This document shows, in pieces, positions 1-64,000 of a stretch of 64,000 nucleotides of DNA. Every line of letters begins with the position of its first letter. Within the stretch, counting starts at the first letter, position 1. Source of the stretch: Christiangramia portivictoriae DSM 23547 (GTDB lineage: Bacteria > Bacteroidota > Bacteroidia > Flavobacteriales > Flavobacteriaceae). The stretch lies in contig NZ_AUHF01000001.1 in the NCBI RefSeq assembly GCF_000423045.1, positions 310,001 through 374,000 on the forward strand, written 5' to 3'. A model generated the notes under the pieces. The model made no database searches. It had not been told where the DNA came from and was given only the letters and a program-made list of their open reading frames with translations. The position numbers were made by a program, and so were the translations under genes.

Positions 1-51
1 GGGATATACTGTGAGCGCAAGTTCGTTAAAATCCTGTATTATAACCGGCAC
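1..51 (-). CDS. possible 5' end of a gene running off the window
   Basis: Seventeen codons are open on the minus strand from a GTG at position 51 to the window edge, just downstream of the DUF3298 gene stop. The residues include VPVIIQDFNEL. That start loosely resembles the N-terminus of small GNAT acetyltransferases, but the resemblance is too short to name a product. A purine-rich AAGGAG lies directly against the start, which is too close for a normal ribosome binding site. The frame is also open further upstream inside the neighbouring gene, so the start is uncertain. Confidence 0.2.
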   Translation of the reverse strand, partial: MPVIIQDFNELALTVYP

Positions 52-56
52 TCCTT

Positions 57-818
57 CTAAAATTTGAGATATTCTGAGATTTCTGCTTTCGAATAAGTCA
101 TCCTAAAGCTTCCAGCGGAATAAGGGGCGATCTCATAAGCATTATAATGCAGTACGATTTTGCCTGGATAGATCCCGATATTTGCCGGAAGGTGAAATTT
201 CTCATCTTCAAAAAAGAATCCGGTGTCATTGATGCTGGCACCTTCAGGAATATTCTGTTTTACTCTGAAATCCTGAGCGGCTTTTTCTGTAAATTCTGAA
301 GAAAAAAGGTTTTCCACGACCAGTAATTTGCCAGTTTCAGCATCAAAATTGAGATAATTTATACTGTTGTAACCATGGGCTCCACCAGTAAACATATCTA
401 TGGTAAATTCCATCGAAATCAGTTTTTCGTTCTGCTGAATTACTTTTCCAAGGATCGTGGCTTCCCAAGGAAGTTCGTAATCGGGGAAATCATTTGCGGT
501 TCTTTCGTAATTCAGTAAAAATTGATCTACGAGGTCCAGCGTGGATTGTATACGTTCAGACTCCGTAAAATCCACGGTATTCTGTATAAAACTTTCGATC
601 TCCAGATTGATCTTCTGGGAAATTCTTCCACCGCCCTCGGCTACCGGGAAGCTAAGGCTGATAAATGTGCAGTCTCCTTTTTCAGGATCACAATTTTTGT
701 AGCTATTCTCAATGTTTTTCTGTTCGAATGCCAGGGTCTCGATTTCGGGTTTTTTCTCCTCATTCGCACAGGAGAACAGGGTCAGGCTTATAAAAGCTGA
801 AAGAATTGCTTTTTTCAA
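57..818 (-). CDS. DUF3298/DUF4163 (RsiV-like) lipoprotein
   Basis: This is a 253-residue protein with a lipoprotein signal peptide ending LTLFSC (Cys17) followed by an acidic, lysine-containing stretch. The C-terminal half has the features of the DUF3298 fold: a GGAHGYNS segment near the middle and a closing HLPANIGIYPGKIVLHYN block followed by a YEIAPYSAGSF-like tail. The family is related to the extracytoplasmic domain of the anti-sigma factor RsiV, but there is no cytoplasmic anti-sigma part here, so it is probably a periplasmic or outer-membrane lipoprotein of unknown role. The start codon is TTG at 818-816. The gene is divergent from the transsulfuration enzyme gene with about 150 bp between them. 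Confidence 0.85.
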   Translation of the reverse strand: MKKAILSAFISLTLFSCANEEKKPEIETLAFEQKNIENSYKNCDPEKGDCTFISLSFPVAEGGGRISQKINLEIESFIQNTVDFTESERIQSTLDLVDQFLLNYERTANDFPDYELPWEATILGKVIQQNEKLISMEFTIDMFTGGAHGYNSINYLNFDAETGKLLVVENLFSSEFTEKAAQDFRVKQNIPEGASINDTGFFFEDEKFHLPANIGIYPGKIVLHYNAYEIAPYSAGSFRMTYSKAEISEYLKF

Positions 819-968
819 GGATATTGGGTGTTAATTAGAGGATAAAGGTAAATTGAATTTTGTGAATGCTCAACGAGCTGATTACATTTGTTTATCATGA
901 TTTCCAGGAATTGCAACCCTAAGTTTCAAGAATGAAGATCGCTTTGTTTCACTACCAAAACTGCCAGT

Positions 969-2111
969 TTGAAATTTAATACCAAAACGATACATGGAGG
1001 CCAGGAAAATATAGATCCTGCTTACGGTGCAGTCATGCCGCCAATCTACCAAACCACTACCTATTCTCAACGTTCCCCTGGGGAACACCAGGGTTATGAA
1101 TATTCCCGAAGTGCAAATCCTACGAGAAACGCACTGGAGAAATCCCTCGCCAGTCTTGAAAGTGGGGAATATGGTCTGGCATTTGGATCAGGGCTTGCAG
1201 CGATCGATGCGGTGCTTAAATTGTTTACACCCGGGGATGAAATCATCTCTACCAACGACCTTTATGGAGGATCCTATCGTTTGTTCACGAAGATTTTTGA
1301 AGGTCTTGGAATCAAATTCAAATTTGTAGGAATGCAGGCTGCGAAAGAGATCGAGCAGTATATTACTGAAAGAACGAAGCTTATCTGGGTGGAAACTCCT
1401 ACCAATCCTATGATGAACATCATCGATATTAAAGCAGTTTCAAAGCTTGCGAAAAAGCATGATCTGCTTTTAGCTGTTGATAATACTTTTGCCACTCCTT
1501 ACCTCCAGAGACCCTTGGAGCTCGGAGCCGACATTGTAATGCACAGCGCTACTAAATACCTGGGTGGTCATAGCGATGTGGTAATGGGTGGACTGGTGGT
1601 GAAGGACAAAGAAATTGCTGATAAACTCTATTTTATTCAGAATGCCAGTGGTGCGATTTGTGGTCCACAGGATAGTTTCCTGGTATTACGGGGCATTAAA
1701 ACCCTACATCTAAGAATGCAGCGACACTGCGAGAATGCACAAGCCATTGCAAAATTTTTAAGATCCAACGCCAAAATAAAGGACGTGTACTGGCCAGGCT
1801 TTGAAGACCATCCAAATCACGAGATCGCTAAAAGCCAAATGACTGGATTTGGAGGGATGATTTCCTTTAATACCAAGGAAAACACACTGGAAAGCGCGCG
1901 TAGGATCGTCGAAAAACTGAAAGTCTTTACGCTGGCAGAATCTCTTGGTGGCGTAGAATCTCTGGCAGGACATCCCGCCAGTATGACCCATGCCTCTATT
2001 CCGAAGGAAGAAAGGGAGAAAACCGGGGTGGTGGACTCCTTGATCAGGCTTAGTGTGGGAATTGAAGATGTGGATGACTTAATCGAAGATCTTCAGCAGG
2101 CCATTGGATAA
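969..2111 (+). CDS. cystathionine gamma-synthase/lyase family PLP enzyme
   Basis: This 380-residue enzyme belongs to the Cys/Met metabolism PLP-dependent family. The N-terminal TKTIHGG and YEYSRSANPTRNALE segments, the glycine-rich FGSGLAAIDAV segment and the PLP-lysine motif VMHSATKYLGGHSDVVMGG are all present. Near the C-terminus are ESLGGVESLAGHPASMTH and a closing LSVGIEDVDDLI, both typical of the family. It acts in the cytoplasm in methionine/cysteine interconversion. Sequence alone does not separate gamma-synthase (O-acylhomoserine plus cysteine) from gamma-lyase. The start is TTG at 969, because no ATG fits the conserved N-terminus. The length matches the family. Confidence 0.93.
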   Translation: MKFNTKTIHGGQENIDPAYGAVMPPIYQTTTYSQRSPGEHQGYEYSRSANPTRNALEKSLASLESGEYGLAFGSGLAAIDAVLKLFTPGDEIISTNDLYGGSYRLFTKIFEGLGIKFKFVGMQAAKEIEQYITERTKLIWVETPTNPMMNIIDIKAVSKLAKKHDLLLAVDNTFATPYLQRPLELGADIVMHSATKYLGGHSDVVMGGLVVKDKEIADKLYFIQNASGAICGPQDSFLVLRGIKTLHLRMQRHCENAQAIAKFLRSNAKIKDVYWPGFEDHPNHEIAKSQMTGFGGMISFNTKENTLESARRIVEKLKVFTLAESLGGVESLAGHPASMTHASIPKEEREKTGVVDSLIRLSVGIEDVDDLIEDLQQAIG

Positions 2112-2127
2112 ATAATATTAATTTTAA

Positions 2128-4311
<2,184 letters not shown>

Positions 4312-4316
4312 TTCCA

Positions 4317-4352
4317 AATGGCCGGAATATTTTTTAAAAGTTTCCGGTCATT
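4317..4352 (+). terminator. stem-loop after the GH97 gene
   Basis: AATGGCCGGAA pairs with TTTCCGGTCATT across an A/T-rich loop, six bases after the GH97 stop and just before the next gene. The T tail after the stem is weak (AAATTTTC), so this may be a partial terminator or an mRNA-stabilising hairpin. Confidence 0.4.
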
Positions 4353-4364
4353 AAATTTTCGTAG

Positions 4365-4967
4365 GTGAAAAAACTTTTAATAATAGTTCTGCTTTTAATT
4401 TCGGCAAAGTCGGTTGCACAGCGTTATCGCGATTTTGAAGTGGGTCCGAGTTTTAGCTACGCCCATACCTCCCTGTATCTTTCTCAAAATGTTTTCGAAA
4501 GCGGGGAGAGCGAAAGCTTCACCAATTCAGGATTTGAACCCAACTATGCAGTGGGAGTTTATGCGATCTATTACCTGTTACCAAAAGCAGGTTTTGGAGC
4601 TGAACTTTACTGGCAGCGAACTTCAGCTTCAGATCTTAGCGATAATGAACATTATAATTCACTAACATTTATGCCCTATGTTAATTTCGACCCATTCAAC
4701 CAGATCGAAAATGTACTCTTTGGAGCGGGAATTGGAGCGTCATTTATTCAAAATGCTCCGGATTATGGCAATGTACTTGAGGAGGACATCCGGGTGATCA
4801 CGATCCCGGCAAAATTATCTGTTTCTTACCGGGTTCGTAATCAATTTACTTTTGAGATCTCTGCACAGGCAGAAGTACTGGAAGTAGTAAAGGATCAGGT
4901 GCGTAGAAACTCTATTTTACTGGGCTTCAAAATTCCTTTTAATCGTGTCTTTGGTAATTACCGCTAA
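4365..4967 (+). CDS. outer-membrane beta-barrel (porin-like) protein
   Basis: This is a 200-residue protein with a short signal peptide (KKLLIIVLLLISAKSVAQ). It is followed by alternating hydrophobic/aromatic strands such as YAVGVYAIYYLLPKAGFGAELYW and VLFGAGIGASFIQ, the pattern of a small outer-membrane beta-barrel of the porin/OmpW-like type. It ends in VFGNYR rather than a clear aromatic C-terminal residue. The start is GTG at 4365. It is transcribed in the same direction as the GH97 gene 53 bp upstream and converges on the class-V aminotransferase gene, overlapping its 3' end by four bases. No specific function can be assigned. Confidence 0.75.
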   Translation: MKKLLIIVLLLISAKSVAQRYRDFEVGPSFSYAHTSLYLSQNVFESGESESFTNSGFEPNYAVGVYAIYYLLPKAGFGAELYWQRTSASDLSDNEHYNSLTFMPYVNFDPFNQIENVLFGAGIGASFIQNAPDYGNVLEEDIRVITIPAKLSVSYRVRNQFTFEISAQAEVLEVVKDQVRRNSILLGFKIPFNRVFGNYR

Positions 4968-6196
4968 GACTTGAAGATCGTTTTAAAAACCTCTATTAAT
5001 TTATCAACTTCTTCCAGCGTGTTGTAATGGACCAGGCTCACTCTTACCACGCCATTCATTTCCTCCAGCTGAAGAGCCTGAATTAATTTTTTAGCATAGA
5101 AATCGCCAAACCTGATTCCAATATTATGTGGATCTACTGCCTCCACGATTTCATCACTTCGCAAGTTTTCATGCACAAATGATATGGTAGGAACTCTTTT
5201 TTCAGCAGCAGCGCTGGATAGTCCAATGATCTTTATTTCTGAAACTGAATTCAGATAATCCAGAAGTCTTGTGGCCAGCTTTTCTTCATGTGCTGAAATG
5301 AGCCCGTAACTCTTGTCCAGTTTTTGCTTGAACTGAAGATCTTTTCCGTCGAAATGATGATCGTGCAATTCAGCATAATAATCGGTAATTCCGGAAACCG
5401 CATAGGTGAGTTCGAAATTGAAATTTCCTGGTTGCAGTTTATATGGGATAACATCATTGTCTATAAAATAATGGTTAATACTTTCCAGTTCTTTCAGTAG
5501 ATCGTATTTACCATACATCATGGCGAGGTGCGGCCCGTAAGTCTTGTACCAGCTAAACGTATAGAAGTCGGCATCCAGATCCTGTACGTCCACTTTTCTA
5601 TGTGGTGCATAAGCGACACCGTCTACACAAATCAATGCGCCCGCTTTATGTATAATTTCTGCATACTTTTTAATGGGATTGATCGTACCCAGTACGTTGG
5701 AAGCGTGAGTTACCGCGACCAGTTTGGTCCTTTCAGATAAAAGCTTTTCGAGATCTTCCATATCAAGCTCAAGGGTTTCAGGATTTACCTGCCAGATTTT
5801 GACTGTAATACCAGATTTTTCAAGATCTGTCCATGGAGAAACATTCGCCTCGTGATCTGTATTGGTGACAATGATCTCATCTCCCTTTTTCCAGTTCTTA
5901 CTAATGCTCAGGCTAAGAATTCGCATGAGCATGGTCGTACTGGAACCCATCACGATCTCCTCAGGTCTGGAAGCATTGATAAGCTCTGAAACAATTTCCG
6001 TAGAACGTTTTAATCTTTCTCCGGCTTCCTGGGAAACAGCGTAGGAAGCACCAAGTTGTACGTTGGAATGAAGCAAATAATCCGTGATCTTGTTGGTGAC
6101 CTGCTTTAAAACCTGTGATCCTCCGGCATTGTCCATAAAAACAAAATCCCGTTCAAGCGCAGGAAATTGTTCTCTTACAAATTTGATATCCATCAT
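4964..6196 (-). CDS. class-V aminotransferase, cysteine desulfurase-like (VC1184 family)
   Basis: This 410-residue PLP enzyme has the fold of NifS/Csd-type cysteine desulfurases. Visible features are FMDNAGGSQVL near residue 20, the phosphate-cup region MGSSTTMLMR, NTDHEANVSPW, VTHASNVLGTINPI, the PLP aspartate segment ICVDGVAYAPHR and the Schiff-base lysine in FSWYKTYGPH. The KTYGPH motif and length fit the VC1184 branch better than IscS or SufS, so a role in Fe-S assembly is not assured. The start ATG overlaps the last four bases of the upstream S9 peptidase gene, so the two are probably translated from one mRNA. Confidence 0.87.
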   Translation of the reverse strand: MMDIKFVREQFPALERDFVFMDNAGGSQVLKQVTNKITDYLLHSNVQLGASYAVSQEAGERLKRSTEIVSELINASRPEEIVMGSSTTMLMRILSLSISKNWKKGDEIIVTNTDHEANVSPWTDLEKSGITVKIWQVNPETLELDMEDLEKLLSERTKLVAVTHASNVLGTINPIKKYAEIIHKAGALICVDGVAYAPHRKVDVQDLDADFYTFSWYKTYGPHLAMMYGKYDLLKELESINHYFIDNDVIPYKLQPGNFNFELTYAVSGITDYYAELHDHHFDGKDLQFKQKLDKSYGLISAHEEKLATRLLDYLNSVSEIKIIGLSSAAAEKRVPTISFVHENLRSDEIVEAVDPHNIGIRFGDFYAKKLIQALQLEEMNGVVRVSLVHYNTLEEVDKLIEVFKTIFKS

Positions 6197-8562
6197 TCTT
6201 CCAATAGGTTTTCATTAAATAATTCAAGAATTCTTCGGTATTCATCTGTCCAGCTACTAGGCTCCACGAATCCGTGGTCTTCCACTGGATATACGGCAAG
6301 CTCCCAGTTCTCTTTTCCTAATTCTATCAACCGCTGACTAAGTCGTACCACATCCTGAAAATGCACGTTCACATCTACCATTCCATGAGCGATCAATAAA
6401 TCACCTTTAAGTCCTTCAGCAAAATAAATTGGTGAGGAGCGCTTGTAAGCAATGGGATCCTGGGAAGGTTCATTCAGGATATTGCTGGTGTAGCCGTGGT
6501 TGTAATGCGCCCAGTCTGTAACAGATCTTAATGCAGCTCCTGCCTGGAAAGTATCGGCTTCAGTAAATAAAGCCATTAAGGTGATGAATCCACCATAACT
6601 ACCACCGTAAATACCCACTTTATCAGGATTGATATCATGCTCATCTATGAGATATTTCACGCCATCCACCTGGTCGCTCAGGTCTTTTCCACCCATATGT
6701 CTGTAAATTCCAGTTCTCCAATCTCTTCCGTAACCAGCACTTCCACGGTAATCGATATCGATTACGGTGTATCCAAGGTCAGTTAAGAGGTTATGGAACA
6801 TATATTCGCGAAAATAGCTGGACCACCATTTGTGAGCATTTTGCAAATAACCTGCACCGTGTACAAAGACAACAGCAGCATCATTTTTCACATCTTCTTC
6901 AGGCAGGTATAGTCTGGCTGGAACTTTTGCGCCATCCTGTGCAGTAAATTCGATTAGTTGAGGTTCCCGCCAGTCATAAGCCTTAAAAGCTTCAGATCTG
7001 CCATCGGTTACCTGCAAGGTTTCAGCAGCAACAGAGGTTTCTTTTAAGAATAGCTCTTCCGGTCTGTTCATATAAGAATAGGTGATTGCCATATGCGATT
7101 CATCTGGAGATAACTGAACATCGTTGTTCCCGGTCATGGAAGTGAGCTGTTCCATGTTCCCGCCCATTAGTGACATTTTATAAAAATGTCTTTCCCCGGC
7201 ATGAACTTTTGACGAAGTGAAGAACCAATGTTTTCCATCATTGGAAACTACAGGATCAAAAACTTCATAATTACCAGGAGTGAGATCTTTCTTTTTGCCT
7301 GTTTTCGTATTTAAAATCACCAAATGGGAGTAACCTGACTCTTCAGTTTGAAAATAGATATGTTTATTGTCTGGCAACCAGCCCATGGTTTCATATCCAT
7401 AATAGGTATAACCAATTCCTGGTCCTGCCAGCCATGCTTCATCCCTTTGATGATCTAATGTTTCATATGTTCCTTGTTCAAGGTTAATGACTACGATCCA
7501 GCGATCTTTATTATCTGTAGAACGCAGGTTGACTACCGCTTTATCGCCTTCCGGACTAAACTTCATCGAAGATGGGATGACTGGTCGCGGTTCTTCTTTC
7601 CATTCCTTGTCAGGATAATCTGCAGTATAATCGGGTAATTTTGAAATTCCCGGTAAATCGCTGAAATCGAATTTTAGAACAGTATCCTTCTCAATTTGAT
7701 AAAGAGCCAGTTCTGCGGAATATTTTAGATCTCCTACCTTGCTTCTGGCAGAAAGATCTTCTGTATAACCACTTTCGTCCACGTAATTTGGAACACCGGT
7801 ATTCTTACCACTTTCCCGATCGATTAGGCTGAACGCAGCATATTTGGCATTTGGTGAGATGACGAAATTGCTCATGTTCTTATTGTCCAGGTAAAATGCA
7901 AAGTCTTCAGGGTCGCTAATGGACTCGCGATACTTTTTCGAAGCTTCCCTGTTCTCCTTTCGTTCTCTTACAACCTGTAAGAGGCTAAGATTTTCATCCT
8001 GAAGCCATTGATCCTTCTCATCTAATTTTTTATCTGCGGAAGCTTTTTTTGCTCCAGATTTGATATTCGTAAGCTGCTTTAGCGTTGCATTTTTAAGGTC
8101 GTAACTAAATGCATGGTCTTCTGCTTTAAAAAGAATTTCATTTTCTGAAGCTGAAAATTCTGGATCACTTATTCTGAAGGGCAGGCTGATTAGTTCCTTT
8201 TTGGAACGTTCGTCCATAGAATACAGGATAAGTTTTCCACCATCTGTATACAGCATTTTTTTTCGGTCATTACTGAAGTCTCCATAGGTTGGGATCATCG
8301 CTTTGGACTCTTCCGCAGAAACCTTTAAGATCTTTTCGGGATTATCGATCTCAATTTTATAAAGACTGTCTGAAGTATTCCCTTCAGGATTGTATTGAAA
8401 ATAAACATTTTCACTATGAATTCCCCAACGAACTCTATCGGGAAAATTACCCATCCATTGCGGGTCCTGCATGATCTTCTGAACACTAAGTTCTGAAGTC
8501 TGGGCTTGTAGTTGAAAAAAAGGTAAGCATAGGATGGCGAGAAACGCGAATCTTTGAAGCAT
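6193..8562 (-). CDS. S9 family prolyl oligopeptidase / DPP-IV-like peptidase
   Basis: This 789-residue secreted serine peptidase has an N-terminal beta-propeller built of DPP-IV-like repeats and a C-terminal alpha/beta hydrolase domain. The nucleophile is Ser655 in GIYGGSYGGF. The acid lies near DVNVHFQD and the catalytic His is in EDHGFV close to the C-terminus. I chose the ATG at 8562 because it directly opens a signal peptide (MLQRFAFLAILCLPFFQLQAQ). The frame is open 39 bases further upstream, to 8601, but that would bury the signal peptide. It probably cleaves dipeptides from peptides in the periplasm and is followed in an overlapping frame by the aminotransferase gene. Confidence 0.92.
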   Translation of the reverse strand: MLQRFAFLAILCLPFFQLQAQTSELSVQKIMQDPQWMGNFPDRVRWGIHSENVYFQYNPEGNTSDSLYKIEIDNPEKILKVSAEESKAMIPTYGDFSNDRKKMLYTDGGKLILYSMDERSKKELISLPFRISDPEFSASENEILFKAEDHAFSYDLKNATLKQLTNIKSGAKKASADKKLDEKDQWLQDENLSLLQVVRERKENREASKKYRESISDPEDFAFYLDNKNMSNFVISPNAKYAAFSLIDRESGKNTGVPNYVDESGYTEDLSARSKVGDLKYSAELALYQIEKDTVLKFDFSDLPGISKLPDYTADYPDKEWKEEPRPVIPSSMKFSPEGDKAVVNLRSTDNKDRWIVVINLEQGTYETLDHQRDEAWLAGPGIGYTYYGYETMGWLPDNKHIYFQTEESGYSHLVILNTKTGKKKDLTPGNYEVFDPVVSNDGKHWFFTSSKVHAGERHFYKMSLMGGNMEQLTSMTGNNDVQLSPDESHMAITYSYMNRPEELFLKETSVAAETLQVTDGRSEAFKAYDWREPQLIEFTAQDGAKVPARLYLPEEDVKNDAAVVFVHGAGYLQNAHKWWSSYFREYMFHNLLTDLGYTVIDIDYRGSAGYGRDWRTGIYRHMGGKDLSDQVDGVKYLIDEHDINPDKVGIYGGSYGGFITLMALFTEADTFQAGAALRSVTDWAHYNHGYTSNILNEPSQDPIAYKRSSPIYFAEGLKGDLLIAHGMVDVNVHFQDVVRLSQRLIELGKENWELAVYPVEDHGFVEPSSWTDEYRRILELFNENLLEE

Positions 8563-8705
8563 TGCTGATAATTTACGATTTTGGAACGCCAATATAGCCA
8601 AATTTTAACTTTGCATTAAACGTTTTCTAACCACTATGGTCTAACCTCAGAGTAATTGTTCTAAAAAGAACGATATTGTAAAAAACATCAACCAATCTTT
8701 ACATT

Positions 8706-10262
8706 ATGACAAAAAAATTATCCCTGGCATTCCTATTTTTTATCTCCTTTTCGGCTGCTTTTGCGCAAAGCACGCAGGAAATGGTAGAGAAGATCGTTAA
8801 AGAGGCCAATGGCAATTCAGAACTTGAAAATTTAGCGCACGAATTACTGGATGTAGTAGGTCCAAGACTTGTGGGAACCCCGCAAATGAAACAGGCCAAC
8901 GACTGGGCGGTAAGTAAATATAAAAGCTGGGATATTGAAGCCAGGAATGAAGAGTGGGGAAAGTGGAAAGGCTGGGAACGTGGTATCACGCATGTAGATC
9001 TTATCTCTCCCAGAATCCAGAGCTTGGAAGCAAGACAGCTGGCCTGGAGCCCTTCAACCGGTAAAAAAGGCGTGCAGGCAGAGGTAATGATCCTTCCGGC
9101 AGCAAAAGACTCCATGGATTTTGTAAACAAATTGAAGTCGGTTAAAGGGAAATTTGTGATGATTTCCATGCCCCAGCCAACGGGAAGACCAGATGATAAC
9201 TGGGAAGAATGGGCTACGAAAGAGTCTTTTGAGAAAATGAAAAAGGATCGCGACAGTTTGAATGACGTTTGGAGAGAACGTACTTCAGCCAGCGGACTAT
9301 CACGAAGAGAATTGCCGCAGGCACTTGAAAAAGCAGGAGCAGCTGGGATTATCTCCTCATACTGGTCTGGCGGATTTGGAGTGAACAAAGTCTTTTCAGC
9401 CTATACCGAAGAAATTCCAACCATCGATATTTCCCTGGAAGATTACGGCATGTTGTACAGGCTTGCAGAATATGGAGACAAACCTGAGTTAAAAGTAGTG
9501 GCAGAATCACAGGAACTGGGAGAAGTTCCAACATTTAATACGATTGCAGAGATCAAAGGTTCTGAAAAGCCTGAAGAATACGTTATTCTTTCAGCACACT
9601 TTGATAGCTGGGATGGTGCGACCGGAGCTACCGATAATGGAACCGGAACCATTGTGATGATGGAAGCGATGAGAATTCTAAAAAAATTATATCCTAACCC
9701 AAAAAGAACGATCCTGGTAGGACATTGGGGCAGTGAGGAGCAGGGATTGAACGGGTCCAGAGCCTTTGTAAAGGATCATCCTGAAATCGTTGAAAACACC
9801 CAGGCTTTATTTAACCAGGACAATGGAACAGGAAGAGTGGTAAATATTTCAGGTAACGGATTCCTGCACGCCTATGATTACTTAGGACGCTGGTTGTATG
9901 AAGTTCCAGAAAATGTTTCTACTCATATCGAGACAAACTTTCCTGGATCTCCGGGAAGAGGAGGATCAGATTACGCATCTTTCGTTGCGGCTGGTGCACC
10001 GGCATTTAACTTAAGTTCTTTGAGCTGGAACTACTGGAACTACACCTGGCATACCAACAGGGATACTTACGATAAGATCGTTTTTGATGATGTAAGAAAT
10101 AATGTGATCCTTACGGCAGTACTTGCTTACATGGCTAGTGAAGATCCTGAAAAAACTTCCAGAGAACAGATTAGCCTGCCTAAAAGTCGCAGAACCGGTG
10201 AGCAGATGACCTGGCCAGAGCCGCGAGATGCAACTCGCAGAGGAGGTCTGGACGAGGATTAA
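8706..10262 (+). CDS. M28 family metallopeptidase with PA insert
   Basis: This is a 518-residue secreted zinc aminopeptidase-like protein. A signal peptide (FLFFISFSAAFAQ) is followed by a protease-associated-type insert around residues 130-270 and then the M28 domain. Metal ligands can be read in order: His298 in HFDSWDG, Asp310 in GATDNGTG, the Glu pair in WGSEEQGLNGS, Asp in NQDNGTG and His in WHTNRDTYDK. All co-catalytic zinc positions are intact. The tail is basic and rich in Arg/Pro. It is divergent from the S9 peptidase gene, and the two secreted peptidases could act together on peptides in the periplasm. Confidence 0.93.
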   Translation: MTKKLSLAFLFFISFSAAFAQSTQEMVEKIVKEANGNSELENLAHELLDVVGPRLVGTPQMKQANDWAVSKYKSWDIEARNEEWGKWKGWERGITHVDLISPRIQSLEARQLAWSPSTGKKGVQAEVMILPAAKDSMDFVNKLKSVKGKFVMISMPQPTGRPDDNWEEWATKESFEKMKKDRDSLNDVWRERTSASGLSRRELPQALEKAGAAGIISSYWSGGFGVNKVFSAYTEEIPTIDISLEDYGMLYRLAEYGDKPELKVVAESQELGEVPTFNTIAEIKGSEKPEEYVILSAHFDSWDGATGATDNGTGTIVMMEAMRILKKLYPNPKRTILVGHWGSEEQGLNGSRAFVKDHPEIVENTQALFNQDNGTGRVVNISGNGFLHAYDYLGRWLYEVPENVSTHIETNFPGSPGRGGSDYASFVAAGAPAFNLSSLSWNYWNYTWHTNRDTYDKIVFDDVRNNVILTAVLAYMASEDPEKTSREQISLPKSRRTGEQMTWPEPRDATRRGGLDED

Positions 10263-10287
10263 AAAATCAGTTATTTATATAAAGCGG

Positions 10288-11442
10288 TCAATTCGCCAAT
10301 TTCTTTTTGAGCACATTGGCCGCTTTTGTATATCCGCCGTTGCCACCATCAATAAAATGGATATGTTCATCAGTCTTCATATTGCGCACATAGCAGGACA
10401 TGATGCTCTCTTCACTAATATGAAAACCATATTTAATAAGGCCTTTTGCTTCAATACTGTCAAGATAATTGAAAAGTTCCTTCCGCTGGTCTGCACTCCC
10501 GGTGATCACCGTATTAATGCGACCATCGAGGCTAAGGTTATCAGATAATTCCACCATTCGTTTTAGATACGTCTTCCCCAGATTGGTATTTCGGAGATAA
10601 AGTTCCCCGAATAAGCTAATGAAAACTCCTTTCAGGAAGTCTGGGATATTGCTTTTTCCCCATTTGAGTTTCACATCATTGCTAATGCGATCAAGACTGG
10701 TGGACATTTTAAGCTTGTCTGTAGATATAGGTCGCCTGCGTTGTGTGGAACCATAAATTTCGTTGAGCTTTTCCAGAATATCTGAATAAACCTCCGGGTA
10801 GTTCGCATCTCCACACCCGGCTATCAATAAGCTTAAAACTTCCTGGTCTTCAAGGGGTGGTTTGATCTTATCCCATTTGCAATCCATTCCGGAGAGGTTC
10901 AGAGAAATTTGATCTTCATCAATTTGCAGGGATTCAGGTCTTTCTTTGATGAGTTTTTCAGCAATAAGTAAACCCTGTCCCATGATGATCGGGATCACCA
11001 GAGACTCTGTGGTACTAACACGCGCAACCTTAAGTTCGATACCATCGCGATACAGATCTTCAACGGGATAGGTGCCCAGTGAAAGTTCGAATTTGAAATT
11101 CTTCTGGACATTCCTGTTATGCTTTTCCAGAACCGATAAAGCTTTCGTGGTCAAACTGTCTGGGATAAGAAATGTAGCTCCATCCCCACCAAAAAAGAAG
11201 GGAACTGTAATACCTTCAGAAATTGAAAGGTTAAGAATGGCGATCACACAACCGGTTGCAACAAGGTTCACCTCTTCGTGCCTGCCTTCATTGACTGCTT
11301 TAGTAGAATCCCGAATATCTGCCACCAGCACATGCCAGGTAGGTGGAACTTCCTGAAAATTACTTCTTTCGCGAAAAAGTTCATGAATAGCCAGGTCACT
11401 AATAGGGACTTGGGTATAGAAATTACGATCCTTGTCCATCAT
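10288..11442 (-). CDS. DUF3095 family protein
   Basis: This 384-residue cytoplasmic protein has a DUF3095 signature: WHVLVADIRDSTKAV near residue 35, FFFGGDGATFLIP near 100 and FELSLGTYP. The D-x-R-x-S/T and GGDG segments resemble the metal- and substrate-binding parts of class III nucleotide cyclase folds, to which this family has been likened. No biochemical role is established. No signal peptide or membrane segment is seen. It converges on the M28 gene with 25 bp between the stops. The C-terminal third (TYLKRMVELSDNL, GSADQRKELFNYLDSIEAKGL) matches the usual length of the family. Confidence 0.85.
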   Translation of the reverse strand: MMDKDRNFYTQVPISDLAIHELFRERSNFQEVPPTWHVLVADIRDSTKAVNEGRHEEVNLVATGCVIAILNLSISEGITVPFFFGGDGATFLIPDSLTTKALSVLEKHNRNVQKNFKFELSLGTYPVEDLYRDGIELKVARVSTTESLVIPIIMGQGLLIAEKLIKERPESLQIDEDQISLNLSGMDCKWDKIKPPLEDQEVLSLLIAGCGDANYPEVYSDILEKLNEIYGSTQRRRPISTDKLKMSTSLDRISNDVKLKWGKSNIPDFLKGVFISLFGELYLRNTNLGKTYLKRMVELSDNLSLDGRINTVITGSADQRKELFNYLDSIEAKGLIKYGFHISEESIMSCYVRNMKTDEHIHFIDGGNGGYTKAANVLKKKLAN

Positions 11443-11487
11443 AGAGCTTCTGTCGCAATGGATATGTAAAAATTTCGATTGTCGGAA

Positions 11488-11844
11488 CTAATTCAGCTCA
11501 GCACCAACAGCAACAGAACAGTCATGTCCCGGCTGCCCGTGTGGAGGATTTATTTTTGGAGTAGCGCTCTGCATCCTAACAGGACTGGTGGTCATTGGCT
11601 GGGCAGTAGTATTTCCCTCGCTGGTGAGCGGAGCTCCTACGGGCAATTCGCAACGATGACCTTCCACGCCGTGGGCGGGATTATACTTCAGGTCACTGCT
11701 CGCTTGCATATTAGTCTTCATGGAGTTAGCAGTGCTTAGTGTTTCTTTTTCTTCGGAAGGTTTTTCTTCTTTCTTCTTCTCGTCACAGGCAGTAAATGCT
11801 ATGAACAAAAGACTTAAAAAACTGATCTTAATTAACTTAAACAT
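11488..11844 (-). CDS. small lipoprotein with two PxHGxxGHxC repeats
   Basis: This is a 118-residue lipoprotein: the signal peptide ends FIAFTAC (Cys20) and is followed by a lysine/glutamate-rich linker. The mature part holds two copies of one motif, NPAHGVEGHRCELPVGAPL and NPPHGQPGHDCSVAVGAEL. Each has two conserved His and one Cys separated by glycines, and 30-40 low-complexity Ser/Thr/Met-rich residues lie between them. The His/His/Cys arrangement suggests a metal or haem site, but that is only an inference. It lies nine bases after the DUF1028 gene, so it is probably co-transcribed with it. Confidence 0.75.
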   Translation of the reverse strand: MFKLIKISFLSLLFIAFTACDEKKKEEKPSEEKETLSTANSMKTNMQASSDLKYNPAHGVEGHRCELPVGAPLTSEGNTTAQPMTTSPVRMQSATPKINPPHGQPGHDCSVAVGAELN

Positions 11845-11853
11845 ATGGTTATC

Positions 11854-12837
11854 TTATTTTGTGAGTGTCTCTAATTCTTCTTCTGAAATATTCAGCAGTC
11901 CCGATGCTGGCAACCTGCTGGTCATTTCTTTCCAGTTTTCATCTGCAGCGAAAACTTTTTCAAATATAGGTCTGGCTTCTTCCATCCTGCCGCTGTTGGC
12001 CAGTGCTACCGCTTTCCAGTACTTCATTTCAAGGTTATCGGGAAACATTTTTTCAGCTGCTCCATATTCTTCCAGGGCTTTTTCCATGTCGTTTGCTTCC
12101 ACGGCAAGGTCTCCTTTATTCATATGCTCGTAGGCACGATGAACCTTCAGAAGTCTTTCCAGTTCCTGGATTGGAGTTTCGTGATCATCTACTCGAAGAT
12201 CTACTTTTTTATCTTCCCAGCTTTTATCAGTTTTTTCAGGACCTACAACAATAAGCGCGGCAGATTGTTTTCCACGAATGTCACCACCTGCCTGTTGAGC
12301 TGCCATCATCACGGCTACCACTCTTTCAGCCAGGGGAAGATGAGCATTGGAAGCATAGGCATTCGCCATCGCAGGAACCACCTTTTCATTCAGCATCATG
12401 TTTGCCTGTACAGAGAAATTATTTCCCTGAATATCTCCTGCAGCCTGAACACATTTGTCTCCGGTGTGAGCAGAAACAGTTCCTTTTACATCCAGAAATG
12501 CAACCTGGCGGAAAGCACGACCTTCATCTTCATCCACCATTTTGGCCAGGGCTATATCTGCTGGCATTCCATTTTCCATTAATTCAAGACCCTGTGGACC
12601 ATAGGCCGGGTTAACAAAAGACTGAGTAGCAACCACTCCTACGCCAGATTTTCCCCAGGAAACGATCGATCCTACTGAAAACCAGTGACTTTGTACTCCA
12701 ACGGCCATTTCCCCGGTAACAGTATCCCTGGCTACAATGGAAAACGTGTGCGCAAAAGCGCTTTTATCATGCCCAATATGCTGAGCCTGAGTGCTGAAGA
12801 CTACTAAAGAGAAAACAGCGAATACTAATTTTTTCAT
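11854..12837 (-). CDS. DUF1028 (Ntn-hydrolase-like) protein with TPR tail
   Basis: This is a 327-residue secreted protein with a signal peptide (KKLVFAVFSLVVFSTQAQ). The DUF1028 domain covers about residues 25-225, with HTFSIVARDTVTGEMAVGVQS, GKSGVGVVATQSFVNPAYGPQG, AHTGDKCVQAAGDIQGNNFS and QAGGDIRGKQSAALIVV. About 85 C-terminal residues form TPR-like helices (AYEHMNKGDLAVEANDMEKALEEY and YWKAVALANSGRMEEARPIF). The family has an Ntn-hydrolase-like fold with no settled substrate. The gene leads a two-gene unit with the PxHGxxGHxC lipoprotein. Confidence 0.9.
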   Translation of the reverse strand: MKKLVFAVFSLVVFSTQAQHIGHDKSAFAHTFSIVARDTVTGEMAVGVQSHWFSVGSIVSWGKSGVGVVATQSFVNPAYGPQGLELMENGMPADIALAKMVDEDEGRAFRQVAFLDVKGTVSAHTGDKCVQAAGDIQGNNFSVQANMMLNEKVVPAMANAYASNAHLPLAERVVAVMMAAQQAGGDIRGKQSAALIVVGPEKTDKSWEDKKVDLRVDDHETPIQELERLLKVHRAYEHMNKGDLAVEANDMEKALEEYGAAEKMFPDNLEMKYWKAVALANSGRMEEARPIFEKVFAADENWKEMTSRLPASGLLNISEEELETLTK

Positions 12838-12935
12838 ACCTGTTGAACTTAAAGTCTAAAGATATAGAATAAGACTGAAAATTTTAGAAATATGTAATGC
12901 TGAAGTCAACTGCTAATTTTATAAATTCGTTTCAT

Positions 12936-13007
12936 GGCCTCATAGTTCAATGGATAGAATAGAAGTTTCCTAAACTTTAGATCCAGGTTCGATTCCTGGT
13001 GAGGCTA
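12936..13007 (+). tRNA. tRNA-Arg (anticodon CCT)
   Basis: The cloverleaf can be drawn by eye. The acceptor GGCCTCA pairs with TGAGGCT, with one G-T pair at the end. A short D arm contains AATGGATA. The anticodon stem GAAGT/ACTTT encloses the loop TTCCTAA (anticodon CCT), and the T arm is CCAGG-TTCGATT-CCTGG. CCA is not encoded. A near-consensus -7 element, TAAATTCG, lies at 12922-12929. No repeated 3' fragment, as would mark an insertion, is seen nearby. Confidence 0.93.
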
Positions 13008-13352
13008 CAATTTTTGATCATCAGCCATTCCAGGCGAGAGGCCCACGACTCTTAAAATTTAAAGGACCATTGCTGCCTCTGGTAGTAATCAACCTAGCGA
13101 ATTTTAATAATTTATATGCTCTTTTCGATGCGGAGTTCGTTTTCTGATGAATGTTAAATTGTTTATAAGTGCTTCTAAGGCAGCGTTTATGGTTCCTGCG
13201 TTATTCCATAGCTGTTTATATCATTATGATATGAGACTATGATTACCTTGTTAGCAGGAAATTATATTCGTAATTTAAAATGCCCGAAGCAGCCCTACCT
13301 GTAAACTATTTTTTAAACAGTAGTGCCCTATCTGCTACATAGTATTTTAGCT
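13008..13352. other. intergenic stretch after tRNA-Arg, no gene seen
   Basis: No supported gene is visible in these 345 bases. A perfect 7-bp inverted repeat, ATATCAT-T-ATGATAT, lies at 13218-13232. The rest is A/T-rich with no long open frame and no clear terminator. Confidence 0.6.
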
Positions 13353-13580
13353 ATGAAATCAAGCGTATTTTCGAATCCTCAGGACGAAATCAAAATCGAC
13401 AAACAGGTCCATTATTTCTCTGTTCTAACCAAAGTTCTTTTTTTAATCGCAATTAGTCTTCTCGTGTTTCTTATTACTTCAAGTACGTATGCAGATGCTA
13501 CCTTAGTAAACCAGAAACAGAATTATGAGGAATCAAACGTAAGTGGGTCGCCTAAGCTCAGTCCGCCAGCTCCTTACTAA
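13353..13580 (+). CDS. small single-pass membrane protein, unknown
   Basis: This is a 75-residue open frame. It has a charged N-terminus (MKSSVFSNPQDEIKIDKQ), one strong membrane helix (VLFLIAISLLVFLITS, about residues 30-46) and a polar Pro/Ser-rich tail ending PPAPY. I chose the ATG at 13353. The frame can be extended to a GTG at 13323, but that adds nothing recognisable. No family is recognised. The gene is isolated between the tRNA-Arg region and the HAD hydrolase gene, with no clear terminator. It could be a chance frame, although the helix and the charge distribution look real. Confidence 0.45.
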   Translation: MKSSVFSNPQDEIKIDKQVHYFSVLTKVLFLIAISLLVFLITSSTYADATLVNQKQNYEESNVSGSPKLSPPAPY

Positions 13581-13650
13581 AATAGCTATTTACTTATAGA
13601 AATCTCAGCTCAAATTTCGGGAGTAAGATTCGTATTTTTAAAAAAAAATT

Positions 13651-14316
13651 ATGAAACGTACTCTAAAAGCACTCATTTTTGATGTAAATGAAACCCTTCT
13701 TGATCTATCCCCTTTAAAGGAAAGTATCAATACGACCCTGGGAAATGAATTTGCAGCCGAGATCTGGTTTGCTGAATTATTGCAATATTCCCTAGTAGAG
13801 ACGGTCAGCGATACCTACCACGACTTTAGTGAAATAGCTCAGGAGGTTTTGAGAATGAACGCCCTGAAATATCATTTAGAACTTTCCGAAGAAGAATTAC
13901 AGCAAACTTTGAAACCCATTACCAGTCTTAATGCCTATCCTGATGTGATGCCAGGTTTAAAGGATTTAAAAAGTTCTGGCTTTAAATTAATAGCTTACAG
14001 CAACGGTAAACCAGAAGTGCTCCGCAAACAATTGGAATTTGCAAAAATTGATCATTTCTTCGATCATATTGAAAGCGTTGAGTGTGCGAGGAAATACAAA
14101 CCTCATCTTGATAGCTATCAGTATGTTGTGAATGTTTCCGAAGAAAAAAAGAGTGACTGCATGATGGTTGCCGCTCATGGCTGGGATATCGCAGGAGCAG
14201 GAAGGGCTGGATTACAAACGACTTTTGTACGAAGACAGGGTAAATTCCCATACCGCCTTGCGAAGGATCCGGATCTTATGGTTGAGTCAATTAAAGAACT
14301 GGCAAAAGCATTATAA
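13651..14316 (+). CDS. haloacid dehalogenase type II / HAD hydrolase
   Basis: This 221-residue cytoplasmic HAD-superfamily hydrolase resembles L-2-haloacid dehalogenases. Motif I is FDVNETLLDL, with the nucleophile Asp10. Motif II is IAYSNGKPEVL, motif III is the Lys in RKYKPHLDSY, and motif IV lies in MVAAHGWDIAGAGRAGLQT. The RRQGKFPYRL segment is typical of this branch. The length matches the family. The true substrate may be a haloacid or a phosphate ester. It stands alone, followed by a strong terminator, and converges on the large outer-membrane gene. Confidence 0.9.
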   Translation: MKRTLKALIFDVNETLLDLSPLKESINTTLGNEFAAEIWFAELLQYSLVETVSDTYHDFSEIAQEVLRMNALKYHLELSEEELQQTLKPITSLNAYPDVMPGLKDLKSSGFKLIAYSNGKPEVLRKQLEFAKIDHFFDHIESVECARKYKPHLDSYQYVVNVSEEKKSDCMMVAAHGWDIAGAGRAGLQTTFVRRQGKFPYRLAKDPDLMVESIKELAKAL

Positions 14317-14343
14317 AAAAAGCCACACGATAAGTGTGGCTTT
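14317..14343. terminator. intrinsic terminator between convergent genes
   Basis: AAAGCCACAC pairs perfectly with GTGTGGCTTT around a GATAA loop. It has A and T runs on the two sides, so it can serve the HAD gene (+) and, less well, the convergent gene (-). Confidence 0.85.
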
Positions 14344-14362
14344 AATATTATAGGTGTTGTGA

Positions 14363-17300
14363 CTAGAAGTCAAAATTCACGGTGAAGTTCAAACGACCTC
14401 CTTCGTCTCCAACATAATATCCAATATTACCAGTAAAGGCTTTGAAAGCATTTATGAAAATGGATCCCCCAACATTAGAGTGCCATTCATCACTATCATC
14501 TTCATCTACCCAAACTCTACCGTAATCATACCCAATACTTGCTCCCATACGAATAGGGATAAAATTGGTTCTGAACTGGGCGATTCCGCTGCGAATGTCG
14601 ATATTCTGGTAGAATGCATATTTACCGTTGAAACGTTCATTCCGGTAACCTCTTAGGGTGTTTCTATTACCACCACCAAGCGTTGCTGCATGATAGAACT
14701 CATACTCATCTCCAAGAATAGCCTCACCACCAATCTTTGTCGCGATCGCTGCAAATCCACTTTCGTGTAAAGGATAGTTCAAAGACAGCATTGGTCTCAC
14801 ATATGCGAACCTATTGTCGTACTCGTCGATGTTACTTTTATAACCAGCCGTTAGATCGAGCTCGATCCCTCTTGATGGAAATGCGACTCTGTCTTTATTA
14901 TAGTAATTATAATTTACCTCTGCGCCCGCGTACAATTGTTCGTCAAAGACAACATTTGAAGGATCGAAAGTTTCAGCTACAATTCTATTAGCGTCATAAG
15001 AAACCTGTTTAGACTCGATCATCGGCTTTAAGCTAAAGAATACATTTTTATTCTTTCTATAGATTAAAGATGGTGCAAGTCTCCATTGTTCAATTCTTAC
15101 CCGGTTATAATCCCTTGAAACATCATCATCGTCATATTCTGTATCGTTACCTGTTCCAAAATAGTTAATTACAAAATTGGGGCTGGAGTAATAAGCATCC
15201 AGACCAAAGTTCCATTTATAGAATATATTCGCGAATTCTCCGTAGTAACCCACATCAAAACCCTGGGTTGCGAAGTAATAATTTGCAGAAAGATTGTGTT
15301 GAGTAGTAAAAGGATTTCGCACCAGTCCGTAGGTTGTAAATGTGTTCTTTACTCCCAAACTAAATCCCTGATCTGAATTGAAATCGGCACTCGGAAAAAA
15401 GGTAAACTGGTTGCTTTTTCTCTTTTTAGGATCATAATTGTTGATATCGTAGGAATCAACAAGCATTTTGTTTGCTCCAGGAGTTTTGATCGTATTATTC
15501 TTGCTCTTGTAATCGTAGAGTTTCGCTTTTCGTTTATTCTGAAAATCATAAACATCATTCTCTTCACCACCAATAACTTTAAGCTTTACCAGGGAAGATC
15601 CATCACCTACGATCCTGAATTCATCATCGCCGTCAAGTCCATAGATCCATACCTCTTTAGTTTCGTTACTGTTGTATGTTTTTTGTGCTACCACCTTGCC
15701 ATCTTCATTGGTAAGATCTATTTGAGTAATACCGTCTGGTTTACGAGTTATAAGAAAGGCGTCATCGTCCTCGGTTCCCAGGAAAATGTCAAATTTCACG
15801 AGGTAGTCATAGTATTCGCGGGCGATCTCCATCATGTTGCCACGTCTTACCTGAAGGGTGCTTTTGATGTCTTTTACATACTCATCGCTGGCAATATCTG
15901 CAGGAAGTACGTCAAAAGCTTCCTGAATAACTTCATCTGTAAGCGTTTTCTGAAGGTATTCCGCCTGCTCTTTCCAGGTTTCCCAGTTATTTTCTCTAAT
16001 CACTGCTTTATCCAGTGGATATCCTGCGTGGTTGAACCATTTTGTTCTTTTTACAGTTTCAGTAAAAGGTTCCATCGCTCGAATTTGAGGGAAACCTACC
16101 CGAAGCAGGGAAAGTATAAAGCCATCGGTTTTAGAAAATACCTGGTCACGATCTTTGGCGATAGGAAGATAGCGCTTCTTACCATCTTCATCCTCAAACT
16201 CTGCCCATTCGTATTGTCCTTCATGCCTGTCCCAGTCTCCCAGGAACATATCCAGTAACCTCGCGCGTATATAGATCTCTTCATCTACATAAGCTTCTTT
16301 GGACTCCTGCATTTCCAGCAATAGATCTGAAGAGTTCAGGATATCTTTGGCGCCATCAAATATGGGTAGATCTTTATTTTCGTCTCCTATGTGTGCTTCG
16401 AACATATAGAGTTCATCTCCATATTCTTCATTGTACACGCCCAATGCTTCCTGCTTCGGCACATAATAAAGTTCAGAATTGGGATGAAAGATATCCAGTT
16501 CATCCATAAATTGTCCCGCCGGGAATGTTCCGTAGGGAAAAGCTGTGGTATAAAAATCCTGTATATAACGCTCAGCTACCGTGTTTTCCAAATAATCTTC
16601 TACGTAATGATTGGTGATCACGGTAGTTTGTAAAAACTGAAGTGCACTCTTTTTCAAAGCTCTCATGGTATATTCGTGACCATCGTCGTCTATGAACCCA
16701 AGCGATCTGGACTGGTGCCCACCACCGGCGCCCAATACTTTCATATTCCCTGGAATGGTGTCCAAATAAAGTACCGGGAATTCAAATTGTTTGCTGTACA
16801 GGGATCTGTAATGTTCTCCCCACAGAGCTTTATAGAGTCCGTCTTTATCGGTTTCTTCTTTGGTATAAACAGAAGCAGTGGTAGTTTTGCCTAACCTGGT
16901 TTCAGGCCACTCAACTTCATCTAAAGTCGGTCGTTCCCTAGCGATATCGTAGCTATAAATTTGTTCCTGACCCTGAGGAGAGACCGTAAAATATTCTACG
17001 TTCGAAGCCCCGTTTTTATAAATATTGATCTTCGCATAACCAAGGTTGTAATCCACAAAATCGCCTTCTTCTTTATCTGGTCTTGCTTTTGCGATCTCTT
17101 TGGTAACACCTGTAATGATCTGTTCGACCCCATCATCATTTACGAACTGAAGATTTCTATCTTTTCCGGAAAGGAAGATGACATCATTATACTGCCTTGC
17201 GAGGGCTTCAAGACTTCCCATTAATCTCTTTAGGTCTGGATTTCTGCTTGTTTGCGATCCAGAACCCAAGATCTTTTCAAAGAATCCTATTTTGGTTTGG

Positions 17301-17977
17301 GTAAGAACCGGATGATGAACTGCCACGAGCACTGTTTTTCTCTGGCTGTCTTCCAGTTCATCATTAAATTCGTCCAAGAACTGCAGTCTTGTTTTAATCT
17401 CACATTTATTATTAATATATGGATGGTCGTCCCAGTTTTCTAGATACCATTGGGAATCTATCATGATAAGCTGAACATCGTCGCTAAGACTTTCACTCTC
17501 AATAGGGCAACCATCATTAGGCCAGAAATCAGACTCAATGGTATCCTGTAAAAAAGATTCCAGGTCATCTATATTATCTGGAGCATCTTCCTGCCATTCA
17601 TTGTAACCAGGGGTAAAGATTATTTTACCGTTAAAACTTTTGATCCTGTCCAGTAGATTTTTTTTCAAATCCTCTTCCACCTTCGAGCGACCATTGTCTT
17701 TATCTGGAAATCCGCCTTCTGGTACGATGTTTCCAACCAGGACGAGGCTGTTAGAATCATTTTCCTGCGAAGATCTTACGATTTGATCGAGTATCTGTGC
17801 GTTGTCTTCATTTGAACGAAGTCCGGTATTGGAGGTTACATAAACAGAGTGAATAACCTCTTTGGATGCTGTCTGTGAATTTCCGGTCCAAGTTCCCAGA
17901 ATTGCCAGTAGTAAACCAAAAAATAAAGTTTTCTTGCCGGCTTGTGTGTGTAGGGTTTGTTTAGTAATTATGCTCAT
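14363..17977 (-). CDS. outer-membrane fusion: degenerate metallophosphoesterase domain plus BamA/Omp85-like barrel
   Basis: This is a 1204-residue exported protein with a signal peptide around residues 15-36 (KTLFFGLLLAILGTW). Residues of about 40-350 align with the calcineurin-like phosphoesterase domain of flavobacterial proteins of this architecture. A long middle region follows, and about 300 C-terminal residues form an Omp85/D15-type barrel (GGGNRNTLRGYRNERFNGKYAFYQN and a final NFTVNFDF). The catalytic motifs are altered: the GDAG position reads SNTG, GDN reads GN, GNHDW reads GYNEW and GHxH reads GKDR. Only VHHPVL is kept. The reading frame is intact, so it is probably a structural or binding pseudoenzyme rather than a phosphatase. 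The role is unknown. Confidence 0.85.
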   Translation of the reverse strand: MSIITKQTLHTQAGKKTLFFGLLLAILGTWTGNSQTASKEVIHSVYVTSNTGLRSNEDNAQILDQIVRSSQENDSNSLVLVGNIVPEGGFPDKDNGRSKVEEDLKKNLLDRIKSFNGKIIFTPGYNEWQEDAPDNIDDLESFLQDTIESDFWPNDGCPIESESLSDDVQLIMIDSQWYLENWDDHPYINNKCEIKTRLQFLDEFNDELEDSQRKTVLVAVHHPVLTQTKIGFFEKILGSGSQTSRNPDLKRLMGSLEALARQYNDVIFLSGKDRNLQFVNDDGVEQIITGVTKEIAKARPDKEEGDFVDYNLGYAKINIYKNGASNVEYFTVSPQGQEQIYSYDIARERPTLDEVEWPETRLGKTTTASVYTKEETDKDGLYKALWGEHYRSLYSKQFEFPVLYLDTIPGNMKVLGAGGGHQSRSLGFIDDDGHEYTMRALKKSALQFLQTTVITNHYVEDYLENTVAERYIQDFYTTAFPYGTFPAGQFMDELDIFHPNSELYYVPKQEALGVYNEEYGDELYMFEAHIGDENKDLPIFDGAKDILNSSDLLLEMQESKEAYVDEEIYIRARLLDMFLGDWDRHEGQYEWAEFEDEDGKKRYLPIAKDRDQVFSKTDGFILSLLRVGFPQIRAMEPFTETVKRTKWFNHAGYPLDKAVIRENNWETWKEQAEYLQKTLTDEVIQEAFDVLPADIASDEYVKDIKSTLQVRRGNMMEIAREYYDYLVKFDIFLGTEDDDAFLITRKPDGITQIDLTNEDGKVVAQKTYNSNETKEVWIYGLDGDDEFRIVGDGSSLVKLKVIGGEENDVYDFQNKRKAKLYDYKSKNNTIKTPGANKMLVDSYDINNYDPKKRKSNQFTFFPSADFNSDQGFSLGVKNTFTTYGLVRNPFTTQHNLSANYYFATQGFDVGYYGEFANIFYKWNFGLDAYYSSPNFVINYFGTGNDTEYDDDDVSRDYNRVRIEQWRLAPSLIYRKNKNVFFSLKPMIESKQVSYDANRIVAETFDPSNVVFDEQLYAGAEVNYNYYNKDRVAFPSRGIELDLTAGYKSNIDEYDNRFAYVRPMLSLNYPLHESGFAAIATKIGGEAILGDEYEFYHAATLGGGNRNTLRGYRNERFNGKYAFYQNIDIRSGIAQFRTNFIPIRMGASIGYDYGRVWVDEDDSDEWHSNVGGSIFINAFKAFTGNIGYYVGDEGGRLNFTVNFDF

Positions 17978-18170
17978 TAATGGTAGGAGTTTGATTGAAT
18001 TCAGTATAGTAGTAAGCTATTAACCTTCAAAAAAATCTAAATAATTTAGGATGTCATAGCTCTTTATAATACTTTAACAACCACTCCTAAATATTTTACT
18101 AATTAAGGAACATCTGCTTTTGTCCAGGCCTCAATTTAAATTTAACGTGTTTGATTTTCAGCATTCAGGA

Positions 18171-20960
18171 ATGCTAAAACTGCTTTTTATAAGCATACTG
18201 ATCTGCAGTAATCTGCAAGTATCTGGGCAGGAACTGCCGCCGGTTACAAATTTTAGTCCTAACGATTATTCCGCAGGTAACCAGAACTGGATGATTTCCC
18301 AGGCGGCCAACAAGAACCTGTATTTTGCAAACAGCACAGGTCTGCTCGAATATAACGGCGAACGCTGGAGATTATACCCGGTGCCCAACAAATCCATCGT
18401 GAGATCTGTAAAGGTTGTAAAGGATAAGATTTTTACGGGTGCTTACATGGAAGCGGGATACTGGAGTCCTACGGAAACCGGAGAGCTGGTTTTCCGAAGT
18501 CTTATTAAAAAGTTTCCCGGTCTTAGGGATGGTGAACAATTCTGGGATATAGAATATATCGATGAGCAGGTTATCTTCAGAAGTTTTGCAGGTATTTATC
18601 TGTATGATCCTGAACAGGATGAAGTCAATAAAATGGAGAATCTATCGGGGATGCCAATTTCCAATATTTTTAATTTTGAAGGCGAACTTTATTTCCAGTT
18701 AGTTAATGAAGGCCTGTATAAATTTGAAAAAGGTCAGCCCAGACAGATCATCGATGGGCAACAACTGGGCGATATGGCGATCATGCATTTATACGACCAG
18801 GAGAAAGATGGTCTTTCATTTATCACCGGGAATTCAGAATTCTACAGGCTTCGCTCAGGCAAAATAAGTCCATTCAACCAGCAGTTGAGCGAGAGCATTG
18901 GCAAACCTAACGCGCTGGATGCCTTAAATCTTACAAACGGAAATCTGGTACTCGGTACAGTAGGAAGCGGAGTGCTGGAGATCGATCCTGCCGGCGAAAT
19001 TATTGGCAAATTTGATCAGGATAATATCTTGCAGAATAATACCACTCTGGATTTGCACCTGGATCAATCTGGTAATGTTTGGGCGGGTCTTGATTTCGGA
19101 ATAAGTATTATAGATCTGGGTTCATCCTTTAGGTCGTTTCAAGATAACCGGGGCAAGGTAGGTTCTGTATACGATTCGTTCGAAAAAAAGAATTCACTGT
19201 ATCTGGGTACGAACCAGGGTTTGTATGTAAGAATGAACCCATCTGAAGATTTTCAGCTTATACCGGGAACAAACGGGCAGGTGTGGTTCCTGGAAGAGAT
19301 CGATGGCAATTTGTTTTGTGGTCATAACAACGGAACATTCCTGGTGGAGGGTGCGACTGCTACTAAAATCAGTGAGCGCCTGGGAACCTGGATCGTGAAG
19401 AAGTACAGGGATGATATTTACATTCAGGGCCATTATAATGGAATCAGTTTCCTGAGAAAAGAGCAGTCAGGTTTTAAGGATCTGCCTATGCTGGAAAATT
19501 TTCCGCATTCCTCTAAAAGCATCGTGGTTGCTGATGATCTTAGCATATGGATTGGCAACGAGCATAAAGGAGTTTTTAACCTTCAGCTAAATGAGTCTTT
19601 AAACAAAGTGTCTAATACAAACAATTATAAATTCGAAGAGGAGTCTGGTATTACATCTGGAGTATTTCAGTTTAATGATCATTTGTATTACAGTAGCCTG
19701 AGCAGCATTTTTAAATTTAATGAGGAAGCTGATGGCTTTGAGCAGGATAACGCATTAAATAAACTGGTAAGTGATCTAAACAGGGTTTCCGGCCGAATGA
19801 TCGTGGAACAGGATGATAAGCTATGGGGCTTTTCCGAAGAAGGAACCTTTTCTATAGAACCTGAGGGAATCGGCAGTGATTATAAGCTTGAATATATTTT
19901 TATCGACCAGGATTATCGAAATATTGCGGTGGGTTACGAGAATATCACTAAACTAGATAACCGCAGGTATTTACTGGGTGTGGCGAATGGATATATAAGT
20001 TTCGACGCTTCAGCAACCGATCCTGATTTTGAGGACTTTGAGATAAGTATCGACCGTATTACCGCCAGTTCTGTGGACTCTCTCGGAGTTTCCCTTGATT
20101 CTACGGAAGAGATCGTGCTTCCATTCCAGCGAAATAATCTGAATTTTGAGTTTAGCGCTCCGGTTTTCAAAAAGTATACGAAAGCGAAATACAGTTACCG
20201 GTTGACGGGTCTTTCCTCCAACTGGAGTAACTGGAACGAGGCGCACGAAGTCTCTTATGAAAACCTGAATTTTGGTGATTATACATTTGAAGTGAAGGCG
20301 AAGGTTGGTAATTTTGAGACAGCACCTGCGTCCATAACATTTAAAGTAGAAAGGCCTTTGTTTCTGAGTGCGGCGGCTATTATTTTCTATATAGTGATAT
20401 TTCTTCTATTGCTATATGCAGTTCATTTGATGAATAGAAGACATCACCGCAAGAATTTAGCTGAAAATGAGCGGGCTCTTAAGCTGAAGAATCTGGAGGC
20501 CGAAAAAGAGATCATAAAACTGCAAAATGAGAAGCTGGAACAGGACATGGCGGGAAAGAACCGTGAGCTTGCGGTAACGACCATGAGCCTTATCAAGAAG
20601 AACGAATTTCTTACCAAGGTAAAGGATGAGTTAAAAGAATACGAAAAGACGGGTAAAGTTCAATCTGTGATCAAAACTATAGACAAGAATATTAGTGAAG
20701 AGGACAACTGGAAATTCTTTAAAAAGGCTTTTAGCAATGCCGACAAGGATTTCTTTAAAAAGATTAAATCCAGACACCCGGAACTTACCTCCAACGATCT
20801 CAAACTTTGTGCTTATTTGAGATTGAATCTTAGCTCTAAAGAAATTGCTCCACTACTAAATATTTCTGTGAAAAGTGTGGAAATTAAACGATATCGTTTG
20901 CGTAAAAAGATGAATCTTGATCGCGAAACAAATTTGACAGAGTATATTCTATCTCTATAA
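18171..20960 (+). CDS. triple-tyrosine/LuxR-type membrane regulator of the glycan locus
   Basis: This is a 929-residue sensor-regulator with a signal peptide (MLKLLFISILICSNLQVSGQ) and a periplasmic propeller of repeated strands (YNGERWRLYPVPNKSIVRSV). A Y_Y_Y-like domain follows around residues 655-725 (YSYRLTGLSSNWSNWNE), then one membrane helix near 730-752, a cytoplasmic coiled coil, and a LuxR/GerE-like helix-turn-helix (LRLNLSSKEIAPLLNISVKSVEIKRYRLRKK). It has no histidine kinase or receiver domain, so it would act directly, as in SusR-type regulators. I chose ATG 18171 because it opens the signal peptide; the frame extends upstream to a TTG at 18120. It is 240 bp upstream of susC on the same strand and probably activates it on sensing the glycan. 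Confidence 0.88.
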   Translation: MLKLLFISILICSNLQVSGQELPPVTNFSPNDYSAGNQNWMISQAANKNLYFANSTGLLEYNGERWRLYPVPNKSIVRSVKVVKDKIFTGAYMEAGYWSPTETGELVFRSLIKKFPGLRDGEQFWDIEYIDEQVIFRSFAGIYLYDPEQDEVNKMENLSGMPISNIFNFEGELYFQLVNEGLYKFEKGQPRQIIDGQQLGDMAIMHLYDQEKDGLSFITGNSEFYRLRSGKISPFNQQLSESIGKPNALDALNLTNGNLVLGTVGSGVLEIDPAGEIIGKFDQDNILQNNTTLDLHLDQSGNVWAGLDFGISIIDLGSSFRSFQDNRGKVGSVYDSFEKKNSLYLGTNQGLYVRMNPSEDFQLIPGTNGQVWFLEEIDGNLFCGHNNGTFLVEGATATKISERLGTWIVKKYRDDIYIQGHYNGISFLRKEQSGFKDLPMLENFPHSSKSIVVADDLSIWIGNEHKGVFNLQLNESLNKVSNTNNYKFEEESGITSGVFQFNDHLYYSSLSSIFKFNEEADGFEQDNALNKLVSDLNRVSGRMIVEQDDKLWGFSEEGTFSIEPEGIGSDYKLEYIFIDQDYRNIAVGYENITKLDNRRYLLGVANGYISFDASATDPDFEDFEISIDRITASSVDSLGVSLDSTEEIVLPFQRNNLNFEFSAPVFKKYTKAKYSYRLTGLSSNWSNWNEAHEVSYENLNFGDYTFEVKAKVGNFETAPASITFKVERPLFLSAAAIIFYIVIFLLLLYAVHLMNRRHHRKNLAENERALKLKNLEAEKEIIKLQNEKLEQDMAGKNRELAVTTMSLIKKNEFLTKVKDELKEYEKTGKVQSVIKTIDKNISEEDNWKFFKKAFSNADKDFFKKIKSRHPELTSNDLKLCAYLRLNLSSKEIAPLLNISVKSVEIKRYRLRKKMNLDRETNLTEYILSL

Positions 20961-20982
20961 CCTTTACAACTATATAAAATAA

Positions 20983-21002
20983 CTCTACATTACCTCTACA
21001 TT
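20983..21002 (+). promoter_or_regulatory. two direct repeats CTCTACATT, candidate regulator site upstream of susC
   Basis: CTCTACATT occurs at 20983-20991 and again at 20994-21002, an 11-bp spacing or one helical turn. A weaker CTCTAAAATT follows from 21012. The repeats lie about 200 bp upstream of susC, right after the LuxR-type regulator gene, so they could be its half-sites. This is an inference from position and spacing only. Confidence 0.3.
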
Positions 21003-21200
21003 GCGCTAAGTCTCTAAAATTTAACACATTGCTTGAAAAATAAAAGGTTGGCTTAAATAACCCTTATTTGTTGTTATTTCTGAAATTTACGGGCTTGAAA
21101 ATTACGGAAACCTCAATTGTAGATATTTTGTAAAGGTTGAAAATCCTCCATACGCACCTCATGTTAATATATTGTAAAAGCAAATTTAATTTTAAAACAC

Positions 21201-24200
21201 ATGAGGAAATTTACCTGTCTTTTGATTGTATTTCTAAGCGGGTTTTTCGGTGCTTACGCGCAATCGTTTTCGGTTAACGGAACGATCACCGATGAGAACA
21301 AAATGCCTTTACTGGGGGTAAATGTTATCGTTAAAAATCAATCAAGAGGTACAACTACCGATTTTGATGGAAACTATACGGTACAAGATATCTCCTCTGG
21401 AGATGTACTTCAGTTCAGTTATTTAGGTTTTCAAACCCAGGAAATCACAGTAAATGATCAGCAAACGATCAATGTAACGCTTCAAACAGATTCCGAAGCA
21501 TTAAATGAAGTAGTAGTGATTGGGTATGGAACTCAATCCAGAAAGGAAATTACCGGTGCGGTAAGTGTAGTGGGTTCTGAGACAATTGAAGATTTGAATC
21601 CCGCGCGTGTGGAACAGGCCCTGCAGGGTAGAGTAGCGGGTGTAAATATTACCTCTACTTCAGGTTCCCCAGGGAGTGCTTCCACAATTAACATTCGAGG
21701 AATTAGTACTAATGGAGATAACCGTCCATTAATACTTGTTGATGGGAACGTGATCGAAGATCTAAGTGTCATTAACCCTAATGATATTGAAAGCATTAAT
21801 GTACTGAAAGATGCAACTGCCGGTATTTATGGAGTTAGAGCTGCCAACGGGGTGATCCTTATTACCACGAAAACCGGTTCCTATAATGCAGAGCTTCAGG
21901 TTGAATTTGATGCCTATACTGGTGTACAGGAAACCACGCGAAGGTTGCCAACCCTGAATGCTACAGAGTACGCGGTGATCGTAAACGAGGCATATGCGGC
22001 CAATGGACAAAACCCTCCGTATCCAAATTACAGAAACCTTGGAGAAGGAACAGATTATCAGGATGAGGTGTTTACCACGGCACCAATGTCTGATATGAAC
22101 CTGAATATTTCTGGGGGTGGCGATCGTTCAAAATATTCATTTGGAGCTTCCTACTTTAACCAGGATGGTATTGTTGGTGGAAGCAAGTCCAATTATGATC
22201 GTTTTACAGGACGGGTTAACTACAACCTTGAGATTATAGACAATCTTAAAATTAACCTTTCCGGGATCTATACGAACAGCAACCGTAAAACTTTAGCTGA
22301 AAATGCTCTGGGGTCTGTACTTTTTAACGCGGTGAACATGAATCCTAATATTCCGGTTCGTGATGCAAATGGAAATTTCTCGCTGGCTGAAGGTTTAGGA
22401 AACGAGGTGATCAACCCGCTGGCACAAATCAATGATGCTTATAATGATACACGTGTTGATAAGATTAGTGGTGTAGGTGGACTTGAATATACAATATGGG
22501 ATAAATTAACCGCGAAGACTCAATTCCAGTTCAACTATTCTGAAGTGGATGGAAGATATTTCTCACCGGAGGTTTTTTATGGATCAGGAAAGGTTTTCAA
22601 CGTAGACCGTAACAATGTTACCGAGAATTTTGAGATCTACAGGGATTATACCTGGGATAACTTCCTAACCTACAATGATAGTTTTGGTGATCATAATTTG
22701 AAGTGGTTACTGGGAATGTCTGTTTTCAAAACCACTGGAGACCTGGCTTCCCTTACAGGATTTGAACTTCCTACCAATGAATATGGTTTGGCAAGAGTTT
22801 CCAATGCTGCTGAAGTGGTAGACAATTATCAAAATGGCGGAGATACTTTTGATACCCGATTATTATCTTACTTCACGCGAGTGCAATATGATTACGAAGG
22901 GAAGTACCTGTTCTCCGGCCTGATTAGACGTGATGGTTCTACTGCTTTTGGTCCAGAGAACAAATTTGGATGGTTCCCGTCTGCTTCCGTAGGATGGGTA
23001 ATTTCAGATGAGGATTTTATCAATGACAATGGCGCGTTGAGCTTTCTAAAATTGAGAGGTAGTTACGGTATTATTGGAAACGATAGAATTCCGGCTTTTA
23101 GATATGCTTCTTTACTAAATGGTGAAGGTGCTTATGTATTTGATGATGAAATCATCTTCGGAAAAGCTAGTGGAGCTCTAGGAAACCCTGAAATTAAATG
23201 GGAAAAACAGAAGACACTTGATATTGGACTTGACGCGAGATTCTTTAATTCCAGTGTTGATGTTACGATCGATTACTTTAAAAAGAAAACCGAAGACCTT
23301 CTTGTAATTCCGCAGGTATCAGGAATTTTAGGAGTTGCGGCTCCAGGATCTTCTGCGCCTTTCGTAAATGGTGGTGGAGTAGAGAACGAAGGACTTGAAT
23401 TTTCTATTGGCTATAACCAGGTGGTGAACGATAACTTTAAATTCAACCTGAACTACAATCTTACAGCTCTTAGGAATGAAGTACTTTATGTAAACAGTGA
23501 AAGTGGATTTATTCCTGGAGGAGTTTTTGGAGTAGGACAGGAGCCACCGTCCAGAATGGAACCAGGAAAACCAATCGGTTATTTCTATGGTTTGGAAACT
23601 AATGGAATTTTCCAGACACAGGCAGAAATTGATGCTGCTCCACAACAGGCCAATGCGGCACCTGGAGATATTCGTTTCGTAGATCAAAATGGGGACGGAG
23701 TTATTAACAGTGATGACAGAACAGATATTGGAGATCCAATTCCAGACCTTACCATGGGTGCCAATATCGGATTTACCTTCAAAAACTGGGATTTCAACGC
23801 TTATGCCTTTGCTTCTTTAGGAAATGAGATCGTAAGAAACTTCGAGAGAAATCAGCCTAATACGAACAGGACCAATGCATTTCTAGGTAGATGGACGGGA
23901 CCGGGAACTACAGATAGTTTCCCACGAGTGACCGTTGGTGCTACCGGAAATAACCAGTTCTCAGATTTCTTCGTGGAAGATGGTTCATATTTGAGACTTC
24001 AGAATGTACAGCTAGGTTATACACTGGATTCAGATCTTATCGCCAATACAGGGGTAGAAAAATTTAGAGTATACGCTTCAGTAAATAACGCCTTCACTCT
24101 TACAGAATACAGCGGGTATGATCCTTCTGCTTCAAACGGAGCACCTATTGGTGGAGGAATCGATCAGGGATTCTATCCGGTACCAAGAATTTATATGTTA

Positions 24201-24221
24201 GGAATTAATATGAAATTTTAA
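21201..24221 (+). CDS. susC: SusC/RagA-family TonB-linked outer-membrane glycan importer
   Basis: This is a 1006-residue TonB-dependent transporter. After the signal peptide (LLIVFLSGFFGAYAQ) comes a carboxypeptidase-regulatory-like domain of about 80 residues (VNGTITDENKMPLLGVNVIV). The family signature LNEVVVIGYGTQSRKEITGA and the plug domain follow (RVAGVNITSTSGSPGSAS, NVLKDATAGIYGVRAANGVI), then a long beta-barrel ending in LGINMKF. With SusD it would import oligosaccharides using TonB energy. It is the first gene of the operon: susD starts four bases after the stop, and further glycan genes follow on the same strand. The length is normal for the family. Confidence 0.97.
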   Translation: MRKFTCLLIVFLSGFFGAYAQSFSVNGTITDENKMPLLGVNVIVKNQSRGTTTDFDGNYTVQDISSGDVLQFSYLGFQTQEITVNDQQTINVTLQTDSEALNEVVVIGYGTQSRKEITGAVSVVGSETIEDLNPARVEQALQGRVAGVNITSTSGSPGSASTINIRGISTNGDNRPLILVDGNVIEDLSVINPNDIESINVLKDATAGIYGVRAANGVILITTKTGSYNAELQVEFDAYTGVQETTRRLPTLNATEYAVIVNEAYAANGQNPPYPNYRNLGEGTDYQDEVFTTAPMSDMNLNISGGGDRSKYSFGASYFNQDGIVGGSKSNYDRFTGRVNYNLEIIDNLKINLSGIYTNSNRKTLAENALGSVLFNAVNMNPNIPVRDANGNFSLAEGLGNEVINPLAQINDAYNDTRVDKISGVGGLEYTIWDKLTAKTQFQFNYSEVDGRYFSPEVFYGSGKVFNVDRNNVTENFEIYRDYTWDNFLTYNDSFGDHNLKWLLGMSVFKTTGDLASLTGFELPTNEYGLARVSNAAEVVDNYQNGGDTFDTRLLSYFTRVQYDYEGKYLFSGLIRRDGSTAFGPENKFGWFPSASVGWVISDEDFINDNGALSFLKLRGSYGIIGNDRIPAFRYASLLNGEGAYVFDDEIIFGKASGALGNPEIKWEKQKTLDIGLDARFFNSSVDVTIDYFKKKTEDLLVIPQVSGILGVAAPGSSAPFVNGGGVENEGLEFSIGYNQVVNDNFKFNLNYNLTALRNEVLYVNSESGFIPGGVFGVGQEPPSRMEPGKPIGYFYGLETNGIFQTQAEIDAAPQQANAAPGDIRFVDQNGDGVINSDDRTDIGDPIPDLTMGANIGFTFKNWDFNAYAFASLGNEIVRNFERNQPNTNRTNAFLGRWTGPGTTDSFPRVTVGATGNNQFSDFFVEDGSYLRLQNVQLGYTLDSDLIANTGVEKFRVYASVNNAFTLTEYSGYDPSASNGAPIGGGIDQGFYPVPRIYMLGINMKF

Positions 24222-24225
24222 TTAG

Positions 24226-25698
24226 ATGAGAACGAAATTATATACAATCAATTGGATTTTCGCCTTTGCACTGCTGGCGCTGTCCGGATGTAGCGATGAC
24301 TTCGTGGATGTAGACAGCCAGGATGAGAATTCTGAAGATTTCTTTAATACACCCGAGGATTATGATCTAGCACTGGTAGGAGCATATGATCTGCTCCAGT
24401 CCACATATCTTAATGTAATGCTTGGCGAGATCGCTTCAGATAACACATTGGCAGGTGGAGAAAGTGCGAATGATGTTCCTGGAATACAGGAAATAGACAA
24501 TATGGAGCATACTCCGGTAAACCAGCAATTAAGAGATATCTGGAGCTGGATGTTCGCCGGTGTGAACAGAGCGAATTATGTACTGGAATATCAGGAAGCA
24601 CTGGATTTTGAAGGCAAAACTGAAATTATTGCCCAGGCTAGATTTCTAAGAGCGTATTACTACTTCGAACTGGTAAAATGGTTTGGAGATGTGCCATTGG
24701 CAGTAGATAGCAGAATTCAGTTTGGAGAGCAATTTGATATTCCCAGAACTCCAAAGGCTGAAGTTTATGCGCAGATCGAGCAGGATCTTATGTTCGCAGC
24801 AGCAAATCTTCCAGCGGTACAGCAGGTAAAAGGTCGTATAACTTCAGGAGCAGCCCAGGCATTGCTTGGAAAAGCTTATTTGTTTCAGAATAAATTTGCT
24901 GAAGCAGCTACTGCTTTCGAACCTGTAATTAGTGGACCTTATTCCCTCGTGCAGGATTATAACTTCATATTTGAGCCAGAAGGTGAGAATAATTCAGAGT
25001 CAATTTTTGAAGTTCAGTATACAGATGAAGAAGGTGCTGGTTTTGGATGCCTTCAGTGTTCAGAAGGAAATGTTGCGGTAGGATTCAATGGGGTTAGAAA
25101 CATATCTTATCCAAACCCTGATAATGCAGTTTTCGATTCTGGTTTCAGCTTTAATGTTCCTGTACAGGAAGTGGTTGATCAATTCTCAGACGATGACCTT
25201 CGTAAAGAGGTGGCGATCCTTGATATCGAGGCACATGCTGCTGCAACTGGAGCAAGCTATGCGACAGGATATGAGCACACAGGATATTTCAACAGAAAAT
25301 ATATCGCGAGAGCGGGTGATTTGAATACCGGTGATCAAAACCTTACAAACCCGAACAATTACCGCGCTATCCGTCTGGCAGATGTGTTGTTGATGGCTGC
25401 GGAAGCGAATTTCCAATCTGGAAATGAAGACCGTGCCAGGACTTACCTAAATCAAGTAAGGAACAGAGCCGGACTGGAAGATGTTTCATTTTCAGGAAAT
25501 AACCTGATCAACCAGATCTACGAAGACCGCAGATTGGAACTTGTAGGTGAAGGACATCGCTTTTTCGACCTGGTGAGAACAGGAAGAGCAGCAGATGAAA
25601 TTGACGGTTTCATTACCGGAAAACATGAATTATTCCCTATCCCGGCGATCGAAATCGAGCTTGCCGGTAACAACTGGGAGCAAAATCCAGGATACTAA
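24226..25698 (+). CDS. susD: SusD/RagB-family surface glycan-binding lipoprotein
   Basis: This 490-residue lipoprotein has its lipobox at LSGC followed by SDDF, the acidic signature seen after the cysteine in surface-exported Bacteroidota lipoproteins. SusD hallmarks include a TPR-rich helical core (RAYYYFELVKWFGDVPL, ALLGKAYLFQNKFAEAATAF) and the C-terminal block YEDRRLELVGEGHRFFDLVRTGRA ending in LFPIPAIEIELAGNNWEQNPGY. It caps the SusC barrel and binds the incoming oligosaccharide. It is translationally close to susC (4 bp gap) and to the next gene (24 bp gap). Confidence 0.97.
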   Translation: MRTKLYTINWIFAFALLALSGCSDDFVDVDSQDENSEDFFNTPEDYDLALVGAYDLLQSTYLNVMLGEIASDNTLAGGESANDVPGIQEIDNMEHTPVNQQLRDIWSWMFAGVNRANYVLEYQEALDFEGKTEIIAQARFLRAYYYFELVKWFGDVPLAVDSRIQFGEQFDIPRTPKAEVYAQIEQDLMFAAANLPAVQQVKGRITSGAAQALLGKAYLFQNKFAEAATAFEPVISGPYSLVQDYNFIFEPEGENNSESIFEVQYTDEEGAGFGCLQCSEGNVAVGFNGVRNISYPNPDNAVFDSGFSFNVPVQEVVDQFSDDDLRKEVAILDIEAHAAATGASYATGYEHTGYFNRKYIARAGDLNTGDQNLTNPNNYRAIRLADVLLMAAEANFQSGNEDRARTYLNQVRNRAGLEDVSFSGNNLINQIYEDRRLELVGEGHRFFDLVRTGRAADEIDGFITGKHELFPIPAIEIELAGNNWEQNPGY

Positions 25699-25722
25699 AT
25701 ACTACCATTAAAACGAATAAAA

Positions 25723-27834
25723 ATGAAAATATTCAAAATTTTAGCAATGCTTACCATCTCGCTTCTGCTTTTTACAGGATGTGAAGATGATGAAATTACG
25801 AACTACGCATTCCAGGAAATCTCTGCTCCAACAGATGTTACAGCAGATTTTGATATTAGCCAGGATGATACCGGTACGGTTACTATTACTCCAAGCGGAG
25901 AAGGTGCTCAGACTTTTCAAATTGATCTTGGAAATGGTGAGACTACAGAAATCGCAAATGGTGAGTCGGTAACTACCGTTTATGATGAAGGAGAATATAT
26001 GGTAGAGATCGTGGCTGTTGGTTCAACAGGGTTGACCAGCGAATATAATCAAATGCTGAATATCTCGTTCAAAGCTCCTGAAAATTTAGTGATCAATGTA
26101 GATCAACCTGCAACCGATCCAAAAACGATTACAGTTTCTGCAACTGCAGATAATGCAACTATATTCGATGTGTATTTTGGAGATATGGATGATGAAGAGC
26201 CTACACAACTTATGCCTGGAGAATCTATTCAGCATACTTACGAACCTGGAGTATATGAATTAACTGTTATTGCGCGTGGAGCTGGTGCAGCTACTTTGGA
26301 AGAAGATGAGATCATCATTGTTCCGGAAGCTACAGATCCTTTAAAGCTACCTATAACTTTTGATATGGGAACAGTAAACTATGCTGCAGGAACATTCAAT
26401 GGTACCAGTTATGAAGTTGTGGTCAATCCTGACCTTTCAGGTGCAAATACTTCAGAAACTAATGTTGCTGCGGTAACGAACTCTGGAGCCCAGTTCGAGG
26501 GTATTGCCTATACACTTGGTGAACCGGTAGATTTTAGTGGAGATTCTAAAACTATTACCATGAAGGTTTGGTCTGATGTTGCTTTACCGGTGCTTCTGAA
26601 ATTTGAAGGTGGTGTTAATGGTGAAAGGCAAACGGAAGTTTCTGCAGATCACGGTGGTACAGGATGGGAAGTATTGAGTTTCGATTTTGCTACAGACGCG
26701 ATTAAAAGTTTTATCGATGGATCTCAAGGTGTTGGTGAACCATTTGTTCCAACTGGTCAATATTCAACAATTGTAATTTTCATTGACGGTCCTGGTACTA
26801 CCGCTGGTACTTTTTATATCGATGATATCAAAAAAGGAGAAGAAGCTCAGAAAGATCCAACTGTAGCACCTAATGCACCCACAGCAGCCCAGGAAAATGT
26901 ATTCTCTATTTTTAGTGACACTTATACAGATCCAGCGAACGTTAATTATTTCCCGAACTGGGGTCAGTCTACTACTTACGAGATGATCTCTTTGGATGGT
27001 GATAATGTCATCAAATATGCAAATGCCAACTATCAGGGTATCGATATTGGAGAAAGTGTGGATGCTACGGCTTATGAATTTGTAAATATTGATGTTTGGT
27101 CTGGAGATTATACTTCCATTCCGTTCTTTTTAATCAGCTCTACAGGTGAGAGATCGGTTAACCTGGAAGTAGCTCCTAATCAATGGAACTCAATTCAAAT
27201 TCCTTTGACAGAATTTACAAGTCAGGATCTGGATATTAGTGATGTATTTCAATTCAAGTTTGATGTACAGCCAGATAATGGAGGAAGCTTCTATATAGAT
27301 AACCTGTATTTTTCTAATGAAGTACTCGTACCACCAACAGAACCAGTTTCTGTAGCAGCAACACCTACAGAACCTGAAGCAAACGTAATTTCATTATTCA
27401 GCGATGCCTATACAAATGTATCTGTAGATACCTGGAGAACAGACTGGTCTGACGCTGCTTATTCTGAAACTACGATAGAAGGAAATGATGTAAAATTATA
27501 TGACCAGCTTAATTTTGTGGGAATTGAAACGGTTGCGAATCAGGTGGATGCTTCAGCAATGACTCACTTTCATGTAGATTACTGGACTGGAAATGCTACT
27601 GCATTCAGGGTTAAACTGGTTGATTTTGGTCCTGATGCCGCATTTGGTGGTGGAGATGATACAGAACACGAGATAGAGTTTGCAGTAACTCCGTATACCT
27701 GGGTTAGTCTTGATATTCCACTTTCAGATTTCACAGGTTTAAATAATACATCCAATATTGCACAATACATATTCTCTGCAAACCCAACGGCTGAAGCTAC
27801 TGTGTACATAGATAATGTGTATTTCCACAATTAG
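25723..27834 (+). CDS. multimodular surface glycan-binding lipoprotein (SGBP)
   Basis: This is a 703-residue lipoprotein with Cys20 in LLLFTGC followed by EDDE, which fits surface export. Two PKD-like domains (about 34-116 and 119-200) are followed by three CBM-like beta-sandwich modules, at about 208-372, 390-535 and 552-703. The last two are recognisably duplicated: each begins with a VFSIFSDTYT/VISLFSDAYT block and ends with SFYIDNLYF/TVYIDNVYF, and they share tryptophans that could stack on glucose rings. There is no catalytic domain. Its position between SusD and a surface GH16 fits the SusE/SGBP role of holding laminarin-like glucan at the cell surface. Confidence 0.85.
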   Translation: MKIFKILAMLTISLLLFTGCEDDEITNYAFQEISAPTDVTADFDISQDDTGTVTITPSGEGAQTFQIDLGNGETTEIANGESVTTVYDEGEYMVEIVAVGSTGLTSEYNQMLNISFKAPENLVINVDQPATDPKTITVSATADNATIFDVYFGDMDDEEPTQLMPGESIQHTYEPGVYELTVIARGAGAATLEEDEIIIVPEATDPLKLPITFDMGTVNYAAGTFNGTSYEVVVNPDLSGANTSETNVAAVTNSGAQFEGIAYTLGEPVDFSGDSKTITMKVWSDVALPVLLKFEGGVNGERQTEVSADHGGTGWEVLSFDFATDAIKSFIDGSQGVGEPFVPTGQYSTIVIFIDGPGTTAGTFYIDDIKKGEEAQKDPTVAPNAPTAAQENVFSIFSDTYTDPANVNYFPNWGQSTTYEMISLDGDNVIKYANANYQGIDIGESVDATAYEFVNIDVWSGDYTSIPFFLISSTGERSVNLEVAPNQWNSIQIPLTEFTSQDLDISDVFQFKFDVQPDNGGSFYIDNLYFSNEVLVPPTEPVSVAATPTEPEANVISLFSDAYTNVSVDTWRTDWSDAAYSETTIEGNDVKLYDQLNFVGIETVANQVDASAMTHFHVDYWTGNATAFRVKLVDFGPDAAFGGGDDTEHEIEFAVTPYTWVSLDIPLSDFTGLNNTSNIAQYIFSANPTAEATVYIDNVYFHN

Positions 27835-27849
27835 AAAAAAATTAAAACT

Positions 27850-29508
27850 ATGAAATATATTAAATTAATAAGCTTCCTGTTAGCAACTCTTTTTATGCTG
27901 AGTTGCCAGGAAGATGATCTTACCCTTGATACGATTGTAGTTCCTACAGATCTTCAGGTGAGCACCAATATTAGTGATGACGGCTCTGGGATGGTAGAAT
28001 TTAATGCTACTGCCAACGATGCGATCACTTATGAATATAATTTCAGTGATGGTTCCTCAGCTGTTGCTCCCAGCGGAACTTATACCAAACGTTTTACAAG
28101 AACCGGGCTTAATACCTACCTGGTAACAGTTGTAGCCTATGGTAAAGGCGGTGTAAGCAGTTCTATGTCCCTGGAAGTTGAGGTTGAAAGTGACTTCAAT
28201 GATCCTGAAACCAAACAGTTCCTTACTGGTGGAAGTTCTAAAACCTGGTATGTGGCAGCTGTGGAAGCGGGTCATCTTGGTGTAGGACCAAACTTTGTTG
28301 CAGATGGTGTGGCAAGTGCTTTTCCAGAATATTACCAGGCAGCGCCTTTTGAAAAAGCTGGTGATGAAATATCTTCATGTTTTTATACCGATGAGCTTAC
28401 TTTTACTGAAAGTGGCGAAAATATTACCTACAACCAGGATAATATGGGTCAAACATTCTTTAACGTGGATTACGTTGCTGAATTTGGCGGTGGCGGTGGC
28501 CAGGATGAATGTATCGATTATGAAACTTCTGGCGAGAAATCGGTTACCCTTGCTCCTGCTGAAAATGGAGTACCTGCAGATGCAACGACCGGAACCGAAA
28601 TTCAGCTTGGTGGCGGTGGTTTTATGAGCTACTATATTGGTACAAGCAATTACGAGGTACTTAGTATAACTGAAAATACGATGTATGTAAGAGCAATTCC
28701 AGGAAGCAACCCAGACCTGGCATGGTATTTAAAATTCACCACTACTCCATTTGAGCAGCAACAGGCTGGTGCAGGCGGAGAAGAAGAGGAAGAGGAAGAG
28801 GAAGAAGCATTTGTTTCTCAATTTGATGAACTGTTCTGGAGTGATGAGTTCGATGGAGATGCGCTGGATACCAGTATCTGGAACTACGAGACAGGAAATG
28901 GAACCAATGGCTGGGGTAACGGAGAAGTACAGTATTATACTGAAGATAATGTATCTGTAGCCAACGGAAGTCTTGTGATTACTGCCAGAAGAGAAGCTGA
29001 AAGCGGATTCGATTTCACTTCAGCCAGAATTACTACGATGGATAAGTTTGAAGTGACTTACGGTAGAGTAGAAGCTCGTGCCAAGATGCCTGAAGGTGGT
29101 GGAACATGGCCGGCGATCTGGATGCTTGGAGCCGATTTTGATGTGGTTGGATGGCCTGCAACAGGTGAGATCGACATCATGGAATTTGTAGGAAACAAAC
29201 CAAATGAAGTTTCTTCAGCATTGCATTTCCCTGGAAATTCAGGAGGGAATGCAATTTTCGAAGCAACCGATATTGAAAATGCATCTACAGAGTGGCATAC
29301 ATATGCTGTAGAATGGACTGCAGATAAAATCACGTTTCTGGTAGACAACCAGGTGAACTTTTCTTACGACAATGCCTCTTCCCTGCCTTTCAACAAGGAT
29401 TTCTTCCTGATCATGAATGTGGCAATGGGTGGCGCACTTGGCGGTAATATTCCGGCAGAATTTAGCGAAGCTTCTATGGAAGTGGATTACATCAGAGTAT
29501 ATAAATAG
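27850..29508 (+). CDS. surface GH16 endo-beta-1,3-glucanase (laminarinase-like) with N-terminal PKD and unknown modules
   Basis: This is a 552-residue lipoprotein with lipobox LFMLSC followed by QEDD, an acidic surface-export type start. Order of modules: a PKD-like domain (about 30-115), a middle module of unknown fold (about 120-305, with SSKTWYVAAVEAGHLGVGP), a linker with nine consecutive glutamates (310-320), and GH16 (about 325-552). The GH16 active site is GEIDIME, with nucleophile Glu440, Asp442 and acid/base Glu445. GH16 enzymes with this motif and the extra Met/Leu typically cleave beta-1,3-glucans. The GH16 domain is complete. It is 15 bp after the SGBP gene in the same operon. Confidence 0.94.
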   Translation: MKYIKLISFLLATLFMLSCQEDDLTLDTIVVPTDLQVSTNISDDGSGMVEFNATANDAITYEYNFSDGSSAVAPSGTYTKRFTRTGLNTYLVTVVAYGKGGVSSSMSLEVEVESDFNDPETKQFLTGGSSKTWYVAAVEAGHLGVGPNFVADGVASAFPEYYQAAPFEKAGDEISSCFYTDELTFTESGENITYNQDNMGQTFFNVDYVAEFGGGGGQDECIDYETSGEKSVTLAPAENGVPADATTGTEIQLGGGGFMSYYIGTSNYEVLSITENTMYVRAIPGSNPDLAWYLKFTTTPFEQQQAGAGGEEEEEEEEEAFVSQFDELFWSDEFDGDALDTSIWNYETGNGTNGWGNGEVQYYTEDNVSVANGSLVITARREAESGFDFTSARITTMDKFEVTYGRVEARAKMPEGGGTWPAIWMLGADFDVVGWPATGEIDIMEFVGNKPNEVSSALHFPGNSGGNAIFEATDIENASTEWHTYAVEWTADKITFLVDNQVNFSYDNASSLPFNKDFFLIMNVAMGGALGGNIPAEFSEASMEVDYIRVYK

Positions 29509-29525
29509 TTTGTTTAGCTAACAAC

Positions 29526-29563
29526 TCCCGGGATCTTTCAGGTTCCGGGATTTATTTTTTAAG
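29526..29563 (+). terminator. stem-loop with T tail between GH16 and GH3 genes (possible attenuator)
   Basis: TCCCGG (29526-29531) pairs with CCGGGA (29545-29550), followed by TTTATTTTTT. It sits inside the otherwise tight operon, in the largest internal gap (58 bp), so it may lower transcription of the GH3-GH16 part rather than end the operon. Confidence 0.55.
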
Positions 29564-29566
29564 ATT

Positions 29567-31843
29567 ATGAGAAATTTATTCTTAAGTACCCTTTCTCTTG
29601 TGCTGGGGACCATAGGGCTGCATGCCCAGGAATCAGGTCTCAAAAGTTCAGTAAAGAATGTCGAGGCTAAAGTAGACTCGGTGTTAAGCATCATGACGCT
29701 GGAGGAGAAAGTAGGCCAGATGATCCAGTATAATGGAAGCTGGGATCTTACAGGACCTGCTTCGGAAACTGGCAATAAACAGAAAGAAGACAGACTGAAG
29801 AAAGGCCTCGTTGGATCGATGCTGAATGTACTTTCAGTAGAAGCGACTGAAAAAGCGCAAAAAATGAACATGGAAAATTCCCGCATCAAAATTCCGATCA
29901 TTTTCGGATATGATGTGATCCATGGCTATAAGACTATTTTCCCGGTGCCGCTGGCTGAAACTGCGAGTTGGGACATGGAAGCGGCGGAGGAGTCGGCTAG
30001 AATTGCCGCTTTAGAATCTGTTGCTGAAGGTGTGAACTGGACGTTTTCGCCCATGATTGATGTATCACGCGATGCTCGCTGGGGAAGAATCATGGAAGGA
30101 TCTGGAGAAGACCCGTATTTAACTGCTCAGGTTGCTGTCGCAAAAGTAAATGGATACCAGGGAGATGATCTTGCAGATCCCAATACGATCGCCGCAACCG
30201 CCAAGCATTTTGCCGGATATGGTTTTGCTGAAGGTGGCAAGGATTATAACACCGTGAATATTGGTAAGAACGAACTACATAATGTCATTCTGCCACCGTT
30301 TAAAGCCGCGGCAGATGCTGGAGCGGCAACTTTCATGAATGCCTTTAATACCATCGACGGGATTCCTGCGACTGGTAGTGAAAGCCTTCAGCGCGAGTTG
30401 TTGAAAACGGAATGGGACTGGGATGGATTTATAGTGTCAGACTGGGGCTCTATTTCAGAAATGATACCGCATGGATTTGCCCGTGATAAAGTTCATGCTG
30501 CAGAAATTGCTGTAAAAGCAGGAAGCGATATGGATATGGAAGGTGGAGCTTACCAGGCTGGTCTCGAGCAATTGGTTGCTGAAGGAAAAGTGGATGAAGC
30601 GCTTATTGATGACGCCGTTCGCAGAATTCTGAGAGTGAAATTTATGATGGGTCTTTTCGAAGATCCTTATCGTTATATCAATGCTGAGGTTAAGAAGAAT
30701 GTGCCTTACGCAGAGCATCTGGAAACAGCACGTGATATTGCAAGAAAATCCATCGTTCTTTTAAAGAATGAGAACGATCTTTTACCAATCTCAGCTTCCG
30801 CAGGAAAGATCGCGGTGATAGGTCCGCTGGCTAACGACAAGGACACGCCAATTGGAAACTGGAGAGCCCAGGGGGAAGCGAACTCTGCCGTATCTGTAGT
30901 AGAAGGATTGAAAAATCAATTACCAGACTCTGATATTGTCTATTCTGAAGGAGTAAAATTAGGAATGGGAGAGCGCAGCTTTTTAATGCCGCTTAAGATC
31001 AATAAAACCGATACTACAGGAATGGGTGAGGCAGTTAATAATGCCAAAGACGCTGAAGTGGTAGTTATGGTTCTTGGTGAAGATGCATTTCAATCTGGAG
31101 AAGGTAGAAGTCAGGCTCATATTGGACTTGCCGGACTTCAGTTAGAGCTCCTGAAAAAGGTATACGCCGTAAATAAGAATATCGTGCTGGTACTTATAAA
31201 TGGACGACCTATGGAAATAAGCTGGGCTGCTGAAAATATTCCTGCTATTGTTGAAGCCTGGCAGCTTGGTTCTGAAAGTGGAAATGCAATTGCAGATGTA
31301 CTTCTTGGAAAGTATAATCCTTCCGGGAAATTACCGGTTTCTTTTCCTAGAGCTGTAGGACAGGAACCATTGTATTACAACCATAAAAACACTGGAAGAC
31401 CATTTAGTGAGCAGCATGTAACGTATTCACATTATACAGATATCGAAAACGGACCTTTATTTCCATTCGGTTTTGGTCTTAGTTACACAGCTTTCGAATA
31501 CGCTAAACCAACTTTGAGTTCAGCTACATTAACTTCAGGTGAAACGGCAACTTTAAGTGTTGCCGTCACTAATTCTGGTGATACCAAAGGAAAAGAAGTA
31601 GTGCAATTATATGTTCGGGATATGGTGGCGAGCACGAGCAGGCCTGTAAAGGAATTGAAAGGTTTTGAGTTGATCGAACTCGAAGCGGGTGAATCTAAAA
31701 CTGTGGAATTCGAAATTTCAGAAGAGATGCTTCAGTTTTATACCGCTCAGGAAAAATGGGAAGCTGAAGAAGGAGAATTCCGTTTGATGGTAGGAACCAA
31801 TTCAGAAGACCTGCAAACCCTAACGCTTAATTTTCAGAAATAA
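29567..31843 (+). CDS. GH3 beta-glucosidase (BglX-type)
   Basis: This is a 758-residue secreted glycoside hydrolase of family 3 with a signal peptide (LSTLSLVLGTIGLHAQ). The N-terminal TIM barrel has KHFAGYGFAEGGKDYN and the nucleophile Asp292 in FIVSDWGS. The second domain contains LGEDAFQSGEGRSQ, where the acid/base residue is expected, and a fibronectin III-like domain closes the protein (VVQLYVRDMVASTSRPVKELKGF). It would release glucose from beta-1,3-gluco-oligosaccharides in the periplasm. It has no lipobox, unlike its surface neighbours. Its stop codon overlaps the next start (TAATG). Confidence 0.95.
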   Translation: MRNLFLSTLSLVLGTIGLHAQESGLKSSVKNVEAKVDSVLSIMTLEEKVGQMIQYNGSWDLTGPASETGNKQKEDRLKKGLVGSMLNVLSVEATEKAQKMNMENSRIKIPIIFGYDVIHGYKTIFPVPLAETASWDMEAAEESARIAALESVAEGVNWTFSPMIDVSRDARWGRIMEGSGEDPYLTAQVAVAKVNGYQGDDLADPNTIAATAKHFAGYGFAEGGKDYNTVNIGKNELHNVILPPFKAAADAGAATFMNAFNTIDGIPATGSESLQRELLKTEWDWDGFIVSDWGSISEMIPHGFARDKVHAAEIAVKAGSDMDMEGGAYQAGLEQLVAEGKVDEALIDDAVRRILRVKFMMGLFEDPYRYINAEVKKNVPYAEHLETARDIARKSIVLLKNENDLLPISASAGKIAVIGPLANDKDTPIGNWRAQGEANSAVSVVEGLKNQLPDSDIVYSEGVKLGMGERSFLMPLKINKTDTTGMGEAVNNAKDAEVVVMVLGEDAFQSGEGRSQAHIGLAGLQLELLKKVYAVNKNIVLVLINGRPMEISWAAENIPAIVEAWQLGSESGNAIADVLLGKYNPSGKLPVSFPRAVGQEPLYYNHKNTGRPFSEQHVTYSHYTDIENGPLFPFGFGLSYTAFEYAKPTLSSATLTSGETATLSVAVTNSGDTKGKEVVQLYVRDMVASTSRPVKELKGFELIELEAGESKTVEFEISEEMLQFYTAQEKWEAEEGEFRLMVGTNSEDLQTLTLNFQK

Positions 31844-32619
31844 TGAAGAGACCCTACTCCTTTTTAATCCTGTGCCTGGTCATGGTTTCTACGGCCTGTG
31901 CACAGGATAAGATAATTTTCGAAGAAGACTTCAACTCAGATACTCTCAATATGGAGGTCTGGAATTATGAAGAGGGTGACGGCTGTCCAAATCTTTGTGG
32001 TTGGGGGAATAACGAAAAGCAGATATACAATCGCGATTATGTTGCCCTGGAAGATGGAAAACTGGTGATTACTGCGGAAAAGAAAGCTGATACCTACTAC
32101 TCCGGAAAGATCAATTCCAAAGACAAGGTGGAATTTACTTACGGTGTCATTGAAGTAAAAGCAAAACTTGCTACAGGCAAAGGTCTCTGGCCAGCTATCT
32201 GGATGTTGGGTGCAGACATTAGCGAGGTTGGATGGCCTGCCAGTGGCGAGATCGATATCCTGGAATATATTGGCAGAGAGCCGGGAATCGTTTTTACCTC
32301 CCTGCATACTCCGGCAAGTCACGGGAACACGATCAATACTAAAAAAACCAAAATTGCAGATATTGAAGAAGGCTATCACACTTACAAAGCAGTGTGGACT
32401 CCGGAATACATTGAATTTTTCGTAGACGGGAAGCAATTATATCGCTTTACTCCGGAAAACTATAACGAGGAAGAGTATCCTTTTAAAAAGGATTTCTATT
32501 TCCTAATTAATATGGCTGTTGGAGGAAACCTCGGTGGTGCTGAAATAGATGAGTCGGCATTGCCAGACAAATTCTATGTAGACCATATCAAGGTCACCGA
32601 ACTACCTGAAGATTATTAA
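31843..32619 (+). CDS. GH16 beta-glucanase, lipoprotein, probably periplasm-facing
   Basis: This 258-residue GH16 enzyme is essentially a catalytic domain alone after a lipobox (VSTAC). The residues after the cysteine are AQDKI, without the acidic SDDE-like signature carried by the surface proteins of this operon, so periplasmic retention is likely (inference). The active site is GEIDILE, with Glu136, Asp138 and Glu141. The N-terminal region has extra cysteines (GDGCPNLCGWG). GKGLWPAIWMLG and NMAVGGNLGG are family landmarks. It is the last gene of the locus, translationally coupled to GH3 and followed by a strong terminator. Confidence 0.94.
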   Translation: MKRPYSFLILCLVMVSTACAQDKIIFEEDFNSDTLNMEVWNYEEGDGCPNLCGWGNNEKQIYNRDYVALEDGKLVITAEKKADTYYSGKINSKDKVEFTYGVIEVKAKLATGKGLWPAIWMLGADISEVGWPASGEIDILEYIGREPGIVFTSLHTPASHGNTINTKKTKIADIEEGYHTYKAVWTPEYIEFFVDGKQLYRFTPENYNEEEYPFKKDFYFLINMAVGGNLGGAEIDESALPDKFYVDHIKVTELPEDY

Positions 32620-32622
32620 ATT

Positions 32623-32648
32623 AAAAGCCCCGAATTCGGGGCTTTTTT
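32623..32648. terminator. bidirectional terminator ending the glycan operon
   Basis: AAAAGCCCCGAATTCGGGGCTTTTTT is a nearly perfect palindrome with A and T runs on the two sides. It lies between the convergent GH16 and tadA genes and touches the tadA stop. Confidence 0.9.
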
Positions 32649-33096
32649 AATTCAGATTTCTTTTTTCTATAAAAAAGCGCTTCAGCAAAGTGGAAGCCTC
32701 TTCTTCCAGAATTCCCGTCGTTACTTTGGTTTTCGGATGAAGCTGGACTCCATTTTTTCTATAACCTCTGGTACTGTCTTCAGCAGCAAAAACGATCTTG
32801 GAGATCTGGCTCCAATAGAGAGCACCGGCACACATCTGGCAGGGTTCCAGGGTAATATACATGGTACAATCCTTAAGATATTTACCACCCAGAAAACTTG
32901 CTGCTGCAGTAATAGCCTGCATTTCAGCGTGAGCAGTGACATCATTCAGCGTTTCTGTAAGATTATGTCCCTTGGCAATAATCCTGTCGTTAATGACCAC
33001 GACCACTCCCACGGGAATTTCCCCTTTTTCATAAGCAGCTTCAGCTTCTTCCAGCGCTTTCCGCATAAAGTATGTGTCATCGTATGGATTGATCAT
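32647..33096 (-). CDS. tadA: tRNA adenosine(34) deaminase / nucleoside deaminase
   Basis: This is a 149-residue zinc-dependent deaminase. TAHAEMQAI holds the zinc His and the proton-shuttle Glu, and LEPCQMCAGAL holds the two zinc cysteines. The final FFIEKRNLN is typical of TadA in this phylum. TadA converts adenosine 34 of tRNA-Arg(ACG) to inosine. I start at ATG 33096 because the protein then begins MINPYDDTYFMRKALEEA as TadA does; an upstream TTG at 33114 would add six residues. It is divergent from dxs. Confidence 0.9.
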   Translation of the reverse strand: MINPYDDTYFMRKALEEAEAAYEKGEIPVGVVVVINDRIIAKGHNLTETLNDVTAHAEMQAITAAASFLGGKYLKDCTMYITLEPCQMCAGALYWSQISKIVFAAEDSTRGYRKNGVQLHPKTKVTTGILEEEASTLLKRFFIEKRNLN

Positions 33097-33186
33097 TTCC
33101 GGGTTTTTGTGCAAGATATCAATTTTGAAAATTCCGTTTTCGTTTCAGGTTTATAATTCAGTTTGCATGACGTAACTTTGTTGGAA

Positions 33187-34959
33187 ATGACCAGAAAACT
33201 ACTAGATACCATTAACCTTCCGCAGGATCTGCGAAAGCTTCCGGAAACACAACTTGAAGAGCTGGCCAGGGAACTGCGGCACTTCATTATCGAGATCGTC
33301 GCCACCAAGGAAGGTCACCTGGGCGCAAGCCTTGGTGTCGTGGAGCTCAGTATCTCGTTGCATTATATATTTAATACTCCTGAAGATCTACTGGTATGGG
33401 ATGTTGGTCACCAGGCTTATGGTCATAAAATATTAACGGGCAGAAAAAATACGTTTCATACCAACAGACAGCTAAACGGAATTAGCGGATTCCCGAAAAG
33501 AGCTGAAAGTGAATATGACACCTTTGGGGTAGGACATTCTTCCACATCCATCTCAGCAGCGCTCGGAATGGCGATCGCTTCTCAGCTTAAAGGCGAACAT
33601 CAAAAACAACATATTGCGGTGATAGGAGATGCTTCCATCGCCAGCGGAATGTCTTTCGAAGGTCTAAATCATGCCGGGGTAACTAAAGCGAACCTACTGG
33701 TTATTTTGAATGATAATGCTATTGGTATCGATCCCAGTGTTGGCGCTTTGAAAGAATATCTTACCAAAGCAAGGGTGGGCCATAAACCTGCCAGCGATAA
33801 CATCATTGAGGCGCTTAATTTCCAGTATTTTGGTCCTGTAGACGGTCATGATCTTCCTGGACTGCTGAAGGTTCTGCGGGAGATGAAGGAAATTAGCGGA
33901 CCTAAATTTCTGCATGTCATAACCAAAAAAGGGAAGGGTTTAAAGAAAGCTGAAGAAGACCAGGTAAAATATCATGCTCCCGGGAAGTTTGAACCTGCAA
34001 CTGGCGAATTGCTCAAGTATGAAACCGAAGGTTTACCCATAAAGTTTCAGGATGTTTTTGGTCTAACGCTGGTGGAGCTGGCCAAAAAGAACAAAAAGAT
34101 TATTGGGATTACCCCAGCGATGCCAACAGGTAGTTCGCTTAAATATATGATGGAGGCCTTTCCAGACAGAGCTTTTGATGTGGGTATTGCAGAGCAGCAC
34201 GCCGTGACCTTATCTGCCGGAATGGCCACCCAGGGATTTACTGTTTTTTGTGCTATTTATTCTACCTTCCTTCAGCGTGCATACGATCAGTTAATACATG
34301 ATGTTGCCTTGCAAAAACTGCCGGTAATATTCTGCCTGGATCGCGCTGGCCTGGTAGGCGAAGATGGAGCTACGCATCACGGTGTTTTTGATATCGCTTA
34401 TTGCCGACTCATTCCAGATCTTATGATCGCTGCTCCAAGAAATGAAACAGAGCTCAGAAACCTTCTCTACACGGCTCAGCTTGGTTTAGATAAACCATTG
34501 ATGATTCGTTATCCTCGCGGAAGAGGTTTTCAGATGGAATGGAAAACTCCATTTCAAAAGACTGCTCCTGGTAAAGCGGAATGCCTTCTGCATGGGGAAG
34601 ATATCGCCATTCTGACGATTGGAAATATGGCTGCAAACGCTTCCGAAGCAATTAAAAGTTATAAAGGCTTAGCGAGCATTGCGCATTATGATATGAAATT
34701 TGTCAAACCGCTGGATCAAAATATGCTGAAGGAAATTTTTCAAAAATTTCAAACGATACTTACAATCGAAGATGGTGTTATTGCCGGAGGTTTTGGAAGT
34801 GCGGTTCTGGAGTATGCCATGCAACTTGATTATAAAGGTAAAATTGAGATCTTGGGGGTGCCTGATGAATTTATAGAACATGGAAATATGGATCAATTAC
34901 AAGAAATCGCGGGAATAAACGTTGAAGGAATACGGCAAAAGCTGGAAACTTTGAACTGA
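33187..34959 (+). CDS. dxs: 1-deoxy-D-xylulose-5-phosphate synthase
   Basis: This 590-residue thiamine-diphosphate enzyme makes DXP from pyruvate and glyceraldehyde-3-phosphate, the first step of the MEP isoprenoid pathway. Landmarks include LGASLGVVELSISLHYIF, DVGHQAYGHKILTGR, the ThDP/Mg motif GDASIASGMSFEGLNHAG...ILNDN, the transketolase Pyr domain (DVGIAEQHAVTLSAGMA) and the C-terminal TIEDGVIAGGFGSAVLEY. I use ATG 33187; an upstream TTG at 33163 would place the N-terminus across a perfect TAACTTTG (33173-33180), which may be the promoter. It is slightly shorter than typical DXS, as is common in the phylum. Confidence 0.96.
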   Translation: MTRKLLDTINLPQDLRKLPETQLEELARELRHFIIEIVATKEGHLGASLGVVELSISLHYIFNTPEDLLVWDVGHQAYGHKILTGRKNTFHTNRQLNGISGFPKRAESEYDTFGVGHSSTSISAALGMAIASQLKGEHQKQHIAVIGDASIASGMSFEGLNHAGVTKANLLVILNDNAIGIDPSVGALKEYLTKARVGHKPASDNIIEALNFQYFGPVDGHDLPGLLKVLREMKEISGPKFLHVITKKGKGLKKAEEDQVKYHAPGKFEPATGELLKYETEGLPIKFQDVFGLTLVELAKKNKKIIGITPAMPTGSSLKYMMEAFPDRAFDVGIAEQHAVTLSAGMATQGFTVFCAIYSTFLQRAYDQLIHDVALQKLPVIFCLDRAGLVGEDGATHHGVFDIAYCRLIPDLMIAAPRNETELRNLLYTAQLGLDKPLMIRYPRGRGFQMEWKTPFQKTAPGKAECLLHGEDIAILTIGNMAANASEAIKSYKGLASIAHYDMKFVKPLDQNMLKEIFQKFQTILTIEDGVIAGGFGSAVLEYAMQLDYKGKIEILGVPDEFIEHGNMDQLQEIAGINVEGIRQKLETLN

Positions 34960-34964
34960 TTTTA

Positions 34965-34972
34965 TATTTTTG
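34965..34972 (+). promoter_or_regulatory. -7 element TATTTTTG upstream of DUF3078 gene
   Basis: This is an exact match to the Bacteroidota -7 consensus TAnnTTTG. It leaves about 21 bases to the ATG at 34994, which supports that start over the TTG at 34970. No good TTG was found at the expected -33 distance. Confidence 0.45.
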
Positions 34973-34993
34973 CGATTCTGTAACTCTTCTCTG

Positions 34994-35986
34994 ATGAAAT
35001 TTTATTTACTAAGCCTCCTCTTCATATTTACTTCATACTACAGTTCTGCCGCTCATATTAAGCATGTTAGAGCGAACGATACTACTGCAACGGCGGCGAA
35101 GGATACTACAGCATCAGATTCTATGTTGATCTACTGGACCGAGAAAAATACCTTCGGAATGAACCTGAGTGAAGTGGCTTTTGTAAACTGGAATGCCGGG
35201 GGGAATAATTCTATTTCGGCTCTGTTGTATGCTGGTTTTGAAAGGGATTTTGAAAAAGATTATACGATCTGGAAGAATTCGGCCAGGCTTAGATATGGGA
35301 TCAATGCCCAGGAGGGAAGGGAAATTAGAAAGACGGAGGATGAATTGAGACTAAGTTCTTCATTTGGTTTTAGAACAGATAGCACATCGAACTGGTATTA
35401 TTCGGGAAAATTTAGTTTTAACACGCAGTTTACTAACGGTTACAAGTACCCAGATACTGAAGTTCCCATTTCCAAATTCATGGCTCCGGGATATACTTTT
35501 CTGGGTGCCGGGACCGAATTTTCACACCCGGTAGAAGATCTTACCCTGTATCTTTCGCCAATCACATTCAAATCAACTTTTGTATTTGACCAACGACTCG
35601 CTAATGAAGGAATGTTTGGAGTGGATCCTGCAGTTACAGATGAGCTTGGAAATATTATCAAGGAAGGTGAAAATTTAAGGACAGAATTCGGTTTTCTTTT
35701 TACCAGTGAGTATAACAAAGAAGTCTTTGAGAACATCGATCTAAGTAACCAGCTAAGTCTCTATTCAGATTATCTCAATAATTTCGGAAATGTAGATGTG
35801 GACTGGCAACTGGCATTGAATATGAAAGTTAACGAATTCGTGAAAGCCAATGTTGGAACACATATTCGTTATGATGATGATGTGAAGTTTAAAGAAGATA
35901 CCAATGGCGATGGTAAACTGGAAACTTCTGGTGCCAGGATCCAGCTAAAGCAAATGCTGGGGGTTGGTGTTGTTTATGAGTTTTAA
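34994..35986 (+). CDS. DUF3078 family outer-membrane-type protein
   Basis: This is a 330-residue exported protein with a signal peptide (KFYLLSLLFIFTSYYSSAA), a short Thr/Ala/Asp-rich linker, and then the DUF3078 domain from about residue 45. It contains WTEKNTFGMNLSEVAFVNWNAGGNNS and many alternating strands (WKNSARLRYGINAQEG, FVKANVGTHIRYDDDV), and ends in VGVVYEF with a terminal aromatic as in outer-membrane barrels. Function is unknown. The gene starts 34 bp after dxs and converges on the broken histidine kinase, sharing the last few bases. Confidence 0.87.
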   Translation: MKFYLLSLLFIFTSYYSSAAHIKHVRANDTTATAAKDTTASDSMLIYWTEKNTFGMNLSEVAFVNWNAGGNNSISALLYAGFERDFEKDYTIWKNSARLRYGINAQEGREIRKTEDELRLSSSFGFRTDSTSNWYYSGKFSFNTQFTNGYKYPDTEVPISKFMAPGYTFLGAGTEFSHPVEDLTLYLSPITFKSTFVFDQRLANEGMFGVDPAVTDELGNIIKEGENLRTEFGFLFTSEYNKEVFENIDLSNQLSLYSDYLNNFGNVDVDWQLALNMKVNEFVKANVGTHIRYDDDVKFKEDTNGDGKLETSGARIQLKQMLGVGVVYEF

Positions 35987-36962
35987 ATCAGGTTGAGTTT
36001 GGTTCTAGTCTTGCCAACACTATTCGCCTTACTGGAAATTTTAATTATAAACTCAGTTCCTTCTTCTTCTGAACTTTTAAGATCTATCCTTCCCTGATGA
36101 GCTTCTGCAACCATTTTTACCAAGGTTAAACCTATTCCCCAGTTCTTCAGCTTTCGATTTCTCTGCTGTTTCCCATCATTTGGCGAACCGCTACCGAATC
36201 ATATACGCCGGTAAGATCTTTATCCTCGCAAATGAATACGATCTCTTCAGAATAAATATCACGAACTTCCTGGTAGATTGTTTCCAGATCTTCGTAAAGA
36301 TTGACTTCAGAAAAGGTAAGCATCATGCCTTCCCCGGCTTTTACAGTAATACTGTCCAGAAGACCTTCAAGCATCTGGATCGCTTTGTTCACGCTGTTCA
36401 TGGTGATTTTATGAACTCGTTTTGCGCGATTTTCATCTGTATGATCTTTGTTCAGCATTTCAATTCCCAACCTCGCTGCAGATAGAGGGTTTCTAATATC
36501 ATGTGCTAAAGTTGCGATGAGCTTGTTTTGCATCTCCTGTATGGACTTCGTAAAAGCCTGCAGGCTTTTTAACATTGACTTGTCGATACAGCATTTTATG
36601 ATATGCTGCGCATGCTGATCCTAAATATCGTTAATATTGAGCACCCGTAGAACGACATTATGGAAGATCATATATTCGCGAAGAATCTCGTTTGCTGTGA
36701 AGTTACCGGAACTCGCACGATGTCTCCCATGTTCAATGCTATTGGATTCTATGATTGAAATTTTTGGGTCTTCCAGGTTTCAGTCGATTTGATCATGCCG
36801 CTCCATGATATCGATAATATCATCCAGGATGTTGGGAATATGGTCTCTCAAAGCTATTCTATTGGCAGATGTAGAAGCTTTTACAAGTTCAAAAACCTGT
36901 CTTTCCCATTCTTCAATAATGAGCTGAGAATTCTTTTGTAAGATTCTGGTAATGTCCTTCAT
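35983..36962 (-). pseudogene. broken histidine kinase
   Basis: Three pieces of one sensor kinase can be read on the minus strand. The N-terminal helical sensor (MKDITRILQKNSQLIIEEWE) ends at a TGA at 36782-36780. The same frame continues (NLEDPKISIIES) to a TAG at 36623-36621, then continues into the HisKA domain with the phospho-His motif LATLAHDIRNPLSAA-like (IATLAHDIRNPLSAARLG). After RQMMGN the frame is lost: the middle of the ATPase domain, including the N-box asparagine region and first G-box, is deleted, and the tail WGIGLTLVKMVAEAHQG resumes in another frame. Two nonsense codons plus a frame-shifting deletion make it non-functional. No partner response regulator lies next to it. Confidence 0.85.
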
Positions 36963-37077
36963 TATTCCAAACTTATAAGTTCCTGGTCCTTAAACCTTCA
37001 AGGGCGAGTACTTGATGATGTGAAATTAATTTAGAGCTGGATAATGAAACGCTACAAATCGTTAAATATTTAACGTT

Positions 37078-38424
37078 TTAAGCATCCAGTCCCTGAAATC
37101 GTTTAAAGGACGCTACGGTAAGACCATCGGTAAGTGAAGCGATATAAGAGCAGATAGCGATCAACTTATCATAAACCGCATCTTCTTCATTCAAATAACT
37201 TAACTGCGGAACAGATTTTTTAACCAGCCTCGTAAAGTTGGAATCTTCATTTTCAGCATCAGCGAGGAAAGCCTGCGTATAAATATCCAGCAAATAAGAA
37301 AGCATTTTAAAGCCGGCAATTTCCTTTCCTATCACTTCTTCGCTTTGATAGATCTTTTCAACACTAATCTTGATGATATCCCGAATTTGAGCTTCATACT
37401 TGCTTTTATCGAATAAGGCTTCATGGAACTCACCTTTAAGAATAGCCTCTTCATTCTCAAGAAAGATCTCTGCTGCCTCGGTAATAAGGGTGTTTATGGC
37501 TAAGGCTCGAAGATATGCAAGCCGGTCTGAAGTGGTTTGAAGCTCATGATATTTCGAAGTATTGATACTGTCCTTCACGAGTTTGATGAAGTATTCCAGC
37601 GCGTAATCTTCATCGATAAGTCCAAGATTAATACCGTCTTCAAAATCTATGATCGTATAACAAATATCATCTGCTGCTTCAACCAGGAAGGCCAGAGGAT
37701 GCCGCGCATATCCAATGTGTTTGCCTTCACGCGTGATTTTTAATCCCAGTTCTTCAGCGATATCCTCAAAAGTTTCTTTTTCACTCTGGAAAAACCCAAA
37801 CTTCTTGTCTTCGATCCTGGAGCTTGGTTTATGCGGAAGGGATTCTTTGGGATATTTGGTAAAAGCACCTAAGGTCGCGTAGGATAGTCGCAGGCCACCA
37901 ATAATTCCTGGTCTGTTTTCAGTAAGAATCCTGAAGCCATTGGCATTTCCTTCAAATTTCACCAGATCCTGGTATTCAGCTTCAGTAAGGGAAGCTTTGA
38001 ATCTTTTACCGTTTCCATGGCTGAAGTATTCTCCAATCGCTTTCTCTCCGGAATGTCCAAATGGTGGGTTTCCAATGTCATGGGCAAGTGCCGCTGCTGC
38101 TACTATGGCCCCAAAATCATTCATCTGGTAACCTGAAGAATCCTTTAAATGCGGATGCTTTTGTAATAATTTCTGACCTGTTAATCTTCCCAGCGATCTT
38201 CCAACTACAGAAACCTCGAGGCTGTGAGTAAGCCTGGTGTGCACAAAATCTGTTTTGGAAAGTGGGATCACCTGCGTCTTGTCCTGCAGACTTCTGAAGG
38301 CTGAAGAGAAAATGATTCGATCATAATCTACCTCAAAACCCAAACGTGTTTCATTTTGCTCAATACGCAGTCTTTTATTTTTGTCTCCGAAACGTTTAAG
38401 TGATAAGAGTTGATCCCAGGTCAT
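37078..38424 (-). CDS. dgt: deoxyguanosinetriphosphate triphosphohydrolase-like (dNTPase)
   Basis: This is a 448-residue HD-domain dNTP triphosphohydrolase. The opening LSLKRFGDKNKRL and FSSAFRSLQDKTQVIPL are family landmarks. The HD metal site is RLTHSLEVS followed by AALAHDIGNPPFGHSGE, and further acidic residues lie in LVEAADDICYTIIDFED. It cleaves dNTPs to the deoxynucleoside and triphosphate. I chose ATG 38424 (MTWDQLLSLKRFG); the frame can be extended to 38490, but that adds unmatched residues. It lies 91 bp after nrdA on the same strand, so dNTP breakdown is encoded next to dNTP synthesis. Confidence 0.93.
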   Translation of the reverse strand: MTWDQLLSLKRFGDKNKRLRIEQNETRLGFEVDYDRIIFSSAFRSLQDKTQVIPLSKTDFVHTRLTHSLEVSVVGRSLGRLTGQKLLQKHPHLKDSSGYQMNDFGAIVAAAALAHDIGNPPFGHSGEKAIGEYFSHGNGKRFKASLTEAEYQDLVKFEGNANGFRILTENRPGIIGGLRLSYATLGAFTKYPKESLPHKPSSRIEDKKFGFFQSEKETFEDIAEELGLKITREGKHIGYARHPLAFLVEAADDICYTIIDFEDGINLGLIDEDYALEYFIKLVKDSINTSKYHELQTTSDRLAYLRALAINTLITEAAEIFLENEEAILKGEFHEALFDKSKYEAQIRDIIKISVEKIYQSEEVIGKEIAGFKMLSYLLDIYTQAFLADAENEDSNFTRLVKKSVPQLSYLNEEDAVYDKLIAICSYIASLTDGLTVASFKRFQGLDA

Positions 38425-38515
38425 GATTTTCCAGTTGTTGAGGTCCAAAAATATAAAAAAGGGAAGCAATAACTGCCTCCCTTCCCACATTCAAATTTGA
38501 ATTAGCCAAAAATCT

Positions 38516-40975
38516 TTAAGATCCGCACATCAGGCAATCATCACCTTCAGCTTCTTTGGATTGTGCAATCAGCGCTTTTAGTTCTTCGGGAGACAATGCT
38601 CCTTCTGCTTCTGTTTTTTCTGAAACTACAGGCTGTGTATTTTCCTGAAGTTTTTCAGCAGCTCGTATAGGAGCTTCCGAAGTGACCGCAACTGGTTTCT
38701 GCTTTTTCTCTTTTTCGAGCGTGAATTTAATGGCATCTACTGCCGCTTTCGTTCGCAGGTAATACATTCCTGTTTTGAGTCCGCTTTTCCAGGCGTAGAA
38801 ATGCATGGAAGTAAGTTTGCTGTAATTCGCATTTTCCATGAACAGATTCAGTGACTGAGATTGATCGATAAAATAACCACGATGCCTTGACATATCAATG
38901 ATGTCCTTCATGCTCATTTCCCAGACCGTTTTATAAAGTTCCTTAAGGTCCTGTGGGATCACATCAATATTCTGAACAGAACCATTGTTTCTCATGATAG
39001 CGTTTTTCACTTCTTCTGTCCAAAGATCCCGTGTGACCAGATCTTCGAGTAAATGCTTGTTCACCACGATAAATTCTCCTGAAAGCACTCTGCGCGTATA
39101 AATATTGGAAGTATAGGGTTCAAAAGCTTCATTATTTCCTAAGATTTGCGAGGTAGATGCCGTTGGCATAGGTGCCAGCAGCAGCGAATTACGCACTCCG
39201 TTTTCCAGAATTTGCTTTCTCAATTTTCCCCAATCCCAGCGGCCGCTTAGTTCCTCATCTTTAATTCCCCACATGTTAAACTGAAATTCGCCCTGGCTAA
39301 TCGGCGATCCTTCATACGTGGAGTACGGGCCTTCAATTTTTGCGAGTTCCATGGAAGCCGTAACCGCAGCGAAATACAGAGTTTCAAAGATCTCCTGATT
39401 CAGTTTTTTTGCTTCATCGCTGGTAAACGGCATTCTTAGTTTAATAAAAGCATCAGCAAGTCCCTGCACTCCAAGACCAACAGGACGGTGACGCATATTG
39501 GAATTCTCGGCCTCCTTCACCGGGTAGTAATTTCTGTCAATGACCTTATTCAGGTTTTTGATCACTCTTTTCGTAATCCTGAAAAGTTCCCTGTGATCAA
39601 ATTCATTATTCTTAATGAACATCGGTAAGGCGATGGAGGCAAGGTTGCAAACGGCAACTTCATCCTTGCTGGTATATTCAAGAATTTCTGTACAGAGATT
39701 CGAAGAACGAATCGTCCCTAAATTCTTTTGATTGGATTTTCTATTGGCCGCATCCTTGTAAAGCATATATGGAGTACCGGTCTCAATTTGGGATTCCATG
39801 ATCTTCTCCCACAATTCCCGAGCTTTGATGGTTCTTCGACCTTTATTTTCAGCTTCATACTTTTCGTAAAGCGCTTCAAAATCATCTCCGTAAGTATCAA
39901 AGAGACCAGGACATTCATGCGGACACATAAGCGTCCAGCTGCCGTTTTCCTGTACCCTTTTCATAAATAGATCTGGGATCCACATGGCGTAGAATAAATC
40001 ACGGGCCCGCATTTCTTCTTTTCCATGGTTCTTTTTAAGATCCAGGAAATCAAAAATATCTGCATGCCATGGTTCCACATACATCGCAAAGGAACCTTTT
40101 CTTTTTCCGCCTCCCTGGTCCACGTACCTGGCGGTATCATTGAATACTCTTAGCATAGGAACAATTCCATTGGAAGTACCATTGGTTCCTGAAATATATG
40201 ACCCGGTTGCTCTCACATTGTGGATAGATAGACCTATACCTCCAGCAGATTGAGAGATCTTTGCAGTCTGCTTCAGCGTGTCGTAAATTCCATCGATGCT
40301 GTCGTCTATCATACTTAGTAGAAAACAGGAGGACATCTGCGGTTTTGGTGTTCCGGAGTTAAAAAGTGTTGGGGTAGCGTGGGTGAAGAACTTTTTAGAC
40401 ATAAGCTCATAGGTCTCTATTGCGCTATCAAGATCATCAGGATGGATCCCGATAGAAACACGCATCAACATATGCTGAGGTCTTTCAACGATCTTACCAT
40501 CCAGTTTTAAAAGGTAGGATCTTTCCAAAGTTTTAAAGCCGAAGTAGTCATAATTGAAATCCCGGTTGTAGATGATGGTAGAGTCCAGTTTTTCCTTATT
40601 CGCCATAATCACGTCATACACTTCGTCTGAAAGTAATGCTGCCTTTTCACTGGTACGGGGATTCACATATTCATAAAGATCTGTCATCACTTCAGAAAAG
40701 CTTTTCTTGGTGTTCTTATGAAGATTGGAAACTGATATCCTGGCAGCGAGTTTTGCGTAATCCGGATGAGAGGTGGTCATCGTTGCGGCGATTTCCGCAG
40801 CAAGATTATCAAGTTCACTGGTAGAAACATTATCATATAAACCTTCAATTACCCGCATGGCAACTTTTACAGGATCTACGAGTTCATTTAAACCATAGCA
40901 AAGTTTCTTCACTCTGGCAGTGATTTTATCGAACATTACAGGTTCTTTATGGCCATCTCTTTTTACTACATACAT
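38516..40975 (-). CDS. nrdA: ribonucleoside-diphosphate reductase, alpha subunit (class I)
   Basis: This is an 819-residue catalytic subunit. An N-terminal ATP-cone covers about residues 1-95 ([22 protein letters not shown]). The active-site landmarks are [56 protein letters not shown] and [21 protein letters not shown], and the redox cysteine pair is at the extreme C-terminus (DDCLMCGS). With NrdB it reduces ribonucleoside diphosphates in the cytoplasm. The intact ATP-cone predicts activation by ATP and inhibition by dATP. nrdB lies upstream in the transcription order, with 145 bp between the two. Confidence 0.97.
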
Positions 40976-41120
40976 GGGCTAGTGTTGTTTTTCAGGAGCT
41001 TAAGTCTGGACAAAAGCATCCTGCCCCGGTCTTGCAACCAGATTAATAATTCTGAAATTTAAATTGGTTTATGGAAAAGCTCAACAAGCGCTGCATTGGG
41101 GGACGCAGCGCAGTTGGACT

Positions 41121-42098
41121 TTAGAAATCGGCATCAAAGCTGATTTCATCTGATTCTTTATTCTTATTCATCACTCCTGCTTTCTGGTATTCGCTCACTC
41201 TTTTTTCGAAGAAGTTCGTCTTGCCCTGCAGGTTGATCATATCCATGAAATCGAATGGATTTGAAACATTGAATTCTTTCTCACATTCCAGTTCTACAAG
41301 TAGTCGATCTGTAACAAATTCAAGATACTGGGTCATTAATTTTGCATTCATCCCGATAAGGCTCACCGGTAGTGATTCAGTTACGAATTCACGTTCGATG
41401 TTAAGTGCATCTATGATGATTCTGCGTATTTTTTCCTTCGGAACCTTATTAACAAGGTGATTGTTGTGTAAATGAACTGCGAAATCGCAATGCATCCCTT
41501 CGTCCCTTGAAATTAACTCATTGGAGAACGTAAGCCCGGGCATGAGTCCGCGTTTTTTAAGCCAGAATATGGAGCAGAAGGCTCCGCTGAAGAATATTCC
41601 TTCTACTGCTGCAAAAGCGATGAGCCTTTCTGCAAACGAATCTGATTCGATCCAGTTCAACGCCCAGTCTGCTTTTCTTTTGATAGCAGGGAATACCTCG
41701 ATTGCTTTAAATAACTGATTCTTTTCCTTTTCATCTTTTACATACGTGTCGATCAAAAGAGAATAGGTCTCAGAATGAATATTTTCCATCATGATTTGAA
41801 AACCGTAGAAAAACTTGGCTTCAGAATATTGCACCTCATTCACGAAGTTTTCGGCCAGATTTTCGTTTACAATGCCGTCTGAAGCAGCGAAGAAAGCCAG
41901 AATATGTTTGATGAAATAGCGTTCATCTGCATTCAGTTTGTTGGACCAGTCGGTTAAATCCTGGTGTAGATCAATTTCTTCCGCAGTCCAGAAGCAGGCT
42001 TCCATTTTCTTATACCAGTCCCAAATGTCGTTATGTTTGATTGGAAAGATCACAAATCGATCTTTGTTTTCCTGTAATATTGGTTCTATTTGAGACAT
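41121..42098 (-). CDS. nrdB: ribonucleoside-diphosphate reductase, beta subunit (class Ia)
   Basis: This is a 325-residue R2 subunit carrying the di-iron/tyrosyl radical. Ligand motifs are [16 protein letters not shown] near the N-terminus, [13 protein letters not shown] (Glu, His and the probable radical Tyr) and [14 protein letters not shown] with [18 protein letters not shown]. The sequence is of the eukaryote-like R2 type common in the phylum. The C-terminus ([10 protein letters not shown]) ends in the aromatic tail used to dock on NrdA. It is the first gene of an nrdB-nrdA-dgt run. Confidence 0.97.
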
Positions 42099-42525
42099 AA
42101 ACGGGAGGTTTTGGGTATTTTGATATAATTTATTCTTTCGTTCTCTAACAAAGATTTAAAAATCAGGCATATAAAAGGAGAATTTGGAAGGAAGCTTTTC
42201 AACAAAGTTTTCAACAGGTGAAAATTTTATGATTCTTATATTTCTGTTAAACTGAAGGGTCAACTAATTGTAAAACAGGGATATAATGTATGTTAAGAGT
42301 TTTTGAAAAGAAATAGCGAATTTCCGGGAATACGACTTTTGTTGAACCATATTCTGAGATGAAAATAGCGCTAAAATTGATGCTTTCTTCTGGCTGAACC
42401 TAGCTGATGTAGGATTTGAAAAAAATTGTTTTGAAAAACCTTCCGAAGAAAAGATTAAACAAAATAGCTAAGTGATCACTGCATCGATGCTTCTAAAAAA
42501 AATGCTGGAAAAGGTAAATCTTAAT
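42099..42525. other. nrdB upstream region, no gene seen
   Basis: These 427 bases contain no supported gene. A 12-bp tandem repeat has TTTTCAACA at 42196-42204 and again at 42208-42216, followed by TGAAAA in the opposite sense. It lies about 100-120 bp upstream of nrdB and could be a regulator or DnaA-like site. No exact NrdR-like box was recognised. Confidence 0.5.
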
Positions 42526-43098
42526 TTATTTATTCTGAATTTCGTCTGCGATAACAGTTAATTCCTGGTACCATTCTTCGCCAAATTTACGTACCAGCGC
42601 TTCTTTTACGAACTTGTAGATAGGTACCTGTAATTCTGCTCCAAGACTGCAGGCATCATCACAAATCTCCCAGCGATGATAGTTCACGGCAGAAAAAGAG
42701 GTGTATTCCTGGATCCTTACCGGGTAAAGATGACAGCTTACCGGCTTTTTCCAGTCGATATCACCCTGGTTGTAGGCTTCTTCGATACCACATAGAGCTG
42801 TTCCTTTTTCATCGAAGGTAACATAAGCACAATCGGCATCGTTAATGAGCGGAGTTTCGATTTCGCCATTTTCGCGGGTAATGTAAACACCCTGTCGTTC
42901 GATGGCTTCTATACCTTCAGGACGAAGGTATTGTTTTACTTTAGGATAGATCTTTTCCATGATCTCACGCTCTTCTGGTTCTACAGGTGCGCCGGCTTCC
43001 CCATCGATACAGCATGCGCCTTTACACGCAGAAAGATTACACAAAAAATCATTTTTGATGATCTCTTCAGAAACTAAAGTCTTACCTAATTGAAACAT
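42526..43098 (-). CDS. DUF3109 family cysteine-rich protein
   Basis: This 190-residue cytoplasmic protein has a cysteine pattern (CNLSACKGACC near residue 20, then CAYV, CGIEEAY, CHLYPVRI and CDDAC) that resembles zinc- or iron-sulfur-binding YkgJ/UPF0153-type proteins. The name DUF3109 comes from the FQLGKTLVSEEIIKNDFLCNL start and the CHLYPVRI block. The ligand count suggests a bound metal, but the function is unknown. It stands alone, divergent from the MarC gene. Confidence 0.85.
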   Translation of the reverse strand: MFQLGKTLVSEEIIKNDFLCNLSACKGACCIDGEAGAPVEPEEREIMEKIYPKVKQYLRPEGIEAIERQGVYITRENGEIETPLINDADCAYVTFDEKGTALCGIEEAYNQGDIDWKKPVSCHLYPVRIQEYTSFSAVNYHRWEICDDACSLGAELQVPIYKFVKEALVRKFGEEWYQELTVIADEIQNK

Positions 43099-43199
43099 AT
43101 TGCAAAGATAGATCTATCCTTTTACAGTCCTAAAAAAATATCCTTCAAATTTGCTTGAAATTTATTCAGCTCATGGATGGTCAATCAGAAATCTTGAAT

Positions 43200-43207
43200 T
43201 ATTTTTG
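43200..43207 (+). promoter_or_regulatory. -7 element TATTTTTG of the marC-like operon
   Basis: This is an exact TAnnTTTG match 25 bases upstream of the ATG at 43233. No convincing TTG is seen at the -33 position. Confidence 0.4.
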
Positions 43208-43232
43208 CCGCTTATTTTTAAAGATTTAGGCT

Positions 43233-43811
43233 ATGTTTAAAGTATTGGACTTCAAGCAAATATTCACCGCCGGGATGATTCTTTTTGCGGTCATAGACAT
43301 CGTAGGAAGTATTCCTATTATCATCGATCTTCGAAAAAAGGTGGGTCATATACAAAGTGAAAAAGCATCCATCGTTGCTGGTTGTTTGATGGTCATTTTT
43401 CTATTCCTTGGAAAAGAGATCCTGAATTTAATTGGAATCGATGTGAATTCATTTGCTGTTGCCGGTTCTTTTATTCTATTTTTCCTGGCATTGGAGATGA
43501 TCCTGGGAATTAGTCTTTACAAGGATGATGCTCCCGAATCTGCTTCTATCGTGCCACTGGCGTTCCCACTGGTAGCCGGGGCGGGAACAATGACCACTTT
43601 GGTCTCCCTGCAGGCTGAATATGAAACCATAAATATCATTGTCGCTATCATATTCAATATTATATTTGTATACCTGGTCCTTAAAGCTTCCGGACGTATC
43701 GAGAAGATTCTTGGGTCTCAGGGTATTAATGTAATTAGAAAAGTTTTTGGAGTGATCCTGCTTGCGATTGCCGTTAAGCTGTTCGCCGCAAATATTCAGA
43801 ATTTATTTTAA
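43233..43811 (+). CDS. MarC/UPF0056 family membrane protein
   Basis: This 192-residue protein has six predicted membrane helices: GMILFAVIDIVGSIPIII, AGCLMVIFLFLG, FAVAGSFILFFLALEMILG, VPLAFPLVAGAGTMTTLV, NIIVAIIFNIIFVYLVL and VFGVILLAIAVKLFA. The PLAFPLVAGAG motif is typical of MarC. Despite the historical name, a role in multidrug resistance is not supported for the family. It overlaps the next small gene by one base and begins a three-gene unit. Confidence 0.9.
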   Translation: MFKVLDFKQIFTAGMILFAVIDIVGSIPIIIDLRKKVGHIQSEKASIVAGCLMVIFLFLGKEILNLIGIDVNSFAVAGSFILFFLALEMILGISLYKDDAPESASIVPLAFPLVAGAGTMTTLVSLQAEYETINIIVAIIFNIIFVYLVLKASGRIEKILGSQGINVIRKVFGVILLAIAVKLFAANIQNLF

Positions 43812-44005
43812 TGAAGTATTTTATTTATTTCATCATTTTCCTGGCCGTAGTATTTATTGGAGTGAGCATAGGTTCACTTGACCTGAATGCACTTCTTGAA
43901 GGAAATAGTGCCAATGCGCTCATCGTCATTCTTGCAAGTCTTTGTGTCATTATTTTGATGACGATCCTTCTGGTTTCCAGAACGATTTCTAAAAAACATG
44001 GGTAA
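43811..44005 (+). CDS. 64-residue two-helix membrane protein
   Basis: It has two membrane segments (FIYFIIFLAVVFIGVSIGS and ALIVILASLCVIILMTILLVS) joined by a polar loop (LDLNALLEGNSAN), with a basic tail. The layout resembles LapA-type small membrane proteins, but no strong motif is present. It overlaps the MarC gene by one base and the following FAD protein gene by eight bases, so it is clearly part of one transcription unit. The function is unknown. Confidence 0.72.
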   Translation: MKYFIYFIIFLAVVFIGVSIGSLDLNALLEGNSANALIVILASLCVIILMTILLVSRTISKKHG

Positions 44006-44615
44006 CTTTCAATACGATGTAATGATTGTTGGAGCCGGCGCAGCGGGAATTTCCTGTGCCCTGGTTCTGGGTTCAGCCCTTAAAAAGCCATATGCGGAAA
44101 ACCGAAAAGTAGGGATTTTGCTACATCACAGGAACTCCCATTTAAATTCGGCTCTGCTTAATAATGCCTTCGGAATAGCTCCCGGAACCAATGGCAGAGA
44201 GTTGTTGGAGAAAAGCATCACGCATCTGGAAGAACTTTATCCCGATGTTGAACTAATTCAGAAAGAGAAGGCAAAGGAAATCCTCTCCCAAGCTGAAGGT
44301 TTTCAACTTACCACCAATAAGAATGTGTACACTTCAGAAAGGATTGTAATCGCTACTGGTTACACGAGTCCTATTAGAATTAAGGGAATGGAAGAATACG
44401 TCATTCCGCATCAAAAGGCAAAAGTTGAGAAAGCACGCATACAGCTAAGAAATGTGGATCATCTTGTAGCTAAAGGATTATATGTGGCTGGCACCCTGGC
44501 AGGCTGGCGCAGTCAATATTCCATCGCTGCAGGAAGTGGTGCGGCAGTAGCTACAGATATACTAACCGAATGGAATAACGGTGAGCATAGCAAAATCCAT
44601 GATAAGCTAGCGTAG
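43998..44615 (+). CDS. short FAD-dependent oxidoreductase (thioredoxin-reductase-like, lacks NADP domain)
   Basis: This 205-residue protein has an N-terminal Rossmann motif VGAGAAGISCAL, an ATGY FAD segment (IVIATGYTSPIRI) and a C-terminal GLYVAGTLAGWRSQYSIAAGSGAAVATDIL flavin-contact motif. The usual middle NAD(P)H domain with its CxxC is missing; thioredoxin-reductase family members are normally about 310 residues. The frame is intact, so this looks like a natural FAD-only form rather than a truncation. The electron donor is unknown. It is the last gene of the MarC unit. Confidence 0.8.
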   Translation: MGNFQYDVMIVGAGAAGISCALVLGSALKKPYAENRKVGILLHHRNSHLNSALLNNAFGIAPGTNGRELLEKSITHLEELYPDVELIQKEKAKEILSQAEGFQLTTNKNVYTSERIVIATGYTSPIRIKGMEEYVIPHQKAKVEKARIQLRNVDHLVAKGLYVAGTLAGWRSQYSIAAGSGAAVATDILTEWNNGEHSKIHDKLA

Positions 44616-44909
44616 AAAGAAGATCATCAGGCTTATAGGGAGCGTGATTGCAGCGAGGATCATCAATACCTGGTGCAGATTTCTAAAAACAAGGGCGGTT
44701 TTGAGCTTCCGCTTAAAGTGCTCATCCTCGTTGTGTTTCATGGCATCCCGCATTAAGTTTCTGGAAACGTTGGAGTGATTTACGATGATATCCTTCTGTA
44801 AAAATAGCGAAGTGCTGTTATCCAAAAGACGGAAACTTACCGCCAGTATAAATAGCAGTAATGGAGTAAGCGGCCAGATCGCTGAAAGGTATTCCAGAAA
44901 TTCGTTCAT
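44607..44909 (-). CDS. small membrane protein with two helices, unknown
   Basis: This 100-residue protein has a first membrane helix near residues 12-28 (PLTPLLLFILAVSFRLL), a charged middle (MRDAMKHNEDEHFKRKLK), and a second helix near 80-99 (VLMILAAITLPISLMIFFL). No family is recognised. It overlaps the end of the FAD gene by nine bases on the other strand and starts 15 bp after the CtpA gene on its own strand, so it may be the third gene of the dCMP deaminase-CtpA unit. Confidence 0.65.
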   Translation of the reverse strand: MNEFLEYLSAIWPLTPLLLFILAVSFRLLDNSTSLFLQKDIIVNHSNVSRNLMRDAMKHNEDEHFKRKLKTALVFRNLHQVLMILAAITLPISLMIFFLR

Positions 44910-44924
44910 GAACGACCTAAATTA

Positions 44925-46517
44925 TTATTTTTCCATCGACAACTGGATCACTTTCTCGATTAATCGATCATCTTCATTTAAATACCGTTCAAATACATTG
45001 CTTCCAAACAATTGCTGAGCAATTTCAGCTTTGAGATATTTTTTTAAGATGGGCTTTCGTTTTTCACTTATATTTCCCAGGCCAATGTTCTGATACTTGA
45101 GATAGCGATTAAAATCGTAAATGATCCTGTCTGAAATTTCAATCTTTTCACGGAAATTTTTTGTGGTGATACTGTTATAAAATGTGCGATCCTTTTCCAG
45201 CAGATCGAAGACGAATCGGCTCATGTAGCCGCCTCTTAGTAGTAGAGTAAGTTTTTCCTTTTCCAGGTTCGTGTCTTTTGGAACAAAAATATCTGGAATG
45301 ATCCCGCCACCACCATAAACAACTTTTCCGCCTGGAGTTACGTACCGCAAGCTATCATTAGTAACGATCGAATCCCGGCTGCTTAATTCTCCATTTTCAT
45401 AGCGCTCCATGTAATCATTGAAGTAAGATTCGTTCCCGTTATCGTAAGGTTTCTGGATAGATCGACCCGTAGGGGTGTAGTACCTGGCAATGGTAAGTCG
45501 TACCGCACTGCCATCTCCCAGTTCCATTTCACGTTGAACCAGTCCTTTCCCATAAGAGCGTCGACCAACAATGGTTCCCACATCGTTATCCTGAAGAGCT
45601 CCGGCAACTACTTCGCTGGCAGAAGCAGAGTTTTCGTTGATAAGGACAAAGACTTTCCCGTTCTCAAAGGAACCTTCCCTCTGTGCAAAGGTTTCTTCAA
45701 TAGATCCGCTTTTGTTTTTTGTGAATAGAATGAGTTTGTCGTCCTTGATAAATTCGTCGGCAATGTTGATCGCTTCAGATAAATAACCCCCGGGATTATC
45801 TCTTAGATCGAGGGCAATTTGCCTGGCGCCATTGGCTTTCAGTTCCTGGATAGCCTCGCTAAATTCTTCATAGGTAGTTTCAGAAAAACGATCGATTTTG
45901 ATATAGCCGAGGTCCTTGGTAAGCATATAGCTGGCATCTACGCTTTTAATGGGTACTACACCTCTTCTAACGTTAAAAGTGAGTAATTCGTCGTTTCCCT
46001 TCCGTAGAACTTTTAAGGCGACCTTTGTGTTTTCCTTGCCCTTTAATTGTGCGATAACCGAATCCTCTGTGACATCATTTTTAAATAGGGGTTTACCATT
46101 CGCGTAAAGAATCCTGTCGCCACCGCGAATCCCGATTTTTGCGCTGGGTCCACCTTCAAGAGCCTGTATCACAACGATGGTATCATTTACCTGGTAAAAG
46201 CTTACGCCAATTCCTACAAAATCACCCTTCATATTCTCGCTTACCCTGGCGTATTCATCCTTTGGAATATAGACAGAATGCGGATCCAGGTTTTCCAGAA
46301 TCTTATTGACGGTCACATCTACAATACTATCGGTATTTACATCGTCTACATATTCATAATCTATATAATCGATGAGCCTGTTTAGTTTCTGCTTTTTCGG
46401 GTTGGCAGAGAACAATTCATCACCTGGATCAAAATTAAGTCTTGCACCCAGGATCAATCCCGCGGCACATGCGATACTTAACAGTAAAGGGGTATATATT
46501 TTATTTCTTTTTTTCAA
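44925..46517 (-). CDS. C-terminal processing peptidase (S41, CtpA-like)
   Basis: This 530-residue exported or membrane-anchored serine peptidase has an N-terminal hydrophobic segment (LLLSIACAAGLILGA). A PDZ domain lies at about residues 85-180 (FVGIGVSFYQVNDTIVVIQALEGGPS), followed by the S41 domain: catalytic Ser in NENSASASEVVAGALQD and catalytic Lys in GRRSYGKGLVQ. About 130 C-terminal residues follow the catalytic core. It would cleave C-termini of periplasmic or membrane proteins. Its start overlaps the dCMP deaminase stop by four bases. Confidence 0.93.
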   Translation of the reverse strand: MKKRNKIYTPLLLSIACAAGLILGARLNFDPGDELFSANPKKQKLNRLIDYIDYEYVDDVNTDSIVDVTVNKILENLDPHSVYIPKDEYARVSENMKGDFVGIGVSFYQVNDTIVVIQALEGGPSAKIGIRGGDRILYANGKPLFKNDVTEDSVIAQLKGKENTKVALKVLRKGNDELLTFNVRRGVVPIKSVDASYMLTKDLGYIKIDRFSETTYEEFSEAIQELKANGARQIALDLRDNPGGYLSEAINIADEFIKDDKLILFTKNKSGSIEETFAQREGSFENGKVFVLINENSASASEVVAGALQDNDVGTIVGRRSYGKGLVQREMELGDGSAVRLTIARYYTPTGRSIQKPYDNGNESYFNDYMERYENGELSSRDSIVTNDSLRYVTPGGKVVYGGGGIIPDIFVPKDTNLEKEKLTLLLRGGYMSRFVFDLLEKDRTFYNSITTKNFREKIEISDRIIYDFNRYLKYQNIGLGNISEKRKPILKKYLKAEIAQQLFGSNVFERYLNEDDRLIEKVIQLSMEK

Positions 46518-46948
46518 TGTTCCTCCAGTTCAGTAATCTGTTCCAGTTCCACGCCAGCTTTTCGAAGAAAGTCCAGCCCGGCGTTGTCTTTATAGTCAAT
46601 TTGATACACCAGGCGTTTGATCCCGGATTGATGAATGAGCTTACTGCAATCTTTGCAAGGTGACATTGTGATATACAAAGTAGCATCTTTACAACTTTGT
46701 GTAGAGCCAGCTACCTTCAGGATCGCATTGGCCTCAGCGTGCAGTACATACCATTTGGTGTATCCTTCCTCATCTTCACAGAAGTTCTCAAATCCACTTG
46801 GGGTACCATTGTAACCATCTGAGATGATCATTCTATCCTTTACTATTAACGCGCCAACCTGTTTTCTATTACAATGTGATAGTTTACTCCATTCCCGGGC
46901 GATACGAAGATAAGCGCGATCAAATTTGAGTTGTTTTTGCTGATTCAT
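46514..46948 (-). CDS. dCMP deaminase family protein
   Basis: This 144-residue cytidine/dCMP deaminase family enzyme has its zinc site in LHAEANAIL (His and catalytic Glu) and SPCKDCSKLI (two Cys). The N-terminal segment FDRAYLRIAREWSKLSHC and NRKQVGALIVKDRMIISDGYNGTPSG are typical of dCMP deaminases of the ComEB type, which make dUMP for thymidylate synthesis. Length and motifs are complete. It overlaps the CtpA gene by four bases, so the two are probably co-translated although functionally unrelated. Confidence 0.9.
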   Translation of the reverse strand: MNQQKQLKFDRAYLRIAREWSKLSHCNRKQVGALIVKDRMIISDGYNGTPSGFENFCEDEEGYTKWYVLHAEANAILKVAGSTQSCKDATLYITMSPCKDCSKLIHQSGIKRLVYQIDYKDNAGLDFLRKAGVELEQITELEEH

Positions 46949-47035
46949 AGGAATTCAATAGCTCTTTGCACTGTATTATTAATTACCTGCAAATTAAAAG
47001 ATTATTGCGAAAATTTGTGATTCGTAAGCTTAAAT

Positions 47036-47623
47036 CTACAATGCCAGATAGGTTTCCTGCAGGATTGGTAGAATGACGCCAATTACGATAGAGGCGGTAA
47101 CGATGATCCAGTCCCTTTTAGAGACTTTTAGTAGATTCTGACAAACAAATCCAATGATCATTACTGCCAGCACAACCAGTATTTGTGCAGCTTCGATCCC
47201 AAGAGCGAACTCTACCAGCGGCCAGAACTTACTGCTGGTCCCAGAAGCGATCATTTTAAAATAGGAAGAAAAGCCCAGTCCATGAACGAGTCCGAAAAAA
47301 GCTGTAGTGAAATATAGAAGATTATAATTGGTGTGACGCACCTTTTTACCGGCGGTAGCGATATCGAAAATCGCTGTGGCGAGGATCGTAACCGGAATTA
47401 AAAACTCTACATAATTAGGGTCTACTTTAAGAATTTTGTAAACCGAAAGAAATAACGCGAGAGTATGTCCAACTGTAAATAAGGTTACCAGGCCAAGGAC
47501 TCTTTTCCAGGTCGTAAAACCATAAGAAGCTACCAAAACAACCAGAAAAAGAACATGGTCATAAGCCTGCCAGTCTAAAACGTGATCCAAACCAAGCTCG
47601 AAATAAACCCAAAATTGTGACAT
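47036..47623 (-). CDS. HupE/UreJ family membrane protein
   Basis: This 195-residue protein has about six membrane helices and begins with the family segment GLDHVLDWQAYDHVLFLVVL. The motif VTLFTVGHTLALFL follows, and FGLVHGLGFSSYFK is the His-containing motif of the HupE/UreJ_2 group. HupE/UreJ proteins are linked to nickel import in some bacteria, but no urease or hydrogenase gene lies nearby, so the role here is open. The gene stands alone. Confidence 0.88.
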   Translation of the reverse strand: MSQFWVYFELGLDHVLDWQAYDHVLFLVVLVASYGFTTWKRVLGLVTLFTVGHTLALFLSVYKILKVDPNYVEFLIPVTILATAIFDIATAGKKVRHTNYNLLYFTTAFFGLVHGLGFSSYFKMIASGTSSKFWPLVEFALGIEAAQILVVLAVMIIGFVCQNLLKVSKRDWIIVTASIVIGVILPILQETYLAL

Positions 47624-47800
47624 AATACGCTGTTATAGGGCCTCGAAAGTACGACTTATTCATAAAATTGCCAAGGTCTCAGCTTGCTTTTGGCCTGAGG
47701 CTTAAGCCTGAAAAAATACCCTTTTAGTGGTATTTTAATGAAGACCAATCACGAGTATTTTAGTGCAGTGAAACAATTTGTGTGTTATTGAAGCCAAAAA

Positions 47801-47826
47801 TGCATTTTGAGTAGGGTCAAAATGCA
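47801..47826 (+). repeat. perfect 10-bp inverted repeat with GTAGGG loop
   Basis: TGCATTTTGA and TCAAAATGCA are exact reverse complements separated by GTAGGG. It could be an RNA hairpin or a protein-binding operator. It does not lie next to a known promoter and is followed by a purine run and a terminator. Confidence 0.6.
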
Positions 47827-47854
47827 AAACTGTATTTCTTAGGGGGAATCCAGA

Positions 47855-47959
47855 ATGGTTTATTACGAGCTTCTGCAGCAAATTGTTAAATGGTATCATA
47901 GCCTTCGGTTTTTATCGAAGGCTTTTCCTTTTTCAGGTTTGGTAAATAACCGGCAATGA
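47855..47959 (+). CDS. possible 34-residue small protein, doubtful
   Basis: An ATG at 47855, seven bases after AGGGGGAA, opens a 34-codon frame ending at TGA 47959 (MVYYELLQQIVKWYHS start). The frame runs through the terminator stem-loop, which argues against full translation. Unusually for this phylum, the purine run resembles a good ribosome binding site. No family is recognised. Confidence 0.2.
   Translation: MVYYELLQQIVKWYHSLRFLSKAFPFSGLVNNRQ
47900..47930 (+). terminator. intrinsic terminator with no annotated gene upstream
   Basis: AGCCTTCG pairs with CGAAGGCT around a GTTTTTAT loop, followed by TTTTCCTTTTT. The T tail is on the plus strand only, but the nearest plus-strand gene upstream ends at 44615, more than 3 kb away. 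Confidence 0.65.
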
Positions 47960-47965
47960 TTTGAT

Positions 47966-47973
47966 TATATTTG
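47966..47973 (+). promoter_or_regulatory. -7 element TATATTTG of the PAS-LuxR regulator
   Basis: This is an exact TAnnTTTG match. TTG at 47939-47941 is 24 bases upstream, slightly long for the -33 element. It leaves about 13-19 bases to the ATG at 47993 and argues against a GTG start at 47975. Confidence 0.5.
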
Positions 47974-47992
47974 AGTGCTCGAATGTAAACAG

Positions 47993-48799
47993 ATGCAAAG
48001 CAATCTTCAGGAAATTTCAGATTACTGGAGAGAGGTCTACTCGAAATCCATTGATGAATACAGGCCTTTCGAACTTTCTGCAGAATTCAAACGTTTTGCT
48101 TCCATATTCTCACCTGGAAGATCTTACCTGTATATAGTTAATCTCCACAACTTTAAGCTTGAGTTTATATCAGATTCTGTAGCGCAATTTGTAAATAAAA
48201 AAGTGAGCGAGATCAGGCTCGAAGATCTTCTGAAGACTGTTCTGCCTGAAGAATTGGTTCATATTCAGCTGAAAGGTAAAGTGGTTAGTGATTTCTACAC
48301 CAGATATTTAAGCAAGGCTGAAGTTTTACAATATAAAAATATGTTTACGTACCGCATGACAGACAAAGATGGTCAGGTTATCAGCATGTTGTACCAGGCT
48401 ATTCCATTGAGCGTTCATGAATCTGGTACTCCCGAACATGTTTTGTGCATACAAACAGATGTTTCCCATCTCAAAGTGACGAGCACCACAGATGTCTCAT
48501 TTCTACATCTGGAAGGTGGCAGAAATTACCTGAACGTAGACGTGCAATGCGGCTATTTTGATGCTCATCTTCACGAAAGTAAATCGAAAAACCTAACTGA
48601 GCTGTTTACCAATCGGGAAAAAGAGATCGTAGGATATTTTGCAAAGGGTTTAAATGCAGATCAAATTGCCAATCGACTGTGTGTTTCCCCTCATACGGTC
48701 AAGACCCATCGCAGAAATTTATTGAAAAAAGGTGATTGTACCAACACTACTGAGCTTGTTGCGAAATGTCTTACCAACGGAATTATTTCCCCGGTTTGA
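47993..48799 (+). CDS. PAS-like and LuxR-type helix-turn-helix regulator
   Basis: This is a 268-residue cytoplasmic regulator. Residues of about 40-170 form a PAS-like sensor (GRSYLYIVNLHNFKLEFISDS, YKNMFTYRMTDKDGQVISMLYQ). About 60 C-terminal residues form a LuxR DNA-binding domain with LFTNREKEIVGYFAKGLNADQIANRLCVSPHTVKTHRRNLL. The receiver Asp of response regulators is absent, so it is not a two-component regulator. Flavobacteria often have such single proteins. I start at ATG 47993, downstream of a good -7 element. The target genes are unknown, and no regulated neighbour is obvious. Confidence 0.87.
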   Translation: MQSNLQEISDYWREVYSKSIDEYRPFELSAEFKRFASIFSPGRSYLYIVNLHNFKLEFISDSVAQFVNKKVSEIRLEDLLKTVLPEELVHIQLKGKVVSDFYTRYLSKAEVLQYKNMFTYRMTDKDGQVISMLYQAIPLSVHESGTPEHVLCIQTDVSHLKVTSTTDVSFLHLEGGRNYLNVDVQCGYFDAHLHESKSKNLTELFTNREKEIVGYFAKGLNADQIANRLCVSPHTVKTHRRNLLKKGDCTNTTELVAKCLTNGIISPV

Positions 48800-48838
48800 T
48801 GGGGTTACTAGTCAAAACTCTGTTTATAGAAACAAAAA

Positions 48839-48856
48839 AGCCCTGTAAACAGGGCT
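48839..48856 (-). terminator. terminator of the small acidic lipoprotein gene
   Basis: AGCCCTGT-AA-ACAGGGCT is a perfect stem, and the minus-strand reading continues into TTTTTTGTTT. It lies 22 bases after the minus-strand stop at 48879. Confidence 0.85.
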
Positions 48857-48878
48857 CTAATCTTAGGAAGTAATATTC

Positions 48879-49112
48879 TTAGATTTGTGGAACTTCAGAA
48901 GTTGCTTCAGGAGCTACAGTAGTATCCATCGCGGTTTCAGAGCTCATCATTTCAGATGTTGTCTCAGAATCCTTTTCTAGAGAAGCTTCAGCATCTACCG
49001 GAGTTGCTACCGGAGAAATAGGAGTTTCAGTAGAATCTTCTTTCTTGTCTGTACAAGAGATGGTTACCGCCATAAGAGCAAGTGCTAAAGCACCAAAAAA
49101 TTGTTTTTTCAT
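48879..49112 (-). CDS. small acidic Ser/Thr-rich lipoprotein, unknown
   Basis: This is a 77-residue protein with a signal peptide and lipobox (FGALALALMAVTISC, Cys20) followed by a low-complexity mature part rich in Thr, Ser, Glu and Ala (TETPISPVATPVDAEASLEKD). There is no fold-forming core. Small disordered lipoproteins like this are common in the phylum with no known role. It is an isolated gene with its own terminator, between the PAS-LuxR gene and tRNA-Leu. Confidence 0.75.
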   Translation of the reverse strand: MKKQFFGALALALMAVTISCTDKKEDSTETPISPVATPVDAEASLEKDSETTSEMMSSETAMDTTVAPEATSEVPQI

Positions 49113-49295
49113 TTTATATGATATAATTTAAAATCGGGCGAATGTATATCAAAATTCGATTGCTTTTACATCGGGTTTAAAATTTTATATAATTTTTAAA
49201 CCACTTATAAACAGGTGGTTGCAAGGTGATCCTCCATAATGATATTTCGTGTCGAGTAAGCAAGTGAGTTTCATTATATTTTCTGCAATTTATAA

Positions 49296-49324
49296 GTTGT
49301 GGTTACATTTTTTTTATATTTTTG
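49296..49324 (+). promoter_or_regulatory. likely promoter of tRNA-Leu
   Basis: TTG at 49296-49298 is followed after 17 bases by TATTTTTTG (49316-49324), one base longer than the TAnnTTTG consensus. The mature tRNA begins 10 bases later, as expected for a tRNA promoter. Confidence 0.4.
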
Positions 49325-49334
49325 CCGTCCACAA

Positions 49335-49416
49335 GCTCGAGTGGCGGAATTGGTAGACGCGCTGGATTCAAAATCCAGTTCTTTCGGGAGTGTGGGTTCG
49401 ATTCCCACCTCGAGTA
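49335..49416 (+). tRNA. tRNA-Leu (anticodon CAA)
   Basis: The acceptor GCTCGAG pairs with CTCGAGT (one G-T). The D region GGCGGAATTGGTAGACGC is typical of Leu tRNAs. The anticodon stem CTGGA/TCCAG has loop TTCAAAA (anticodon CAA), a long variable arm TTCTTTCGGGAG and T arm GTGGG-TTCGATT-CCCAC. CCA is not encoded. This full copy is the functional tRNA. Its 3' part, from the anticodon loop onward, is the left attachment repeat of the island. Confidence 0.95.
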
Positions 49417-49418
49417 CT
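49366..49418 (+). repeat. attL: 53-bp direct repeat within tRNA-Leu
   Basis: It extends from the anticodon loop of tRNA-Leu through the 3' end plus two bases. It is identical to 52949-53001 except for one base: C at 49408 versus A at 52991, in the T stem. Confidence 0.95.
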
Positions 49419-49425
49419 GAAATTG

Positions 49426-49452
49426 AAAACCCCTGTAATTACAGGGGTTTTT
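49426..49452 (+). terminator. terminator after tRNA-Leu
   Basis: AAAACCCCTGTAATTACAGGGGTTTTT forms a near-perfect palindromic stem with a T tail, ten bases after the tRNA. A weaker counterpart (AAAACCCTTGCAG...GTAGGGGTTTTT) lies after the right repeat at about 53004-53032. Confidence 0.85.
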
Positions 49453-49478
49453 CTGTTATTAGCTGCTTTTATAAATCC

Positions 49479-50777
49479 ATGAAAAAGCACTACAAAATTC
49501 AAAACGAGCCATTAAACGAGCCAATTGAAATTAAGATTGTCCTGGAAAAAAGAAAGTATACAGATCCTAAACTTTATGTTCCTAAGGAAATCATCGGTAA
49601 AAAAAGACCGAGTATTAAGCCGGGAAAGCGATGGTGTGTATGGTTTTTATGGCTAAACCCTAACACGGATAAATATGATATCAATGTAAAGTTTTCCGAA
49701 GGTATAAATAGACTCAAAATAGTTAGAGAGCGAAAAGATGTCGGAAACGCGGTTAAAGAAGCTGTTTCATTGTCTTTAGGTTCTGAATGGATACCGCCGA
49801 ACGTGCGAGATGTGGTAAAGATAAAGCCGATGAAAAAATCCAGATCAGTCCGCGAAGCTTTACATTATGCCTATGAACTCTAAAAGCGTGAATTAAAAGA
49901 AAGAAGTTGGAACGATTATTATGTTCGCTATAATTTTTTTCTAGATTGGCCCACCGAAAAATATATAGCCGGTCTTCCAATTAATGCTTTACCTTGATCA
50001 TGCCCACGCATATATGGACTTCTTGCAGCTTGAATATACGAAGAAAAACCAGCAAACGCTTTCCAATATATCCATTGATAATTATAAAAGAGTCATATTC
50101 GCACTTATTTCAGTATTGCAAATAAAACGAGTCATAAAGAATAATATTTTCATCAAAATACCCAAACTGAAAAGTCGACCGACCAAGCATAAACCTTTTA
50201 CAAAAGAAGAATTATTAAGAGTAACTCCTGCTATAAGAAAAAAAGATCCTTATTTAATTAACGTGGTAGCATTTATATTCTACGGACTTTTGAGACCTAC
50301 TGAAATTGTTCGTCTACAGGTTAAAAATATTAATACCAACGATTGTACTTTAGGGGTCCAAACCAAAACTGAAGATTTTGCTTACGCAAGAATTATCGAT
50401 AAATGCGGCCGTTTATAAGAAATATGGAGATTAGAAAACACGCCAGGTTCTTACCATCTATTGACTAAATACGAAAAACCGGCAGTATGGGAAACTAAGA
50501 AAATCAGCTCTAAAGTAAACTTTTTCTCTAAGCGATTTCATAAACTAATCACTGAACTTGAATTTGGTGCAGATTCCAGTTTATACAGCATTAGTCATTC
50601 TGCCGTAATTAACCTTTACAACAGTCCTACTTTTGACGGCATGAATGAACTTCAAATCACTCATGAGCTTATGCCGATCACAAGGCACAAAAGCGTAGCC
50701 GGTTAAAAAATTACTTACGGGATATGAAGGGAATGATACCATCAGACTACGGATATATTTATACAACTGAAATTTAA
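49479..50777 (+). pseudogene. broken tyrosine recombinase (island integrase)
   Basis: The pieces read MKKHYKIQNEPL (SAM-like N-terminal domain) to a TAA at 49881-49883, then KRELKERSWNDYYVRYNFF in the same frame. A frameshift near 49980 leads to the core-binding helix and the catalytic domain start (YGLLRPTEIVRLQVKN, box I Arg). A TAA follows at 50416-50418, then the box II region (LYSISHSAVINLYN) and HELMPITRHKS. A last frameshift near 50703 leads to LKNYLRDMKGM, which holds the nucleophile Tyr. Where related integrases have R-H in the box II SFRH block, this copy reads SISH, so the catalytic Arg is also lost. It is not functional. Confidence 0.87.
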
Positions 50778-50901
50778 CGAACAACCAGATAATATTTTTC
50801 ATTGTTAAACCCTTCTTAATATTACCTCGAACAGATTGTTATTCATTAGTTTAAGAATGCAATTCAGCGTCACCCTACTTTCGTTGATATTTTATTAATT
50901 C

Positions 50902-50909
50902 TAAATTTG
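50902..50909 (+). promoter_or_regulatory. -7 element TAAATTTG of the cysteine-rich lipoprotein gene
   Basis: This is an exact TAnnTTTG match, six bases before the GTGAAAATG start region of the gene at 50915. The nearest TTG (50884-50886) is 15 bases upstream, slightly short for a -33 element. Confidence 0.45.
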
Positions 50910-50914
50910 TAAAA

Positions 50915-51592
50915 GTGAAAATGAAAGTATTTTACAGCATATTTTTTTTATGTCTTTTTATTTTTTCTTCCTGTTCTACGGGTTCTGAAAAGCAAAATCC
51001 AGCGTTAGAAGAAAACAAAAATGTTGATCTTGTAACCTTAGTAGGTGAATTTAATCGTGATCATACTGAACATCCTATTGATGCAACCTACTATAAAGGT
51101 AATATTGATATTAAAGCGAACGGTGACCAGATATACCTTTTATATGGGGATAAAGGCAACTATTCAAATAATTTAGCATTACAATTTGAAAAGTCTTCAA
51201 ATTTGTCAAAATTAGATTTAAAATCAGGGACTTACGAAATAGCTCATTTGTATAATGTCGTTATTATTAAAGGTGATGATAAGAGTTTATATATTTCAAC
51301 TGATGAAAACACAGACTTTGATGGCTTCGAAAATTCCAAGCATTTCACCGTAATGGGTATTTCAAAATATATTAATTCTTCAAAGTTTGCAAAGTTATCC
51401 TTAGAGGAAGCTTTAAAGAAAATGGAGGATAAACCATGTGGATGCAAATCTGCATATTTATGGACTGATAATGATCCCACAAATGATCCTGATTGTTATG
51501 CCGGAGGCGAATTTGCATCTAGTTGTGGCATTGAAGGTGAATGTTGGGTTACCTGTTCAGGTGCATCATATGCTTGTTGTAACAAACCATAA
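50915..51592 (+). CDS. cysteine-rich lipoprotein, the only intact island gene
   Basis: This is a 225-residue lipoprotein with lipobox IFSSC (Cys20). About 140 residues of soluble, charged domain follow (LVTLVGEFNRDHTEHPIDATYYKGN, YEIAHLYNVVIIKGDDKSLYIS). The C-terminal 53 residues have eight cysteines (PCGC, PDC, SSC, GEC, TC, ACC) among Gly/Trp/Asp, which would form several disulfides in the periplasm or outside the cell. No family is recognised. It has its own -7 element and terminator, and the frame is intact while the neighbouring island genes are broken. Confidence 0.82.
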   Translation: MKMKVFYSIFFLCLFIFSSCSTGSEKQNPALEENKNVDLVTLVGEFNRDHTEHPIDATYYKGNIDIKANGDQIYLLYGDKGNYSNNLALQFEKSSNLSKLDLKSGTYEIAHLYNVVIIKGDDKSLYISTDENTDFDGFENSKHFTVMGISKYINSSKFAKLSLEEALKKMEDKPCGCKSAYLWTDNDPTNDPDCYAGGEFASSCGIEGECWVTCSGASYACCNKP

Positions 51593-51616
51593 ATAATTTT
51601 TGATTCTAAAAATATA

Positions 51617-51642
51617 AAAGGCTTTCCAAGTGGAAAGCCTTT
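51617..51642 (+). terminator. terminator of the cysteine-rich lipoprotein gene
   Basis: AAAGGCTTTCC pairs perfectly with GGAAAGCCTTT around AAGT. The following T run is short (TTAT). Confidence 0.75.
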
Positions 51643-51699
51643 ATCATATTATAGGAGTCGCTGAAAATCCACCGATATCTGTAAAATGATGGCTGGTAT

Positions 51700-52505
51700 T
51701 TATGTTTTTAATTCAAATTCCTCCGGCTCCGGTTCTCCTTCAGGATTATAAACGTAGCCACCAGCAATATTAAAGCGCAATGTTTCCAAAGGAACCTGAG
51801 TATATTGGTTTTTATTCCAATAGACGTTATTATCAGCAAATTTAGGCTCCTTAATCATTTTCAAAATAATATCTACCGTCAAAAATAATTTGGGAGCCGC
51901 CTTTGGTTTTTCCATCTACCGTTTGTTGAAATATGATCACAATACCTTACCGTCAAATCGCTTCCTTAGATCTGCGTACAGCCTAAAGTTCTGACCTCTA
52001 TCGTTAGAAGTTTCTGCCAGCTATCTATATATATAACATCATAATTTTCTACCAGCTCGTAAAACTCCTGCTTGCTGTCTAAGTCTGAAATGATATCTCT
52101 GTAGACCTTATTTTGCGGACTTAAATATTTATTCCTTTTTTCCTGGACAAGTGCGCTGGTGTAGTGTTCTTCCAGGGAAAAGAAAATACCCTTGTTCTGC
52201 TCAGCGGAAAAGGCATCCATGATTTTATAAAGCGTGGTAGTTTTCCCGGCTCCCTGCTGGACGAACTTCATAATAACAACACTTTCTTATTCCTTTCGCT
52301 CTACTCCCTGAAGAAATTTCCCAGGTTCACCGGGCACATCAAAGAACACCGGAATTATTTGCTCACTGCGATCTGCCACGTTTCTTAGCTTATTGATTCT
52401 TTTCGTTACATTATTGTGCTGAACTGGCAACGGAATAACTCCATTGGTTACTCCATTTTGATCATCTTCCGATTTTCCAAACTCCCGAAGCTTAGTTTTA
52501 GTCAT
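51700..52505 (-). pseudogene. broken RecA/RadA-like P-loop ATPase
   Basis: On the minus strand an ATG at 52505 opens MTKTKLREFGKSEDDQ..., which runs to PGKFLQGVERKE and a TAA at 52289-52287. The same frame continues with ESVVIMKFVQQGAGKTTTLYKIM (Walker A QGAGKTT), GIFFSLEEHY and DVIYIDSW (Walker B). Frameshifts near 52000 (to RGQNFRLYADLRKRF), 51940 (to VIIFQQTVDGKTKGGSQIIFDG) and 51890 (to DIILKMIKEPKFADNN) break the end. The order of motifs fits RecA-like ATPases of mobile elements (RadA or DnaB-like). It is non-functional; the original role was probably DNA processing. Confidence 0.75.
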
Positions 52506-52569
52506 AACGTTAGGCTCGGAATTTTCAACCGTTGCAACGGCTTCAACCGGACTATTTAGTTCCTTTTTT

Positions 52570-52803
52570 TTTGAACTTATTTGTTCCTATTTAGTAACCA
52601 CAAGTACTCAAGTGCCTATTATTGGATGGGAACAAGGGTGTATTTCAGTTAAAGAAGGTCAAAAAATTCAATCTTTCGATAATAAAAATTTACCTGAAAA
52701 TGTGGGAACGACATTCGGAACTCTTGGAAATGCAGTTAATACAAAATTGGTCGAACTAATAGCCCAGAATTTAATTGTTGATCTCAATATAAAGGGCTCG
52801 TAA
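52570..52803 (+). pseudogene. C-terminal remnant of a C5-cytosine DNA methyltransferase
   Basis: This open stretch has no credible start. It reads VPIIGWEQGCISVKEGQKIQSF near 52612, then NLPENVGTTFGTLGNAVNTKLVELIAQNLI. The ISVKEGQKIQSF block resembles the yLTvREaaRlQsFP region of C5-cytosine methyltransferases, and GTLGNAVN matches their motif X (qxGNAVp). Normal methyltransferases have a further 250-300 residues upstream, including the Pro-Cys catalytic motif, which is absent. It suggests that the island once carried a restriction-modification system. Confidence 0.5.
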
Positions 52804-53248
52804 GTAGATAGCATAAGTTACAATCAGGTAAAAAATTCAATTAATGGAGGCTAATAGCCGAACCAATTTGTAAGAAATGAAAATAGAATCTAAATTCTTA
52901 ATTAGTCGAAAAACTGTATGTTATCTTTTAAATTAATGTAGGGGGTTAATTCAAAATCCAGTTCTTTCGGGAGTGTGGGTTCGATTCCCAACTCGAGTAC
53001 TTAAAACCCTTGCAGAAATCTGTAGGGGTTTTTCTTTAGGTCAAACTCTAGGTTTACATTTTCCTTTAGGTTTTCAGTAAGAGCTTCGCATTTACGCTAT
53101 TGTTCGGGATATAATGGTGGCAAATGAATATTTGACCATCTTTCAGAATTGTCCGGTATTCCAGGTCATCACAGATCAATGTAAGTTTTTTGATAAATAC
53201 GAGACCAAATCCCGGCCTGTAGAAATACAGGCTTCAAAATTTAAGATT
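52804..53248. other. island end and upstream region of the LLM oxidoreductase, no gene seen
   Basis: These 445 bases hold the right attachment repeat (52949-53001) and an imperfect terminator-like hairpin after it (about 53004-53032). The open frame upstream of 53249 is probably not translated. Confidence 0.55.
52949..53001 (+). repeat. attR: 53-bp copy of the tRNA-Leu 3' part
   Basis: It is identical to 49366-49418 except A at 52991, which would break the first T-stem pair. It has no 5' half and is not a functional tRNA. It marks the right end of the island. Confidence 0.95.
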
Positions 53249-54253
53249 ATGACCAAACATATACATTACTCTATTCTGGATCTTGCTGTGGTGGGCCAGG
53301 ATATATCACATTCCCAGGTATTTAAAAATACAGTAGAACTTGCGCAGCAGGGAGAGGAAATGGGTTACAAAAGACTCTGGCTTGCAGAACATCACAATAT
53401 GGTAAGTATCGCCAGTTCTGCAACTACCGTATTAATGAGTCATGTTGCGGCTAAAACCGATCGTATTCGTATTGGAAGTGGTGGTATCATGCTGCCTAAT
53501 CATTCTCCATTAATCGTTGCCGAACAATTTGGAACTTTAGGTTCCTTGTATCCAGACAGGATCGATATGGGACTTGGCAGAGCTCCGGGGACAGATCAGG
53601 TTACCGCGCATGCCATTCGAAGTGATCGCATGAATTCTGTTTTTAAATTCCCTCATGAGATCGATGAAATTCAGCGATATTTTAATAATAGCCTGAAGAC
53701 TACAAAAGTTCGCGCCACAGTTGCTGAAGGTGTGAATGTGCCCATGTATGTTTTGGGTTCAAGTATAGATAGTGCGCATGTGGCAGCAGAAAAAGGACTT
53801 CCGTATGTATTTGCAAGTCATTTCGCTCCAGGACAATTATTTGAGGCCATGGAAATTTATTATAGAGAATTCCAACCTTCGGCATATCTCGAAGAGCCTT
53901 ATACGATTGCCGGGATTAACGTAACTGCTGCCGGCACCAACGAAGAAGCCGAAAAGCTTTCTACCAGTTCGCTTAGAATGATGGTTGGTGTTCTCACGGG
54001 TAACCTGGATTATTTGCAAAAACCCGTCGAAATGGATGCTGAACTGCGTGAGGTTCGCGATAATCCTGCATTACAGCGCATGCTAAAATATTCATTTGTT
54101 GGAGACAGGCAGCATATCAAACAGAAAACGGAAGAATTTCTGAAGGATACCGGGGTAGATGAAGTGATCGTTGCATCTCATATCTATCACCAGGAAGACA
54201 GGCTTAAGTCTTACCGCATTTTTTCAGAAGTGATGCAGGAGATCAATTCCTAA
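53249..54253 (+). CDS. LLM-class flavin-dependent oxidoreductase
   Basis: This is a 334-residue bacterial luciferase-like monooxygenase family protein. It begins IHYSILDLAVVGQDISHSQVF and has WLAEHHNMVSIASSATTVLMSH, IRIGSGGIMLPNHSPLIVAEQFGTL and YPDRIDMGLGRAPGT, the flavin-binding barrel of the MsnO8/TIGR03558-like group. It would use FMNH2 and oxygen on an unknown substrate. I start at ATG 53249; the frame is open to 53114, but those residues match nothing in the family. The next gene is a flavin/ferredoxin reductase-like protein on the same strand 111 bp downstream, which could supply electrons. Confidence 0.92.
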   Translation: MTKHIHYSILDLAVVGQDISHSQVFKNTVELAQQGEEMGYKRLWLAEHHNMVSIASSATTVLMSHVAAKTDRIRIGSGGIMLPNHSPLIVAEQFGTLGSLYPDRIDMGLGRAPGTDQVTAHAIRSDRMNSVFKFPHEIDEIQRYFNNSLKTTKVRATVAEGVNVPMYVLGSSIDSAHVAAEKGLPYVFASHFAPGQLFEAMEIYYREFQPSAYLEEPYTIAGINVTAAGTNEEAEKLSTSSLRMMVGVLTGNLDYLQKPVEMDAELREVRDNPALQRMLKYSFVGDRQHIKQKTEEFLKDTGVDEVIVASHIYHQEDRLKSYRIFSEVMQEINS

Positions 54254-54364
54254 ACTTCCTTAAATGCAGAAGCGCAGTCGTTAAGTAAGGTTAAATTACT
54301 GTCGGCAACACTTGTCGTATTTGATTTATGCATTCATATCCATTATCTTGAAAATAAAAAGATT

Positions 54365-55033
54365 ATGGAGAAGATAGTGAAGATTAAATCAATAGAACAG
54401 GTGACCCATGATGTAAAAAGATTTATCACAGAAAAGCCAGAAGGCTATGAGTTTACACCGGGACATGCCACAGAAATTTCGATTAATCAAACAGACTGGA
54501 AAAACGAGAAAAGACCTTTTACTTTCACGAGCTTGAATGAAGACGATCATCTGGAATTTACTATTAAAATCTATCCAGGTCATGATGGTGTCACCGAGCA
54601 GTTGGCCAAACTAAAGGAAGGCGATGAATTGATTGTAAGAGATACCTGGGGTGCCATCGAATACAAAGGTCCTGGATATATCATTGCCGGAGGAGCCGGG
54701 ATCACCCCTTATATTTCCATGCTGCGCGACCTGAAGAGAAAAGATCAACTGGAAGGCATGCATTTGTTTTTCAGTAACAAAACCGATAAGGATATCATTC
54801 TAAAGGAGGAACTGGATAGCATGTTGGGAAAGAATGCTACCTACGTCATCACAGATCAGGAAGATACCAGGCACACGAATGCTTATTTAAATGAAGAATT
54901 TTTAAAGACCAACATCTCAGATCTTAGTAAGCAGTTTTATGTTTGTGGCCCTCCTGAAATGACAGAGGAGATCAATAAAACTTTGAAAAATATGGGAGCA
55001 GATACCGATGCTGTTCAGCTGGATGATCAATAG
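54365..55033 (+). CDS. FAD/NAD-dependent flavodoxin/ferredoxin reductase-like protein
   Basis: This is a 222-residue ferredoxin-NADP reductase fold protein. It has an FAD-binding barrel with KRPFTFTSLNEDDHLEF (an RxYS-like position) and an NAD domain with IIAGGAGITPYISMLRDL and a closing FYVCGPPEMTEEINKTLKNMG. No 2Fe-2S cysteines are present at the end, so it is a plain flavoprotein reductase. It probably passes electrons from NAD(P)H to a flavodoxin or ferredoxin or to the LLM oxidoreductase upstream (inference). A bidirectional terminator follows. Confidence 0.9.
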   Translation: MEKIVKIKSIEQVTHDVKRFITEKPEGYEFTPGHATEISINQTDWKNEKRPFTFTSLNEDDHLEFTIKIYPGHDGVTEQLAKLKEGDELIVRDTWGAIEYKGPGYIIAGGAGITPYISMLRDLKRKDQLEGMHLFFSNKTDKDIILKEELDSMLGKNATYVITDQEDTRHTNAYLNEEFLKTNISDLSKQFYVCGPPEMTEEINKTLKNMGADTDAVQLDDQ

Positions 55034-55052
55034 TGTTCATTATAAGAAAATA

Positions 55053-55080
55053 TAAAGGCCGGAAAATTTTCCGGCCTTTA
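55053..55080. terminator. bidirectional terminator
   Basis: TAAAGGCCGGAAAATTTTCCGGCCTTTA is a perfect 28-bp palindrome between the reductase gene (+) and the SRPBCC gene (-). Confidence 0.88.
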
Positions 55081-55083
55081 TCT

Positions 55084-55506
55084 CTATGATTGCTTTTCGG
55101 TATAAGACTTAAAACTTTCCAAGATAGATTTCCAGCCCTGTTCCTGTTGATCTACCGGATTTTCATTTTCTGTATCCAGAGTTTCTTTGATCATGACCGT
55201 CCCATCATTTTCTGAAAAGGTTACTTCAGCACTTCGACCATCTTCAAGTTCATATGTAAGTTTTTCTTTTTCTTTAACCTCTTTATAGGTTCCGGCGAAA
55301 TCAAAACCTACTTTTCCATCTTCAGATTCCATTCTATATTTAAACTTTCCGCCTTCTTTCAGGTCATTTTCAGCATTCGGGCATAACCAGTCTTCACTGG
55401 CTTTGTTCCACTGAGTGATATGCTTAGGTTGCGTCCAGTATTCCCAGACCTGGTCTATATTTGCATTGATCTTAGTCTCGATTTCGATCTTTCCTTCTGA
55501 AGCCAT
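55084..55506 (-). CDS. SRPBCC/AHSA1-like START-domain protein
   Basis: This is a 140-residue soluble protein with the Aha1/SRPBCC layout: IEIETKINANIDQVWEYWTQPKHITQWNKASEDW at the N-terminus, then FDFAGTYKEVKEKEKLTYELEDGR and QQEQGWKSILESFKSYTE at the end. Such helix-grip folds bind hydrophobic ligands, and many members have no known ligand. The length matches the family. It is followed by the shared terminator. Confidence 0.9.
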   Translation of the reverse strand: MASEGKIEIETKINANIDQVWEYWTQPKHITQWNKASEDWLCPNAENDLKEGGKFKYRMESEDGKVGFDFAGTYKEVKEKEKLTYELEDGRSAEVTFSENDGTVMIKETLDTENENPVDQQEQGWKSILESFKSYTEKQS

Positions 55507-55768
55507 AATTAATCTTTTTATTTAAATATATCAAAAATCCACGGGGCAGTCAGATCATTTAGCAGACTTATCGGTTTTGTTTAACATTTTTATTTTTAGA
55601 CCTGTTTGAAAAACGAGCAAATAATAGATGCAAATGAGAAGCATCATTTCCACAGAACCTCTCATAAAATCCCTTTTTTCAAAACTGGATATAATACAAA
55701 CTGAATGATTCTGATCCAGAACTAACAATCAAAATACATATAATGTGGTTTTCCTACTCAGTCAATTA

Positions 55769-56209
55769 CTAAGTAGTAAGTACAGCCGCGACGATTAGAG
55801 GAACTGTAATAAGGGCAGAGACAATGGCTGGTTTCGTCCAGCTTTTCCTGATAAATTCTCTATTCATACCTATATATCTATTCCAGAAATACTCAGTAAG
55901 GATCAATGCGCCGGCTAAATTCAGGATCAGGCCAACATAGGTCATCGAAAAGTTTAAAACTGTATAGGCATGACCCATGGTGTATATGAGTGCAAACAAC
56001 AATACTTGCCATCTTCCCTTGTTTTCTTTAAGGTTTTTGAGATTACTCATAAATATGACCGCTCCAAAAAGTGTGGAGAAAAGCAGACAAAAAGTAAAAA
56101 TTACCCTTTTGGAATATAAGGCAGGGATAAGCGCGGTTATTTCATTGTCTTCAAATTCATCGTGGCTGTGATCTGTATCTGGGTTGGGGTTTTCAGACCT
56201 GTTTGTCAT
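55769..56209 (-). CDS. four-helix membrane protein, unknown
   Basis: This is a 146-residue protein with a polar, His/Asp-rich N-terminus (DTDHSHDEFEDNE) and four membrane helices: VIFTFCLLFSTLFGAVIFM, WQVLLFALIYTMGHAYTVL, YVGLILNLAGALILTEYF and PAIVSALITVPLIVAAVL. No family is recognised. It lies between the SRPBCC gene and the katG upstream region, and a 41-codon membrane peptide frame lies 60 bp upstream on the same strand. Confidence 0.72.
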   Translation of the reverse strand: MTNRSENPNPDTDHSHDEFEDNEITALIPALYSKRVIFTFCLLFSTLFGAVIFMSNLKNLKENKGRWQVLLFALIYTMGHAYTVLNFSMTYVGLILNLAGALILTEYFWNRYIGMNREFIRKSWTKPAIVSALITVPLIVAAVLTT

Positions 56210-56269
56210 AAAGGTTTAGCAAGGTTTTGTAATTCAAACATCGAATTTCAGGAAAAGCAATCTATCATT

Positions 56270-56395
56270 TTAAGATATGCTAAAGAAAAATTCTATCATA
56301 GTATTCCATTCAGAAATAATGACTGTAACAATGATTACAAGTACGAACAAAAACAAGATCATTAACCAGTCAATAGATTTTAGCAGCTTCATCAT
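56270..56395 (-). CDS. candidate 41-residue membrane microprotein
   Basis: An ATG-ATG start at 56395 opens MMKLLKSIDWLMILFL..., with one continuous membrane helix (about residues 10-28) and a polar tail (SEWNTMIEFFFSIS). It has a stop at 56270. The frame is short but has the composition of a genuine one-helix membrane protein and lies upstream of another membrane protein gene on the same strand. No family is recognised. Confidence 0.35.
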   Translation of the reverse strand: MMKLLKSIDWLMILFLFVLVIIVTVIISEWNTMIEFFFSIS

Positions 56396-56552
56396 TGTTA
56401 GAGATGATATAGTGCAAGGGTAGGGCCTCTAGATGTTCAGTTTTTTTATTAAATTAAAGCTTAAAATTAATATTAAATAATAAAATTTCAACGGTTAGGT
56501 GTGAAAACTTTAATTATATAAATTACAGCTAATCTAATGCGTCGATTTATTA

Positions 56553-58900
<2,348 letters not shown>

Positions 58901-59269
58901 AATCTATCTGAACAATTTGACAAGGGTGGCAATTTGCCACCCTTTTTTATTTCTTTCAGTTAATTAGATTTTCTGCAGATTTATAAAGCCGAGCCGTCAA
59001 AAAAATACCCTGCAATGAGGATTATAAACTAACCATTTTAAGAACTATACGGCCGCCAGCAAGATCGTACCGATTGTAAAACTTTTCAATCAATAAAGCT
59101 TTGGTGGTTTTCCTGAATGAAGGGCATGCTTATATAAGCAACCTACAGGTTTGCAGATTAGATGGTTTCCAAATGGTCGCTCCTGCATATTTGGAACTGT
59201 TTGCTTTAGTGTTAACAAAGTATCTTTATTGACGCTCAGGCTTGCAGGTTATTAAAAGTTAAAGATTTT
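58901..59269. other. stretch between katG and the ABC ATPase gene, no gene seen
   Basis: After the katG terminator, no open frame of note occurs. A perfect 14-bp palindrome, TGCTTATATAAGCA, lies at 59127-59140. Confidence 0.55.
58922..58948 (+). terminator. katG terminator
   Basis: GGGTGGCA pairs with TGCCACCC around ATTT, followed by TTTTTTAT. It begins 21 bases after the katG stop. Confidence 0.88.
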
Positions 59270-59929
59270 CTAGCTTTTCAGATAACCTTCAGAAAGCAAA
59301 TCGCTTTCAGAAGAAATGCGTTTGAGACTTCCATTTTTCAGAATAAAACTTTTGGCGGCAACTTTCAGCACATCCTGGTAGTAATGATCTGTGATGATGA
59401 TCCCTTTCGTACCTTTTAGACTGGTTAAAAAATCCATGATATGTTCCTTGTAAAGAGGCTCTACCATGGAAAATGGTTCATCAAGCAGTAAAAACGGGTG
59501 ATCAAGATTGCCTATCAGAAGTAATTCCAGATACCTTCGCTGGCCAAGGGACAGTTCTTTGATTTTCTTTGTGGTAAAATCTCCAACACCTTTGGCGTAG
59601 AATATACGATCCTGCGCCTCTCCTGCCGGATGAAAAAAAGGAATGATATCCTGCACTTTCGAATTCTTCGGAAGAAAACTATCCTGAGGTAAATAGGCGA
59701 CCAGTTTTTCTGAAATGATGGAGGATGATGTCAGTTCCCGGTCATTGAGATAAATACTGCCCTGCTCAGGTTTTATTTTTCCGAAGAGAATTTTTAGGAG
59801 AGTAGATTTCCCAGTTCCATTTCTACCGAAGATTCCGATAATTTCACCGGTTTTCCATTGCAGCTCCAGGTTATCCAGAATCCTGGTTGCGTAGCTTTTT
59901 TGGATATTCTGGACGCTGAGAACTTTCAA
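59270..59929 (-). CDS. ABC transporter ATP-binding protein
   Basis: This is a 219-residue ABC ATPase. Walker A is FGRNGTGKSTLLKILFG near residue 40, the signature is KELSLGQRRYLELLL (LSLGQ, a variant of LSGGQ), Walker B is HPFLLLDEPFSMVEP and the switch His is in GIIITDHYYQD. All catalytic residues are present. The only candidate membrane partner is the 92-residue protein encoded immediately upstream and overlapping by four bases. That is too small for an ordinary permease. The substrate is unknown. Confidence 0.9.
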   Translation of the reverse strand: MKVLSVQNIQKSYATRILDNLELQWKTGEIIGIFGRNGTGKSTLLKILFGKIKPEQGSIYLNDRELTSSSIISEKLVAYLPQDSFLPKNSKVQDIIPFFHPAGEAQDRIFYAKGVGDFTTKKIKELSLGQRRYLELLLIGNLDHPFLLLDEPFSMVEPLYKEHIMDFLTSLKGTKGIIITDHYYQDVLKVAAKSFILKNGSLKRISSESDLLSEGYLKS

Positions 59930-60204
59930 AATAATATCAGGATTATTCCGAAGAGAACAGCAACAAGGACATGAAGAACAAATACCCGGCTTAACAGGAA
60001 TGATTTGCTGTACCCCAGGTTTTCAAACATATAGTATTGGTGTTTTTTAAAATAATCGAAAGCGAGCATGCCTACGAATATCCCAAAACTGCAATAAATA
60101 AGCAATGCATAAAAAGGTCCGGCAGCGATCCCCGTAAAGATCGCCAGCGGCACATTGTAAAGATTAATCTCTTTATAATACTTGAATACAGCCCGGTTAA
60201 ACAT
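59926..60204 (-). CDS. small membrane protein, probable partner of the ABC ATPase
   Basis: This is a 92-residue protein with an amphipathic start (MFNRAVFKYYKEINLYN), one or two membrane helices near residues 18-50 (VPLAIFTGIAAGPFYALLIYCSFGIFVGMLAF), a basic loop (FKKHQYYMFENLGYSKSF) and a last helix (VLHVLVAVLFGIILILF). It overlaps the ABC ATPase gene by four bases. The NLGYSK segment could be a coupling loop as in ABC permeases (inference). No known family is recognised. Confidence 0.72.
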   Translation of the reverse strand: MFNRAVFKYYKEINLYNVPLAIFTGIAAGPFYALLIYCSFGIFVGMLAFDYFKKHQYYMFENLGYSKSFLLSRVFVLHVLVAVLFGIILILF

Positions 60205-60254
60205 TTTTAAAAAGTTTAAGCAGATTGTAAGGTATAAAATTATAGCTCCATCAA

Positions 60255-60770
60255 CTATTCGGAATAAGCCCCGGAGGAATAGGTAAGCTCATAGCTGTGT
60301 GTATAGATCTCGAACACGATCCCGAATGGATCTTCAACATAACACATTTTAAAAGGTTTGTCTTCTGGATAATACTCCCGAATTGGCATTCGCTGTTTTC
60401 CGCCATTGGCTACAATCTTTTCAATGAGTCCTTCAATATCAGGATCCTGCACGCAAAAGTGAAACAGTCCGGTATTAAACGGGTTGAATTCTGGTGCTTC
60501 TTTTTTACCTTTAGAAAATGAGAATAACTCGATTCCCACACCATCTGAGGTAGACATATGTGCGATCTCAAATTCATTCCAGTCATCACCAAAAACATCG
60601 ATACACATCTGTCCAATAGCAGTATCGGGATCTTTCTCTACCATCGCAGGGGGCATGATCGTATACCATCCCATGACTTGAGCGTAAAAATCTACAGCCT
60701 TTTGAAGGTCTGGAACGGTAATTCCAATATGAGAAAATGATCTTGGATAAGTGTTTTCTTTTTTCATCAT
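60255..60770 (-). CDS. VOC/glyoxalase-fold protein
   Basis: This is a 171-residue vicinal-oxygen-chelate protein made of two beta-alpha-beta3 modules. The four expected metal-ligand positions are visible: His in FSHIGITVPDL, Glu in GIELFSF, His in GLFHFCVQD and Glu in GIVFEIYTHS, so a metal-dependent lyase or dioxygenase is possible. I start at ATG 60770. The frame is open to 60818, but a promoter lies in that stretch. It is divergent from the HxlR regulator, which probably controls it. Confidence 0.88.
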   Translation of the reverse strand: MMKKENTYPRSFSHIGITVPDLQKAVDFYAQVMGWYTIMPPAMVEKDPDTAIGQMCIDVFGDDWNEFEIAHMSTSDGVGIELFSFSKGKKEAPEFNPFNTGLFHFCVQDPDIEGLIEKIVANGGKQRMPIREYYPEDKPFKMCYVEDPFGIVFEIYTHSYELTYSSGAYSE

Positions 60771-60787
60771 TATAATTTTTAGAGCCT

Positions 60788-60818
60788 CAAAACTAAGGTA
60801 TATTTGCCTAGTATACAA
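60788..60818 (-). promoter_or_regulatory. promoter of the VOC gene
   Basis: Read on the minus strand, TTG (60818-60816) is followed after 20 bases by TAGTTTTG (60795-60788), an exact Bacteroidota promoter (TTG, 17-23 bases, TAnnTTTG). Transcription would begin about 10 bases before the ATG at 60770. Confidence 0.7.
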
Positions 60819-60820
60819 TA

Positions 60821-60847
60821 AGTTACCTTAAAGTGGTATAGGTAACT
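60821..60847. promoter_or_regulatory. inverted repeat between VOC and HxlR genes, candidate HxlR operator
   Basis: AGTTACC and GGTAACT are perfect reverse complements separated by 13 bases. They lie just upstream of the VOC -33 element and 31 bases before the HxlR start, the expected position for an operator of this divergent regulator. Confidence 0.55.
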
Positions 60848-60878
60848 AAAAGAGTAAATTGCACATCTACAGAGTTTT

Positions 60879-61190
60879 ATGTCTAAAATTATGTCCAAGA
60901 ATATTTGTCCTTTGAATGCGACCATGAATCTAATTGGTACAAAATGGAAACCTTTGGTGCTTTTCCATTTGCTCGATGGACCGGAAAGATCTGGAATTCT
61001 CAAATCCAGAATTCCTGAGATCAGCAATAAAATGTTTACGCAGACAGTACGTGAACTGGAGCAGGATTTTCTTATTTCCAGGAAGGTCTATCCGGTGGTG
61101 CCGCCAAAAGTGGAATATCAATTAACAGAAAAGGGCTATTCACTGGAGAAAATCCTGCGCGACATGGACGAATGGGGAAGGCGGCTATGA
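60879..61190 (+). CDS. HxlR-family winged-helix regulator
   Basis: This is a 103-residue transcription factor. The N-terminal CPLNATMNLIGTKWKPLVLFHLLDGPERSG contains the conserved cysteine (Cys10) that senses electrophiles or oxidants in several HxlR proteins. The wing region LEQDFLISRKVYPVVPPKVEYQLTEKGYSL is complete. It is divergent from the VOC gene with a 7-bp inverted repeat in between, and probably represses or activates it in response to reactive electrophiles (inference). Confidence 0.93.
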   Translation: MSKIMSKNICPLNATMNLIGTKWKPLVLFHLLDGPERSGILKSRIPEISNKMFTQTVRELEQDFLISRKVYPVVPPKVEYQLTEKGYSLEKILRDMDEWGRRL

Positions 61191-61318
61191 CTGCTGAAAT
61201 CGACTTTTCAAATACGGTCAAACATTTTTGAAATTCAGATTGAAAATTATGACCTGTTCGCGCAGAAGTTTTTCTAAATTTACGCCACGATAACATACAC
61301 AACTAAACAACACAACAA

Positions 61319-62254
61319 ATGCCGACTACGGAAGCTAAAATCTTCAACTGTACACAAAGCCGGGAGCTGGCCGAGAAAATCGCCGATCATTATGGGACTC
61401 ATCTTGGAAATGTGATCACGTCCACATATAGTGATGGGGAATTCCAGCCATCTTTCGAGGAATCTGTTAGAGGGAGCAGGGTTTTTATCATTGGTTCTAC
61501 CCATCCGGGCAGTGACCATTTAATGGAAATGCTCTTAATGCTGGACGCCGCAAAACGCGCTTCTGCAAGACATATTACCGCGGTGATGCCTTACTTTGGG
61601 TGGGCTAGACAGGATCGCAAGGATAAACCTCGTGTGCCAATTGCGGCAAAAATGATTGCAAGTATTCTCGAAACTGCCGGAGCGACCAGGATCATAACCA
61701 TGGATCTTCACGCAGACCAGATCCAGGGATTTTTCGAAAAACCAGTGGATCATCTGTATGCCAGCACAGTATTCCTTCCTTATTTAAAAAATCTCGGTCT
61801 GGACAACCTTACCATCGCATCTCCAGATATGGGTGGTTCCAAAAGAGCTTATGCTTATTCAAAAGCTTTGGAGACCGATGTGGTGATTTGCTACAAACAA
61901 AGAGCAAAAGCCAATGTCATCTCTCATATGGAGCTTATTGGAGACGTTACCGGAAAGAATGTGGTTCTGGTGGATGACATGGTGGATACCGCGGGGACAT
62001 TGACCAAAGCTGCAGATCTTATGATGGAACGTGGTGCATTGAGTGTGCGTGCGATTTGCACACATCCAGTGCTTTCCGGAGAAGCTTATAATCGCGTTGA
62101 AAAATCTAAACTGGAGGAATTGATCGTCACAGATTCTATTCCTTTGAGACAGGAAAGCAAGAAAATCAAGGTGGTAAGTTGCGCAAATCTTTTTGCAGAT
62201 GTCATGAAAAGTGTAAATGACAATAAATCCATCAGCGAAAAATTCATTATGTAA
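61319..62254 (+). CDS. prs: ribose-phosphate pyrophosphokinase
   Basis: This is a 311-residue PRPP synthase. The ATP/Mg site lies in FGWARQDRKDKPRVPIAAKM, with MDLHADQIQGFF, SPDMGGSKRAYAYSK and the PRPP-binding loop VVLVDDMVDTAGTLTKAADLM all in order. It makes PRPP from ribose 5-phosphate and ATP for nucleotide, His and Trp synthesis. A near-consensus -7 element, TAAATTTA, lies at 61275-61282. It starts 128 bp after the HxlR gene and is followed by a terminator. Confidence 0.96.
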   Translation: MPTTEAKIFNCTQSRELAEKIADHYGTHLGNVITSTYSDGEFQPSFEESVRGSRVFIIGSTHPGSDHLMEMLLMLDAAKRASARHITAVMPYFGWARQDRKDKPRVPIAAKMIASILETAGATRIITMDLHADQIQGFFEKPVDHLYASTVFLPYLKNLGLDNLTIASPDMGGSKRAYAYSKALETDVVICYKQRAKANVISHMELIGDVTGKNVVLVDDMVDTAGTLTKAADLMMERGALSVRAICTHPVLSGEAYNRVEKSKLEELIVTDSIPLRQESKKIKVVSCANLFADVMKSVNDNKSISEKFIM

Positions 62255-62276
62255 TTCCTACTGACTATAAATTTTG

Positions 62277-62303
62277 AACGCCGGTTTCTAGCCGGCGTTT
62301 TTT
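62277..62303. terminator. prs terminator
   Basis: AACGCCGG pairs with CCGGCGTT around TTTCTAG, followed by TTTTAT. It lies 22 bases after the prs stop, ahead of the convergent ppx gene. Confidence 0.88.
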
Positions 62304-62313
62304 ATGGCTATTC

Positions 62314-63891
62314 TTAAGCCGAAGAATTCTGAATGGTAATGATCTCGATCTCTTTTCCAGTAATGTCCTTCAGGAGATCTGCCTTCCTCAATCCTCCCCA
62401 TACTTCAAGCTCAGGATCCCCGAGGGTGGTAATTTGTAATCTTATCTTCTCTGAAGCCTTGATGATCTCCAGTTCCTGAACGTTTTGATAATGACTGCGA
62501 TCCAGGCCGTCGGCGAGTCGGAGTAAAGCAGCTAATTTCTCGATCCTCTTGCGTAGTTTTTTTGATAACTGCTTGTACAGATAATGTCTCTTTTTAGGAA
62601 CAGTTCTTCGGTGATAACGGGCGGTATGTGCCATGATGTTGATCTCATCTTCAGTAAAACCACGCAGGTCTGCATGTCTAATAATATATAAGGCGTGTTT
62701 GTGATGTTTTCGGTAAGAAATATAATAACCAATATCGTGCATGAGGGCGGCATATTCCAGTAGCTCACGATCTGTTTCCTTCAATTGGAGATCACCCTGG
62801 AAAACATCGAATAACTGCAGACTCATGGAAGCCACGTGCCGGGAATGATCTTCCATCCAGTGACATTTCCGTAGTAATTCATGAACACTACGTTTTCGAG
62901 GTTCGGGATAATTGGCTACGAGGTCAAGTTTAGGGCGTTCCTTTTTAATAAAATCCAGGATCATGCCGTCTCTTAGGGCAGCTTCTGAAATTTTAATTTC
63001 CTCCATATCAAATTCCCTGATTAGGTATTTCACCAGTACCATTCCCGGGTTGATGATTGCTATTCTTTTTTCGTCCAGTTCACTTATATCTTCCCGTTGC
63101 TCTGAATCCAGCTGAATAAAATCTTTATACAGTTTTTTAAATTCTGAAACATCAAAAACAAGTTCGTTCAGGCTCATACTGGCGGTATGAGAATTCCTGC
63201 TGGCGATCATGGCACCTATGTTTTCCATGGTGCCAGAACTTCCAATCATTGTTCTTACCTCCTGTTGCTTCAATATTTCTGAAAGTTCCGAAAGTTCCTG
63301 TTTGTAATGTTTCTTCAATGCTTTGATCTCGTCTTTGGTAATGGGATCGCTGGAAACAAATCGAGCTGCCATGCGCGCAACGCCCAGTTTCAGACTTTGA
63401 GAATAGATAAATCTTTCATTATTGCCCAGAATGAATTCCACGCTTCCCCCGCCAATATCCACTATAAGAACCATTTCTTCGGAAAGGGCAATGCTGTGCT
63501 GGACCGCCAGGCCAATAAGTTCAGCTTCTTTCGCACCTGAAATGGCGCGTACTTTTATCCCAGATTCGGCTTTCATGCGCTGGATAAAATCTCCGCCGTT
63601 GGTGGCTTCCCGTATCGCTGAAGTGGCAAATGCTACAATCTCTTCCACGTGCATGCTGTCGCAGAGAAATTTAATTCGTTTCATGGCATCGAGGCCGCGT
63701 TGCATGGCTTCTTCGCTCAATTTGTTTTCCATGCCTTTTTCAGCGAGGATGACCATTTCCTTGAGTTTATCTATGGTACGAAAGCTACCATCAGGATAAA
63801 TGTCTACCAGCACGGCATGAAAAGAGTTGGTTCCAAGATCGATCGCGGCGATTCGTTTGTTAGGATGTGACTCGGCTGTTTGATTTTCCAT
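62314..63891 (-). CDS. ppx: Ppx/GppA phosphatase with C-terminal HD domain
   Basis: This is a 525-residue exopolyphosphatase/guanosine pentaphosphate phosphatase family protein. The actin-like ATPase fold shows AAIDLGTNSFHAVLVD, VAFATSAIREATNG, IVDIGGGSVEFILG and GSSGTMENIGAM. The C-terminal third is an HD-type domain (AALMHDIGYYISYRKHHKH). It would degrade polyphosphate or pppGpp; the HD domain is the form usual in longer Ppx proteins. I start at ATG 63891 (MENQTAESHPNKRIAAIDLG); the frame is open to 63987, but that adds unmatched hydrophobic residues. Confidence 0.95.
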   Translation of the reverse strand: MENQTAESHPNKRIAAIDLGTNSFHAVLVDIYPDGSFRTIDKLKEMVILAEKGMENKLSEEAMQRGLDAMKRIKFLCDSMHVEEIVAFATSAIREATNGGDFIQRMKAESGIKVRAISGAKEAELIGLAVQHSIALSEEMVLIVDIGGGSVEFILGNNERFIYSQSLKLGVARMAARFVSSDPITKDEIKALKKHYKQELSELSEILKQQEVRTMIGSSGTMENIGAMIASRNSHTASMSLNELVFDVSEFKKLYKDFIQLDSEQREDISELDEKRIAIINPGMVLVKYLIREFDMEEIKISEAALRDGMILDFIKKERPKLDLVANYPEPRKRSVHELLRKCHWMEDHSRHVASMSLQLFDVFQGDLQLKETDRELLEYAALMHDIGYYISYRKHHKHALYIIRHADLRGFTEDEINIMAHTARYHRRTVPKKRHYLYKQLSKKLRKRIEKLAALLRLADGLDRSHYQNVQELEIIKASEKIRLQITTLGDPELEVWGGLRKADLLKDITGKEIEIITIQNSSA

Positions 63892-64000
63892 AGACTTCAG
63901 AATTACTTGAGTTTTCAATTTATACAATTCAAAGCTGTTCTGCGATGTAAACCATCTGAAAATAAAACAGGGAAGTATACAGAACATTTTAGCAATCAGA

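What the first reader, a model, noticed from the sequence alone, without database searches (positions are those of the whole stretch)
14363..17977. Phosphoesterase domain that has lost its metal ligands, fused to a BamA-like barrel
The 1204-residue frame is intact, but every main phosphoesterase metal motif is changed: GDAG reads SNTG, GDN reads GN, GNHDW reads GYNEW and GHxH reads GKDR. The surrounding family sequence is recognisable and VHHPVL remains. A large outer-membrane protein that keeps the fold but not the chemistry suggests a binding or structural role, perhaps in barrel assembly or export.
Basis: partly seen in the sequence, partly recalled or inferred. Interest (0 to 1): 0.7.

Follow-up and report, generated by a model that had tools for sequence, protein, structure and literature searches.

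The report
Dead phosphatase, intact kinase-like outer-membrane protein
A marine bacterium carries an outer-membrane protein whose phosphatase part has lost its metal-binding site while an unrecognised kinase-like part next to it is kept, and related genes show the opposite loss, as if one two-job protein had been split into specialists.

Summary
Observation confirmed. The gene (minus strand, 14363-17977, 1204 aa) has lost 6 of 7 purple-acid-phosphatase-type metal ligands. All 35 full-length window-clade proteins scored (14 genera, 21 further congeners) keep 0-2, and the dead domain evolves under strong constraint.

Pfam gives it no credible family. Its model (pLDDT 91) matches kinase-fold proteins: CtkA, CotH, Rio2, PI4K and Fam20C lead the PDB list, at modest scores. 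Its kinase-type motifs are intact.

Of 179 full-length family members, 109 keep both modules, 60 have a dead phosphatase with an intact kinase-like motif, 10 the reverse, none lost both. In the family sample, all 73 genomes with one full-length copy keep both; all 30 with more have module-dead copies but hold both modules between them. Exception: 4 of 4 Myroides genomes tested have one phosphatase-dead copy only.

Best reading: an outer-membrane-anchored kinase-like enzyme whose opposing phosphatase has been retired. Activity, substrate and donor are untested. The phosphatase-barrel fusion was already described; my paper searches found no report of the kinase-like domain or the reciprocal loss.

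The parts
14363..17977 (-). whole gene: signal peptide, dead PAP-like phosphatase, kinase-like domain, beta-rich linker, Omp85 barrel (1204 aa)
17876..17977 (-). N-terminal signal region, residues 1-34, no lipobox found (the intact paralogue has ...VSCASLEP)
16943..17866 (-). degenerate purple-acid-phosphatase-like domain, residues 38-345
17822..17833 (-). motif I SNTG (GDAG or GDGG in intact relatives); ligand D replaced by N50
17729..17734 (-). motif II GN (GDNIY in intact relatives); ligand D replaced by N83, ligand Y86 by P
17594..17608 (-). motif III GYNEW (GNHDW in intact relatives); ligand N125 replaced by Y; N126-E127 conserved in the clade
17303..17320 (-). motif IV VHHPVL; H221 is the only PAP-type ligand kept
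17156..17167 (-). motif V GKDR (GHEH/GHDH in intact relatives); both ligand His lost
15773..16885 (-). kinase-like (PKL-fold) domain, residues 365-735, no credible Pfam family
16718..16726 (-). glycine-rich loop GGG, residues 418-420
16214..16240 (-). catalytic-loop-like GDWDRHEGQ, residues 580-588 (CtkA reads GNFDRHNGN in the alignment)
16145..16156 (-). DFG-equivalent region KDRD, residues 608-611 (RDRD in most relatives outside the genus)
15428..15772 (-). beta-rich linker, residues 736-850, with GLDGDD / GGEEND motifs resembling RTX repeats (by eye)
14366..15427 (-). Omp85-type 16-strand barrel, residues 851-1204
14645..14656 (-). LRGY, residues 1108-1111, matching the Omp85 loop-6 (V/I)RG(F/Y) signature (signature recalled)

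Best explanation
The family is an outer-membrane, Omp85-barrel-anchored protein that presents two opposing modules at the periplasmic face: a PAP-type metallophosphatase and a protein-kinase-like domain. The form found in single-copy genomes keeps both and probably adds and removes a phosphate (or a related group) on an envelope substrate. After duplication, copies specialise. The window gene is the kinase-only specialist: its phosphatase fold is kept as a scaffold, substrate-docking or regulatory domain, while the intact paralogue in the same genome supplies the phosphatase. Shown here: ligand loss, shared and constrained evolution, kinase-like fold prediction with intact motifs, and reciprocal loss in paralogues. 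Inferred: kinase-type catalysis, opposition on one substrate, periplasmic location, and the role of the dead domain.
For: Ligand loss in 35 of 35 full-length window-clade proteins scored: 0-2 of 7 kept. N50, N83 and E127 are invariant in those 35, so the pocket is conserved in altered form. dN/dS 0.035 (phosphatase) versus 0.021 (barrel) for L044/L045. Middle domain model pLDDT 91.2, pTM 0.90. Of the 50 listed Foldseek PDB hits, 42 have titles naming a kinase, pseudokinase, HipA/HipT, COQ8 or phosphotransferase; the other 8 (Rv3197, MSMEG_1954, two pre-40S chains) are UbiB/ABC1- or RIO-type kinase folds as I recall; best is CtkA, E 1.1e-4. A sequence profile also puts CtkA top, aligned on the catalytic loop, though only at E 0.1. 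179 full-length members: 109 both intact, 60 phosphatase-dead, 10 kinase-motif-dead, 0 both dead; phosphatase scores are 7 or at most 5. In the family sample 73 of 73 genomes with one full-length copy keep both; 30 of 30 with more hold a module-dead copy yet retain both between copies. A linker-plus-barrel tree of 120 of the 179 needs at least 7 phosphatase-state and 2 kinase-state changes. The middle domain also occurs fused to a barrel with no phosphatase domain, and without a barrel.
Against: No activity is shown. The periplasm is thought to lack ATP (recalled), so the donor is unknown. Foldseek TM-scores are modest (0.38/0.48 for the best hit) and only 3 PDB hits reach E 0.001. I could not inspect coordinates, so the catalytic residues are assigned by motif. 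Complementarity is not absolute: 4 of 4 Myroides genomes tested have a single phosphatase-dead copy. Kinase-motif loss needs only 2 changes on the tree, so the reciprocal side rests on few events, and parsimony cannot tell loss from gain without a root. In the window and 19 of 21 congeners R608 reads K; L021 has D581N. Some kinase-barrel relatives outside the family show degenerate motifs or none by simple pattern (L230, L236, L237, L238).
Confidence: 0.5

Rival explanations
1. The kinase-like domain does a different PKL-fold chemistry (AMP transfer, glutamylation or lipid phosphorylation), so the phosphatase/kinase opposition on one substrate is only apparent.
For: The position of the catalytic-loop Asn is Gln (Q588) and the 'DFG' region is RDRD, both atypical; PI4K, CotH and HipA are among the nearest folds. 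PKL-fold enzymes with non-kinase activity are known (recalled: SelO, SidJ).
Against: An intact phosphatase on the same chain in 109 of 179 full-length members fits phosphate chemistry best.
Confidence: 0.25
2. One reading: the whole protein is now non-enzymatic, a binding or structural factor in barrel assembly or export.
For: Omp85 barrel with the loop-6 signature; the only non-barrel structure among the 50 listed hits to the full model is GAP50, a PAP-like membrane anchor, although an earlier study described it as an acid phosphatase (passages of PMC8949495).
Against: Strands only between kinase-like domain and barrel, no POTRA-like helices. The 13 scored kinase-type positions are kept in all 35 clade members except R608K in 20 and D581N in one, which a purely structural role does not explain.
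Confidence: 0.12
3. The altered pocket (N50, N83, N126, E127, H221/H222, D273) still binds an ion or ligand, for example calcium, giving a sensing or regulatory domain for the kinase-like module.
For: N50, N83 and E127 are invariant in 35 of 35; N126 in 33 of 35; D273 in 32 of 35, against mean pairwise identity of 46% for this domain across the clade's genera.
Against: Other phosphatase-dead copies do not share the residue set; one Winogradskyella member outside the 35 has Q at position 50 (L284); geometry not tested.
Confidence: 0.1
4. A decaying pseudogene.
For: Phosphatase is the least conserved of the four regions in the window clade, 0.699 mean identity in the genus.
Against: Open frame in 23 of 24 genus genomes, one of them cut by a contig end; the 24th genome is 67% complete. 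dN/dS 0.02-0.04 in all regions for the two window-clade pairs with dS under 2.
Confidence: 0.02

Closest known systems
Omp85 'Metallo' subfamily (Heinz and Lithgow 2014, PMC4104836; passages read)
   Same: PF00149 domain joined to an Omp85 barrel
   Different: The passages call the domain a metalloprotease; the word 'kinase' does not occur in the main text. The window member has lost the PF00149 signal.
Purple acid phosphatase / TRAP5 (PDB 2bq8, 1war)
   Same: Intact relatives share GDxxY, GNHD, the motif-IV His and GHxH
   Different: Window protein keeps 1 of 7 ligands
Plasmodium GAP50 (PDB 3tgh)
   Same: PAP-like fold used as membrane anchor
   Different: Not joined to a kinase-like domain or barrel (recalled); an earlier study described acid phosphatase activity
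CtkA, CotH, Rio2, Fam20C, HipA, PI4K-II kinases
   Same: Predicted fold; G(N/D)xDRH loop aligned with CtkA
   Different: Remote; no kinase family among the 25 of 31 Pfam families shown for 40 members; located on an outer-membrane barrel. R in place of the kinase lysine has a precedent in a predicted Legionella family (passages of PMC9758233)
Bifunctional kinase/phosphatases such as PFKFB (recalled)
   Same: Works-like comparison only: opposing activities on one chain, isoforms biased to one side
   Different: Unrelated domains, cytosolic

Membership tests
Purple acid / calcineurin-like phosphoesterase | fold | tested here: met
   Foldseek hit of the full model to GAP50 3tgh, E 5.1e-8; aligned through the domain with the intact paralogue
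Purple acid / calcineurin-like phosphoesterase | seven metal ligands D,D,Y,N,H,H,H | tested here: not met
   N,N,P,Y,H,K,R
Purple acid / calcineurin-like phosphoesterase | metal-dependent activity | not testable with these tools
   needs assay
Omp85 superfamily | 16-strand C-terminal barrel | tested here: met
   NCBIfam Omp85_fam E 1.3e-13 but 51 bits, below its curated cut-off of 200
Omp85 superfamily | loop-6 RGF/Y motif | tested here: met
   LRGY 1108-1111; L1108 and R1109 invariant and G1110 nearly invariant in 30 aligned proteins; signature recalled
BamA/TamA | POTRA repeats before the barrel | tested here: not met
   model residues 695-805 (protein 729-839) hold strands and no helix, whereas POTRA has two helices (recalled); Pfam gave no POTRA, but it gave nothing at all for this protein, barrel included
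Protein-kinase-like (PKL) fold | kinase fold | tested here: met
   42 of 50 listed PDB hits by title, the other 8 by recall; modest TM-scores; prediction, not a solved structure
Protein-kinase-like (PKL) fold | Gly-rich loop, basic residue, catalytic Asp, second metal Asp | tested here: met
   GGG 418-420, R439/K443, D583, D609/D611; assignment by motif, not coordinates
Protein-kinase-like (PKL) fold | nucleotide-dependent transfer | not testable with these tools
   needs assay
CotH / Fam20C / HipA families | membership by curated family model | tested here: not met
   none among the 25 of 31 Pfam families shown for 40 members, nor for the 6 proteins (one of them also)

The most novel reading that the evidence does not exclude
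A widespread, unrecognised class of outer-membrane kinase/phosphatase proteins in Bacteroidota writes and erases a phosphate-type mark on an envelope substrate, with gene duplicates repeatedly splitting writer and eraser. The window gene is a writer-only form.
Probability: 0.4. Interest if true: 0.88.

Novelty: new variant of a known kind. Interest (0 to 1): 0.72.

Why it matters
Kinase-type chemistry fixed to an outer-membrane barrel would raise the question of the phosphate donor outside the cytoplasm and point to reversible modification of the Bacteroidota envelope. The reciprocal loss in paralogues is a natural experiment that separates the two modules, and tandem pairs in several genera make it directly testable.

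Tried and rejected
Conserved operon partner for the window gene: rejected. The regulator-SusC-SusD arrangement is kept in all 7 genus contexts examined (window included) and in 2 of 13 other genera (3 of 13 if a SusC alone is counted); a few single genes are shared more widely (L073 and L074 share some neighbours), and no gene but the family member itself is in all 20 contexts. Pfam and NCBIfam for the middle domain: nothing credible.

My first ligand choice for motif IV was H222; the TRAP5 alignment shows it is H221. (groups) and 97 use the older choice and the corrected one; class totals for the 179 full-length proteins are the same under both. The lipobox pattern undercounts (it misses clear ...NACATY cases; 72 of 109 intact relatives positive), so I claim only the contrast with 0 of 14 and 2 of 21 in the window clade.

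Rows dropped: 7 of 186 proteins shorter than 1150 aa were left out of the counts (contig-cut, split or short copies, listed). Of the 109 of 149 family-sample genomes with a match, 103 have a full-length copy and are counted. The match list was cut at weak E-values. The first alignment required a DRH string and so missed the kinase-motif-dead copies, found. The tree used 120 of 179 rows, a quick search with SH-aLRT support only; of the 21 congeners 6 were on it, the rest are placed in the clade by identity. dN/dS is saturated for most pairs; only 2 window-clade pairs and 1 intact-paralogue pair had dS below 2 in all regions. The 20 regions were picked by frame length to show the architectures, so their proportions mean nothing. 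Complementarity as an absolute rule is rejected because of Myroides. The second-opinion structure aligner was unavailable.
Full report
What is there. The open frame lies on the minus strand (14363-17977, 1204 aa). The genome belongs with Christiangramia/Gramella (Flavobacteriaceae): the closest named match by identity is 95% over residues 414-1204, in an uncultured Christiangramia MAG. The quoted motif changes are all present.

What was lost. A profile of 20 intact relatives' phosphatase domains hits human TRAP5 at E 1.3e-9 and GAP50 at 1.2e-5, so this is a purple-acid-phosphatase-type domain and the ligands can be placed. The window protein keeps 1 of 7; its paralogue on contig C2 keeps 7 of 7. 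The 35 full-length members of the window clade scored (14 from different genera, this one included, plus 21 further congeners) keep 0, 1 or 2 ligands. N50, N83 and E127 are invariant in those 35; in the named set one further member has Q at position 50 (L284).

Selection. For the least saturated congeneric pair dN/dS is 0.035 in the phosphatase domain, 0.032 in the middle domain and 0.021 in the barrel (L044/L045). Within the genus the phosphatase is the most conserved region of the intact paralogue (0.861 mean identity) but the least conserved in the window clade (0.699). This is somewhat relaxed but real constraint.

The missed domain. Residues 365-735 match no credible Pfam family. The AlphaFold model has pLDDT 91.2 and pTM 0.90. 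Of the 50 listed Foldseek PDB hits, 42 are by title kinases, pseudokinases, HipA/HipT, COQ8 or phosphotransferases; the remaining 8 (Rv3197, MSMEG_1954 and two pre-40S chains) are UbiB/ABC1- or RIO-type folds as I recall. Only 3 hits reach E 0.001 and TM-scores are modest. A sequence profile search of the PDB has CtkA as its top hit, weak at E 0.1 but aligned on the catalytic loop. The motifs GGG, R439, K443, GDxDRHxxQ and (R/K)DRD are kept in all 35 window-clade members except D581N in L021; R608 reads K in the window and 19 of 21 congeners.

Reciprocal loss. Among 179 full-length family members (window included) from the family sample and the genus, phosphatase ligands are all present (119) or 5 or fewer (60), and the kinase motif scores 12-13 of 13 (169) or 9 or fewer (10). 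The joint classes are 109 both intact, 60 phosphatase-dead, 10 kinase-motif-dead, 0 both dead. In the kinase-motif-dead set the glycine loop is broken in 10 of 10, H585 is lost in 10, Q588 in 9 and D609 in 9, while D583 stays in 9. In the family sample (one genome per genus), 73 of 73 genomes with one full-length copy keep both modules; 30 of 30 with more than one have at least one module-dead copy and still hold both modules between them. On a tree built from linker and barrel columns only (120 of the 179 rows), phosphatase state needs at least 7 changes and kinase state 2; branches with strong support alone force at least 5 for the phosphatase-dead and 2 for the kinase-dead group. The window clade is one group (20 rows, SH-aLRT 99). 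In tandem arrays a phosphatase-dead and a kinase-dead copy lie side by side.

A test outside the first sample. In 12 named genomes picked because they hold unusual or window-clade copies, 8 keep both modules across their copies. The 4 Myroides genomes (of 6 Myroides records seen) have one copy only, phosphatase-dead and kinase-intact. So the kinase-like module was kept in all 12 and the phosphatase in 8. Of the 8, G416's intact-phosphatase copy has a borderline kinase-motif score of 11 of 13, and G422's is cut short (808 aa). The phosphatase is thus the dispensable part, which narrows the subfunctionalisation claim.

Wider architecture. The middle domain occurs in 91 of 247 genomes sampled across the phylum. 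In 20 regions picked by frame length it is found as phosphatase-kinase-barrel, kinase-barrel with no phosphatase, and kinase-linker without barrel; in some (L230, L236, L237, L238) the motifs are degenerate or not found by simple patterns. The window genome also has a membrane-anchored kinase-only relative (L014, 426 aa). The kinase-like module, not the phosphatase, is the common core of these architectures.

Location. Many intact relatives carry a lipobox (72 of 109 by an imperfect pattern), window-clade members rarely (0 of 14 and 2 of 21). The N-terminal side of an Omp85 barrel faces the periplasm (recalled), so both modules are inferred to be periplasmic. Between the kinase-like domain and the barrel the model shows a strand-only linker without helices, which argues against POTRA repeats and a BamA-type assembly role.

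Literature. The phosphatase-barrel fusion was described as the 'Metallo' Omp85 subfamily (PMC4104836, passages read). Two 2025 papers on the Bacteroidota BAM complex, PMC12611786 and PMC12578637, do not contain the words phosphatase or kinase in their main text (term counts; passages seen of the first). I found no report of the kinase-like domain or the reciprocal loss in searches (listings and abstract starts); these cover open-licence PMC papers only.

Verdict. The main result is that it sits in front of an unrecognised kinase-like module that appears to be the conserved business end. Whether that module transfers phosphate, to what and from what donor, is not known.

Noticed in passing
18120-25698 (+): Y_Y_Y/LuxR-type regulator followed by SusC- and SusD-like genes, divergent from the finding gene; the arrangement is kept in all 7 genus contexts examined (window included) and 2 of 13 other genera.
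   Followed up: partly
L250:6530-7711 (-): An HD-domain protein with a C-terminal PycTM (Pycsar effector) domain lies next to or near the intact phosphatase-kinase gene; its relatives are in 9 of 9 contexts with one intact gene (L250-L258), and a 787-aa protein of unknown family in 8 of 9 (by BLAST clusters; only the L250 copies were scanned).
   Followed up: partly
15428-15772 (-): Linker motifs GLDGDDEF and GGEENDVY look like RTX calcium-binding repeats (by eye); D785, G791, G803, G804 and D808 are invariant in 30 aligned relatives.
   Followed up: no
L014:1070-2350 (-): Stand-alone membrane-anchored kinase-like protein beside an esterase-like and a transporter-like gene (by eye); frames of similar length matching the same stretch in 21 of 24 genus genomes.
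   Followed up: partly
L240, L262: Three barrel-less kinase-linker proteins side by side in one genome of the same class.
   Followed up: no
L354, L353, L351, L352: Myroides genomes keep a single phosphatase-dead copy, the exception to the complementarity pattern.
   Followed up: yes
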